Assembly (NCBI GenBank): GCA_019096065.1
Contig: JAGUCH010000002.1
Span: 1,934,501-1,998,500 of the forward strand
Origin: Paracyclopina nana
Taxonomy: Eukaryota; Arthropoda; Copepoda; Cyclopoida; Cyclopettidae
Direction of reading: 5' to 3'
Length of the DNA stretch: 64,000 bases
The translations under genes were made by a program, and so were the position numbers. Below the pieces are notes generated by a model. It had not been told where the DNA came from. It made no database searches and saw nothing but the letters and a program-made list of their open reading frames with translations. This document shows positions 1-64,000 of the stretch, in pieces; within the stretch, counting starts at the first letter, position 1, and each line of letters opens with the position of its first letter.

Positions 1-683
1 GGTCACTCCCTGCAGTAATTTGACTGACATCATTGAAGGTATAAATTAGTAATTGTAATTGACTAGCTTCGAAAATTGCTTTTCCTCTTCTAGAAAGGGA
101 ATACCAATGTTTAGGTCAATGGGAAGAAGATGGCCAATTAATGGCATATGTCAAACGCAAAGATGCCACATTTCTCAGCCAATACGAATGTTTTGTAGGG
201 GATGTGGACAATTATGGCAATATTTATTTAATGGAAAGTGGCCTAACTTGCCAAAGAAACCTTCGAGTCATTGAATCAGGGATGAAACTCACCAAACAAT
301 GTAAATAATTATATTACAAAGTAAAATCAAAGTTAAGTAGTGATTTCTTTCACAAGTAGCAAATTGCTTCGGTCTTCCTGGGCAAAACGAGTCCAAGCCC
401 TGGTTTGTACCCATGCCTGATCCACCAGCGAAAAATCCCCCTAAAATTGCCATAATTCGCATAGACGACATTCAAGTCATTGATAGTCAAAGTAGAACAA
501 CCCCTTGGACGCCAACCAGAGGTACACACTCAATTTCTTCAATTATAATTATTTTTTTAACATATTTAATTATGATATTTTGTAGGTGTTGACAGCTCAG
601 CCAGACAAGCTACCTCGAAGCAACAATGGCATTTACATATCATATCAGTCTTGCTTTCTGTTCGTGTTCTTTTTTCAGTATAG
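1..683 (+). CDS. 3' end of a GPI-type cell-surface protein gene (partial)
   Basis: Four exons are visible: 1-38 (cut by the window edge), 94-300, 360-521 and 586-683, with a TAG stop at 681-683. All joins are GT-AG and in phase; introns are 55, 59 and 64 nt. The translated part has a cysteine-bearing extracellular-looking segment (QYECFVGDV, GLTCQRNL), a proline-rich stalk (PMPDPPAKNPPK), then a short polar linker and a hydrophobic C-terminus (HIISVLLSVRVLFSV). That ending is the usual layout of a GPI-anchor signal, so the product is probably secreted and lipid-anchored. A polyadenylation motif AATAAA lies only a few bases after the stop (688-693). I do not recognise the family. The next gene, on the other strand, ends about 45 bp away, so the two are convergent. 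Confidence 0.7.
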
Positions 684-726
684 CAAAAATAAACTACTTT
701 ATTTCTCCATTCATAATTATACGAGA

Positions 727-3700
727 TCAAATCATCGATTGGGCGCCGAGCTGGGTTTTGTATCCGTAAGGTCGATTCGTAGCTGAATTATTGCTTATTT
801 TCCTGCTATTTGCGGATGGAGGCCTTTGCAACTGTTGCTGCCTTTGCTGCTGCTGCTGTTGTGGTCTTCTTTGTTGTGGCGATTGCCCACCAGATGAATT
901 TCGGCCTCCACGTCTTCCAGTCACTCGAGGCTGTTGAGAGGAGCGACCTCCGCGTGGGTTAAAAAGGGCATCAGTCTCAATTGGAATTTGGCTTTGCGAT
1001 ACAATATCTCCCATGGGGAAAGGCTCGTTTTCCATGGTCAAATCTTGGCCAATTGGGATATCAGAGATTTCGAATGAAAGATCCTGCGTCTAAAAGGCAA
1101 AAATTTCACCACTTGAATACTAGTACTATGCGATTGTATTCTTACATTCATGTCTCCAAATGAGTTGGAGTTTTCATGATGTATCGGGTCAACTTCGTCA
1201 TTGCCCATCATTCCAGGATTCATGGGCATTTCCTGCAAGGCAAATATGTATTCCGATGTACTATGTATTGGGAAAAGTCTTTAAAATTAAGGTTTTACTT
1301 CTCCGTCATTGGCAAAGTAGTTCATTAGCGAAGATTGCGTCATTAATGGAGGTGGCTGAGTACGCACTATAGGCGTCCTGTAATTGGATGTATCCGCCTG
1401 TCTAGGTCGGCTGTATCGGCTCCCACTCTGATTTGAATACCTCCCACTCATTCTAAAAAGTATCGTGATACATTTAGTTAATTCTAAATGTTGTAATTGA
1501 TTTGTACAAATTACTTGTCAAAGCTTTGGTTGGAATTGCGTGAAGCCACACTTCGCCTTGAAGCTCCACCAAATTCTGAGCCCCACATGGATTCATCAGT
1601 GAGATGAGCTTTGATGTGATGCCTTTCTTTCAGCATCAAAATCAGCACAGCAAACCAAATTGCAAACGAAATCCAAGACCCTAATGAAAATACTGTAGGT
1701 ATTTCAGTTGACATTATTTTTTTAGGTATCATCTACCTGCCATGGCCATTTCGAGAATCATGTTGTTCCTGTAGGTGAAATACCTGATATTTCCCACATC
1801 TGCAACTTCACTTTTATACCAGAAGCCATAGTAGCTGAAATACGCAATGGTTGAAAGCAGAATTCCGAGTTGAGACAAATCATAATTACTGTTTGTAGTA
1901 GGGATTTTCGGCGTGATTCTGCTTCAGCTGAGAATGTATTTCAGGGTCTGTCAGGATATTGCGGCAAGTTACTCCAGCTTCGAACGAATCTCGACCCCAG
2001 CTGTTTTTGTAATCATTCGTGTACCTGAGATGGGAATCAGAATTAAACTCCTAGCTAATAACTCCCTGGAATAAAGGGCTGAACATCGAATCAGCTTACA
2101 GCGAAAGAATTTCAAAATACAGGAAAAATACTACAGTTGGCAATTTGTGTAATACCTGTTAATGCTCCTGTCATCGGCGAATACATCATAATTTTCCTGT
2201 CGAGCTTTCCCACCTCCGTAGCTTCCAGTTTCGATACGCTTTCGCACTGTATTCCTGTATCATGGATACGATATAGAGTGTGTTTACACATAATACATTT
2301 GAATACACCTACAGAACATCTCGTTGCAAGTTTTCGCACGTGGTAACGTATCCAGCTGTGACAATCGATGCCACGATGAGAACTACCATCGTCACACTTC
2401 CATGGAAAATCACCTGTAAGGCAATACATTCGCATTACATTGATCAATGCATATACTTTATTTATTGGAAACTTTCTTTTATTGACCACGAAACGATTGT
2501 ATTGAATATTAAGTGTATTCAGGCAATAATACAGCTAATGTTTCCGCCAAGGCCAACAGCAGCCATTTTAACTGGTTTCTATGATGGCACTTGCAAATCA
2601 TGTGTGGAAACATTGTCAGTTGTGTCCAATGGAGCAAGGCATTTTTCTATTACAGGAACTGTATAATTCATGGGCAGTATTTGTTCACGACACGCGCTAT
2701 TTGTGAGCTACATAAGCTGGCTAGGTAGAATTTTATTAGGGGCTAGAAAGCTCCGCACATACCCAATTACACTGTGTGCTTTCTGGCCTTCAGCAGTCTG
2801 GTTTCACACCTGGATTCAAAATGAGCCAAGACCTCACTGATGACCAACTTCGAGCCTTCAAAAAAGCCTTTGACCACTTTGACACCAACAACGATGGCAC
2901 AATCAACATCAACGAATTGGGAGCCGTCATGAAAGCTATGGGCAAAGACCCCACTGACGAAGAGCTCAAAGGTTTCAGGGATCCCTGTAATAATTACTTT
3001 TTTCGCATTCACCCATATTTTACCCACAAAGATATGATTGATAATGTGGACATGGATGGCAACTCTGTGATTGACTTTCAAGAGTTTTTGGCCATGATGG
3101 GACACCAACAAGTATAGGCAACTTTTGAAATTGTTTCTAAAATAAATGTATTTGAGTATTTTTCCATATAGTCAACGTCTGATTCGGATGCAGAGCTGAA
3201 GCATGTTTTCGCCATTTTTGACAAGAATGGCGATGGATACATCAGCAAATCCGAGCTGAAGTCAGCGATGAAAAAGTTGAACGAGCAAGTGACCGATGCT
3301 GAAGTGGACCAATTGATTGTTGAGGCTGACCTGGACGACGATGGCGAAGTCAATTTTCATGAATTTGTCACCATCATGAACAAAAAATATGGCAGCAAAT
3401 GAGACAATATACTATTGTGCCTCTCTTTCTTCATATCTTACTACTTTAATAGGGCAATAAATGTCGTATTGTTTGCAGAGTGCACAATAGCGCAATCTTT
3501 TTGATAACCCAAATTACGTAACATGCTCAAAAAAATTTCCCAGAATCGATGCCAAATTAGACCACATCAATCTGAGGCCTCAGAACCTTCAGCTTTCACT
3601 GCAAAACAAGGCCTTTCAGTAGGAATTCAACTGTGAGCAGAGATGAAGGCTTTGGCCTTTTTTGTCATCTTCTTGACTGCAAGCCACGTGGCAAAGTCAG

Positions 3701-6294
3701 ATTTGATCTCTTTGATCTACCCAGATTTGGGCCCGAATGAAACGTGGACTGAAAATGCTAGCATGACCCATTCCCACGACAGCTTTGGATTAGGTGAATT
3801 TTCATTCAACTATGCTTTTAAACTACCGTTTAATTATCTCCATATTTCATAGAAATTGGCAGCTTCATGATAGGTGAAAATTCCACTGCTGGTGGCATTC
3901 ACTTTGGCGAGCCTGCAGAGGCGAAAAACGACCGAAATTATCATGCCATTCGAAATCCATGCGTGGAGAAAAGCAGCAATTTGCATTGCAAGTCAACCAA
4001 TGCAATCATCTTTCTAGACGCAAGTTTTATCATTGTGGGCAAATTAATTGATTTTTACGAATTTTCTTCAATCAGAATGATGAAGGACTAGAGAACGTCA
4101 CCATCAAGGAGGAAACTGTGGCATGTGGAGCTGAGCACGATGTGTGCTTTGGCCAAGTCAATGTGTATGATTGGAAAGTCAACCTTTTGCTAGAAGAACT
4201 TCATGGAGTTTTGATCAAAGTGGTGAAAGGCTGTGGTATCAAAAGTGATCTCACCACAGGATTTCGAGCCACCAAAAACAAGGATAATACCCAGGTTATA
4301 ATGAGGTAAAATTCAGCACATCTTAATGGATCCAAGCTAAAAAAATTCTCATAGTGATCTTGGCAATAATTGCTACAAAACAGAGAGCTATGACAATGGA
4401 GTTGTAACAAAGTCATTTCTCATGGATGCTGGCATCAGCCAAGACACAGTGGACTTACTGCAAGACCATTTGGATGGAGTGGCTCAAGTGAAGCAAGATC
4501 AACTTTGCTTCACAGGAGAATGCCCCATGGAAAGCCATGGAAACGAGCCTTGTGTCCTCAATGCTCTGCTTTTTCCCGCCTTGTTTGCCCTTGCTTGGAA
4601 TCAATAAAACCACCCCAAAATTGGGCCCAATTTGAAACTATTGACTTACCATTCTCCAGAAAATGTGGGTTGGCCTACTGTGGTATTTTGAACTGTGTGG
4701 TCCAGGCTTTCTCAGAAAGGCCTTGAGTGACCTCAATTGCATGACATGCAGGACAATCAGCAAAACTGTTGCAGCAGCAACAATGATTGGTGCACATCCC
4801 ACAAAAGTGCAAGCTGAAATTGAAATTTTTATATTAGACCTAGCTGCTTTAATTTAAAAAAAAAATAGAAGCCCAACCAGAAATTTCATTCGAGAACTTC
4901 GAACCAAAACGGCCACAATTTTCATGTGTCCGATTTGTTTGTTTTTTGTGTATCACAAATTGAGCACAATTTTGTTGAATTCAGCAGATATTGTTTATTC
5001 CACAGATATGTTGAAGTTTAGTTATACCTAACCTTACACAAGTTTGTTTGACACAAACATGTTTTCATTTATGTTCCACAAACTGAACACAATTTCGTTG
5101 AAAACAGAGCTTTTTGATGTTTGTGTCACACAAATTAAGCATACTCTTGTGTCACTCAAGGTTGAGCCAATTCTGAGTCACACAAATTGAACACAACACT
5201 TTTTTTCAATTGGAAGTTGAGTTCCACAAAAAATGCTATTTTGTCATGGATTTCAGCCTCAAATTACCCACTTTGAGTCACTCTTATGTAAGTCACAAAA
5301 GCCCTGCTTAATCTTTAGGAAAAATTCAAGAATTTATAATTCTAGCTTAGCAAATTATTAAGAGATGGCTCTGCTATCAAACCTATTTTATTTAAAAGTA
5401 ATTATAATTACAACTTTGCAAAGCATTGAGAGTTTCAAAAATATTGCTAATAGCTTTCGGTCCAAACTAAATTAGTATTGAAGTAAAAATAATTTTATTT
5501 TCAATATTATTATGGAAATATGAAATATTTAAAACAAATCAAGAAGCCAGTAAGTTAGAGAAGTAAGTATGATAAAAATAATATCTCTCTCACAAGTCCC
5601 ATCTAAAAGGACATTAGCACATCTTGTCTGATGTGAGATAGACTTGCAAAGTCAGCCATCTATTGGCCAAATATCTAAATATTTTTGAATGATACTCTCA
5701 TTCCTAGCACCTTTTTCCTAATGGATAATGCCAAAATTGGGGGATTTCTGTGTTACCAAAAAGTCGCACAGAAGTTCTTCAAAATTTTCAAAAATTTCTG
5801 GTTGAGGCCGAATTGGCCATAGCGCTTACCCAGTTTTTATGACTCAATCAGTACATACGTAGGTGTAACATAATGACTGATTTGTTAGGTTTTTGAGTAC
5901 AATTTTGTTGATGTTTTAAGTGTAATTTTTATGCTGGTTTTGTGAGACTCCACTTTGATCGCTGACTAAACTGAGTTCAACAAAAAGGTGCTATTTCGTC
6001 ACGGGTATTTGACACAAATTTGACAAATTGTGGATACTTTGAGCAACAACAAAAGTGACCCAAAAGTAAGTCAAAAATTGCAAAAATTTCTGGTTGGGAG
6101 TAGTGTATACCTGCAGCAGGCCCAAATTTGATGTAGGGAGTGACAAATAGCAAGCACTCTGACTGAGGTGTAACATGAATCAGCATTGGCACTGAGATCA
6201 TCCACGTGAGAAGAAAGCAGACGCAGTACAAGCAAATGTACAGCTTCAATGCCTGATCCAGTTTCATCCCCTTTCGCTTTCTTGCCATAGCCAT
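727..6294 (-). CDS. TMEM179-like four-transmembrane protein, paralogue 1
   Basis: Ten exons in transcript order: 6294-6111, 4813-4650, 2413-2313, 2254-2156, 2024-1890, 1834-1737, 1692-1515, 1452-1299, 1232-1146, 1089-727; about 520 aa. The start MAMARKRKG is followed by TM1 (about 17-38), the motif ECLLF, and FGPAAACTF just before TM2 (about 64-85). TM3 ends in AGYVTTC, and TM4 (about 250-282) is followed by a cytoplasmic tail rich in Gly, Arg and Gln with a polyglutamine tract. The CLLF and GPAAC motifs and the four-TM layout match what I know of TMEM179-type proteins; the assignment is by eye. A shorter exon model without the 55-nt intron 1835-1889 would need a frameshift and is not preferred. 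Introns 1 and 2 are long; one holds two plus-strand genes and the other a TIR-bounded element. It is head-to-head with its paralogue at 7139. Confidence 0.72.
2821..3402 (+). CDS. Calmodulin-like four-EF-hand protein (nested gene)
   Basis: Exons 2821-2971, 3032-3111 and 3172-3402 give 153 aa. Four EF-hand loops are complete: DTNNDGTININE, DMDGNSVIDFQE, DKNGDGYISKSE and DLDDDGEVNFHE. Each has acidic residues at positions 1, 3 and 12, so all four should bind calcium. Length and spacing are those of calmodulin, but the sequence diverges from true calmodulin (the N-terminus is MSQDLTDDQLRAF and the central helix is altered). It is therefore a calmodulin-like calcium sensor or troponin-C-like protein rather than the invariant calmodulin. 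An AATAAA motif is at 3456-3461. The whole gene lies inside an intron of the minus-strand TMEM179-like gene. Confidence 0.9.
3643..4607 (+). CDS. Small secreted, probably GPI-anchored cysteine-containing protein (nested gene)
   Basis: Exons 3643-3793, 3853-4034, 4076-4305 and 4355-4607 encode 271 aa. The intron 4035-4075 is only 41 nt. The N-terminus (MKALAFFVIFLTASHVAKS) is a clear signal peptide, several N-glycosylation sites follow (for example NETW, NASM, NVTI), and cysteines are spread along the chain. The C-terminus ends VLNALLFPALFALAWNQ, a hydrophobic tail typical of GPI attachment signals. I do not recognise the family; a Ly6-like fold is possible from cysteine content but was not demonstrated. 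The stop codon overlaps an AATAAA signal. The gene sits on the plus strand inside an intron of the TMEM179-like gene, downstream of the calmodulin-like gene and in the same orientation. Confidence 0.75.
4872..6098. mobile_element. TIR-bounded non-autonomous element in an intron
   Basis: The 15-bp sequence CCCAACCAGAAATTT at 4872-4886 is repeated exactly as its reverse complement at 6084-6098. Between them is about 1.2 kb of AT-rich DNA without a credible gene. It contains degenerate direct repeats built on CACAAATTGAGCACAA-like units (about 4940-5200) and an internal partial copy of the terminal sequence near 5793. This is the structure of a non-autonomous DNA transposon. No target-site duplication was clear. 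Confidence 0.55.
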
Positions 6295-7138
6295 CTTAAT
6301 GTAATTGTTCTCTGTTCAGCAGCGCTCCTATACTTATGTAGCCTAACAGCAGTTCAAGGTCTTGTTGTCATTTGTTATGAAACATACTGTAGCAAAGCGC
6401 GCGTCAGTGGTACTGGTTTGCGCCCGCCATGACCTGAAGCTGCGAACGCCATACCTGGGGCAGCGAACAAAAAAGAACGCTAACTTTTCATTGCTGGGTG
6501 CTTAAAAAAGGCAATTAGGCAACTAAAAACTCGAATTGTAGTGCATTAAGATACTTTTGTGCTCCAACAGTGATGAATGTGATTTTTACTGGAGATAAAT
6601 ATTTTTTCAAGAATGGTTGCGGGGCCCTCGGATGGCTTCGAATGCCATGCTTGGCTAGCGCAAGCAACACTGTGTGGCTTGAGATTCCTACATAGGAGTG
6701 ACGCATGCACAGCTGAATGATAGCACTCAAGTCTACCTGGATCAGTAAAGCAACCTCCACAGCAGCAGAAAAACCTCCACCCAGATTTCCAGTACTATTT
6801 TCGCACAAAATACAGAAAATTAAATTGCAACCAGCTCAATTTGGGACAGAAAGAAAAAAGTAGCATAATCATGAGTTTAAAGTTGTGGATGGAAGTGATA
6901 AAAACTAAGTGCAGCCAAGTGAAAAGTCATTTTCGTTGACCAGGCCCAACAACTGCTATTTGGCAAATAGTTCCAATTTGCTGAAGCATAAAGCCAATGG
7001 CAAAAAATATCCATATCCTTTGTAGTGCTTTGCACAGGGGGCAGAGGCTTCCCATTTGATGGAGTAGCACAGATTTGGAAAACTCGTGAGAAAGTTGTGG
7101 TATTTTTTGGCAGGTGCATCCTGCTGAGAACCCTAAAA
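6295..7138. other. Intergenic region between head-to-head TMEM179-like genes
   Basis: This 844-bp stretch lies between two divergent start codons and probably holds both promoters. A CpG-rich patch is at 6390-6460. On the minus strand between about 6515 and 7119 several frames stay open and one part reads as a membrane segment (ALQRIWIFFAIGFML), but no start, splice set and stop agree well enough to call a gene. Confidence 0.4.
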
Positions 7139-9893
7139 ATGTGCGTGTATCACTATGAAGATAGCAAGCGAGCAGAAAAGTGGATCTCCATTCTGCTTTT
7201 GGCATGCATTCTCTTCTCCATTGGCTGCTCAGCTCCAATGTTCATTTTGACTTATCCTGGAGACGAATGTCTGCTCTTTGTGTCAGTGCGCGGAGAGGCT
7301 CTCATTTATGGCAATCCTGCAGGCTGCAATTTCATTTCTTACGGCCACGCAATCCTCACAGCCATAGGTATGCATTATTCATTTAAAGGAAATGCCCAAT
7401 TGAATTTATTCTCGTCTTTTCTCATTCCAGCCATTGTTGTCATTTCCCTCATCTTTTGTCGTCAGAAAAAGGGCATTTTGCGGAGAAAACAGCCCAAGGA
7501 AATTGGCTCCAACAAGTAAGGAAAAAAACAAAAATAGCCTGAATTAGCGTTAATAGTGAGTTTTTATTTCAGATCACTCAGGGGCACAGTGGCCTCGCTC
7601 AATAATGGCATTGGGCTGGGGCAAAGTCACTATAATATTCAGTCGGAGGACACAGTGAGCGTTTTTGGCGTTTCTCGCTTCTACAGCACGAAAGCAATCG
7701 TGTTGGCTGTGTTTGCCGCAATTTTCTCTGTGATTTCCGCGCTTGTAATCCTCAGTGGGTACCTCACCACATGCAACGAGCTCCATTATGAGACCCGAAG
7801 ACAAGTTTTGGGCAGAACAACTTTAGGTAAGCGTTTTCCGTTGAAATCGTTGACCTTCATCTCATAGCAGAAGATGGGTCAATTAGTCAATCATTAGTTT
7901 TAGCCCTGAGCAATTTTTCCGAATCTTGTCATGCGAGCAAATTATTGGAGCACAATGGACAAACAGGTTTTTAAAAATGAGTAGCATTTGATAGCACCAA
8001 TTTTGGGGGATTTGCAACCGCGTGGAAACTGTTATTACAGAATTTTCCGCTCGAGATTTGAACTTCCTTTCCTTTGTGTAGCGCGTGAGATAAGAGAAAA
8101 ATACAGAGCAGCGCCACCTAGCGCAGGGAAAAGGAACTACAAAAAATACATTACCACTTCTTCAAATCCATTCACTCATTTTTTTTTTCTCGTTTATTTT
8201 TAAAGTTCAGCAAATCAATTCAATATGGAGAAGTAAGTTTTTTTTGTTTCACTGAAGAAAATGAAGGGGCCATCTTTTGTTAAAGCACGTATATCCGCTG
8301 TTTTACTCCCCTTACCTTGCTAGTGCAGGTATGCTTGAAAAGTTGAATAGGAAGTGGGGAAAAGTCAGATAAAATCCCATTCAATGATCCCATTGTAGTT
8401 TACATGTGTAGATTTTTCCTTAGTCACGCTTTTTATTTAGTACAAAAAAAAAATTAAGCAGAAATTAATTAAGGTTCACAATGAAAAAATTAGATTGATG
8501 CATTAACATTAAATTAAGAAAAGTTTTGTAAAAGAAGCAAAACGTTCCTAGCCGTCAGAGACTATTCTCTGCCGTGACCAGGATTCGAACCTGGGTTACT
8601 GCGGCCACAACGCAGGGTCCTAACCACTAGACGATCACGGCTATCGGGAACTCATGGTCTTCAGATGTCACGAGCGGGTAATTTAATTTTGAAACTTTCA
8701 GGAAGTCCTATTCGAGATTTGAGCATTCAGTGCTGGAGCCTTTTTCGAGACGTGGATTTCCACACCAGATTCCATTTTGACCACTACGAATTTTCTGGTC
8801 AATGGCACGGCCAATACCGAGGCTACAAGCACGGAAGAGTGCATGACTTTGAGAGCAAACATGAGCATTTAATTGATGTTGCCTTAGCGCTGGAATTATC
8901 CCTGTCAAGCACGTGGTTTTGTGCTGTAAGTTTCAACAGAGATCAAGAAAAATAACTACTTCATAACACTTTTTTTCTTGTATTAGGTCTTTTGGGTGAC
9001 CATTACTGTTTTGATGATTCTGCTGAAGAGACGAACAAAGTTTTTGCAAAAAAGAGAATTGGCCGAATCAATGGAGGATGCCAAGATATTTGCCTCTTCC
9101 AGGCAATTGGATCCATCTCAAAATATGCTAATGAAGCCACTTGATCAGGTAATTGATGAGGCCATAAAGCAATCTTCTTTATTACATGAAATAATTTCCT
9201 TTTCAGCTAAGTGTGGTGTCCAATCAGAGCTCAATGCTGAGCCAAAAGCCTAGTATGCTCACTATGTCAACAAATCCAATGGTAAAATTGACAAGATAAA
9301 TATCAATAAGAGAAATTAATATGATTATGTTTTAGGGTGCTTATGTTCAGAGTCCTCAGAGCAATGGATCAGTTCCAGTGGTAGTTCAGCAGCAAATCAT
9401 GTCTCAGCAAGAATTGCTGAACCAGCAAATGCAACAGATGCAGCTGATGCAACAGAGGCTTCACCAGTCTCAGCCAGTGTTGACTCAGCAGCAGATGACT
9501 CAGCAGCAACCTTTCCAGAGACCCATGTCTCAGCCCATGGCTCAGCAGCCTGTGCACTACTCTCAGCTACAAAATGGAATTGTGTTCAGCCAAGCTCCTC
9601 CCCCTCAGCAAAATGGAGTTCAGTATGTGCAGCTGACAAATGGAATGCTGATGCCAGTTCAACAGCCAGCAGCTGCTCAGCACCAAAATTACCCTCCTCA
9701 GCAGCTAGCTCAAACAAATGTGGTTGGCTCTTTGCCTCAGACATCAATAGCATCCACCAAACACCACTATAGCTCAATTGAGGAGTCAAGAATGCAGAAA
9801 TCATTGGATACAACTGATCACAGCAGCCAAAGTGCTCAGCAAAAACAGATGAGTCTCTCTAAAGATGCTGGACTGAAATGTAGCCGAATTTGA
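7139..9893 (+). CDS. TMEM179-like four-transmembrane protein, paralogue 2, glutamine-rich tail
   Basis: Exons 7139-7367, 7431-7515, 7573-7826, 8702-8925, 8987-9148, 9207-9281 and 9336-9893 encode about 528 aa, all phases consistent. The start ATG at 7139 places TM1 about 15 residues in, as in the neighbour. Shared motifs with paralogue 1 are DECLLFV after TM1, GNPAGCNF before TM2 and SGYLTTCNEL at the end of TM3. TM4 (FWVTITVLMILL) is followed by a long cytoplasmic tail dominated by glutamine and methionine (repeated QQQMQ-like units). Intron positions differ from the paralogue, so the duplication is old or introns were gained. The 875-bp third intron carries an antisense tRNA-His gene. Function is unknown; a vesicle or plasma membrane protein is plausible. 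Confidence 0.72.
8570..8641 (-). tRNA. tRNA-His (anticodon GTG)
   Basis: The minus strand folds as a complete cloverleaf: acceptor GCCGTGA pairing with TCACGGC, D-loop TCTAGTGGTTAGGA, anticodon loop TTGTGGC in a paired stem, and T-arm CAGGTTCGAATCCTG. The anticodon is GTG, histidine. It lies in an intron of the plus-strand TMEM179-like gene in antisense orientation. A run of four Ts suitable for Pol III termination occurs about 16-20 nt downstream. It looks intact and functional. Confidence 0.93.
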
Positions 9894-10037
9894 TCTCTTT
9901 ATCATAATATATTTTTGATTAATAAACTCCTTTTTTATTCTCCTGCAAAAGGATTCTGTTTGCTCTACTTGCAATGATTCAATCACCTGTTGCTGAATTT
10001 GGCAAAAAAAGGTGTGCATGAAATACAAGGTCCAGTC

Positions 10038-11838
10038 ATGAAGTTGTGGCTATTTTTGCTGTATTGTGTGTCATTTTGGTGGATTTATTTCACCATTTCA
10101 TGGCTGACAAACCACTACCACAAGCACTACCATGAAGTCTTCAGCATGGAAAGACCAACTGAAAAGATAACTGCCCCCAAAGTATCAGCTACTTCCAAAA
10201 AAAAGTATTTGAGCATCAAAAACAAAAACATCACAGTCATTTTTCCAGATTTGTGGCTAGGCAAAAATATATCAGAAGTAAAAATGGTCTGAATACATAT
10301 CCAACTTGCTTAAGCTTTATGCTTTATTTTTAGGATGTCATCAAAATGAAAGATGTCAAATCAGCAAAAACAATTCTGTATGCCACAGATGTCTATGGAA
10401 TGGACCACTGGGGAATTGGATTTGACAGTGAGCCTTTTGAAATTCAAGGTGAGGGAATGAAGAATCTGCTTGCATTTCTTTATCATCACATAAGCTACAT
10501 GAAAAGGTTGCAGGGTGCAAAATTGCATACTTACAAATAAAAGAGATTACCATGGACCTGAAAGAACAGACAAATTTGATGCTATCTTGTTTCCTCTCAT
10601 AAAAATGATGAGTGATGAGGTTATGCCAAATCCAAACGTATTTTTTTAAAATAAGCTTCATTTTCAAATTAATTTCAAAGGGAGTGGAAAAGGCCATGGT
10701 GCCAAGAAGAAAAGGTAGTCAAAGATTTGTAGCTGTTTTTGAAGATAGCCCAAGAGTTGAGGGTCTGATTCATGAGAAAATTTCCAGGTAAGCCATGGAA
10801 GCCCCAAAATAATCCGGTTTTAATTATTAGTCCACTAGGGATTTCATAAACTGGACAATGACCTACAGAAGAGACAGTGACATTCCCAACCCTTACGGCA
10901 GAATTGTCCCTCTAAACAATCCGCCTATCTCAACTTTGCAACAAATTGGCACCAATCTGAAAGATCTTGCTGAGCCCAGTGAAACCGTAACAACATTTAG
11001 ACCCAAGTAACTGGGAATTTCCCTAGATGAAAAACCCAATATGACATCATATATTTTATGCAGGCTTGTTGCTTGGGTCGTTTCCAATTGTGAGAAAGCC
11101 CCCAGTAAGCGCATGGAGTATGTGAAAGTTTTGCAAAAATATGTTGACGTGGACATTTTTGGTGGCTGTGGCGCCAAAAAGTGTGCCAATGCCAGTGGCA
11201 CTTTTCCCTGTGATTATGAGATGGCCAAAACCTACAAAGCAATTTCATCTCTATAATTTAGAATAAGCAGTCAAAATTATGCTTTCATTGAAGGACAAAT
11301 TAATGCAATTGTTTTTACTGAAACTGATCGAGATGAAATGGCTTTGCTAATAGTAGTTCTACTTGTCTTTTGAAAACTCAATTTGCACTGATTATGTGAC
11401 TGAGAAGCTGTTCAACAACTTCATTTTGTCCATGGTCCCCATTGTGATGGGCGGGGCAGACTACGAGCTGCATGCCCCGCCCAATTCCTACATAAATGTT
11501 GCGGATTTTCCTTCTATCATGGATTTGGCTCGTTACCTGCTATTTTTAGACGGAAACCAGGTATTATTGAAATTGTTGCCCCATTCCAAAAATGCATCTA
11601 TGAAACTATCATTTATTGAGCTGTTTTTGGATTATTTTAGGAAGAGTATGAAAAGTATTTCGAGTGGAGGAAATCACATGCTATCATCAGAAGATTTCCT
11701 ATTTGTGCTTTATGCGAAATGCTACACGATACCAACTTGCCATCAAAATCGTACTCAAATCTGCACAATTGGTGGTACGGTGAAAATGATGATGAGTTTT
11801 GCATCACTGGAGATGAAATGCCTTATGCTATGAACTAA
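10038..11838 (+). CDS. Alpha-1,3-fucosyltransferase (GT10 family)
   Basis: Eight exons: 10038-10277, 10334-10506, 10544-10637, 10681-10787, 10839-11006, 11064-11238, 11357-11560 and 11641-11838; 452 aa. It is a type II membrane protein with a short cytosolic start and a signal anchor (LFLLYCVSFWWIYFTISWL), as expected for a Golgi enzyme. The GT10 signatures are present: NWTMTYRRDSDIPNPYG, then AWVVSNC, KYVDVDIFGGCG, and LSFENSICTDYVTEKL (acceptor and donor GDP-fucose regions). The enzyme should transfer fucose from GDP-fucose to N-glycans or related acceptors. The intron 10507-10543 is 37 nt. The intron after exon 6 must use a GC donor (AAA/GCAATT) if the conserved KFYLSFEN join is correct. 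Linkage specificity (core 1,3 or LacNAc) cannot be read from the sequence. Confidence 0.9.
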
Positions 11839-12606
11839 AACAATATACAGCACATAGCGTTCGATGGGAAATTCAATCTGTGATATTAATCATATTTTAA
11901 GGCAGAGCTGCTGACTCAGTTGGCAAAAACGTAGAGCAGGGCTTTAATTTCATACATTTTGATAAGAATTTTATGTGAAAACACCCTCAGCAACATCCGG
12001 GGAAAGGAAGATGAGTCATTCCGCGTTTTCTGTTGCTGTTGCTTTTTTTTCAGGTAATTTCAGTCCTCAAGTGGAAACTCCTCGGTTAACAACCTTTTCA
12101 GTCATCAGTATTAGATAACTTATGCCTACATAAGAAGCTCTTTAAAGAAGTAAGTTCTAGCATTCTGCTCATCAGATTTCAAAGTGCAAAATTGGCTGTA
12201 ACAAAAGGTGATACTGATATTAGGATATTAATGTTTAGTGTCCCTTGCAATAGAGGTGTAATTATAGCCACTTTATTGCTCTCAATCAAGCATGACTCAC
12301 ACAGGTATATTGTATTTTATGTGAAAGAAAGCTCACGTACCAACAACCATCAAGGGGATCATGGATTTCAGTCACCGAGAGCTAGTCAATAAAGCATAAT
12401 AACAACAGTTCACCTTTTTTTACAGTGAAATATTATGCAAAGGCTCCAGGCGTCTTTTCAAGATAATTATTATCTTGATAGGATCTACTACAAGGCAGAC
12501 ACCAAGAGCCCACACTTCTAAGAAATATCAAGACAAAACTCGTTTTACATACATAGTAAACCAGCAGTATTGCAGTGCCCTTCCATCCAGCTAGAACAAT
12601 AATAAT
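11839..12606 (+). other. Intergenic, no gene seen
   Basis: This 770-bp spacer separates two plus-strand genes. It is AT-rich and contains short open frames without start context or splice signals. It should contain the fucosyltransferase 3' UTR and the promoter of the next gene; no TATA box stands out. Confidence 0.4.
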
Positions 12607-15600
12607 ATGGCAACTGCAAGAGGATTCAGCCATATTTTATTTTTTGCTTTGGTGGCAGCTTCTAATGCTCAGCTGATCCTGTTTCCTGATCAAGTCTCAG
12701 ACAGCCCAGCTGAGAGCAACCCTGAGAGGTCTCAGCAATTTGGGATAGCATCACTGGCAGTGGCCTCAGCTGAGACTCAGCTCAACCTACTCAATTCCCT
12801 GAATGCTGATCAAAACAGGTATCTATTTTGGATTACTTTTTTTCTTAAAATTGAGTAATAAGTTATATAATATACTTTATGTTTTGACTTCAAGTTTGGG
12901 AGAAAGTGGACAGACTTTAAGGCTCACAGGAGGCTCAGATGTGAACTCTGGACTTGTTGAGATCAAAGCTGAGGGTGATTGGCATCTCATATGCAATGAT
13001 GACTCATCATGGAACATCCAAGCTGCCACAGTAGCTTGCAGACAGCTTGGCTATGACCTTGGGGCCTTAGCTACTGAAACAGGCCCTTCCAGAATTTCTG
13101 ATTTCACCAAGATTGATGCACAAACCCAAAACTTGCCTGTGAGCATTCACTGCCATGGAGAAGAGCCAACATTGAGCAAATGCCAATGGAGTGTAGGAAA
13201 CTCAACTTGTAACAGAGACACTCAGGCCATTTCTCTAGTTTGTGAAAGGCCTTCTTTGGGTTACTGCCCACCAGACTTCACACCCTTCAATAACCAGTGC
13301 TATGGAATATTCACCAACAGTCTGCCATTTCTGGAAGCTCAGGCCTTTTGCCAAGCCCATGAAGGCCATCTGGTAGAAATTCAAGACCAAATGGAGAATG
13401 ATTTCATTTCAGAGCTTGCCCAGAAGCACAATCCTGTCCTCAAGATTTGGACAGGGGGAGTGGTCACTTCTGTGGTCAATCTCCAAGTGGGCATTTGGCA
13501 TGCTTCTCATCAACCCATAGAGTTCAACAAGTTCCTGAGGAAACCTGAGGAGAACCAGTCTTCTGGTGTCTCCCTAGAGCTCAATGGAGATTACTACTTT
13601 TGGACTCCATTTGACCTGAAATCCCCTCTGCCATTCATTTGTGAGAGGCACTTCATAGACATTGGATGCTTGAGTGACCAACATGGCTCTGAATATGTTG
13701 GAAATGCTAGTAGAACTGAGACTGGGCAAGAATGTCTCTTCTGGAACACTCCAGGATTTGTTCAGTTGTTTTCTGAGCAAGACTCCTGGGAGCACAATTT
13801 TTGCAGGAATCCTGGAGGTCTTGAGGAGCAGCCCATTTGCTACATAGACCTTGAGACTTATGATTACTGCAGAATTCCTAAATGTGGGCAATCAACTCAG
13901 AGAAGAGATGCTGTGTCTGATTTGGAGAACATTTGCAATGAAGCTTTCCCCAGGACAGATCCTTATCCTTCTCATGAATCTGGAGTTTGCCCTCAAGAGC
14001 AATTCAGTTGCCAGCCAGGAGAGTGCATTTTCAACACTCATGTGTGTGATGGTGAGCCTGACTGCTCCAATGGACAAGATGAGGAGAACTGCCTAAAATA
14101 CACCAGCTTGTATGTAGTTGAGCCAGGATTCAAGCTCAAGACCAACATTGATGCCAAGAATGGAGTGTCCGAGGAAGAGTGTGCCAAAATGTGCTCCCAA
14201 TCCAAGCACTGCACTTGCACCTCTTTCTCTTACAACAGTGAAAGGCATAAATGTCTCCTGGGCAATAGGTATTCCAATGAGCCATTTGATTCGCTGCTTG
14301 AGAGGAAACCTTGGAATTATTACTCCCTCAATACATCAGTAAGCAATGGGTGCAACAGAGTGAAAAGGCCAGCCTCTTCTGAAATTGAAGGCTTAAGACT
14401 GGTCAGTGGTCCAGTGGTGGATATTGTCAATGTGAAAATCAATGGAACTTGGGGTGGAGTTTGTGATGATGGATTCAGTTTCAATGAAGCTCATGTGATT
14501 TGCAGACAGCTTGGCTTTGATCTTGGAGCTGAGGAAGTCATCAATGGCCAGGGCACTGATCCAAATGATCCAATGCTGTTGCATGACATGATCTGCAGAG
14601 GTCATGAAAAGCACATCACTGAGTGTGCTTTTGAAGACCACACTCAGCATAGGCATGAATGTGCTGGAACTGAAAAGGCTGGTCTCAGGTAATTACTTCC
14701 GTGAAAAGTCAATGCTTAGTAATAGCTTATAAAAAAAAATTCAGGTGCAGGAAGACAGAAAATACTTGCCTGGATTTTGAGTGGCACTGCAAGACAAAGG
14801 AATGCATCCATGTGAATAATTTGTGTGATGGAAAGCATGAGTGTGCTGATGGATCTGATGAAGATCCCTTCCATTGCTCAGCTCCAACCCAGGTAAAAGA
14901 AAACCTTATAATGTTAAGGCCATATAAAGACTTATTTTGTTTTAGATCCGCTTGGTTGATGGTCCAGATGCAAGATCTGGAAGAGTGGAAATTATGCATA
15001 AAGGTGTATGGGGGACGATTTGTGACGATCACTTTGATGTGGAAGAGGCTCAAGTCATATGTCGAATGCTTGGATTCCCTTCAGAAAATGCTAGACTGTA
15101 TAATGGATCTAATGATTACAGAGGAGATGGTCCAGTCTGGATCAGACTGACAGCTGACAAAGTGTGTTCCGGCAATGAACTCAGCATTGCAGAATGCAAA
15201 GTAATTCCTAATATACTGCAATAATAAAGAGTTGATTCAAAAAATTAAAATTCAATTGCAGGAGCCAGATTTGTGGAATCATGATCACCACTGCAGCCAT
15301 GCTGAGGATGTGGCAGTCACTTGTGATTTCCCTGTGGTGGCAGATTTGTATACCAGCACTCAAGAGCCAAAAGATGTGGATGATTTCAGGGGCAATTTTG
15401 AGACTGCTGACTTGCTCTCCAATGAAGCTGTTGTCTCTTTGGCTGGGCCATCAGAAGATTGTGGTAAAACCAGGCTTGACTTCAGAATTGATGCCATGCC
15501 AAGAATAAGAGGTGGATCCAGTGCATTTAGAGGAGATCATCCTTGGCAAGCCAGTATCAGAGTGAAGGGAAAAGATAACACCTATCATTGGTGTGGTGCA

Positions 15601-16456
15601 TCCATTATTAGCCATTTCCACTTGATTTCTGCTGCTCATTGTTTAAGGGACTTTCCATTAAGCACCTACATTGTGAGAGTTGGTGACCACCTGATAGGTA
15701 AATATTTTATTCATTTAAAAAAACAACAAAGATGGCAGTTATCAATCTTACCTTAAAGATGTGGTTGAAACTGAAGAGGCAGAATATGAAATTGAAAAGG
15801 TTGTCTACCATGACAACTTCAATGTTGGACCATACCTGAATAATGACATTGCCATTGTTGTGATCAAAGCCAATGATTCTAGTGGAATGCAGTTTGGCCA
15901 ATATGTCTCCCCCATTTGCCTGCCATCTTCCAATTTGGTCTACCCACCCAACCTCAACTTGACCATCACTGGATGGGGCAAAGTTGGCTTTGAAGGTGCT
16001 CATTCAGATGCTTCTGGCTTGCCAAGGTTGAATGCTGAAGGAGCTGTCATTGAGCTGCAAGAAGCCACAATTCCACTGCTTTCAAGCAACAAATGCACTG
16101 CACCAAAAGTAAAGTTTTGTTATTTATTAAGTAAAAATTGTTTAAAAAAGTAATTTTAATATAGGTGTATGGCAAAGAAAAAATAAGCATTGGTATGTTT
16201 TGTGCTGGGGATTTGGATGGCAAACAGGATGCTTGTCAAGGAGACTCTGGAGGCCCTGCTGTGGCTGAAGTCAATGGCAAATACACCTTATTTGGTATTA
16301 AACTATGAAAAAATCAAAAAATCTTAAATATAAATGATTTTATCCCAAGGAGTGACAAGCTGGGGCTATGGATGTGGAAGACCAAACAAGCCAGGAGTTT
16401 ACACAAAGGTCAGAGAATACAGTAAATGGATTGAGGACAAAATCAAATCAAGTTGA
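12607..16456 (+). CDS. Neurotrypsin-like mosaic serine protease (SRCR/CTLD/kringle/LDLa/PAN/trypsin)
   Basis: Exons 12607-12818, 12895-14688, 14745-14892, 14946-15200, 15262-15697, 15759-16108, 16165-16294 and 16350-16456 encode 1143 aa. Order by rough residue: signal peptide 1-21; SRCR 79-187; C-type lectin-like 193-320; kringle 326-401 (CRIPKC end); LDLa 435-470 ([16 protein letters not shown]); PAN/apple 472-560; SRCR 569-670; LDLa; SRCR; trypsin domain from about 883 after RIRGG. The catalytic triad is intact: His in SAAHC, Asp in NNDIAIV, Ser in GDSGGP, with DACQGD before the serine giving trypsin-like specificity. It is a secreted zymogen, related in architecture to neurotrypsin/Tequila-type proteases. 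Exon 2 packs most non-catalytic domains into one 1.8-kb exon. A convergent protease gene ends 150 bp away. Confidence 0.9.
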
Positions 16457-16571
16457 AAGGCTTTGAGTACTTGATCATCACACCAAAGACTGCTAAGTGT
16501 TATAATACATTGTATTCCTTTTGTTAACTGTACATATATTATACAATTGTAATACTAATTATTGAATATAG

Positions 16572-16597
16572 TCTTTATTCCCTTCTGTCACAATAAA
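16572..16597. terminator. Back-to-back polyadenylation signals of convergent genes
   Basis: AATAAA for the plus-strand protease is at 16592-16597, and AATAAA read on the minus strand is at 16572-16577 for the opposite protease. The two 3' UTRs therefore meet or overlap in the 151-bp spacer between stop codons. Confidence 0.6.
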
Positions 16598-16607
16598 TAG
16601 AAAATGA

Positions 16608-19128
16608 TCAAGGAGTCTGCTCATGGCTGCTAAAGTAAGTCCAATCATGCATGGTTTGCCTGACCCATGCCAAAGTGTGAGCAACTTTATGAAAGATTAC
16701 TGGTTGGGCCCCACACACACTGGGCCCATTGGAAACAATGCCAATCAGTGTCCACCTGTCCTGGTCATCCTGGATTTGCAGGCCACCTCCGGAATCTCCA
16801 GGGCAGGCACTGGTGTCAGTGTAGGAGCCTCCAGCACACAATTGGTCACTGTACACTCCCAGACCAGTTTGAATGGCACATCCATAATCAGACAAAATGG
16901 GAACAGCTGCTGCCTGAAGGATATTTGAGTGGGGAGCCCCTTCCTCACGTCCCAGTCGACCCCAGCCTACCACTGTGGCCAGGGTTCCTGGGGGAGGCTC
17001 CAAAGGCTCCTGGGGCATGCATATGGGAGCCACATTGGGAGCAGGCCTCACTGGCCTCTCTAACAGCATGAGGGCCACGTCAAATCGAGGCTCACTCTCA
17101 ATCACCCCATTGGACCTGTATCTCATGACATTTCTGTATTCCGGATGCCTGAAGACATAGGTGACCAGGTAGGATTCTGGAGCGTAGGCCTCATCACTGA
17201 GCATGTCATATTCACCAAGTATGACTTTGTAAGTGATTTCACTTTGTGAGATCTCAGTTGAACAGTCTGGACTCAGGCAGTACTGGGTGCAATGGCCTGC
17301 TGTCAGGATCCATTTGGGGTCAATCAGGGTGCCCCCGCACACCTTGTCAATGCCAGGACCCTTGATTTTGATGTGGGCAGTCCAGGGAAACTGGCCATAG
17401 CCGGCCTCCAGCCCACCCATGATTTTCCTCTGAGCATTCTTGCTAATGCCACAAGTGTAGTAAGAGACATCCGGATCATGAGGAAGAGCTGGAGTGCTCC
17501 CCTGAATGGTATTAAAAATGGGATCCCTGGGATCTGGACCAATGACTGAGTCAGTGTACTGAAAAAATTGAACATCATCAGGATGTGGGGAATTATGCAC
17601 ATCATTTGTGGTAAGGTGTGTGCTAGCATGAAAAATCCCTTACTTGTACGTTTGGGCTGTAAAGTCCCAATGATCTTCCGGATTTCTGCCTATTTCGTTT
17701 TGGAGCTCCCCAAGATGTACAGCAAGAGTCAAACATTCCAGGGCATTCTTCGTGAGCTTCCCAGTCCACTTTTTGCCCGGAAAACATGCACGTAAACATG
17801 TTTTGGCAAGTTCCGGAGCAACCGGTTAACCGGTTTTGCAGGTGCTTTTTCCGCCTGTGTCGATGTTGTCTGGGCCTGCGATTTCTTGGCCTGCGATGAT
17901 AATTGTCTTCATCTGAAATATAATATGGAAAAAAATTGCAAAATCAGGAACTACATTTCCAGCTGCCAAAACAAAAATGTTATGCACAATAAGCAAGATT
18001 TGCACAGCAGCAGCAGACGCATGAATTGATGAATATTTTTCCTTGAATGCATTGGGGAGACAAGCATTTTTTCAATTGAATGCGAATTTCCCATGGTCAT
18101 TTTGCAACAGAAAAGGGGCAATTAAAGCTGGCTCTTTCTCCCATAAATCACAGTCAGCCAATAGATAGTCAGCAAAATTTGCCAATCATCGTTTTGGCAC
18201 TGATTTTGGCAGGGCTAAAAACATACATGCATATTGCAAAATAATCATTTTTATGGCCATTTTGTCATACTTCTCATAACTACAACTTCCTTGTTAATTA
18301 TTGCATTGATCAAAAAGCATGACAAGGCTCGAAATCAGGTTTTAAGCTAAGTTATGCACGTACCTGGGATGAGAAGCTCGTCACTTTTTTGAAATTCAAT
18401 TTCGTTTGTTAATTGAGAGTCCACAGAGGGCTCTGATGGCACAACTACAGCTTCGGCCTCTTCTCGCGTTGGAACCCAATATGGCCTCTTATTGCCCACA
18501 GACTTCCAATTGTCACGAATATTGGACTGAATTTGCTCAATGGTGGAGGACGTGGAGATGGGGAAGAATGCCTGCAAAAAATCCCGATGAATTTCTGATA
18601 TCCTGAATTAAAGTGTGTTGCCAAGCCAAGTGGAAAAAAGGTCAATTTTCAAGTGGGAATGCAGCAGCATAAAAACCACACATCCATGTTGAAATCGATC
18701 CTAATGTGTTCGCATTTAAAAGAGAAATTTTGGCGGAAAAAAAATTCCATTTTATTGCTAAATTACACCGAAGAAGCGGACGAATTTGGCAATGATAATT
18801 AGCAATCTATTTTTGGCCATCTATTACTAATTATGGCAGCTAGAAGACAATTAAGCTGGCATTGGTGCTAATTCACGTACTGATGACCTTTTCAGGGCTT
18901 AATGATGAAATTGTCTGAGTAAAAAATTAATGCTGCCTGCGGTTTCACAGCTGATTATGAAATAAGAAGATGGACTGGACTTACCTGTCGATTCCCAGTT
19001 AACTGGATTGATTCGTGTGAATTTCCATAAAAAGTCCGCACTCGATTTGGCACTTGTACGACTTCTTGTGCCCAATGCAGTTGAGGCAGGAGAAGCAAGA
19101 GGGGAAAAGCCCTTGGCAAGGACTTCAT
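16608..19128 (-). CDS. Secreted clip-like S1 serine protease
   Basis: Exons 19128-18985, 18571-18364, 17912-17644 and 17558-16608 encode 523 aa, all in phase. The start MKSLPRAFPLLLLLPQLHWAQ is a signal peptide. A Ser/Thr-rich and then Arg-rich linker leads to a compact cysteine region (CSGTCQNMFTCMF ... CPGMFDSCC) resembling a clip-type or other disulfide knot. The S1 domain starts after RKIMGG. The triad is present: His in TAGHC, Asp in FDVALMLL, Ser in CPGDSGGG, so it should be an active enzyme rather than a serine-protease homologue. An extra cysteine-containing insertion follows the catalytic His (QYCLSPDC). Proteases of this type act in arthropod haemolymph cascades (melanisation, clotting, Toll); the specific role here is inference. 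Confidence 0.87.
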
Positions 19129-22027
19129 TTTGTCTTTTTGGGGCTTCACAATTTACATTTCGTCATGATTTTGCCCCTGCAGCAGCTTGCCAAGTGATGG
19201 ACTGAGTTGAAACTGTTGTTGCTCCTCCGCGCGTCACACGAGGAGATCGATGCGTCGCGATGCGTTTTCCTACTCACAAGACGCGACGCGCGACGCACAA
19301 ACCACGTGGGAGTGACGCAGATTCTCTCTCTCAGCTTGCCTCAAGGCTTGACCTTAAACCAGCCTCACCCTCAATGTAACTCGCACCCATTTTTACATTT
19401 TTATTTGGCAACAAAACGAGCTTTGCATGCTGGCACTTTTTAGGTAGATCCCACAATGCAGCTAAGCAAAGCAAAGTAAATATCAGCTCATTTCTGCTTA
19501 GATTGGCACCAAAGTCGGTGGGACTCTCAAAATGGTTTACTTCTGGTGGGAATTGAATGCGATGCGGTGTACTCAATTTCCATTGCTTAAGGCCGTTCTC
19601 ATATTGCCGGAAAAAGCTAAGCTAAGGTAAAAATAGCTAAGCTAAGGTAAAAATAGCTAAGCAAATGCTCAACATTTCAAGCAAAGTCGCTGTTTTTAGT
19701 GAATGTTGAGCGAAATAACCGGTTTTCGTTGCATAATTTTTACCTTAGCTTAGCTTTTTCCGGCAATATGAGAACGGGCTTTATCCTAGCTTTGCTTTGC
19801 TTTAAGATGTGAAAACAGATGCTTTTTATATTACCGACTCCAAATCGGGCCAAATTAGGCATCAACAATTATTGGGCAACTCTGGTGAATCCCACCAATT
19901 TTGGCAGCAAATGGCTGAGCAGTTGCTGAGAAATGAGCGATTGAAGTCACTTAGCTTAAGATGCATGGCTGACTATTTGTTGTGGGATCGACCCATCTGC
20001 GTACTGCCTTGTTGATGAATGGCCTCAAAAGCAGTTTTGATGAAAAACACACATGCGTGGCTTGAACTGTGCAAAAATGCCCATACTGTGGAAAAATACG
20101 CAATTGATGCCTTTCTTTCCAGGAACATGCTTTAATTTACAATTGGATGCAATTCTGATGAAATTTGCAGGTAATGCTAATTTTGCCAAACTATCTAGCT
20201 ACTTGAATTGGCCTTGCTGCTTTTCTTCTGATAGAAAATGGATAAAAACTCGCATAAAGGAGCCTTTCGTCATGGCTAATTGTGTCAAAACATCCGATTC
20301 AAGTAGGTTATACGCTGCCTTTTTCCGTGAAATGTGCTGAGAAAAAGTCGATTTCATTATATTCAAAGCCTGTTGTGTGGGACGAGAGAGATGTGTGTGT
20401 ATTTTTTACTCAAGGAGTCGTTTCATAACTATGGTAATAGATGATAAGAAATCCGCTATCAGCAGCATTCCCAGGATCAAATTACGAAAACTTTTTTTAC
20501 AGGAACATTTCCCTATATGATAATTACAGGGAGTGGCTAAACGAGGCATAGAAAATCAGGTTTCCCAGAAATCCCTGAAATCTGGGCTGCTAAATCTTGC
20601 CTGGGTCTTGACAGCAAAAAAATTAAGATTTTGACAAAAAGCCTCCAGATTACATGAGATACTAAAAAGCTACAAATGAGAAAAATCAAGTTTAGAAATG
20701 CAAAGGATAGATGAGTTTTTTTCTTCCTTTTTTCAATTTGTATCTTTTCACTGGAATGGCACTCGCGTATTTACTAGTAAATAGATAATAAGGCACACGA
20801 GGATTGTGGAATACTTATATGCTACCAGAGGTGAAAGTTGAATCCCATTTAATTAGGCAAAAGTCCGTGAAATGACGGCACTTCATCATCTAGAATTTAG
20901 CCAAGTGTTGACAAAAATGGCCTTTTCCATCGCATCATTTGCTGCTGATAAATGTGGAAAAGCTGAAAAAATAAAATTAATCCTGCCTAATTAATGGATT
21001 ATTTTTGCAGCACCAAATGAGGTGTGAAAGGTCGCGAAATGGCAGGAATTTCTTTCTACATTCAAATTCGCATAATGACCGAGTACCTCAGCCTTTTAGG
21101 GCAAGGTGATATGATGTTATCAGCTAAAGTCAATCCTTTCTCCGTAAGAGAATAGCAGGATTCATTTCTTTGTCATTGTCAAGTGAGACAAAGGTGAAGA
21201 AGGAAGAGCAAGGCCACAAAATATGGATCAATTGCTCTGAAGGATAAAAAAAGGCTATGCATGTATCATACTTTATGACTTGGCACCATATCACGTTTTT
21301 CTATTACAGCCAAGAAAATAAGTCTTACCGCACAGTTACAAGCCCAATTTTCAGCCCCGAAAAAAAAGTGGTTTTTTTTCTGGGTAAATCCCTGCGAATT
21401 GCTAAAAGTGTGTGACATCAGTGTCAAGGCTAAATTACACTACGTCGAGGTGAACGAGCTGAATTTGCATTTTAACTGGCAAGTCCAATTAAAAGCACTT
21501 CTAGTCCACACTACACACCTGGTTTTTCTTTAAGCCCTGAAGGTGCTTCAATAAATGAATAGAAAATAGCACTCAAATTGTGAACAGCAGAGGGGAAAAT
21601 TGGAGCCACTTTTTGTGCATTTTCGACACAAAACAAATCATTGCAACATAATAATCAAAAGAGGATTTCTTTGACACTAAAAGGACCTCAAAAAACTGCT
21701 TCCACTCCTTTGCATTTGTTTTCACTTTCAAAATAATGTATAGAGGATAAAATCTCAAAACGTGAACCTCTTTGACAAAGGGGATGATGATTAATGATCC
21801 AAAAATCATGGCAACTTCTATAGTGTGCTTTTTTGCAGGTACTTTTTGTCACCCCACCTCAGCCCCACACACTCAAATGGTAATCTCAGTTGAGATAAAA
21901 ATCCTTTTTAGTAGCCTTACTGGGGCGTGGCCCAAGATAAAAATGGTCAAGACACTCCCATGTTAATTTCTAGAGGGTCAAACTTTTTATTGGTCCACTC
22001 TTTTATGATCCAACTTGCCATAATAAT
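19129..22027. other. Gene-free intergenic DNA
   Basis: Apart from the palindromic element at 19591-19779, I see no gene. A CpG-rich patch with GCGTCGCGATGCG-like sequence at 19225-19320 lies just upstream of the minus-strand protease and is a likely part of its promoter. The rest is AT-rich with short unconvincing frames. Confidence 0.5.
19591..19779. mobile_element. MITE, TIR GGCCGTTCTCATATTGCCGG
   Basis: The left end GGCCGTTCTCATATTGCCGG is mirrored at the right end (19760-19779) with one mismatch. The inner arms continue as AAAAAGCTAAGCTAAGG on the left and its complement on the right. It has no coding capacity. A diverged second copy is at 44526-44794. Confidence 0.75.
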
Positions 22028-22182
22028 AGCCCGGTTCCAACAACAAAATAAGTATAGTATAAGTATGATTAACCAGTATAGTATGGTACAGCTGAGCGCG
22101 CGAGCTAGCAGGCACCATACTATACTTATAAGTATAAGTAAGGTGTCCATACTATACTGATTTTCATTGTTGGAACCGGGCT
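22028..22182. mobile_element. 155-bp MITE, TIR AGCCCGGTTCCAACAA, copy 1
   Basis: Perfect terminal inverted repeats AGCCCGGTTCCAACAA enclose a mostly palindromic body rich in AGTATAGTATAAGTA-like steps. Both flanks have AAT, suggesting a 3-bp target-site duplication. Copy 2 at 40310-40464 has the same length and only a few substitutions, so the family was recently active. Confidence 0.82.
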
Positions 22183-23010
22183 AATATTATGACAATGATT
22201 TCCAGTGCAAAAAAGTTCTTCATCAATTTTTTATAAGTGAAAATGGAGAAGGAATCGCATAAATAGCCACTCATTTGAAGGGATACGTTAATTTGACGAA
22301 AATTTTAATGGCACTCATCAGTGTGCATATTATGCACTTTTTGCATTTTACTACAAGTGCATGTTGCATATTTTATGTAGCAATTAAGTGCAATTAACGA
22401 GGCATAGCCCTGATAAAATCCCGAGAGGGAAAACTCTCGCAGAATATTAAAAATGTCCCCAAAATGAATAAAATTGAGGTCGTATTAGCAAAGCAATTGT
22501 GCTGTCTCTGTTTTACAAGCTGGGAAAATTCCAAGGTTTTCACGAGATTCCACAAGAAGATGTGTGACATTTTGCTTCATTTGAGACGAGACCACAAACC
22601 ACAAAATGTGATGCTACTTAGGTGAATTCAGGTGTCTGGATATAAACAACACAGTGGGGGGAAAAATCCACACCGAATTTATGAGAAATGAGAGGAGAAA
22701 ATTAATTTCCCAATTTCCAAGCAGTCAAGGCATAAATCAAGCATTTAATAGATTTTTCGACACCTTTACACTGGGGAAGTTGGGGAGAAGTCTTTGTTTA
22801 AAAATGGCCCAATTTCATTAAAAATTAGGTGTCGTCTTTGTGGCTGTCCTTGAAGAACTTCCTGCTGCTGTAATAGCAGAATTGGTCAACCTTTACACTA
22901 TTTTAGTGTACCCCTTTTTCACCTTGAGTGGAAAAAGTCGAACAAAAGGCAACAATGATCAAAGGTACTTTTCGGAATTGGGTGGAAGCAATAGAATACC
23001 TTTTATTAGT

Positions 23011-23200
23011 GTTCTTGATATTCCTCCGCGACTTCGTTTTACTACGTTATAGGGTAACGCGTAGAGGCATCAGCTGACCCCATTTTGTTCAGTTCATGGG
23101 GATTTCTATGTAGTGAATTGAACAAAATGAGTACAGCTGATTTTCTCTACGGTTCACCCTATTACGTAGTAAAACGAAGTCGCGGAGGAATATCTAGAAC
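23011..23200. mobile_element. Palindromic MITE with GATATTCCTCCGCGACTTCG arms
   Basis: The sequence from GATATTCCTCCGCGACTTCG onward is mirrored at 23178-23197 with near-perfect 45-bp arms (through GTTTTACTACGTTATAGGG). The centre is short and non-coding. It abuts the SINE copy at 23206. Confidence 0.72.
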
Positions 23201-23205
23201 CCTAC

Positions 23206-23480
23206 CTTTTATATGATGGAAAGCAATTTTCGCATGTATAATTCAGTTTACCAATTTGTCTCAGTTCATATTACTACACATATATAAAAGCTCTGACGTT
23301 TAACTTTATCAAGTGACACACATTATAAAGTATTTTATAAGGTGTGTTGCTCCTCTGTTACAATGATATTGTCCTAAGAAGTAAATCCGAAAAAAGGAGA
23401 AAAAATGCCATATATGGGGATCGAACCCTGAATGCCAGGATTAGGAATCCAGCGCTCTACCGACTGAGCTACCATTACAG
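23206..23480 (-). mobile_element. tRNA-derived SINE, copy A
   Basis: A tRNA-like head (about 23408-23480, minus strand) has recognisable A box (TAGCTCAGTCGG) and B box (GGTTCGATCCC) but mismatched acceptor, anticodon and T stems, so it is not a functional tRNA. The body and tail (TCAGAGCTTTTATATAT, then CTGAATTATACATGCG) match copy B near 42737-43012 over about 260 bp in the opposite orientation. Confidence 0.72.
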
Positions 23481-23784
23481 ATAGAAAAATTGTTGTTAGA
23501 ATTCCTTTTATTCTTCTTCTAAGCTGAGCTAAGCTTAGTAGAAGAGTAGAGTCTCTATCAGAGATACCAGACAAAACTTTATCTAACAGATCTTTAAGCT
23601 CCAAAAAGTGCCAAATTCAAAATGCACAATTTTTAATTGGTTGAATAACGCTTTCAACTACTCTTGCCCTACTGAGGGCCTCTCAACCCAAGCCTTCAAA
23701 GTAATGGATCAGATGCTAAGTCAAGATTGCATGGTCTGGTAACTTCATTTACATTTGAAAATTACTTTCCATCATATAAAATCG

Positions 23785-23950
23785 TATATATATGTAAACT
23801 AATTATAAAACAGGCTTACAAAATATCTGAGCTCATTTTGCAAAGTAAAAATCTCGTAGCATTACTTAAAATGCCACTCGATTTTCACTTTACAAAATTT
23901 GCTCAGCTATTTTATTAGCTTGTTTTATAAATTGTTTACATATATAAATA
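23785..23950. repeat. Long inverted repeat next to SINE copy A
   Basis: Two arms of about 70 bp are inverted around 23872: the left arm begins TATATATGTAAACTAATT and the right arm ends AATTGTTTACATATATA. A related, partly truncated copy lies at 42568-42712, again on the head side of the SINE. The stretch 23481-23784 between the element and SINE A has no gene and ends with a fragment resembling the SINE tail (CTTTCCATCATATAAAA). Confidence 0.6.
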
Positions 23951-26900
23951 GATATTTTACCCATGTTTGCACAAAAAGTTACACGGTATTATAGTATCAA
24001 CAGTCACACAATGAAAACGGAAGGATTTTAGCTGTCTCCCTTTTCATGCTACCGTACACCAAATCCCTGAACCTTTTTTGTACTCTTTTCAGGCCCAAAG
24101 CACATTTTTCAAAAGTAAAAAGACACAGTGCAATTAAATCCAGCAAGTTTACACACAAATCGAAGGAGCCACCAAAATAAAAGGTGAAATTATGAAGTGT
24201 GCAATTATAGGACAAAATACCAATTACAAATTAAATTGCCAGAATGTAAACGAGCTCAATGTCAAATTGCGTCAGAAAATTGCCATGTTAATCGAGATCG
24301 AACAAGTTACTGCTCTACACAATCAGTGCAATTTGGAGAGGGGGACGGACGTTTTCTTGGCATTTTCATAGCACTTTCTCAATGCACAATATGTCAGGAT
24401 AGCTTCAGTGCTATGAAAGGCCAACCTGAATGCATAATTCCCAAGTAATGATTTTTGGGAGCAAAAAGGGGAGCTCAAGTCTTATTTACGCCTACTTGAC
24501 AAAGTCAAATAAACTTGGAGCTTTTACAGAGCCAATAAACTTGTGAAAGAGGGAAGAAGACATTTATAGCAAAGGAAACCCCCTGTGGGCACTTCCTTGG
24601 CTACAAAGAAAGAAAGGGCTAGAGTTCAAATCTCCCAAGGAGAGAAAAAACCACTTTAACTGACACTCCCTCGCATGAATCAAGTATAATTGAAAGTTTG
24701 GCTGCAGCTCACTTTACTCCTAATTTAATAATTTACTAAAATAAAAAAGTATGTAGCATCTTGGGAAATATGTTGCTGGCATTTTCTCCTCCTCTTCTTC
24801 AGGCATCCAGCAGCATCTCCTTGAACCTTTGGCAAAATTGGCCCTTCTATATGCTAGTACCATATCTGTGGCAGTACTATTAGATGGAATTTTCTCTCCA
24901 AGGTCAGATGCAGAAAAGCAAAGGGGATTTATGAGATATAACGCCCATCTAGAGCACACTGGGGGAATCTGGCCCAAAATTCGGGCTCAATTTTCAATTG
25001 AGTAGCATAATTTTTTTTTAATGCCCCTCAGACTTAAATATTTAGCCCCAAGTGAAGTGTCAATGATAAGCGAATTTTTTGCACTTGCTGCAGTAATAAT
25101 AATAAATGGGGTTGGGTCATCACGCCAATGACCTTTTTACGCGTTTGACTTACTAGTAGGCTTTGCAAGTGTGGGCCGAAAACACATTCCTTACTTAACG
25201 ACCAGAAAGTTGATGGCCAAAAAAAAAATGAGGAAAAATTCCAGGCTGGGAAAAGTTGGGCTTTGTATTGGCGGCAAATCCTATTTGAAGACGAGCGTTT
25301 AATGTCAAGTTTCTGGTCCTTTTGGCGAAGATGCATCCATTAACTGTGAATAGAGGTCATGGACTGAAAACTATGCCCTTCAGAGCAACATACTATGAAA
25401 ACCTTTATTTATGCCAACGCCGAAATCCCAATTCCACCTTTAATCTGTGAAACTGTAATAATGGCCAAGTGAGGTAGCATATGAATTGATCCTTGACACG
25501 ACAGCAAATTGGCTACTTTTTACTTCTTTTCGCGAACGATATATTATCATCATCATCATCGTCCAAATGATTCGGTAAGTGGCTGAAAAAATTGCGGGGG
25601 AGTTGTTGGAAAATCGAGGTCTCAAGGCCAGAAATCGGCGGAATGTCACAAAATTCATCTAGGATATTTTTTAATTTGCATGGACAAGGCAAGACAAGCC
25701 GGATTACTTTTTATGGTTGGAAGATTGTACTTGACATTGCTTGTGTAGTTGTACGGTACATTTTGAAGCAAAGGTAATAAGATAAGAATACTTTCAAAGT
25801 GGAAGATTCAGCGGAGGTGCACTTTTTTGCATAATTACCATGATTCAGTGGAGTCTAGGCGAGAATTTGCATGTTCACATGATTGCATGATTTTTCCCTT
25901 TTTTTTGTCTTCAGTCTCTAATCAGAGTGTAGTGGTAGAATCCTCGGATATCCTTGCAGCCAATTACAGCGCATTGATGTGCATTTGAATGTGCATTATT
26001 CAGGACATGCTGTGCATTTTCTAGCATATCAGAATTGTGATGCTAAGAGACCTTGACTGACTGAAGTTTAGAACTATATATGCTGCAGCTATGGTGGTGG
26101 CAACAATTGTAAATGCCATCATATCGTAGAGTCCTGTGCATTTCTCCCAGCATCAAGTCAAGGTTTTTTATGTTGACCGTGACTTCTTCTTCTTCTTCTC
26201 TTAAATTATTATTGTTGTTGTTGTAAATGATGCTTTGGAAGACCAAGTCCAAAAATCAATTTCCGCATACATTTCACCTTGGTTACTTGTTTAATTGGCA
26301 GCTTAGACAATCCAGACACAAGCGACCAATGAACTGCGAATATATTTCTGATATTGCTCTGTAATGACATTGACCTAGATTTCGACACATCATTTCACCA
26401 TGATCACATTGCATTTGTTGGCAAATTAGCCGCGGATTTCTGGCTCAATTATGGGCAGCAAAAAGTCAATCACATGTCTTGTCCTTCAAGCATGATCATC
26501 ATCTTCTTCTTCATGTATCAAGGAAATTTTTGCCCATAAGGCACTAAATAAGTGGGTGTTTTTGGCTCTGTGAAGATCTCCATCACGATGACCCTTTCAA
26601 AAGTCACGGCTTTGACCAATAACATAAAGGTCATAAGTGGTATACTAGTATACCCAAAATGAGTGAGTAAAAGTCGGGGGGAAAAGTTGCTTATCTTGTC
26701 AGTTGACAAACTTTTGGGATGTCTCAATTTTTGGGCAAAATCACAAGATCCTGCCGAAGTACTGATACTTTCTGTCAATTACCAGCTAAAACTCCTTTGA
26801 TAGGCCATATTCCAAGATTTTAATACGTAAGCAAGGTGTGACCGAGGATGAACGCGTGAAATCATCGCGCATTGAACCTGGTTGCCAAGGCCGAATTTTT

Positions 26901-27299
26901 GGCTCATTGCACAGTGTGGAAATCGAATCCAAAGAAGCCCTCCAATCAAGCATTTTTTCATGTCCAGACAAAAAATGCCAAGAGTAAATTAAAAACGGAT
27001 GCTCATTTTGAAATCAGTATGGAAGGTTTTTTCCTGGTCAATTTTCCCACGATTGGATTGGAGCTGAAAAGGAATGCGGCACTTAATGGTGCTCTTTTAC
27101 GTTATTCAACGCCCCAAACATGCGACCATTATGGCCTAAACAGCAGCCTTTATTCATATAGTACCTTCATGCAGTGACATTTATCCGAGCGCGAGGGCAA
27201 AGTTTGGATATGACTAAAAACTGTAAACAAAGAGGAGAAAACTGGATCTCAAGTCATAGCATATTTGGCCCCCGATTTGATGAAGCAGTTGATACAATT
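23951..27299. other. Gene-free intergenic DNA
   Basis: I see only short frames without splice or start support. Small simple repeats occur (ATCATCATCATC near 25545, TTCTTCTTCTTC near 26185). It should contain the promoter of the gene starting at 27300. Confidence 0.45.
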
Positions 27300-30200
27300 A
27301 TGACACCAATGAGCACATTTTTAATTTTGCTCCTTTGTGCCTGGCCAACTTTTGCCAATATTTTTGCAGACAAGTTCTTTTGTGGCTCTGAGAGACATCC
27401 TAGTGAATCAAGAATACTCATTTTGACAGCCAGTGACAAGTACTTGTCTCCTATGCTGCTGACAAATTTGACTGGGAAATCAGTGCCTTTACTAGGTGAA
27501 GAAAAAAGCCTGAGTTATCCTATTGCATTGAGTGGTTTTTTGTCAGCTGACCACTGTGTCACATTTCTAGAGCTGCCCCAAGTTTTCTCCAGCTTGGACA
27601 TTCTTGAAGTGACTCACCAATTGCAGAAAAAGTGCTTTGATAAAACCATTCTTTTTGTTGATGCCACTCAGAAAGTGGACACAGGGGAAAGTGAAGATGT
27701 ATTAGTTTCTCACATTCAGTTGCTGGATTTGGCTTATGGCGCCAAATGGCAAAAAACACTGGGAATGCTTGTGCTGGTAAGCAATTTGCCAACTCCTAGG
27801 GTGACCAGATTGACTGAGCTGTATGTGAAAAGAATCTTCAAGAAGGTCTCTGAAAGCTACCAAGTTTTGCCTAAAGTAAGAGAAATGAAACCAATCTGAC
27901 TATCTTTCATGTTGAGTTCCCTAGATACTACTGATGACAGAAACTGAGCCTAGAAAGGTATTAGTGGATTTCTTAAGCCACATTCCTGCAATGTCAGAAG
28001 TAGGACAGGGATGTCATGGGTCTTCATGTTTGGCTAATCCCAATGGCTTTTATCATGGTGGCATTCCTTGGATTGGACACCCAATTAACATTGATGTCAG
28101 CCAGGACACAACCAAAGTCACAATTAATTGCTACTCAACTGAGCCTTCACTGGCTCTAACCCTAAAAAAAGATAACTTGATCAGGGGAGTACAAGAGGCA
28201 GACCAACTGATGGTTGTCAATGATTTGAGCATAGCAACCTTTACAATTGACAACCCGATGGACAAACTGGGAAGATATTACTGTGCAAATTCCAAGGGTG
28301 TTGAATCCATGAATTTTCTGCAAGTTAATTACAGCCCTCAAACTTGGACTGCTTGGACCCCCTGGACCACTTGTGAAAACGTAGCCAGAGATAAAGTGAC
28401 AAGAAGCAGAGATAAAAATGGTGTCACTCAAAGACAAACAAGGTTCTGTAGATGCTCTGATTTGGCAGAATTACCCAGGCCAAGGTGGTAAAAAAATTGG
28501 AAAATACTTCTGGAAAAAATAATAGCTAGACATTGATTTAGAATCCTTCTTCTTGGGAGGACAGGAGTTGGCAAATCCACTTTGGGAAATCAATTATTCG
28601 GTGACAAACTGACTTTTGCTGTAGGCCATAAATCCACTTCTAAGACTGAATCAATCTACTGGGCATCTGACCATTACTTAGGCACGGGCCAGTGTGTAAC
28701 CATTATTGACACTCCAGGAACTAAGGATACTGAGGGTAAACTTTTTTGCTCCAAGTGTGTGAGAAAATTCAGCATGGAATATCACTTTTTCCAAATTCCT
28801 TGTCAAATTGAGAATTCCTTTCACGTTTTGTGCTGCTGCTGCTGCTGAAATCACTCTTTGAACAATGACATCAAGCTCTCAATGGCAAAAATGTGAGCAT
28901 TTATTTGGCATGATATTAAGCCACACAAAAAGCAGAATGATGATGATGACTCGAGCTTAAATATGAGAATCAAGATGGATTTGGTTCACATCCTCATTTT
29001 TCAGGAAGAGACTACAAGCACAGCCTGGAAATGCAGAAAATTCTCAGGAATCACATAAAATCAATTGATGTCTTTCTGCTTCTGTTCAGCGGAGCTAGCA
29101 CAAGGTACGTAATTTTTTGTACAATTTCTGTAATTATAGAAGCCATTTTGTGGGTAAAGGTTTGATGAGTCCACTGTTGAACTACTGCTCTGGTATGAGG
29201 CCATTTTTGGAGCTGAAATGTGGAAACATGTTGTAACTGAGACTACCTTTTGGTCCCACTCTCAGCTAGCAGCTGACCAAAGATGGCAAGAAAGAGGTCA
29301 AGTATGCATTTAAACTTAATTATTGAGTCTGGATGATTTCAATTTCACGACCTTGGCTCTGCTTCAAAATCTTCTTTGTTGCTTCTCATTTTTCCCTTGT
29401 TTATTGGCCTTTGTAGCTGGATGAAGTTAAAAGACAGGATTTATGGGATTCCAAATTCCATGCACCCCCTTTAAATGTGGACCCTTCAATCAGGATTCCA
29501 ACCATGTTTATAGACCCTGTCCTAGACGTTTTTGTTGATCCTTGTGAGCCTTCCAATAGGAGCCCCAGCCAAAGAGAAGTGGAGAAATTCCATGAATGGA
29601 CACAAAGGCAAATTATTTTTCAAAGATGGGCAAAAAAAAGGCCATAATAATCATAGGTTTTACACCCTTTCTTCCTTAGATTTCAGGCAGTTTTCATGAG
29701 CTTGCCTCCCTTCAACTGTGAGGAAAGATGTAAAGCACCAGATGCATTTTTTTCTGGCTCTCCATGGCTGTCATACCCTGAAAATGGCACACTTTTCATT
29801 AAACATGCCTCCAATCAGCCGCATCACTTGGAGTGGCAAATATGGAATGGCCTAAGAAATGAATCCAAGCTGACCAACTTTGCAACTAAACTTAACTCAA
29901 TAGTCATTCATCCTAGCTCAGAAGAAACGACTGCTTATCAAGGGCTGGCATTAAGAGTAGCTAAAAAGTGGTTGTCAGACAAAATTCTTAACGTCAGGCT
30001 GTTTGTCAAGGCAAGTAATGAGAGCATGGAAAAAAATAGCACAAGTTGGACACTCTCAATAGAAAATGAAGTGGACAGTTCAGTTGCAACTATAAAGCTG
30101 GTTAAAGATGCTCAGTTTGGACCATGGACAAGTTGGTCATCATGCTCAAAATCATGCATTGGCTTAGATGAGAAATATGGAATCAAGTCAAGGCAAAGGA

Positions 30201-33037
30201 TTTGCATAGAGGGATTCAATGGCGGCTTAAAATGCTCTGATTTGGCCAATTCCAAGAGTGAGATTCAAATTTGTGCTGGAGAAAACGAAAATCAGCCCAA
30301 AATTTGTCCTGTTAGCTACACATGGTCTTTATGGACTCCTTGGAGCAACTGCTCAGCATCTTGTGGACATTCAGTCAAGCAGAGAACGAGAACTTGCATA
30401 GATGGTCAATATGGTGGGCCCAAGTGTCCTGAATCCCATCAGACAATGCAGCAGAGTTGCAATTCTGAGGAATGCCCCATTAATTGCATCCTGGGACAAT
30501 GGCAGCCTTGGTCTCAGTGCAGTGACAACTGTGTCAACCTTGGCAGAAATAATGTGACATCATTCCCAAGAAGATTCCGTTCTAGGCCCATCATTCAAAA
30601 GGCCAACAAATTTGGAACACCTTGTGACAACCTCAAATCTGAAGAAGTGGAGCCTTGCAACATGCTCCCATGCGGAGTGAATGGCAAATGGAGAGAATGG
30701 TCAGAGTTTTCCCCGTGCTCAGTCACATGCGGGGGAAATGGAACCAAAACCAGAAGCAGAACATGTAATGGACCTTTTTATGGCGGCCAACCATGCAGTG
30801 GTCCAGACAAAGAAACTGAAGCCTGCTCAGCAAAAATAGAGTGTGACTGTGACCACCAGTGGTCACAGTGGTCAAGTTGCTCCAAAGCTTGTGGCCTTGG
30901 GGGAACCCAGAGGAGAGCCTTAAAGCCATGCAGTGGAGCAACAACAACAGATGCAATTGCAGAACAGGTTGTGCCCTGCTTTGAAAAAATGTGCTCAGAT
31001 GAGTTTTTCAAACTGGATTTCATGGAGGTGGAATTAAGCTCCAGTTTGCATGCTGGAAGTGACAATTCCTGGAGAATCAGGCTGTGGGAGGATGACAGGC
31101 AACTTTGCATTACTGATTGGCTTGACAGGTTTGCTATTAGTTGTGTTGTGTGATAAATGCCAACATCTTTGCATTGACAGGAAGTGCAACTTTTCAGGCA
31201 TGGTGTCAATGATTGGGAAAGGGGATCCAGGACCCAATGGAGGCACAAAATGGATCTGCCAAGTGATGCATTTTTTGGTAGTTGCATTGAGCTCCAAGTA
31301 GCAAGAGATGCATTGCCACAAAATTTGTCAGCTGAGATTTTGGGCTATTACAACAGAGATGACATTCAGGTGGAAAAGTTGTTGGTTTCATTCCACTCTC
31401 CCACCTGGATCAGCCAGCCAATTCAATATGAAGCTAAACATGTAGGTTGGAGCAAGACCAATATGATTAGTTATATTGATGGTGGAGTTCATGTGATTGC
31501 ACCACTTACATTGCTACACCAAGGTACATTATAGATAATGGCCTCAATCTTCTAATATGATCCATTTTTGCATTGTATCATATATTACAGAGAGGCATTG
31601 CTGCCAAAAAATCCAAATCTTCATTCCAAATGGGAGCGCTCGCCAAAAACATGCAGAAGGGATTTACAGGCTTGTAGATGAGACCCGAAGCACCAACTTT
31701 TGGGCATTCAAGCATGAAACTGAGAAGCTGGAAGTATTCAAAAGGTAAGTAATAAAACTATTCTTTAGTAAAAGCTTGAAACGATACTTAATTTCATATT
31801 GCAGGGATGATGGAAATTGGTACTTTGGCAAGAGTCACAAGTCACGTAATCCGAGGCAGATTTATTTGGTCAATGTTGATCAAGGTAAAAAAGCTTGTGT
31901 ACACTTACTTGATCCTTCCTCATGGACATTGGCAAAAGATGGCTCTTCTTCGATTTCTGTTGCTATAACTTGTTTCATGGGAGAGGAATAAACGCGACGA
32001 CAATGATGTTGCCTTTACTCTAAGCCTCTTTGTTGCGAGATTTTTTCGTCCTTGGCACTTAGATCATTGATCATGTGACAAAAATCAACGTCATTGAGCA
32101 GCGGAAGATGGTTCAAATCACAAGGATGGAAGAAAATGTTTGCTACATCACAAAATCTCAGGGTTCTGTAAAACATGCCATTATCCAGCCATAAAAGAAA
32201 AACATGTCTGAGCTTCATCTCAAAATGGCATGGTACATGTTGTGTCAAAAGACAAATGAGATAAGAGTTTTTATAGGAAATTTGCTCTAAAAAGTGGACT
32301 ATTATTACATGTTGTATGGCTGTATCATGTCACATGCAAGCCTATTGATTTTCAGTCACACACATGCGATTTCAAATATGGTAGGAAAAGCCAGTAAGAG
32401 TAGACCTTTCAAGATGATACAGACGCATAAATTCGAGTCTGAAGATAGTCTTGAAGTCCCTGAAGAGCCCAAGGAGAGTGAGGAAGAAACTGAGGCTGAG
32501 GAGTTGGACCATTACAACAACAAAGACAACCATGAGGAAACCGGGGATAACACCTCTGAAACCTCATCCACAATGGGATTTATGACAGCTGTCAGAATTG
32601 CTAGGTGGATGGCAAGAGCATATGGATACGTAGCAAGGAAAAGAAAGGCTTACTTGATGAGCTCGGTAAATGGCATTTTGAGCTGAATTGGCTCTAAACT
32701 TCATTCCAGTTTTTAGGATCATAGTAGGCAATTATCCAGCTCAGATTTGATGCCAGTCATTCAGTCTAGAAGGCAAAGCAAGGTTGAGGCTGGTACATCT
32801 CGAGGCTCCACTCCCAAGCCACCGAATCAGGATCAGGGTGATACCATAATTGCTACCAAGTTAGTGGGAGATGAGTATGAAGATCAGAAGATCATTTGCC
32901 AGTGGGTGGCTACAAGCTATGGTGAAGTCAATCAAGCATATCATGAAGCATATAGTCGCGAAATCCTCAGGCAAATTCGCGATCAGTTGAGCTCTGCAAG
33001 TTCAAGCAGAACCAAAACGTCCTCTTGGTTTGGTTGA
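27300..33037 (+). CDS. Secreted Ig / TSP1-repeat protein with internal AIG1 (GIMAP)-type GTPase domain
   Basis: Twelve exons: 27300-27875, 27925-28484, 28542-28735, 29005-29104, 29160-29301, 29417-29607, 29680-31144, 31181-31523, 31591-31744, 31805-31884, 32385-32665, 32717-33037; about 1468 aa. The start MTPMSTFLILLLCAWPTFA is a signal peptide. About 200 residues with Rossmann-like strands follow, then an Ig-like domain (VTINCYS ... GRYYCAN) and a TSP1-like start (WTAWTPWTTC). Next comes a G domain with P-loop LLGRTGVGKSTLGNQ, G3 IIDTPGTKDTEG and AIG1-like helices. Then follow five TSP1 repeats (WTSWSSC, WTPWSNC, WQPWSQC, WREWSEFSPC, WSQWSSC), and an acidic and basic tail without TM. The exon 6/7 intron needs a GC donor (AAAG/GCAAAT); intron 31145-31180 is 36 nt. 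The exon 10/11 intron (500 bp) could hide an exon. Confidence 0.75.
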
Positions 33038-34082
33038 TGTCTTTTTGAAAGTGTTTGGCGTAAGCAACTATTTGAAGCAATGCTGAAGTCTAATAATTAT
33101 TGAGAGGTTGCGAGAGTCTTCTCACCAAAGTTGCTTCTACTATAAAAGTATCATTTTTGAGAAGGCACAATTTTACAGGCCTGTTCTCTTTTTTTATATG
33201 TGGAATATACTTTGACCAATATTGCCCTCCATCATTTTCAGCCTTTTATGTCCTAAACTTATAACTTTTAATACTTTACTCCATATTACGTCATTTTATT
33301 GTAATAAAGATTCTGAAAAATAAAATTATCCATTTAGTGTGAGTCTATATAAAATTAAATTATCTCAATGTGCAAAAAGGAATAATGCATTCATGGCAAA
33401 AAACATTAATATAACCACCAGTGCTTGAACACCAAAAAATTCCACTAGATTGGTTATTCGAATCCAGATGTAGAGATCCACAAACTTTTCATAAAAAGCT
33501 ATATTTTTTTGTGGAAAAACATCCGTCAGCTATAGCAGCTTTAAAGACAACTTCTTTGAAAGGTGCAGCTTTGAAAGGTGCAGAGTTTGTTAAGTCTTGC
33601 GAACAGCTGTTCAAAAAACCTTCATGAGACTTATACCACCAATTAGCCAATGTTACGGGTGAAGTATTTGAGTATTATTATTGCGCCAAACTTACACTCA
33701 AATTTCTTTTATGATATCACAATTCGATAAGTAAGCCTTGCAAAAGTTACTTCTACTGTTTCTACGATGAAACTATCTTTAAAAAGCGTTATATTTTTCG
33801 CATCAGGCTGCATTTCATATTTTGATCCATCCCTTGGCCTTGGCTTAAAATAATGAACAGATTAAGTTAAAAAATTAAGATGCGAGAAATTAATGAAATT
33901 GTAGTAGCTGTAAAAATCCAGATTTTTACAAAGCGTTAATTATTAGCTGTGTCTATGAAGCCTTTTATTCTAAAACCATGTGTGCGTTTGTGTACTAGCA
34001 CACCAAAAATCCTTTAATGGACTCTTTGAAGGATTAATGAAAAGAGCAAACAGTTGGCGTCACTCCTTGAGAAAAGTGAGGC
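33038..34082 (+). other. Intergenic, one weak open frame
   Basis: AATAAA motifs near 33304 and 33320 may end the preceding gene. A 68-codon frame at 33421-33627, preceded by an acceptor-like AACCACCAG, reads as a plausible peptide (LDWLFESRCRDPQTF) but has no start or donor partner, so it is not called as a gene. Confidence 0.35.
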
Positions 34083-35101
34083 ATGAAAGGTTACAGGACA
34101 TTTACGTCTTCGTGCGAACCTCGATTCATCAAATTACTGGAGGAGAAAATTTCTATTGTTGAAACACTCGAGACCTCTGAAGAACGATTCCACCTTGCTC
34201 AAGAGCTGTTGACTCAAATCTGCGAAAATCTACTCACATTTGGGCCAATTTTGAGGAAAATCAGCAAAGAGTACAATGACCATGTGAAATACTTGCAACG
34301 TCAGCTATTCATAGAGCAAAAATCCAAGGAGTTGTAAGTTTTTGCAAAAAAAATCCAAAATTCAAAGAGTGAAATATTTTGGTTCTAAGAGCGGAAATGA
34401 AATTGAGTGAAATACTTGAAACCAGATCCAATCCGGATTCATCTTGTGGATTATTAAGTCCCAGATCTTCAATTGCGCCAACCAGTTCATGGTCTCAATT
34501 TGACAAAGCAAAAATCAAGCTGAAAGCAATGGAGACTGAAAAATTGGAACTTATAGAAAATATGCATAAGCTTCAAGAGGAACTGGACAGAGTGAGAGAG
34601 GAGGCGAGAGTGGCCAGACAAGATAAATTGGTTGTTATTTCGAAATTTGAGCACTTGAGAGATAACTTTAATGCCTACAAAGCTTCAATGGCCATTAGAG
34701 AGGATCCATTTGTTTTAAGACTGGCTTTAGATCAGAGCAGAAAGGATTTTGCCAAATTGGCCCAAGAGGTACATAAACATCAGGCAAGTTTCCAATTAGA
34801 AAAAAAAATGTTTTGACAGCTTAATAGGTATAAAGAGGATTTTCAACATGGGATGGTTGTCTCTCAAGTTAGTTATGACAAATTGGACATGCATCTAAGA
34901 AAATCCACAAATGAGCTGGTCCAACAAAAGAAGCTTGTTCAATGCTACAAGGATGACAAGCAAGAATTAGAGAAATGCATTGAGGCTTTAAAAAATGAAA
35001 TTGATCTCAGGAATTTGCAGGAGAAAAAAGCCAAGCAAGCAGAGAGGAAAGAGAAGTCTGCAAGCTTCAACCACACAATTTCGGGCCAAAATCAGAGCTG
35101 A
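34083..35101 (+). CDS. Coiled-coil protein of unknown family
   Basis: Exons 34083-34333, 34390-34783 and 34820-35101 encode 308 aa. The ATG at 34083 has an in-frame TGA two codons upstream. The product is almost entirely charged heptad-like helix (LHKLQEEL-type stretches, KAKIKLKAMETEKLELIENM), with a serine/proline linker (SPRSSIAPTSSWS) near residue 105. There is no signal peptide or TM. The intron 34784-34819 is 36 nt and starts with GC (CAG/GCAAGT), a good match to the GC-AG consensus; no other join keeps frame. The gene ends about 20 bp from the stop of the opposing RhoGAP gene, so the two 3' ends overlap. A centrosomal or cytoskeletal role is possible but not shown. Confidence 0.75.
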
Positions 35102-35121
35102 TGAGTCTTTTATTGTTCTTG

Positions 35122-37953
35122 TCAAACATCTGACACATGCATATTGTGATGAATGTGCCTATGAGTCACTGGGTGATGCACCAAAATGTGATGGTGATGA
35201 TGGCTATGGTGAAAAGGATCTGGGTTGTACATATCAGAAAAGTCCATGGACAATGGCCTTTTTGTGTTGTTATTGTTGTTATTATTCCACAGCCTTCTAA
35301 CAATTGCAGTACTACCATGACCCTGAAATTTGACTAGTTTAAGTACATCAATGACATATATTTTAAAAGCTGAAAAATTACCTCTGAAATGCCTCCAATC
35401 AAAAAATTGGCTTCTTTCTGGTGATAGCTCATTTCTTCAGATGAGGTATACCTATGAAAAAATATCTGTTAGAAAAATCCCATGACTTGTAAGATACTTT
35501 TTTACCTTTTGCTCAAAGGAGTTGGCTTCGGTTCCTCCAGTTCAATGAATTTAACCCTTTCCAAATATTGGGGAGGTAATTTGCTCTGATCAATATTTGC
35601 ATTGTTCTGCTCCACACTATTATTTTTTTCCTGAGCAAAAATCCACTTTGCATTGTCTATCATGTATTGCACAATTTGAGTGTTCTGAATCAAGCTATGC
35701 TGTAGCACTTGAGTTTGCTCAATGTTTGTGGACTGGTTAGTGTGCAATGGAGTTCTCAGTAAATTAGGAGCCCAAACAATGGCCAGGTTCTTGCTCGTCA
35801 TCCCAGTTTCATTGGCTTTTCCAGACACTTTATGCAAATGGATCATGAGGTGTTTCAAGCAATTATAATTGACTGGAGTGAGGCATGCCAAAGCATCCTT
35901 GAAATATGGCATTGCCTCTCTGGTGTCAGAGTTGACTGATGCAACATTTGCACCTTTTCTGAGCAATGAGTAGGACTTTTCAGGACAAAGTGGTTCTGGC
36001 AGTTCTCTGAAGAACAATTTGACCATGCTAGGCACACAATGAATGTCTTGATTGATCCAATCTTCTTTGTGGAGCAAATTGGGCACAGTTTGTGTGTCAA
36101 ACATTGCCTTTAGTCGCTTGATGTTGGAAGAAATGCCAGAAATTCTGTAGATGCCATCAATCAAGCCATGTTCCTCAACAAAAATGGTGCATTTGGTTAG
36201 CACCTCAGGTACTGTGCACAGAAAAAAAAACAAGATAAATGAATATGGATCATTTCCCTTTTCTTGGCCTGCATTTTTCAATGCAACAGAATTTCTAATC
36301 TTACCTTCACAACCAGTGATTTTTGCCAATTCACTCAAGTCCCTTCCAAAAATCCTGACTGGAGCTGGTGACAGCTTTTTGCTCTTGGGGAATTTCACAC
36401 TTCTGAAGAAATTGGAGAGTCTAATGCCTTGCTTAACCAGTTTGGAGGGAGACTCATTTTCTTTGTTATTTTGCGTCTCATCTGTAGGTGGCTGAGGGAG
36501 AGCCCTAGGCTTCTTTAATTGCACAATAGTTGCCTGTTTACTTGAAGGCACAGCTGGCAGTTTTCTCACTGGTCTTCTACCAATGGCAACTCTTTCAATT
36601 TTAACCGGTTCATTCCTTGTTATGATAGAACGAGTGATCAGTCTTGGTGAATCTTTGTTTGTACTCTTGCTTTGAATGCCACTATCATCAGTGAGATTGT
36701 CTCCACTGGAAGAGGAGCTGGACCTACATATGGTAAAAATAACAGATGTGTTCATCTAAAAAAAGTGACCATCATACTCATTCATGTGTTTGGATGAGGA
36801 GGTGAGTAGACTGTCATAGTTGTCCAAATTATCATCCTTGGAGTTCCATCTGTGAGATTTGGAGCTGGAAAAGATGATAATGAGATCATGTTGTCAATCT
36901 AGTGGAAACAAGCTTCAGCTTTTGTCAAGCTTACTCTTGCACAGATTTTGATGGCACAATGAGGTTGTCAAATTTCTCCAATTGCTCCTTGGTCCATCTG
37001 AGAGATTTGGATCTTTCATGCATGGGCTCCCAAGGATCTTGTTTGATATATCTTTGGCTACTTCTGCAATGGTGATGTTTTGAGGCGTAGAGCCTTGAAG
37101 CTGCAGAGACTTGTCTTTGCTGCTGATGACAAGTGCCACAATGACCATTGTTCAAGTCATAAGTGCTTGATCCACCAGCCAAGTAGTGACTTGAATAAGG
37201 AATTGGAGGAGCTATGTGATGACAACATCCACAGCAATGGTGATGTTGAGCTGCAAAACAACTGTGATGCACAGGTGGCCTGAAAATGGAAAAAAAAAGT
37301 GTGATGATGATAACAAATCTTTTGACTCACTTCCTGAACTCAATTATGAAGAATTCACTACAGCACTGCATCAAATTGATGTTGATGAGAATGATGATAA
37401 AGTATGAGGGCGTCAAAAACTGGACTAATAATTCCATATGGAGTAGGAGTAGTGACAACAGTAGATAACATTACAAGATTAAGCTTAATTAAGCCTCAAG
37501 TTATTTCATTAGTTGCACATTTGAGGCATGAAAAACCAGATGAAGTGGAACTTTTTTTTGCAAGTAATGCCTATTTTAAAAGGCTTGAAGGTGAAATATG
37601 GGAAGTAGACAATTTGGCCATTTGTCACCCTTGACCATAGCTAATCTCCCCACACACATTTATATTGCTTACCTAAGTAAATCATGGTGTTGATGATCAT
37701 GAAAATGAGCCAGTTGATGGGAGGACCCAAAAAACCTTGTAGTAGAGGAGTTGCCATTGTTTGCGATAGCAGCTGGAAGTGCCAGAGAGGCCCTAGATTT
37801 GGCACTTCGACTCGCAATTGGTGGTTGAGCATGGAACGATCTGTATCTCGCGTCTGCGAGTGTTGACACTCGATTTGGCAACAAATTTGCTGCACTGCAA
37901 TTGTATGGGTTCCATGAGTGGCCTCTACTGTATGGATTCATCATTTGCCAAGC
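35122..37953 (-). CDS. RhoGAP protein, CdGAPr/ARHGAP31-33-like
   Basis: Exons in transcript order: 37953-37673, 37279-36935, 36864-36778, 36723-36305, 36211-35506, 35451-35382, 35322-35122; 702 aa, all phases consistent. The RhoGAP domain is encoded mainly by 36360-35620: VPEVLTKCTIFVEEHGLIDG, then GIYRISGISSNIKRL with the catalytic arginine, QDIHCVPSMVKLFFRELPEP, and KNLAIVWAPNLLR. This pattern is closest to the CdGAP/RICS group, which stimulates GTP hydrolysis on Cdc42/Rac. Upstream is a long disordered region with a histidine/cysteine patch and polyproline motifs (ALPQPP); the C-terminus is again histidine-rich. No PX or SH3 domain is visible, so the N-terminus is probably incomplete. A candidate first coding exon lies at 41441-41322. 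Confidence 0.85.
37404..37634 (+). other. Antisense open frame in a RhoGAP intron
   Basis: An ATG-initiated 76-codon frame lies in the 393-bp intron 37280-37672 of the minus-strand RhoGAP gene. The peptide (SLVAHLRHEKPDEVELFF) looks protein-like, and a second open frame of similar character precedes it in another phase. No splice sites link them convincingly. It could be a degraded nested gene or chance. Confidence 0.25.
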
Positions 37954-40309
37954 CTGAAATCTCAATTTTTATCTATGAAATGAAGAGACACATTTATGCT
38001 AGTATTTGAGGAAAAAACAGAATGAGAAAGTTATTTGCGAAAAAATCAACATGAGAAAATGATTTTGCAAATAATGGCAAAGAAGAACCACATGAGAAAC
38101 AATTACAATTTCTCAGCCATTATCAAATCCAGCTCAATCAAAGGCATTTTTTTCTTCACGAAAAAAACCCCACCATTTTCATATTGTACACATGTATTGT
38201 AAAGGCCTTTCAATTTTTGATCGATTCGTCATATCATATAGCAGAAGTGGCGATCATCATGGATGATAAACACTCCACCGTATGCCAAACTTTCCCAATG
38301 AAGAAAAAGATTGCATTTACGTATGCGTGAAACGTAGATATGCCAAAGTTGGTCAAAAGCAAACTAGCTGCACGACAACTTTGAAAAGGTCTCTTTTTTG
38401 GTAAAGAATGCAGAGGGGCACCATTTTGGTCTGAGCCCATTCAAAAAATTGATTACAACTTTTTATGGATTTGGAGGAAAAAAATTAATGCGAGGTCAGA
38501 AGAAAACACAGAAAATGGCTGAGAAATGCCATAAAAAGACAATGGATTTCTTGCATTATGGCACGTTTGGAAAAGTTGCCTCATGTTTATGTCACATCAC
38601 ATTGGAATGTTGCAAGCCATAAATAAAAAAGCTTTATTGTAAACTTACCAGCAATTCAGGCGGAGAAGAACGTAGGTAGGTCGTCTTTTATAGCTGCACT
38701 ATGATCTCATATAGAAGAAGTGGTAGCTACTTAAAAACCACCCACATGCAGTAGTAAAGCAGTAGCATGGGGCCATTAATTATATCGGATTTTTTTCTCA
38801 GAGTTGTGCTTGCAGCAACTGCAGTTAGCCGACTGGTTTAGACGCCCAGAACCATCAAAAATCGACGACGCCAATAATATTTTGTTTGAGCAGCGCTTTA
38901 GCAGCTCAAGTCTGGCGCGCGCTACAAGATACTAAGCAAAACTCACTCAGTTGCGAGGCAAATAACTGCGCATTTTTTGCGTAGCTCGCAGAGATTGGCA
39001 AATTCATCAGATAATCGAGATTTCAAAGATAAATATCTGATCATGTCAAGTTGCGAAGAGGTTGCAAAATGGCGGCTGGGCAGACCATACCTGGTATGAA
39101 AGGCATTAAAAAATAATGGCCTGATTGAAAGGATGCCATATGATTTATCAAAATGGAATCAGCCAATATTGGCAAACAAGCATAAAAAACGGCATTTTCG
39201 AAGCCATTCAAAAATGGCCTCCTTTTTGAGGAAGTGTGCAAGTCACACACGCGTTCTGTGATCAAAATGCCCTGAAGAGTGTCAGGTTTTTCTTGGAGTT
39301 GCTCTTTGGCTGCATAAGTGTGGCCCGAAGCAAAAGACCAGATAATCTTGGCTTAATCACTGACACGGCAACCATCATAAATCGTTATTATTTGATAATT
39401 AGCCGGCATTAATTTAGAAATGAAAATTAAAAAATGAGCAACTGGCTCGAGCTTTTTCTGCCTTTTTTTCAAGTTACCTCGAGTTTCCTATGCAATAATT
39501 CAAAAAGCTCAAAAAGTACTAGGCCAACTTTCTAAGATTTTCCCTTCAATTCTAGTTGAGTGCATATTAATTAAATCAGGGGAGAAAAAATCAAACTAGA
39601 CTGAGTTGGGTTTTTTGCTACTGAGATGCACGCTAAAGGTGAAAAATGTGGCATTTCTTCACTTCATGATAAGTGGGGAAAGTTCTAAATTATACACAAA
39701 GCTTTCTTGACAAAGAGCAACGCAAAGTAGTGCATTGCAGCAAAATTGCACGTTTAAGCCCACAAAAAATCACGAATTGCATAAATTAAAAAAAAATTGA
39801 TCAGTCTGTGTTTGTTTGCTTGGAGCATTTTCCCGAATTTGGGAAAACCGAAGAAATATTACAATCACATGCATCATCATCAGCTTAGTTTTGAACGGTT
39901 TAATTTCTCAACTGATTCTCAGCAATGAGAGGATGAAAAAATTGGATTTGTTTTTCAAAGCCCAAAAATGGCCTTGGAATTGCTCTGGTCCACTTTTTCC
40001 CTTCCAGAAAAATCAGAGATGTGCTATTAGAGGAAAGTGATAAAAATGGCCAAATCACGATGACCCGAGCGAGCTCTTAGCCATCAAATATAATTTAACA
40101 ACTTTTTCAACTGGATTTGTAACATGGATCAATTTTAAAAGAGCATCATTAAAGTTACGGTAATTCATGATGATCGAGGATGGATTTTGAGGGGTGCAAC
40201 ATCCTTCATAGCAGTTTTTCTATAAAGCAAAGGAAATTAACCTCCAAATTGACCATAATAAAAATTAATCATAAAGGCCAAAAGTCACTTCCCTCCAAAG
40301 TCAGTCATC

Positions 40310-40464
40310 AGCCCGGTTCCAACAACAAAATAAGTATAGTATAAGTACGATTAACAAGTATAGTATGGTACAGCTGAGCGCGCGAGCTAGCAGGCACCAT
40401 ACTATACTTATAAGTATAAGTAAGGTGTCCATACTGTACTGATTTTCATTGTTGGAACCGGGCT
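40310..40464. mobile_element. 155-bp MITE, TIR AGCCCGGTTCCAACAA, copy 2
   Basis: Same length and terminal repeats as the element at 22028-22182, with only a few base differences. Flanks read ATC on both sides, consistent with a 3-bp target-site duplication. Confidence 0.82.
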
Positions 40465-41321
40465 ATCATTGCTGATTACACACACACTAGCATTTTTTGA
40501 CACTTGCCAGAACTTGCTTCAGCTGAGAAATGAATAATACATTAAATAAGTTTTTCTTTCCCAAGGCCGCATGTCTTGTTCCAATTACTTTGGATCAACT
40601 CCAACATGAATAATTTCAGCACATTATTGCTCTATTTCATACTATCTAAAAGAACCAGACCAGGAAAAAAATTGTACTGCTGACATTTCAATAGTGCATG
40701 TGGGAAATAAATCGAGATTTTTTCCCTAACAAAAATGGCGATCGTGAAAATTATTTTGGGCATTTTTGGCCATTTCTTCGTTAATGTGGCTGTTGCTGGA
40801 AATACTTCCTCGTATGTGTGCAGTATAAGCATTTGATTCTAATCAGTGATCTTCTGCGGTTTGCCTTTGAAAATGCGCGTACCAAAATGGGATACATGTA
40901 CAACAGCACACTGATTGGCCTTTGGCTATTTCTCATCTTACTCCAAAAAAGATCTACTTAGGATATATATATATACTGAAAAAAGATCAAACGCGGCCAA
41001 ATTGATATGTCCTCTCAGCTCAGCTCAGAAGGTGACATTTTAACAGAAAAAAAACCTGTGTCAAATAACAGAAAAAAACAGTGCCGAATTTTGGCGATGG
41101 CTGCAGTTTCCTGTGGACCTTTAAATGTTTAGTTTAGCCCTAAGACACAAATGGAGCAATTTTTGTTGACAAATCATATCCAGGTCAAGATGGCTGAAGC
41201 TTTGTTTGCTAATATACAATGTATGGCTCTAGTATCTCATATTTCGCAAAAGAGTGGGTAAAGCTGCCAAAAGTTGGGTATATACTCTGGTACACATAGG
41301 TACCCAAAGGTCTTTACTTAC

Positions 41322-41441
41322 GCTTATCTGGCTGAAATCAACATTAGGCAAATCCAGAGCCATAGCTGCATTTTCAGCACACTTTAGTGCTGCAGTTTTG
41401 AGGGGCGAACCGAATTCTCGTAGAATGAAGTTGCTAGTCAT
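41322..41441 (-). CDS. Candidate first coding exon (possibly of the RhoGAP gene)
   Basis: On the minus strand an ATG at 41441 opens 40 codons (MTSNFILREFGSPLKTAAL ...) that end at a consensus donor (AGC/GTAAGT) in phase 0. The RhoGAP exon starting at 37953 also begins in phase 0 and lacks an obvious upstream coding exon, so the two could be joined over a 3.4-kb intron. It could equally belong to an unseen gene or be chance. Confidence 0.33.
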
Positions 41442-42567
41442 TTCTGCTGATATCTATATGTGTATACCAGCAATATGCAGATGGTACAAAAACGCAGATA
41501 ATCAATGCTTCATGGGTAGTAAGGTGAGGAGACTTGAGCTTAATTTATCTTGCTGATTCGAGCTCATTTTTCATCACATCTACATGTTCCTCTTCTTCTT
41601 CTTGAAGGAGTGGCTCAAATCTTGCAGAGCTAATGTCAAAAGATTTGTACCAAAATTGCATAATATCAAATCATGCTCGTGTGTGCCATGCAAAATAATA
41701 TTTTTGCAAGCCATTATTCGTTACATTCAGGAATTCCGTTAGGCGGAATGTAGCCTAGGAGAGCCATTTTTTGACACCTCCTTCTAATTGAGATGGAGTT
41801 TAGCCGGAGTGGTGAAAATATTATTCGGATTTTCAGTTTCACCATCATTGCACTTCCATGAGGAGTGATACTTTTTCTGCCAAAGTAAAACTATGCCGGA
41901 TATCCAGGCAGCTGAATTTTGCCAATTATTTCGTTCTCAGGGATCAAACAATTCAGACGTTCAATTGCAATATTGCACAATATTATTGGGAGATTTCAAC
42001 GCGCGGAGCCTCCGCGCGCGTGCATTAGGTCAATCGTGATGAAGTGCAAAATCGCATTATTTCCTTGATGTATATTATAAATTAGGCAATTCCCTACTAC
42101 AGCTTCGTGCCTTTTTTATGGTGAGGAAAATTTTTCAGCGGTATCAGATTTCTCGTTAAGAGTCAAGTTTGAGGTCCGTTCATCGTCAAAAAGCTGTCAA
42201 GGGTAATACGTGTCTGCATAATCTTTGCTTGTCCATCTTCTCCTATGACCTTTCAGGCCTGCTGCTAGTCCTGGTGATATTTTCCAAGTTGCTTTGAATG
42301 GCAAAAATGCTAGAAATTAGGCAATTCAATTCCAAATGATGGATGAGGTGAAGAAGACCCACGTGACTTTCCCAATAGATATTTTGATATGTGATGGCTG
42401 AGCTGTTGCCAAATCCGGAAAAAACAAACATAATTTAACATTTACTCCATAACATTAACTATTTCCATTAATGATTTTAAAAAAAACCAAGAGAATGGTT
42501 TATGCCAACAAGAAGCTTTTGACTAGTTCTCTGGCTAGCCCAAAAAATAGGATTGCCAGAGAATATC

Positions 42568-43012
42568 TATTTATATATGTAAGCAATTTATAAAACAAGC
42601 TAATAAAATAGCTGAGCAAATTTTGTAAAGTAAAAATCGAGTGGCTACTTAGCGGGCTCGAGCTTGTGAGAGCGAAGTGATGCTACGAGATTTTTACTAA
42701 AATAAATAAGTTAAATAATAAAAAAGTTTACATTGCTAGCTATATCAAAAGCTCAGTCAATAGAGCGTCGGACTCATAAATGAGATGTCCAGGGTTCGAT
42801 TCCCATTTGAGATTGATGTAGTTTTTCTCCTTTTTTCTATACAGGGGATTTTCTTCCTGGACATTATCCTTGCCTCATTTCTTGGTGTGAAACATATTGA
42901 TCATATTGATAAAGTAAGACGTCAGAGCTTTTATATATAAGTAGTTGAATAAACTGAGACAATTGTTAAACTGAATTAGACATGCAAAAATTGCTTTCCA
43001 TGATATAAAATA
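42568..43012 (+). mobile_element. Inverted-repeat element plus tRNA-derived SINE, copy B
   Basis: 42568-42712 matches the long inverted repeat seen at 23785-23950. Immediately after it, 42737-43012 is the second SINE copy, with A-box-like AGCTCAGTCAATAGAGC, B box GGTTCGATTCCC, body GTCAGAGCTTTTATATAT and tail GCTTTCCATGATATAAAA. Orientation is opposite to copy A. Confidence 0.68.
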
Positions 43013-43162
43013 AAGAAATCGAGGTTGTTGGTGTTAGAATGAATTCAATTGTTAAAGGAAAACGAATGCGGTCAAAATAAATCACATATTATAAAGCTCA
43101 TATTCCAAGCACAGGATATTTTAACCGAACGAAACATTCTAACGCTAATTATATTTTACTTA

Positions 43163-43250
43163 GGCCCGGTTCACCTACATACAAAATATGCTGATATTAC
43201 GGCATAACTTATTACTGAACAGAGCCATTATTTTGTAGGTGAACCGAGCC
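43163..43250. mobile_element. 88-bp MITE with TTA target-site duplication
   Basis: The left end GGCCCGGTTCACCTACA is mirrored by TGTAGGTGAACCGAGCC at the right. TTA flanks both ends. A 3-bp TWA duplication and G/C-starting termini fit PIF/Harbinger-type elements. Confidence 0.72.
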
Positions 43251-44525
43251 TTAAGCTGCATTGCATATGCTCCACAATCTCGACAGACTGACAAATGTGA
43301 AGGAGACAAGTCAATATTATTCAAATACAAAAAATAGACCTCGTCAACATACAGAATTATTCATTCATTCAGTAATACTTTGAAATATCTTCATGTTCGT
43401 TTGAAGGTTGGCCAAGATGTCGCGCACAGGTCAAGATTACTACAGCTCACTCGTCATAATGTTGGAAAAAGTGAGAGGGAAAAAGCCTGAAGGCCATCAA
43501 CAATTGTTGTGCAAAAAAACCTCATTTCCCACATAGATGACGCGGGCCTCAAAAACTGAAGATGGCACATGTCAAGCGCAAACTCGATCTATTTTTCGCC
43601 CCCTCAAAAAATTTGACTGACAAATTATCAAGTTATGCATGTCTTTGCATCAGAATCAAGGACACGAGCTCATTTTATGCTAGTACAAATAGTATGACCT
43701 CAAGACGAAATGCGTGAGCAAATAGGCCCTAAAATTGATCAATTACGTGACATTTTGGGCAAGAAAATGGGCTTTTCACACGAGATTCGCATCACCACAT
43801 AAAACTACTTCACTCAAAACTCTTCTGAAATTAAACATGTATTTTTTATAAAGGTCAATGCCAAGCTGCTCGTCAGGTAAATTGAAATATTACGCGAAAA
43901 TGTGGAAGTCCATCAACTTTTGGCTCGAGATCTCATTTTTGGGCTTTTTGACCCCACCCATTATTTTGAAGTCATCTGTCAAAAAAGGTTTTATGTACTT
44001 CCTTACGCTTTTAACCTTTGTCTCATTCATTCACCACAAAATTAGCTACGTTTTAATCACTATGCATTTTGTAGTAGTAGAGTTCTGGAAGCCTTTTTTT
44101 ATACCAATTAATTATGCATTTACTCATTCCAGGGCGACGCCCAAAAATTAATGCAACAACGGCCTGCAAAAATAATAGCTAAAGTAAGGACATTTTCAAA
44201 TTGTCATATTTCCTTTCTGGAAATTCACACACATTTTCAGTTTAGCCTGTATGCTATTAGTCTTGGTTAAGGAGCATAATTGACAGTTAGGTAGAGACAC
44301 AACAACACACTTAAGTTGATCTTTGGCACGACCCCGCTGAAAATAATGCTATTTAAAAGGGGCTCGGCAAAAAATAGCTCTCTTAATTGACATTTCAATC
44401 AGCTGTCATTGGAAAGGTTTCAAAATTCCTAATTGACATTAATGAGACAGATTCACTTTTTAACGTTGATAATTATAAGAACATGTAATGTAATTTCCAC
44501 GCGCTATAATTCAGTTTTCCTGTAT

Positions 44526-44794
44526 GCCGTTCTCATATTGGCGGAAAAAGCTAAACTAAGGTAAAAATAGCTATGCAAACGCTCAAAATTTAAAGCAAAG
44601 CAGCTGAATCTTTGAAATGTTGAGCGAAATAACTGGTTTGCGTTGACTAATTTCGCGCAATATTAAAAAAAACAGTAGCTTTGCCTCAAATGTTGAGCGT
44701 TTGCTTAGCTATTTTCACCTTTGCTTAGTTAATTTTGACTTAGCTTAGCTATTTTTACCTTACCTTAGCTATTACTGACAATGTGAACACGGTC
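44526..44794. mobile_element. Diverged copy of the GCCGTTCTCATATTG MITE
   Basis: The left end GCCGTTCTCATATTGGCGG and repeated AGCTAAGGTAAAAATAGCTA steps match the element at 19591-19779. The right end (GACAATGTGAACACGGTC) is degraded and the centre is longer. Confidence 0.6.
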
Positions 44795-44837
44795 TTATGA
44801 ATAAGTTTATGCTGCGCTCGAAGGCTCTGTAAAGTAA

Positions 44838-45060
44838 GGGCCTGTTCACCTGCTTATTATAGCCGATATTTCGGCAAAATAGTGGAGAGAAGTACTGAGA
44901 AACTGAGAATTTTATTTGTTGTGCATGATGGCTTTTGGTACCAATAGATCGATTCCGAAGTCAAAATATAAAAAAATGATTTTACAAATACCGGATATTT
45001 GCAATTATCAGCATGATATCGCGCGTTATTTTGCTGATATTATTGAAGGTGAACAGGGCC
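44838..45060. mobile_element. 223-bp MITE with TAA target-site duplication
   Basis: The left end GGGCCTGTTCACCT is mirrored by AGGTGAACAGGGCC at the right with one mismatch, and TAA flanks both sides. The TIR shares the TTCACCT core with the element at 43163-43250, suggesting one superfamily. It is non-coding. Confidence 0.7.
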
Positions 45061-47551
45061 TAAAACTTCATTAGGATATTTAAAATTGCTTTTTTTTAAC
45101 TCCAAATCCTTTCAATGAATTGCAATACTGTAGTTGTGTTTTACGTTCTTGCGCTAGATATAAACAGATATATTTTATTGTGAAATGCCTGAATTCTTCG
45201 CTTCTTTCATGAGTCAATTTTTGGGTTTTTTCTTTAAGATTTCGGCTCGATCACGTGCACGGGATGGGTTAATGCCCGACCCGTTGTAATCATGGGGGAG
45301 ATCATAATTCCGGTAAAATGGCTATTTAAGAAGTTGGCAAAAAAGTTACGCAACTTCTTGTACTTTCGCCTCTCTGTGTACACTGAGCACAGTAAGACTT
45401 GTGAAGAAAATGCGTAATGTCCGGAAAAATAAGGTGTACTAGCAGACATACTAATATACTACCTCATTTCCTTTTCAGGCTGAACCCTGAAAAAGGCCGG
45501 CTATTTTAGCAGATAATTGAGCAGTTTCCCATTCCCACCCCAAAACCCAAAATTGAATTCAGATTTACCCCCTTTTTTGGGTGAAAAAAAAGGGATGATT
45601 AAGGTGGCATTTTCAGAAGTTGTGGCCATGAATTGCAAAGTGCTTTGTTCCAGGCAAAGCTTTGGTTTGCTACCCATTATAAATTGTGCAAAGTACAGTA
45701 ATGTGGTTGAAGCGGTGCTCAAAAGCTACTCATATATGATGCTTTAAAGCTAATTTCTGAAGATGGGCAAAATCACGAGAAGATTAGCCAAAATACCATA
45801 ACAGAGAGTATTTTGCCATTTTGAATAGGAAATGTAAAAAATATGAATTTTTGGCTGTTAGCCTACATATTTTCGCAATTTTTGCAGTTTTTGAAGATGC
45901 CCGGCCAGAAAAGTAATCCTTTATGGTGAAACAAGTTTGGAAATAATGAATGACTTTTCTAGGTAAGAGAAATGGCGACATGCTCAAAATTATTACAGCT
46001 GCGAAGCTGGAAAAAAGGCTTTTGAATTATTTTAACATAAATTCCAGAAAAGCAATTTGTCCCAGTGCCAAAAAGCCAAATTGGTGATTATCATTAGTGA
46101 GAGGCTGGAACAAAAAGGTCAGTAGTTCTCTTAAGTAACAACAACAACAAAAAGTGCCTTGTTAATCAATGCTCAAAACACAGAGGAGCAACGCCCAAGC
46201 TTGTAGCAAAGAAGTAATTTGGGTGGTAAAAAAATAATACTTGTTTCTTGCCTGTTGAAAACCAATTTGGAGGAAAATATCGAAATGCCATAAAACTGCC
46301 TCACATGTCATGTTTTCTTTTTCTTCTCCTCTTGTGGAAAAATAGAAAACAACAACGCCTCTTATCAACGATTTCTGGTTATTTTTTCCTAAAGTAATTT
46401 AAGATTTTATTTATCATGCTGGACAGAGTATTTATTTATCACAAGTAGTGAATGCCCAGCAGCAAAAAAAAAGTCTTTTATCAAGTTAACTCTGCCTATT
46501 TATCTGCTGAATTGCGTGGGCGCAAGCTTTGCACGTGGATACAATTCTTGGAAAAAAGAGGCAAATAAACTGCCTTTATCTTGCACTTCCAGCATTTTAA
46601 AGTGTAGTAATTGGGCCGAGCAACAAAAAATGTAAAGAGATTCTGGAGTGATTTTTGGGGTGTATGTCACACAGTGCTTTACATCAAATTCACTGTTGCT
46701 GTTATTGTTGTGTATCTAAAAAATCAACCAAGTTGGCAAAGAGTCCATTGAACAAAAGAGCAACAAAAGACCGAGTTCAATGTCGTGACCGCTTTTTTCA
46801 TCACTGGGCAGAACTATCTTAAGAAAAGTGCAAATACACACATAACTGAACTTGATTACTATTTACCTGCAAATGTAGCTAAATATAGATTGGGTAAAAA
46901 AATAATGTTTAATATAGATTATTTATAATTTAGGTAGGTTTTTCTTTTTTTTAATTTTATGAGCTTCCCCCTTTAAAATGAAAAACCTCCAAATTGCCAG
47001 GAATTTCGAGCCGAAAATTCGCTAAAAGCTTTTAAATTATGTAGATTAGTTTACGAGTTGCTCAACAGCCCTAGCTGAAATGTGCAAACCATTGAAAAGG
47101 GTGGAGTGAGTGTGTGTATGGTAAATCGTCCCAAAATTGACCAAAACAATGACGACTGCGTAGTAGACTGAATTTTTGGCAACATTCTGATCCTTCCCAA
47201 AGATGGGCTTCCAAATCAAAGAATATTTTTGTGGGTGGTTTTTGGACCCTCTGCTTTGAATACTTAATTTTTTTCGAGATGATGATTGCCTCAACAGTCT
47301 CTTTCATAATCCATCTTTCATCGCCAACAAAAAGCGCCAAAAGCTCATTTTTAGGGAGATTACGAGTGCCACATCAATCAACTATTCTTGAAAGTGATAA
47401 AAGTCAAACTCTCCGTTAATACAGCTGGATTTTTTAAAACAAAAAAAAGCTTTTTGAATTCTAGAACAATATCTAAGAAGTCACCGCGATTTTTATGTTT
47501 TATAGAACAGCTTAATGCTGCAGATATTTAGAGCGTTTCAATTTTTGGTAT

Positions 47552-47569
47552 CCGCTCAAATAATCCGAG
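47552..47569. repeat. Dispersed repeat core shared with 54759-54776
   Basis: The 18-bp sequence CCGCTCAAATAATCCGAG occurs here and at 54759-54776, with weaker similarity continuing for another 25 bp (GGACGCCTAA versus GGACACCTAA). It is probably a fragment of an unclassified interspersed repeat. Confidence 0.5.
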
Positions 47570-47704
47570 ACGGCGTTGAGCAGCTCCCTCGGACGCCTAA
47601 TCTGCTACATATTCTTGAATCACCGCTGCGCTCCGTTTTTAAAAGCCGTTGGCCCTTAGGCTAGCTTTCGCTCCGCCCGAAAAAACGAAGCTGATTATGG
47701 GTAT

Positions 47705-47830
47705 ACTGGTTAAAAGCTAATCTGTAAAAGGCTATTTGGTGTAAGGCTAATTGGTTAAAGGCTAATTGGTAAAAGGCGAATCGGCCAAAGGCAAGATTGG
47801 TAAAAGGCTATATAAAAAAAGGCAAATAGC
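47705..47830. repeat. Degenerate minisatellite, about 16-bp unit
   Basis: About seven imperfect copies of AAAGGCTAATTGGTTA-like units run head to tail. They end just before the larger tandem array that begins near 47880. Confidence 0.65.
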
Positions 47831-47879
47831 AGATGGTTCATTAGTGATAGTGTTTGATTGAAAGAACAAAGCTGAATAT

Positions 47880-48235
47880 TGAAATTTTCCCTCCTCTCGA
47901 ATAAACAATGGTGAAATTTTCACTCCGCTCGAAAAAATAACGTTGAAATTTTCGCTCCGCTCGAAAAACTTAAGTTGAGATTTTCGCTCCGCTCGTAAAA
48001 AAATTGAATTTTTCGCTCTCTTCGAAAAAAACAATGTAGAATTTTTCGCTTCGCTCGAAAAATTAACGTTGAAATTTTCGCTCCGCTCGAAAAACTAAAG
48101 TTGAGATTTTCGCTCCACTCGTAAAAAAATATTGAATTTTTCGCTCGCTTCGAAAAAAACAAAATAGAATTGTTCGCTTCGCTCGAAACAATAGCATTGA
48201 ATTTTCGCTCCGCTCGATAGAGCAAAGTTGAATTT
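47880..48235. repeat. 126-bp higher-order tandem array built on TTCGCTCCGCTCGAA units
   Basis: Units of about 31 bp, each carrying an imperfect palindrome TTCGCTCCGCTCGAA followed by an A-run, are repeated about ten times. Four successive variants form a block that recurs with a period of 126 bp (47938 and 48064 start the same block). The minus strand stays open in parts and would give a serine/lysine/phenylalanine repeat peptide, but this follows from the repeat composition. Confidence 0.8.
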
Positions 48236-49139
48236 AAGCGCGCGAATCGAGTCTAAACATATAATTCAAATATTTTTCATCACTAGTACAGTTTTTCGTT
48301 TTTCTCGCGCTTTTGATGATCTCGAAAAAAATGCAATGTCTTACCTTAATGACCGGGTCGGGCTGTCAGGTCAATTCCCCCCCAAAAAATCAACTTCTGA
48401 GGCCAACAACAGCCTCAGGATTATTCACTTTGAATTTTGATTTATGATGCTACGATTTGACGAGAATCTAAATTCGAGAATTTTCTGTTATTCAGAAATA
48501 ATCCGATTCGAAAACTGAGTCAGCAACTCAGCTGAAGCTCAGCGCAGTTGTTCTCTTAGAGTTACCAGATCGTTGTTTGGCTTTGTCAGAAAACGCCGTG
48601 ATTTATTTTTAGCAAAGTAACAAGAGGGCGGGCCAATTTGTAGGTACAAATGTAGTTCCTAATGATCCGAACGAGCTCAATTTGCACGAAGAGCTAAAAA
48701 ATGATGAGGTAATCTTGTCACAGTAATTGAGCCAAAAAAATGGAAGCGAAGCTGAAGGTCAAAAAGTTGAAAAGCAAATAAACTCAATATTGAGGCAGGA
48801 AAGGTGACAGTAAATTCCAAAGAAACATGCTAATAAAATCCATCAATTTGATGGGTGCCAAGATAAGAGCGATGTAGGGGACGATTTTGAAACAAAGTTG
48901 AAGTTATCGAGCATTGATTTTTTTTGGACGAGCAAAGAAGTTGCTAATGATGATTGCCTTATGTGGTAAGAAGATGGGCCCCAAAGATAGCCGCAAGTTG
49001 GGCTGTCAAAGTGACGAAAAATGTGCAACAAAGAGGCAACAAATCAACATCACTCATCCATTGTGATGGAACAATTTGGCAGAAGCAAATTTTCCACCTT
49101 GTAAATGATTTGGGGAGGAAAAAAGCCGCATCTGGTAGC

Positions 49140-49330
49140 TCTTCTCAACTCTACTTTTTTAGCAGCGTCACGTGACCCGTAGGCTAATTTCTATTGGCTT
49201 TTTTACGCGCAAAGGCAAAAGTTGACCGGCAACTCAGCTAATTGTTGACTTCTACCAAACTTTTACCGAGATTCACAGAAGCTCTTCGTTGTCGTCGATT
49301 TTTTTCTCTTAATTCAGGTGAGTTTTTTTT
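49140..49330 (+). promoter_or_regulatory. Possible promoter and non-coding first exon
   Basis: An E-box GTCACGTGAC near 49168 is followed about 150 bp later by a consensus splice donor (AATTCAG/GTGAGT at about 49319). This looks like a short leader exon, but no downstream coding exon could be linked to it. Confidence 0.3.
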
Positions 49331-50611
49331 CCAATTTAATTCGGGCATTTTTTGAGCTGTGCGCCGCCGAATTTATTTTGTAAACCGGAAAAGTACAGTG
49401 CCCAAAAACTCTTTCGTGTCAAAGTTCATTAATTCAACAAGGGAATACAATTATTGCCAATATTTTGGAGTTCCTCAAAATCTTATTTTTGTTGTCAATG
49501 CACGACCATCTTTAGAATTTCTGACATCTGATGACCTTATTTAACACATTTCCTGCTCTGATGATCACGCAAGGAAATTCAATCATTTTTTTAACTGGAT
49601 ACATAAGCAGATAAAATTGAAATTGAATTTCAGGCCTTCTAATTGGGCCATTCCACCAGAATATAGTTCATAAAAAAGGGACTAGTCACGAAATAAGTCG
49701 GAGTATCTTGCATAATGACCATAATTTCAAATAAGGTAGCCTAGAATGGTATAAATGAAAGTCAAATGACTAGGTTACCAGTTGACCTTAAACCTTCTAG
49801 AAGCTGAAAAATTGGCAGTTACAGTGGAAAATGTAATTTCATGTAATGTTGGCATAATAAATATATGGCAAACCAGAAGTCATAGTAACTTTTATGGAGT
49901 GTCTTAATTGTTTTTTCGCGTGCCCAGCTGATTTGTTGCTGTGCTAATTTCCATCATCATCGGCACAATAATTAAGCACACAAAGCAGGAAATTTCAATA
50001 ATATACTACTGCTAGCAATGGGATTATAATTGAGCATATAGAGCTCATCTTGGCTTCAAGGTCAAGGTTCGATTTCAGCCATTTTCAAGTGGAATTCAAA
50101 GCAAACTTCCCTATTTAAACAGTAGTTGTGTTGGAACACTTCACACTCTGAAGAGAATGAGGGATGTCTTTTGAAAAGGATGTTGTAAAAAATGCCCCAT
50201 CCTATTTGGAATCTTCAATATTGATAAAACATGGGGAAACATCTAAGCTATTCTTTCAATTATCACCAATATAAAATTATTAAGTAAAAAATAAAAGTGC
50301 ATAACTTAGCGAATGCACTGCCGCAATATGAGAACAATAATTCAGTTCATTTTATTGAGTTGATGCAAAATAAGTTTGCAAATTCCATTCTGCCGTATAT
50401 TTTACTTGTGAGAAATTTTATTTTTCTTACTGAGAGGTTGAGTGACATTTTTCGCAAATGTACCCCAAGACTAATAAAAGCATCAATTAGTTCCCAAAAA
50501 ATCAACTTTTTGTTATCAAAATATTATTTATCATTACTTATTACTAATTGCATTTCATCACATTAAGTGATGCATAATTCATATCGCTGATTTTATGGAA
50601 AAGCTGAGCTT

Positions 50612-50723
50612 TTTCTAGAGCCTTCTCTGTCACTATTTCACAGAGCTTGCGCGTGGCTCTAGAAAATTCCGCTCCTATGGAAAACTCTCGCAACTTCATG
50701 ACCCTTCTATGTAAGTATAAAAG
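50612..50723 (+). promoter_or_regulatory. Heat-shock promoter: HSEs and TATA box
   Basis: A heat-shock element TTCTAGAGCCTTC lies at 50613-50625 (three alternating 5-bp units, the middle one GAG). A second, CTCTAGAAAATTC, spans 50657-50669. A TATA box TATAAAAG is at 50716-50723, about 90 bp before the sHSP start codon. Spacing matches insect Hsp promoters, so HSF-dependent induction is likely. Confidence 0.75.
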
Positions 50724-50809
50724 CAGCCACTGTTTCACGCTGAAATCAAAGGCAAAATTACAACCTAACCTACAACAAGGAAACCAACCAAGAAGAAGAA
50801 ACACTCAAA

Positions 50810-51625
50810 ATGGTCTACTACGTTTACCCTCACCAAGTTGTGGAGCAATGTTATCCAACTTGCTACCATATGGAACAAAGAAGTCCCAGCTTGAGAATTC
50901 AGAGCTTGCCTACTCTTATGGAGCAGCTTTTGCTTGAAGAGCAAAGAAGAAGAGTGCAAAATGAGCAAAATCTGCATGCCATGAAGGATTATCTCAAGGC
51001 TGTGGAGGCTATGATGCAATGTGCTCAAGCTAAGAAGCAGCATGAAAAGGTTGAGCAAAAACAAGATAAGGAGGAGCAAGAGGAAAGTCCAAAGGAAATT
51101 AGAAATGAAGAAAAGCCTTCTTCTTCTGATGATATGAAAGAGGATAAGCCTGAATTGATTGTCTGCAACAATTTGAGTGATTTCTTCAACCATGTTGATG
51201 AGATGATCAAAAGTGTGGCCAAGGAGACCAATGTCCAACATCCTATCAATGAAATGAGTGAAGAAAAACAGCCAAAGCCAGTTCAAGTTGAGGAGCATTT
51301 AGTAAAGCAGGCTCCACCCAAATTGGCCCCAGTTGTGACCAGAAGTGAAGATATTGAGAAGCTGCAGATCAAAGTTGAATTCATGGATGAAAGTGTCAAT
51401 GGTGATAATTTGGAAGTTCAGGTGATCAATGGAGACATTTTGGTCATCAAAGCTGATACCAATGAAGAGCCATTTGAGAAGAGGATCAAGCTGCCTGCTA
51501 AATGTCTGGTGGACAAGATTGAGTCCAAATTGACCTTTAATAAGGAGAAGAAGAGCAAATCTTTGATTGTCACCATTCCAAGAGATGTGAAAATTGTCAA
51601 TGTTCCAATTGCAGTTGAAGAGTGA
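50810..51625 (+). CDS. Small heat-shock protein (alpha-crystallin domain, long N-terminus)
   Basis: A single uninterrupted exon encodes 271 aa, as is common for heat-induced genes. The alpha-crystallin domain occupies about residues 184-271 (LQIKVEFMDES, NGDILVIKA, EKRIKLPAKCLVDKIESKL, KSLIVTIPRD) and ends with the I-x-V/I-type motif NVPI. The N-terminal 180 residues are unusually long and mostly charged: a KKQHEKVEQKQDKEEQEE segment and a serine/aspartate-rich stretch, with little of the hydrophobic N-terminal region of typical sHSPs. The protein should act as an ATP-independent holdase in the cytosol. The domain lacks a canonical beta6-loop arginine pattern by eye, so it is a divergent member. 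HSEs and a TATA box are directly upstream; an AATAAA lies near 51715. Confidence 0.88.
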   Translation: MVYYVYPHQVVEQCYPTCYHMEQRSPSLRIQSLPTLMEQLLLEEQRRRVQNEQNLHAMKDYLKAVEAMMQCAQAKKQHEKVEQKQDKEEQEESPKEIRNEEKPSSSDDMKEDKPELIVCNNLSDFFNHVDEMIKSVAKETNVQHPINEMSEEKQPKPVQVEEHLVKQAPPKLAPVVTRSEDIEKLQIKVEFMDESVNGDNLEVQVINGDILVIKADTNEEPFEKRIKLPAKCLVDKIESKLTFNKEKKSKSLIVTIPRDVKIVNVPIAVEE

Positions 51626-54600
51626 CCTCTTCACTCTTTTTAAATATTTCTTTAAAATATGTCAAATATGTCACTACTGTAATCATGTACTTATTACTCC
51701 TACCCTTGCTTGTGAATAAAAAAAATCAATTCCAAAGGCAAAAAAGCTTAAATATTGCTTTATTCTAAGGAAGAAAAGATCTGAATTCACCCAACCTCTC
51801 TCGTTACTCACCTCTAAAAATAACTCATGAAATGATGAAAACATAACCAAAACATATTGCTTAATAATTGTAAATAGTCTCAATTCATCCAAGGCTTAGT
51901 CCTCAATGTGATGATTGTTATGATTTTAGTTAGGTTTTTTTTATAGGCTGAGCCCTTAGTGTGCCTACTCATCCTTGCTCCTTTTTGCTACCACTGCATG
52001 ATGGTCCTGCTTCACTCTACACTGGCTCTACATTTGCCATTTCCCATATTTCCTCCTCAGCCAGAAAATGATAACGCAAATAGACAGAGCACTATGCTTC
52101 AGCCCTAAATGACTCATGAAAGAGAATACATCCATAGCTAAGTAGCTGGGAGTAAAGTTCATTTTTACCCCCAAGAAGAAGAGAAAATGGTTGCCCCAAT
52201 GGGTCTTTGAGTGCAAATTCTTTTGCCATTGGTTGGAAGCATGAATAAAACACTACCACTCTGCATCTCATTTCGCGTTGCCCAAAGAGGATGAGCTGCT
52301 TTTTCAGGGATTACGCCTAGTGCTGGATTGGTTTGAATTTGTGAGTAAGGTTTTGTTGGTACTGCAGAAGATAGCAGGCCAACAGCAAAGAAGCAAGCTG
52401 AAGGTGGCTTCCACCAAGCAATGTTATGGTGCACAGTGGGGAAAATTCCAGCTGCTCTAAATTTCCCAAAAACCAACTTTTGCACCTCTCTAGTTACTTA
52501 TAAAGTTTTCCTTGCTTATGTAAAATGGGCTTTTTCTGGCACTACTTTTTCTGCCCTTTTTCCCACTTGGTTGTAGTAGCTGCAATGAAGACCCTTCATT
52601 GTAGTAGTACAACCAGGAGTGTACACTTTCAGTACAGTAGCTCATGCTTACTTTCCCTTCTCAGTTTCCCCTCACATACCTCAACATTCATATATGCTTT
52701 AGCATTATGATTCCCACCGCCATCAACAAATGGCGTGGAAAAGTGGTCCATATTAAAAATGGCAGAGTATTTTGGACCCAAATGTAGCCTTGAGATCGAT
52801 CAGCAGCATTATTTTTTGATCACTTCTTCAAAGTTGTTTTTTCTTCTGTGTTTTTCCTGAGTGTTGCTGCTTTCACAAATGCGAAAGCGCGTAGAAATTT
52901 TTCATTAGTTGCTGCTCCACTGCTACGCATTTTAAAAGTCTCACACAAGAATTGTTGTAGATAGCAAATGTTAATATTTGCTTCAAGATGCCAAATGCAA
53001 CCATTAACTAATTAATTTCTGCTTGCGCTTGGTGCCACTAAAGACGTGGAATAATATAGCAATTCATCGCTTTGAATTGAAGTGATTCTGAGCTCTTCAT
53101 GTGTTCTGGTACCATTTTGGATTTAGGAGCCAACTCGAATGCTTTCAGAGAGAGAACTTCCAACCATCTGCTAAACTCAATTACTGTAATATCTCCGGCC
53201 TTTTGTGAATTGCTAAAAAAAGGAAACTACTGAATTTCAAAAAGATACTTGCGTTCAAAGCAGAAACTCTTGTACCAAGGTTGCGCGACATTTGTTTACG
53301 TTATTAACTTGCGCGGACTTTCAATCAAAACAACCTCAAAAAGAAAAGTAACCCATAACGAAATAGGAGGCCCATGCACACTTGTCATGGATTAGGGAGA
53401 AAAATGACCATGTGTACATCATCTCACTTTCTGGCTATGCATGGAATGTATGCTGGGGACCAGAAACAATAAAAAAGTCATTGTGCAAAAGGTTCCTCCT
53501 CCTCCTCCACTCTTCTGACCATGCATGTGAGAAAGAAAGCTGCTGCTGCTGCTGTGTCAAGCTGAGAAAATGTGAGCAACAGACAAGAACGTCCTAGGTT
53601 CATCTTGAGGTCGTTTCCAAAGAGGAACGAACGCCTTCTTCTCCTCTTTGACTGGGGCAGGAAAGCGTATTTGCCAAGAAAAAGAAGAAGAAGGAGCCTT
53701 TCAGCTCCATGCTTCAGAAATCTGCACGACAGTTACGTAACGCTCTTTAGGACTTGAAATCGGTGCCAAAGTGGCCCATTTTTCTTCAGCCATTTCCAAA
53801 GGGTGAAAATCAACAAGTCACGAAACCTATTGTCATTCTTGCTCTATTATGCTTCAGTGTATGCGCAGAGAGCCAACAATTTCCTAGGCCATTCAGGGCT
53901 TCCAGAAATGGGCTCCTCTGGAGAAACTTTCACTTTTTCCCCCGGCCTTTCACACCAAGCAGCTCGAGCAGCAGCAGCAGCCTGGTGTGGTACAGTACAA
54001 AGTAAGAGAGCCTTCGCATTAATTGTGCATGATCATTAAATTGTGCATGACACACCGGATTCAGTTTGGGGCAATGGAGAGGGGCAGAATCTTCAACGCG
54101 CTTATGTTGAGCGAAGCACAGCAGCGAGCCAGAGCACTGAACCATAAATTAGACAGAGAGAGAGAAGAGCCCAGGATTGGCTCAACTGCAACTTGCATAT
54201 AGTGGGCAATTTCCTGCTGCCACTTTCTTTAGTTAGCGAAGCGAGCGCCGCGCTTTTTCCCCATCAGCAAATCGACGAAAATGACCAGATTGATGGGCAA
54301 CACTTTTTTTTGTTTCAAATTGTAGCTTCCAAAAAGGGCTTTTCTGCCCTTGAGCTTTTTATTGAGTTTAGGGCAAATTCAGCGGTTTGTTTACTTTTTT
54401 CAAATATTATCGTGCGTATTGGCATTACCCATTATAGGGCGTTCATCTATGCCTCGTTTCCTTAAAATCTTACGACAGCCTTAAATGAAATGCTTAAGTT
54501 TTCGTACTTCTGGTTAATCAAAACACTTCTAGTTCATATGACCAAAAGAGGTCGGAGAAGTGGTCTAATTGAAGCTATGAAAAGTGAGTAAAAATGATCA

Positions 54601-54899
54601 GTTTTGAAATAGGAGGCTTAAGTAAAACGCAATGCTCTATAAGTCTTGTCCAGTTAGGTAGCATCTCGCTTTTATGTGTAATTTATGAAATAAATGAATT
54701 TTTTGTTTAGCATCTCCCACAGGGCACAAATTAGCTCATGAATTTTTATTTGCTCGCTCCGCTCAAATAATCCGAGGCGCCACTTCTTGGACACCTAACT
54801 CAAACCTCATAACTAACCGATTCAAATTCCAACGCAGATCATCGAATACCATAATCTTTATTCCAAAATCTCAGTTTTTTTCATGTGTGCTGAATATTT
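51626..54899. other. Intergenic DNA, no gene seen
   Basis: After the sHSP 3' UTR there is AT-rich DNA with short frames only. Simple repeats occur at 53500-53515 (TCC)n, 53540-53555 (GCT)n and 53960-53980 (AGC)n. The repeat core shared with 47552 is at 54759-54776. Confidence 0.4.
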
Positions 54900-55330
54900 C
54901 TGCACGCGCGGGCCAAAAGGCCAAAGTCCAAATGAGCGAAGGTGAGCCTTTTCGGCCATTGAGCGTAGCGTTGTGTGTACTATGAGCGTGCCCCGTTTTG
55001 GTCGTCGTCGTCGTCGTCGTCGTTTTCTCTTGTGGTTGGCTGGGTCCCATTGCTTGCTTGTCGGCCTCGAACCGAGGAGCAGCCTCCGAGGTCGTGGAAG
55101 AGCTCTGCTGCATGAAAGCCCGTTTTGAGCGCGCGCCTTTTTCAACGCTGCGCCTTTAGCCCCGCCGCAGCCCCAGCTATATGAAATTGTGGAGGATCTA
55201 CTACAACAGAGAAAAGGCCCGACCAAGGTTGCCAACTAGTCACAGTGGACATCACCAACGCGAAACACGCCCACGCCATGACTTAACCAGTCCACCGCAA
55301 AATCCCACTCTTCAACGGCATCCAAGGTAA
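54900..55330. promoter_or_regulatory. CpG-rich region with (GTC)n and a possible leader-exon donor
   Basis: The base composition rises sharply in G+C and CpG. A (GTC)7-like run is at 55001-55022. A consensus donor ATCCAAG/GTAAGCC at about 55326 could end a non-coding first exon of a plus-strand transcript, possibly an upstream leader of the Cav2 gene. Long minus-strand frames here come from the GTC repeat and are not taken as genes. Confidence 0.35.
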
Positions 55331-58300
55331 GCCTACAATTAAGTATTTTTGAGAATAGCACCGTAACTCATGACCAATAATGTCATGATATGTCATGGAG
55401 CGCAAAAAATGGCCCGAATCATGAACGGCGAGGCTCTCATAGTTAGCGAGCCTTGAGGCTTTTTTCCTTATTTATGGGCGACTTTTAGGACTCGAAGAGC
55501 TAATTGAAAATGCCCACTTGATGAGTTGATCAGTAGTTGCTCAGTTCAGCTCCAGTTTGTTGCAGTGTGAAGCAATTAGATGAAACGTTTCGTTTTTTTA
55601 AAAAGTGAGCCTTTTTTATTATTCCCTCTTTTTGTGCTTATCTTGAACGCTTGATCTTGTCTCAGATTTGGCTTGCGCGCGCGCGTTCGTGTCCCGTGCA
55701 TGTGAAAAAGTAGGACATTGTTAAGTTTTACGACTTTTCTTTTCGCTGCGAAAAGGTGCCAAAAAATGACGGTTTTCCCATTGCAACAGTAGCGAGGCAA
55801 GGCAAGCTTGGGATGGTGAGGCATTTACATATTCTCATATTCTCAGATATGGGATAAATCCCTTTTGGAGCTGTTCTTTATTGCTCTTGAAACCTTACTG
55901 TAAAAGCAGCAAAAATGTTGCCAGTGCAGGGCAAAACTGATCATGATGCAAATAAACTGGCCAATAGTTTTAATGCCCTGTTCATGTATTAAGAATGCCT
56001 TAAGGTATGGAAAAAATTGTCATTAGGAAAAGTGAATCCGTTGCTGACTTCCACTCTACGAGTTAAGCTTGGGGCCGAGCAGTGTTTTTATTGGCAATTT
56101 TTGCTATTTTGTCTCGTGGTTTTCAGCATATTTCCAAACAAACTATCTCTCAGCATGTTTCTTTCTTAAAAGATGAAATTTAACTATTGATTTTGCTCAA
56201 AAGGACTCTAATGTGGAGCACTTAATAGCCAAAATTAGATTTGTTTACATTGAAGTTGGCTTAAAGTCGATCTGGCGCTTGACATAAGACAACTTTTCTC
56301 CATTCCTTGAGGTGTTTTTCGTGCATTTTCCAAAGGAGTTTGGGGCGTACATGAACAGGACATAAAAAAGGCAAAAAGAAAGATAAAAAGTAACATATTA
56401 ATTGAGCCCTTTCGTGAGTCTGCAAATTCAGTGGTGCACTGTAAATAATTAATAATAGCCAATTAGTATGGCAATCAAGCCCAATTTTCATGACTCTGGC
56501 TTATTTTGCAATACATACAGAAATGAATTTTTCGTCGGCTCTGCGAAAATGTCGAGCAATTCAAGCTTCTTCATAATTTGAATGCACTTGCGTTGTGCTC
56601 TTGCAATCCAATCAGAAAGGCTGAAATCACAAGGCTCATTTGCATTTTTTGGACAGCTCAAAGAAGCGCGCGCAAGTTTTTGTTTGGTTTGTAAATGCAA
56701 CGCGCGCATAATCCCACATGATACACAATAAAATCCCTCAATTTTGCACAGAAAAATGTCCCTAAACTTAAATCGACGAATGGCTTCCAGCTTTTTTATT
56801 TGTATTATAACAGTATAGACAATGTATATATTTACAATGAATTACAGTTCACATTTGAGTGGGTTTCAACTTCAAGCTTCCTTTATGGTGTGCAAAAATA
56901 GATTTATTTTTGCAAGCCACCCTTTTCTGGGGCCTTTCTACTTTTAGAAGCTAGTTTCTTGCCAAGGCTGGAATGTGGCAAAGTTATGTTGCAGTCTCTA
57001 TTATTAGCACCTCTGCTCGTTTTTGCCCCCCCATGAGTTCATATACGATACACAGCAGTAGTTGTAGTGTATTCACTCATCATAGGAAATCGATAACCCC
57101 ACTTGAGGCTCCTTTTTTAGGCTGTACGCAGAGCAACTTTCGAGGAGATTTGATATTATGCTGATTTGACTTTCACTTCGGTTTGGGCTGACCTAAATTT
57201 AGCTGACAAATGGATTTTGCCAGCTAAATAATTAATGCTCTTTTCCCCCTGCTCCGATTCGGCTCCTTTTAATTCAAGCCAAGCTAAAGAAGAAGACGTC
57301 GAGATAACTGGGACGAAACTTTTAAAATAGGCGATGTAGCCAACCATATCTGGCATATCTATCAAATTAGGTCCTTTAGCTTCTACTATAGAATTCATAA
57401 GCTCATGGCAAATGACAAAGTGTAAACCTTTTTTACCCTGACATGGCGCTTTTGACATGCAATTGATGACTCATTCTCGTTTATAACATTTCTGAGAAAG
57501 CTGCCTTAAATGCAAAAGAGCATTGAAGCAATCCTTTTTGTTTTCGCGAATTTTTGGTATGAGAATTATGCTACAATGTGGGATCTGGGTGCCTTTCAGG
57601 TCCCAGTTTTAGCGAAGCAAGGCTTGGACCGCAACAATAGATGTATGGGATACAATTCACTTTGCTCGAGTGATTCGGCATGAAATTGAGCCTCCATTCT
57701 GTGATTTATGGCCTACATTCTGCCACTTACCATTCAGAGAGCTGCGAGCTTGATCAGCCCTGCTGCTACTTTATACTGTACGACTCTTGGCCTGATCGAG
57801 AGAAGGGAAAAAAACCTTTCCAGCACTCTATAAAAGTCCATTCATGTTGCATGCAAAGGGATTTCTTCTCTCCAAGAAATCCGTAAAATCAGGCTGACAC
57901 CATAAAAAATAGGACTTGTTTAAAGGCTTATAGCCATAGAACCCATTATGTTGCAGCTATCCAGCTTTGACAGCTGGAAAGCTTAGGTTAGTAGCTTTCA
58001 GAATTGATGCTCAGCTTGGCTGTAGTCATCTGGTTCTAACAGAGATACAGAACAATATGGCCAAAATACAATTTTTTTTTCGCTGCTTCTCTGATAAAAG
58101 ATGGCTTTTTTACTTTAATAGCATGCTTTTACTCTACCCACCTACTCAATAAAATATTGTTGGTCGATCCAGTTTTTGTATATCACTGAAAAAAAGACCT
58201 TGGAAAAATGCGTGTATTTGCTAATACAAGGTCAAGGCATCTTGGGTTAATTTGGTTGTGTAATGGTGTTGCACTATGTTGAGCACATGTTTGGGCTCCA

Positions 58301-59280
58301 GGCTTGGGCTGGCTAATTTTTGGGGTAAATTAACCTTCGTTCAGTGTCTGATGGGGTTCATGCATGATCGGTTTCTCGGCAACTTCCGAATACTTCAGCA
58401 GCACATTATGTATCTCAGCCTTGAAAATGGGCGCATTATTGAGAGCCAACCAGCTAATTTAGAGAAGGAACCAAAAACCCTTTTTGTGCCACAGCTTGAG
58501 TAGAGAAATGCGCAATTCCATAATTATAGCATGGCTGAAACAAATTGCAAGCAGTTTGGGCCGAAAATTGCCAGTCATCTGTCACACTGCTCGCGCGCAA
58601 CTGTATTCAATATATCGGTATACTTTATGATATGCCATTACTGAGCTGGTACACTCTATGGCATATATAGGTCTTAAAAAGCCTGCTACTACTTCAGCCA
58701 GGGCAGAAAAGTTGGCTTCCATTGTACTTATGGCCGGAGAGCAAATAAAAAAGTTTTTCCAACTCGCCTTTCTCTTTTGTGTTCAATAGATCTATTTGGC
58801 CATGTTCTCAACAAGCAAGCTCACCACTTTTGCTACTGCAACGCGCTATTGATATTCCAAGAAACCATCCATCATCAAATGCTACATTTCCTCGGAGAGC
58901 AGACAAATGGCCCAATTATTCGGTTTCAACTAGATCGTCCAATTGTTTCGGATATTTGGGGCTCACTAAGTACATCTTTGCTTTGGTTTTCGCAGAAACA
59001 TACTACGATGAACTTTGTGCATGTGAGAAGAACTTTGTTTCCCACAAGACTTTGCTCATTCCCAGAGTTGTCTTTGAAGTTGGTGCTTAGCTAGCCTCTC
59101 TTTTTCTAGTTACACACACCGCTAATTAAAGTTTCTCTTTGCAGGAATAAAACTAACGCCAGATAGTCCACGGGGAGCTATCGCCACATTGCAACACTGC
59201 CAAGAAATGCAAAAAAGTCCCTGATACTCGAAGCTGTTTAGTAGGCGCACTGCATCTCCCTTTTTCCAAGGCGCCAACGA
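55331..59280. other. Intergenic or 5' intronic DNA, no gene seen
   Basis: This is AT-rich with scattered short frames. If the leader exon ending near 55326 belongs to the Cav2 gene, this stretch is its first intron. Nothing else can be supported. Confidence 0.35.
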
Positions 59281-59670
59281 TGAAGTTAGCATCGAGTAGG
59301 TGAGTAGCTGTCAGTGCGCGTGCACCGGCCCGGCCCGCCTTTGTTTACATTTCGACATCAACGGTTTTCGCGCGCCGGCGTGCGTGCGCTGCTCCAACAG
59401 TAATTGTTTTCCTCTTGCAGCTCAATGGGAGTCGCTGGTGAAGGTCTCGCTAATTCGTTTTCGGAATAAACTTTAGTCACTAGCTAAAGTTACACACTTG
59501 GTTGCTCCATGAGAAGAAAGTATCATGGTGACCTCGTTGTTGAGACTCTTGTTGCCACTGAGAAGCAGAAGAATGGCATGACAAAAGCTGAGTGGTGAAG
59601 CTCTGTGAAGAAGTGAGTGTGTAGTGCTTGTAGTCATCAGTCCACTACGTATTCGCGCAAATAGAAGAAG
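59281..59670 (+). promoter_or_regulatory. CpG-rich leader region of the Cav2 gene
   Basis: A G+C-rich block (GTGCACCGGCCCGGCCCGCC at about 59320) lies between a donor-like GAGTAG/GTGAGT near 59300 and an acceptor CTCTTGCAG near 59420. This suggests a spliced 5' leader. An in-frame TAG sits two codons before the ATG at 59671, so translation starts there. Confidence 0.45.
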
Positions 59671-61121
59671 ATGCCGCGAAAAAGAGCTGTGATGACTGAC
59701 GCTGAGAGGGCTGAGCTCCCCTCCAGCCTGTTCTTTTTATCAGGGGGCAACCTGTTCAGAAGGGCAGCTGTGTGGCTCTCCAGATGGATTGTCTTCGAGT
59801 GGATCATCATCCTCACCATCATTGGTAAATATGCCAGTTTATACTCCTTTTTTAGCAGTAGCATCTGACATTTGCCTTCATGCAAAAACTAGACAAGAGT
59901 ATTAAGGCAGTATAGCTGCTCTCTCCTTTTTTCAACTTTTAATGCCTTCCATGAGAAAAAGAAGAAGTACACCACACAATCTGTCTTTTCAATCCTGAGA
60001 ACTGATTGCTGCAAAAAGAAGTCAGAGTTGAGCAACTTTCGGACAACTTGGGAGAAATGTTTCAAGCAGCTTCCATCTTTCTCTTTTTCTGGTGGCCTGC
60101 ATAAGAAATTATTATGATATGGGGTACTACTTCTACAGCTCTCTCTCATCTGGTGTTGCTGTTGGAATGCTGTCATCAGGAAGGATGAAGGGTTATGGCT
60201 GTGTGAGTCTTTAGTCAAAGGCCTTTCTTGACTGTCATTTTGGGTTATTACCCTTCTTCTCATCTATGCTCCATCTGCTGGCTTGCCTTCTCCTCTTTCT
60301 CTCAGACCATTGACAAACTTTTACCCAAAAACATCAGACATGATTGAAAAGTAGGTCCACCACTCACACACACAAGTATGTATTGTATAGGAGCATCCCA
60401 ACTTTCCTCCGCAGTTGCAATCAGAATACATAATCAAAGAGAGGTAGCAGCAAAAACAATACATATGTGTATTTTGGGCTGAATTTTGTGCTAAGCAAAA
60501 ATGGTACAGTTGCAAAATTAGCTAGTCTTTTGTTAACTCCACTTAAAATGCATGCAGAATGTCCTGCAGTTTTTGGAGTAAGATCTATTTCACACAATTT
60601 TCAGGCGTACATGTATTTTTTAATGGCTAACTAAGCTGGACCTGTATTTTCTACCAAAACTATCGGACAACCTGTATGCACAGCTAGACTAATTTACAAA
60701 TACATAGCATTGTACAGTCATGTCTCGTGAAATTGGGAAGCATGCAAAAGGGCTCTTCTTGCGTGTCAATCCTCTGTTAGTCATGAGGCTGGCGAATGGA
60801 TGTTGTGAAATTCTGTTCCCAGGATGCAAACCTGATATGCTGCAAAGGTTCGAGAATGCGCCAAAGTTTGCCAGGAAGCTTGACAGAGAGGGAAAAAATG
60901 TCCTCTTTGGCAAATTGTCCTTGAGTGACAAGGCCACACTCACAATTTACCTCTAGTTATACCTTTGATAAAGTACCCCATTCACTCTGTGTCAATTTGG
61001 ACTAGTCGATTAATAATGGAGCTGTATTCAAATGTATTCTTCTCTTCCAGCCAACTGCATTGTGATGGCATTAGATGAGCATCTTCCAAATGGAGACAAG
61101 ACACTCCTGGCTCTTGAGCTG
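59671..61121 (+). CDS. cac: Voltage-gated calcium channel alpha-1 subunit, Cav2 (cacophony)-type, first two coding exons
   Basis: Exons 59671-59824 and 61051-61121 join in phase (ATT G / CC) and end at a phase-0 donor. The first exon encodes the cytosolic N-terminus and the start of segment IS1 (SSLFFLSGGNLFRR, WIVFEWIIILTIIA). The second continues NCIVMALDEHLPNGDKT, which closely resembles the Cav2 S1 end and S1-S2 loop. Cav2 channels conduct the presynaptic calcium current for neurotransmitter release. The next exon, expected to begin near the TEPYFIG motif, is not found up to 64000. The rest of the gene must therefore lie beyond the window, and the virus-derived cluster at 62-64 kb would sit inside its intron, unless the gene is broken here. 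Confidence 0.72.
60555..60674. mobile_element. Degraded mariner-like MITE
   Basis: The left end CAGAATGTCCTGCAGTTTTTGG and the right end CCAAAACTATCGGACAACCTG form imperfect inverted repeats that resemble mariner termini. The right end is followed by TA. It lies in Cav2 intron DNA and has no coding capacity. Confidence 0.55.
60720..60956 (+). CDS. Small hypothetical ORF in a Cav2 intron
   Basis: An ATG-initiated intronless frame of 78 codons encodes a basic, protein-like sequence (GLFLRVNPLLVMRLANGCCE, NAPKFARKLDREGKN, GKLSLSDKATLTIYL). Composition is more gene-like than neighbouring frames. No polyadenylation signal or promoter is visible, and mariner-type repeats lie on both sides. It may be a small nested gene or a fragment of a mobile element. 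I do not recognise the family. Confidence 0.35.
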   Translation: MSREIGKHAKGLFLRVNPLLVMRLANGCCEILFPGCKPDMLQRFENAPKFARKLDREGKNVLFGKLSLSDKATLTIYL

Positions 61122-61546
61122 GTAAGAAACTCTTCTCCTTTTCATGTGCTAATTCCTGCCGGAAATGGTCTGTTTGATGTTGATGGAATAGCAGTACAGT
61201 TGATACTACCATAGGAAGCCAAAAGTGAAAGCTCAGCTTACATTAGCCATACTTGACTACGCTACGTTACAAATAAAACAGCGATCAAAAAACCAGCTAC
61301 ATATTTATGTGTAGCATTTGGCGGAAAAATGCATTAATACGGGCTGAGCAGTTTTGACTTCCATTCTGGAGCTTTTCCTCACCTAGTTCAGCTGCTGCAT
61401 TTCCCCTTGTGTTTTTTTCCATATATCGATTTCTTTTTGGGCCTTGAGGCGTTAATGCTTTACGGATGATATCGCACTGTGCAGATAAAGCGCTTTACTT
61501 CTGTTGCATTAGATGGCATCGAAGCGAAATGGAATACACATGCATA

Positions 61547-61701
61547 CAGACTGTCCCACAATTTTCGGAGTGAACGTACCTCGTTTAAATTCCTGTTGAC
61601 TCATGGATCGAGCTCAAAGTTAAAAAAAATGAGTATCTGCCTAAAAATTGTTGGCTCGTTTCATTTTATCCCAGATAATCCAAAAATTGTGGGACACCCT
61701 G
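61547..61701. mobile_element. Mariner-like MITE, TIR GTCCCACAATTTT
   Basis: The left CAGACTGTCCCACAATTTTC and the right CAAAAATTGTGGGACACCCTG are inverted repeats of the CAG-x-x-TGTCCCACA type seen in mariner/Tc1-like elements. The 155-bp body is non-coding. Confidence 0.65.
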
Positions 61702-61959
61702 TTTAGTATGATGTTACGACTAATTTACTGTAACCAGATATTATTACACTTGAAATACGTAAACAATTGGCATTTGCAAGTGCTACTGATGCGTAATTCA
61801 ATATTGAGAATAATTTCTTGTTGATGCATTGTTCATGTAAGTGGTCATAAATCATTCATAAGTGGCTCGAAGTGTCTAGATAAGCCTCGAAAGAAGGCAA
61901 GCCACTCTTGTAGATATGTAGCAAAAAATAGAATACATAAGCTTGAGGATCGCTGTTGT

Positions 61960-62170
61960 TAGTAAATCACGGTGAAACCGAAGTCAATGTGGTTCTGGTT
62001 GGCGTTCTGTTTTGGCTTGTAAATGCAGGTGTGAATGGGCTTGTAAAAAGGGTTGTCGTTGGCTTGTAAAACCGTTTGTGGATGTGCTTGTCAAAAAGTT
62101 GTAGATGAGGTTGTGAAAATTTTCTGACTTGCAGGGTGACTTGGGGAGTGAGCATTGTGCTGCCAAGTGC
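61960..62170 (-). other. Short tandem repeats, possible remnant minus-strand frame
   Basis: GGCTTGTAAA-like motifs recur about every 30 bp on the plus strand. Read on the minus strand this gives asparagine/lysine/proline-rich repeats in an open frame ending near 61966. It lies divergently next to the virus-derived ATPase and might be the end of another element gene, but all three minus frames are largely open, so no product is assigned. 61122-61546 and 61702-61959 hold nothing I can name. Confidence 0.3.
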
Positions 62171-62239
62171 GTCGGTTACTGCATAGAAGTAACTTGACTT
62201 AAAAGAAGTGCTTCATAGAGAAAAGTAGTTTATTCAAAA

Positions 62240-63119
62240 ATGCCCTTTGACATTCAATTTAAGGTAGATAAATACTTTTAAATATTTTCAATGAAGTGAT
62301 ACTAAAAAAATTATTTAGCATCCAGCCACATATTTGGTGTGTGGTCCAGCAGGTAAATACAAGGTGAATCTTTTTTTTTTCATTTATGCTGACCGAAAGT
62401 CAATTTAGGCTCTGGAAAAACAACATTTATACAAAATCTTCTATTGGAGGCAGACAAACTCATCTATCCCAATCCTCCCGTCAAACTGCTTTTCTATCAA
62501 GAGTATCAGCCCATTTACCAAACACTTTTAAAAAATGGTTTGATTACCAGACTTATTGAAGGTATTCCACCCTATGAAGAAATACGAGAAATTTTAGCCA
62601 GCTATAAAAAAGAAGGCAGTTTTGCCATCTTCGATGATTCGCTGCAAAGTTTTGGTGAACTACATCAACTTTATACTGTTGGTATGTTTTTGTCTCGACC
62701 AACATTCAACATGCCAACAAAAATTATTTCCTTTAGGCTCAAGGCACTTGAATGCGAGCACGTTGGTGGCATCACAAGTTTTATTTGGTGAAGGGCCCCA
62801 TTTACGCACCATTAGTCTGAATGCAACATACTTGATTTTGATGAAATCAGTGCGTTCACAGCGACAAATTTCAACCTTGAGCTCGCAAATTGCACCTTAT
62901 CAATCATCTTTTATTGTCAACAGTTATCTGGCTGCAACAAGAACGCCTTATTCCTACCTAATTCTTGACATGCACGCCTCACAAAGCGATATAGTTCGCC
63001 TGCGAAGCAAGATTTTCTCGCACGAAGGTAGAGAAACTCTGCTTTTGTGTCCCATCATCATAACTTTTGTTTTTATTCATGTTGCAGGCATCCCAGTATG
63101 TTTTGTGAAAAACAGTTGA
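62240..63119 (+). CDS. Virus-derived DNA-packaging ATPase (Polinton/adintovirus type), spliced
   Basis: Five exons, 62240-62263, 62319-62352, 62409-62681, 62737-63027 and 63088-63119, give 217 aa; all four GT-AG introns (55-60 nt) are in phase. Family features: a Walker A loop at the start, whose glycine-rich part is split by intron 2; a Walker B strand ending in two acidic residues (FAIFDD); a conserved motif RTISLN followed by an arginine-containing sensor region (SVRSQ); and a C-terminal tyrosine/leucine strand. These are the hallmarks of the A32/FtsK-HerA-like ATPases that package DNA in Polintons, adintoviruses and related viruses. The frame is uninterrupted. Viral versions I know of are usually uninterrupted genes, so the introns are the odd feature; they have the size of host introns. 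It is followed by two further element genes. Confidence 0.8.
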
Positions 63120-63183
63120 ACTAAGCAATGCATGACAGTTTGCACATATAGCTTGATGAAAAAAAATAACTTCACTGATCACA

Positions 63184-63561
63184 ATGAGCAACCGTTCATC
63201 CTCCAAGGTGACTGAAAAAAAGTGCAAACTTTTATTTCTCAACACACTTAAAAAGTTAACCAATGAAGAGAGAAAAGATCTGCTTTCAAGGCTAAATCCA
63301 CAGTCGATCAATGACTTGGGGACTTTTATTTTTAACGCCATTCATTCCGATTTGGGTCTTTCAAAGGCCACGAAAGAAAAGCTACGGAAGCAGCTGAGCG
63401 AATCTTCAACTGACTTAAGGTTCATTGCAGACCGTTCCAAGCCAGTTGAATTGAGACGAAGACGTGCTAAGAAGCAAAGTGGCCAAGGCATTGGACTGAT
63501 TTTATCAGCCCTTGTGCCAGCAATCACTAGTTTAATTGCAAATAGAGTTAGCAAACAATAA
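63184..63561 (+). CDS. Basic core/pX-like protein of a Polinton/adintovirus-type element
   Basis: Intronless, 125 aa, starting at ATG 63184, 64 bp after the ATPase stop. The N-terminal two thirds are helical and lysine-rich (LNTLKKLTNEERKDLL). A basic patch (ELRRRRAKKQSGQG) precedes a glycine-containing hydrophobic C-terminus (LILSALVPAITSLIANR). This layout matches the small basic core or pX-like protein often found beside the packaging ATPase in such elements, thought to bind DNA or membranes in the particle. The identification rests on layout and neighbour, not on alignment. The frame is intact. Confidence 0.6.
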   Translation: MSNRSSSKVTEKKCKLLFLNTLKKLTNEERKDLLSRLNPQSINDLGTFIFNAIHSDLGLSKATKEKLRKQLSESSTDLRFIADRSKPVELRRRRAKKQSGQGIGLILSALVPAITSLIANRVSKQ

Positions 63562-63568
63562 ATACTCA

Positions 63569-64000
63569 ATGCCTAGACCAAAGTCATTTAAAGGCAGTTT
63601 CTCCACATTATATCTTGTACCTACTAAGTTGTACGACAAACTTTTGCATTGCATCGATACTGCCGATAACCAAGACCTGTCACGCATGAACCAGGCCCCT
63701 GCAGATCGTTCTGATCAAGCCATGCCAGTTGAACCGCCCAGATCACCTCCACACCCAACAAGGGCTGAGCAAGTAGTAGGCAACGAGGAACAAGATCGAT
63801 CCCCATTGATTCCTCTCGAAGAAGACAGCATCACCAACGAGGCATTAGAACCTGCTCCTTCTGCTGCTACGACTACTACAACTGCTGATGTTGGCACAAA
63901 TTATGATGATGAAGACGGGCTTGTGGCTTGCCCGATTTGCGATGGGTTGTTTAGTGGGCCCCAAAGTGTAGAGAGCCATATGGAAGCCTATCACAGCAGA
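63569..64000 (+). CDS. C2H2-finger protein of the same element (partial, runs off the window)
   Basis: The ATG at 63569 lies 7 bp after the previous stop and the frame stays open to the window end (144 codons). The N-terminus has a short conserved-looking motif (TLYLVPTKLYDKLL), then a proline/glutamate/threonine-rich linker, then one C2H2 zinc finger (CPICDGLF ... HMEAYH). Proteins starting with a similar YLVP-x-x-LY motif occur next to the core protein in related elements, from memory. Function is unknown. Tight spacing suggests viral-style gene packing, in contrast to the spliced ATPase. Confidence 0.55.
   Translation, partial: MPRPKSFKGSFSTLYLVPTKLYDKLLHCIDTADNQDLSRMNQAPADRSDQAMPVEPPRSPPHPTRAEQVVGNEEQDRSPLIPLEEDSITNEALEPAPSAATTTTTADVGTNYDDEDGLVACPICDGLFSGPQSVESHMEAYHSR

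What the first reader, a model, noticed from the sequence alone, without database searches (positions are those of the whole stretch)
27300..33037. Secreted TSP1/Ig protein containing an intact GIMAP-type GTPase domain
The sequence shows a signal peptide, Ig domain, the start of a TSP1 repeat, then a G domain with P-loop GRTGVGKST and G3 DTPG, then five TSP1 repeats in one phase-consistent reading frame. AIG1/GIMAP GTPases are known as cytosolic immune proteins; TSP1 repeats are extracellular. A G domain in a secreted chain is unexpected and could be a new kind of pathogen-binding or adhesion protein.
Basis: partly seen in the sequence, partly recalled or inferred. Interest (0 to 1): 0.88.

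Follow-up and report, generated by a model that had tools for sequence, protein, structure and literature searches.

The report
Secreted GTPase with thrombospondin repeats
A small crustacean, probably a copepod, appears to encode an exported protein in which a switch-type GTPase, normally an inside-the-cell immune protein, is fused to thrombospondin repeats; related genes suggest a family of exported GTPases.

Summary
All splice phases fit; one intron is GC-AG. The model ends at 31991, not 33037. The decisive test was relatives: 9 of 9 hits of the first search carry AIG1 and TSP1 together, and P0001 reproduces both doubtful junctions. One relative is a complete ORF from a Neocalanus copepod transcriptome. 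Three other AIG1 loci of this genome also have signal-peptide-like starts. G1 and G3 are kept in 17 of 17 relatives, but the guanine-reading G4 Asp is absent in 28 of 28 rows examined (present in 15 of 15 fish GIMAP rows). Best reading: an extracellular, nucleotide-operated TSP1 protein, perhaps an immune or damage-response factor, with the dead N-terminal G domain as built-in partner. The one-chain architecture is well supported; export is inferred from sequence; nucleotide binding and function are untested.

The parts
27300..27359 (+). signal-peptide-like start (MTPMSTFLILLLCAWPTFAN), exon 1; an upstream in-frame ATG at 27210 cannot be excluded
   Evidence: translation, judged by eye; P0017 and P0013 have similar hydrophobic starts
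27405..27993 (+). degenerate G-fold ('pseudo-GTPase') domain, exon 1 (to 27875) and start of exon 2 (from 27925); no P-loop, no DxxG
28012..28332 (+). Ig-like domain 1, exon 2
   Evidence: Pfam Ig_5 E 0.027, below cut-off; V-set_CD47 E 0.013, below cut-off, in P0016
28345..28484 (+). TSP1-like fragment and linker CRCSDLAELPRPR, end of exon 2
   Evidence: same kind of linker before the P-loop in P0001, P0014, P0016, P0017; TSP1_spondin E 0.023, below cut-off, in P0016
28483..29716 (+). AIG1/GIMAP-type G domain, exons 3-6 (28542-28735, 29005-29104, 29160-29301, 29417-29607) and start of exon 7
   Evidence: Pfam AIG1 6e-15; 150 of 222 positions identical to P0014
28555..28581 (+). G1/P-loop GRTGVGKST
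   Evidence: G1 kept in 17 of 17 relatives P0001-P0017
28708..28719 (+). G3 DTPG
   Evidence: kept in 17 of 17 relatives P0001-P0017
29245..29259 (+). TFWSH at the G4 position, lacking the base-reading Asp
   Evidence: Asp in 0 of 28 rows here against 15 of 15 fish GIMAP rows
29608..29679 (+). GC-AG intron between G domain and the second middle domain
   Evidence: join reproduced in P0001
29717..30115 (+). second middle domain (Ig-like by eye only), starting CEERCKAPDAFFSG, exon 7
   Evidence: its start is aligned in relatives (the two cysteines in 16 of 17 TSP-type rows); no Ig profile match at E <= 1
30116..30994 (+). five TSP1 repeats, exon 7
   Evidence: Pfam TSP_1 5.5e-35 (four stretches), TSP1_spondin five stretches
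31004..31435 (+). C-terminal module 1 (CITDWLDRHGVNDWERGS), exons 7-8
   Evidence: local match to C-termini of P0005, P0011, P0012, E 7e-5, 29 columns only; no Pfam match
31599..31991 (+). C-terminal module 2 (GIYRLVDE) and stop codon, exons 9-10 (31591-31744, 31805-31991)
   Evidence: weak match to P0003 C-terminus and P0002 N-terminus, E 0.0023, probability 12%, 55 columns

Best explanation
The locus encodes one exported multidomain protein of a copepod-type family of extracellular AIG1 (GIMAP-like) GTPases. It enters the secretory pathway by its signal peptide, is disulfide-bonded and glycosylated, and acts outside the cell. The second G domain binds and probably hydrolyses a purine nucleotide and changes its G-G contacts with nucleotide state, as cytosolic GIMAPs do (established knowledge, recalled); the degenerate first G domain is a non-catalytic built-in partner. 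The TSP1 array and C-terminal modules bind surfaces (glycans, matrix, microbes or damaged cells) and give multivalency. I think it most likely a haemolymph or matrix immune/damage-response factor whose assembly is set by nucleotide, either loaded in the Golgi or released from damaged cells. Shown: gene model, domain set, family, conservation of G1/G3, absence of the G4 Asp. Inferred from sequence: export. Inferred only: nucleotide binding, switching, disulfides, immune role (about 0.35 for the full mechanism).
For: One open frame over 10 exons. AIG1 6e-15, TSP_1 5.5e-35. 9 of 9 proteins carry AIG1 and TSP1; P0001 matches the exon 2-3 and 6-7 joins. P0004 (1171 aa, AIG1 and TSP1, hydrophobic start 2.56) is labelled a complete ORF of transcriptome GFUD, which is Neocalanus flemingeri. 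Hydrophobic start (best 10-mer >= 1.9) in 10 of 17 TSP-type relatives P0001-P0017. Three further AIG1 loci of the genome have signal-peptide-like starts by eye: C8 in the G-domain exon itself, C2b and C7 by joins that can be made in frame. TM-type relatives: 87 of 100 M-start hits with a hydrophobic N-terminus, 113 of 114 with a hydrophobic 18-mer after the G domain, exactly two Cys between P-loop and DTPG in 114 of 114. TSP-type: a Cys before DTPG in 16 of 17 rows, 0 of 15 in fish. G1 and G3 in 17 of 17. The G domain is better conserved than the other modules against P0014 and P0001.
Against: No transcript of this very gene was available. The G4 Asp is absent, so guanine specificity, or nucleotide binding itself, is unproven. 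Extracellular GTP is scarce (general knowledge). Nothing tests the immune role. The hydrophobicity test is crude: 6 of 15 fish GIMAP rows, taken as cytosolic, also reach 1.9 (P0021, P0024, P0027, P0030, P0033, P0034), 13 of 100 TM-type hits fail it, and 7 of 17 TSP-type relatives fail it, among them P0001, a long close relative; some of these sequences look truncated. In the TSP-type the number of Cys between P-loop and DTPG is one in 5 of 17 rows, the window included, so no pair can form inside that stretch there. The AF2 model of the intact G domain in P0016 has low confidence, so the site could not be inspected. One of the four own-genome loci (C7) is below the AIG1 cut-off (25.1 bits).
Confidence: 0.6

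Rival explanations
1. Both G domains are structural only: the AIG1 fold is used outside the cell as a rigid protein-binding module, and no nucleotide cycle takes place.
For: G4 Asp absent in 28 of 28 rows; the first G domain has no P-loop and no DxxG in 4 of 4 sequences; cysteines in the switch region of many relatives may pin it.
Against: P-loop Gly/Lys/Ser and DTPG kept in 17 of 17 relatives, with a Thr at the switch I place in 28 of 28 rows, although the Ig-like region 1 aligns only over short stretches with P0014 and P0001.
Confidence: 0.25
2. The protein is a developmental or extracellular-matrix/adhesion component (spondin-like) and the G domain acts in secretory-pathway assembly, not immunity.
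For: TSP1 repeats match TSP_1 and the spondin-type profile about equally in the window (5.5e-35 and 2.8e-33); the paper on snail AIGs calls their role in invertebrates uncertain (abstract start).
Against: Module shuffling among relatives (PAN, Hint, beta/gamma-crystallin-like) looks to me more like recognition proteins; GIMAP/AIG1 genes are immune-linked in the coral paper and in the lancelet paper's account of other animals (passages).
Confidence: 0.3
3. Two adjacent genes: an Ig/TSP1 gene with a GIMAP gene lying in it, falsely joined by the gene model.
For: The exon 6 frame runs to a stop at 29645 if the GC donor is not used; one donor is GTGGTA.
Against: Relatives have the same order in one chain, including a transcriptome ORF labelled complete; both junctions align in P0001; no stop in 1292 codons.
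Confidence: 0.03

Closest known systems
GIMAP/IAN (AIG1, PF04548) GTPases
   Same: G domain over the Pfam cut-off; P-loop, switch I Thr, DTPG; immune-linked family
   Different: described members are cytosolic as far as I recall; here a signal-peptide-like start, Ig-like and TSP1 neighbours; the G4 Asp is missing and a Trp stands just before its place in 28 of 28 rows
Coral and snail AIG1-Hint proteins (PMC3723955, PMC7053062, passages read)
   Same: AIG1 domain combined with other modules; P0013 here also ends in a Hint module
   Different: the word thrombospondin does not occur in either main text; the snail paper found no signal peptide in any AIG gene
TSP1-array proteins: spondins, properdin, ADAMTS-like
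   Same: tandem TSP1 repeats with WxxW motifs in an apparently exported protein
   Different: none that I know of (recall) holds a G domain; a fish spondin-1 matched the profile (P0018) and has no AIG1 domain listed
Copepod TM-type AIG1 proteins (e.g. P0058, Lepeophtheirus salmonis, 'AIG1-type G domain-containing protein')
   Same: signal-peptide-like start, AIG1 domain, Trp at G4 in the 8 rows aligned
   Different: no TSP1 domain listed among the 120 hits shown; a hydrophobic segment after the G domain; two Cys between P-loop and DTPG

Membership tests
AIG1/GIMAP GTPase | score above the Pfam AIG1 gathering cut-off | tested here: met
   55.6 bits against 27
AIG1/GIMAP GTPase | G1 GxxGxGKS and G3 DTPG | tested here: met
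   window and 17 of 17 relatives
AIG1/GIMAP GTPase | G4 [TS]xxD for guanine (motif recalled) | tested here: not met
   0 of 28 rows against 15 of 15 fish rows
AIG1/GIMAP GTPase | cytosolic, no signal peptide (recalled) | tested here: not met
   hydrophobic signal-type start by eye in the window gene and three other loci; no trained predictor was available and the hydrophobicity control was imperfect
AIG1/GIMAP GTPase | GTP binding, nucleotide-dependent dimers | not testable with these tools
   needs biochemistry
G-fold of the N-terminal domain | three-dimensional similarity to G domains | tested here: met
G-fold of the N-terminal domain | AIG1 by sequence | tested here: inconclusive
   single sequence: -1.1 bits by hmmsearch and no AIG1 match in Pfam; four-sequence profile: hhalign local score 26.4, 20 column shuffles at most 18.7, but probability only 8%
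TSP1 repeat proteins | TSP_1 above cut-off | tested here: met
   119.8 bits against 21.6
Immunoglobulin superfamily | Ig profile above cut-off | tested here: not met
   first region 13.9-15.3 bits against 27.3; second region no match at E <= 1; called Ig-like only

The most novel reading that the evidence does not exclude
This lineage has moved its AIG1 GTPases out of the cell: secreted TSP1-bearing forms and membrane-anchored receptor forms pair through their G domains and read extracellular nucleotides leaking from damaged or infected cells. Loss of the G4 Asp, with a Trp fixed just before its place, would let them bind ATP or any purine, making them nucleotide-gated opsonins and receptors, with a pseudo-GTPase built in as regulator.
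Probability: 0.2. Interest if true: 0.92.

Novelty: new variant of a known kind. Interest (0 to 1): 0.74.

Why it matters
P-loop GTPases are treated as an intracellular class. A conserved family, with a member seen in a transcriptome, that keeps the phosphate-binding motifs in what looks like an extracellular chain would raise the questions of what nucleotide it meets there and what the switch controls. It also adds an AIG1 branch to a group (Ecdysozoa) in which a 2013 survey detected none (PMC3723955, passage read; nematode AIG1-like genes and weak arthropod matches were reported in 2019, PMC6872716, passages), and offers a tandem pseudo-GTPase/GTPase in one chain.

Tried and rejected
Two-gene reading: rejected because relatives keep one chain. 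The first exon model was wrong at exons 7-10, corrected. AF2 of window exon 1 alone failed. Sequence comparison of the N-terminal domain with the G domains: single-sequence hmmsearch and hhalign were negative; the profile gave low probabilities, and the end-to-end global alignment appeared only with the smaller G alignment (174 columns, probability 15%), not with the larger (44 columns, 1%); the shuffles were run only against the larger one. Foldseek on the P0016 model gave low TM-scores (query-normalised 0.19-0.27 in the 50 rows shown) and does not say which of the two G domains matched; the VIA-align ranges point to residues 20-267. Pfam AIG1 as a genome probe is not specific: the control rang in 12 of 14 prokaryote genomes, over the cut-off in 8, so the own-genome loci were judged on their translations; three of the four are over the cut-off, and the count is a lower bound. 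The tree left out 6 of 44 rows beforehand (five taken for near-copies, one truncated row); the TSP-type group had support 83/99 (not starred), the tool warned of long branches, and the place of C7 is unsure. The join of the C7 TSP1 exon to its G domain was not established. Species not identified: copepod is inferred from relatives.
Full report
Gene. The + strand region 27300-31991 gives a 10-exon frame of 1292 aa: exons 27300-27875, 27925-28484, 28542-28735, 29005-29104, 29160-29301, 29417-29607, 29680-31128, 31198-31523, 31591-31744, 31805-31991. Eight of nine introns are GT-AG and one (29608-29679) is GC-AG; sizes are 49-269 bases.

Domains. Pfam finds AIG1 in the spliced G domain (6e-15, 55.6 bits, cut-off 27) and TSP_1 in exon 7 (5.5e-35, four stretches), with five units by the spondin-type profile. 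The first Ig-like region is below cut-off and the second has no Ig match at E <= 1. The C-terminal part has no Pfam match, but two pieces recur in relatives: a short match to the ends of P0005, P0011 and P0012 (E 7e-5 over 29 columns) and a weak one to P0003/P0002 (E 0.0023, probability 12%, 55 columns).

Is it one chain? A protein search with residues 1-720 gave 9 proteins at E <= 0.001 among 7989 scored candidates; 9 of 9 carry AIG1 and TSP1 by precomputed Pfam. P0001 reproduces the exon 2-3 join (CRCYDLTELPRPRIVLLGMTGVGKST) and the exon 6-7 join (FLEWTSRFADYF to CEERCQAP). P0004 is labelled a complete ORF of transcriptome GFUD, which PMC8176732 (passages read) names as the N. flemingeri female reference transcriptome.

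Wider search. A profile of P0001-P0009 gave 26 proteins at E <= 0.001 among 7991 scored: P0001 again and P0010-P0034. Of P0010-P0017, P0010 and P0013 carry AIG1 and TSP1 models; P0011, P0012 and P0014-P0017 list AIG1 only (P0011 has a TSP_1 match below cut-off; P0014-P0017 are 473-529 aa and look partial). P0018 is a fish spondin without AIG1; 15 others are fish AIG1 proteins and one is from Dictyostelium, none with TSP1 listed.

The working G domain. G1 and DTPG are kept in 17 of 17 relatives P0001-P0017. In the alignment, 28 rows of this group (the window, three own-genome loci, P0001-P0016 and 8 of the 120 listed TM-type hits) all have a Thr at the place I take for switch I, none has the G4 Asp (15 of 15 fish rows do), and all have a Trp just before that place. 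A Cys lies just before DTPG in 16 of 17 TSP-type rows and 0 of 15 fish rows; TM-type relatives have exactly two Cys between P-loop and DTPG in 114 of 114 examined (120 of 260 hits were listed, 114 had a P-loop by my pattern). Against this, the TSP-type rows vary: one Cys in that stretch in 5 of 17 (the window among them), two in 5, three in 5, eleven in 2. Fish rows have one Cys there in 13 of 15, at another place. I read the cysteines as a sign of an oxidising compartment; disulfides are not shown. The G domain is better conserved than its neighbours: 150 of 222 identical to P0014 and 125 of 222 to P0001, while the TSP1 array is 116 of 295 identical to P0001 and Ig-like 1 aligns only over short stretches with both.

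Export. The hydrophobicity test (best 10-mer in the first 45 residues at least 1.9) is passed by 87 of 100 TM-type hits that start with M and have the P-loop at residue 25 or later, and by 10 of 17 TSP-type relatives; 7 of 17 fail, P0001 among them; 6 of 15 fish rows also pass. A hydrophobic 18-mer after the G domain is present in 113 of 114 TM-type hits. No trained predictor was at hand. Extracellular location therefore rests on the signal-like starts together with TSP1 repeats and cysteines.

Genome context. The AIG1 profile gave four loci in the 92 Mb genome, three over the cut-off (lower bound, probe not specific). C8 has its hydrophobic start in the same exon as the G domain and a later hydrophobic stretch; for the second C2 locus two, and for C7 six, GT-AG joins link such a start to the G domain in frame, none verified by a transcript. 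The second C2 locus ends in a hydrophobic segment; C7 has a TSP1 exon downstream whose join is not established. Among the 120 listed hits of the C8 protein, those whose organism can be read are Lepeophtheirus salmonis (2 rows) and GFUD/Neocalanus (6 rows); P0051 carries a Tk locus name that I recall as Tigriopus kingsejongensis. Hence 'copepod', an inference.

Tree. With 38 of 44 rows, TM-type (97/94) and fish (100/99) form supported groups, TSP-type 83/99; the window's nearest row is P0014, 68% identical.

Literature. PMC3723955 (passages): AIG1 not detected in ecdysozoan genomes then available; AIG1-Hint proteins in coral. PMC6872716 (passages): AIG1-like genes in nematodes and distant matches in arthropods. 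PMC7053062 (passages): no signal peptide in any snail AIG gene; AIG1-Hint there too. PMC12373286 (passages): lancelet GIMAP variety and an immune account of other animals' GIMAPs. No held paper was found on an AIG1-TSP1 protein; most subscription papers are not held.

Mechanism. Shown: gene model, modules, family, conserved phosphate-binding motifs, absent G4 Asp. Inferred from sequence: export. Inferred only: nucleotide binding, intramolecular pairing with the degenerate G domain, surface binding by TSP1, immune or damage role.

Noticed in passing
window 12803-16150 (+) and 16611-17639 (-): Open frame with SRCR, Kringle, LDL-receptor A, PAN and C-type lectin domains (12803-14689), a trypsin piece further on (15205-15753), and a trypsin frame on the other strand.
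   Followed up: partly
window 62393-63558: Two ORFs without Pfam match at E <= 0.01, the first with a GSGKTT motif; nature unknown, perhaps a mobile element.
   Followed up: partly
   Followed up: partly
window 11357-11830 (+): GT10 fucosyltransferase C-terminal part, 1.5e-26.
   Followed up: no
window 47765-48252 (-): Repetitive open frames with recurring FERSENFN/RAERK-like units.
   Followed up: no
P0013: 1393 aa relative ends in a Hint (hedgehog-type autoprocessing) module, 1.8e-30, after its TSP1 repeats, and has a Cys/Lys-rich insert between P-loop and DTPG.
   Followed up: partly
L007 (C7:1610001-1620000, - strand): Another AIG1-like gene with a signal-peptide-like start and a TSP1 exon a few hundred bases downstream; join not established.
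   Followed up: partly
window 23406-23478 (-): Weak tRNA match (31.4 bits, cut-off 29) besides the good tRNA-His at 8570-8641.
   Followed up: no
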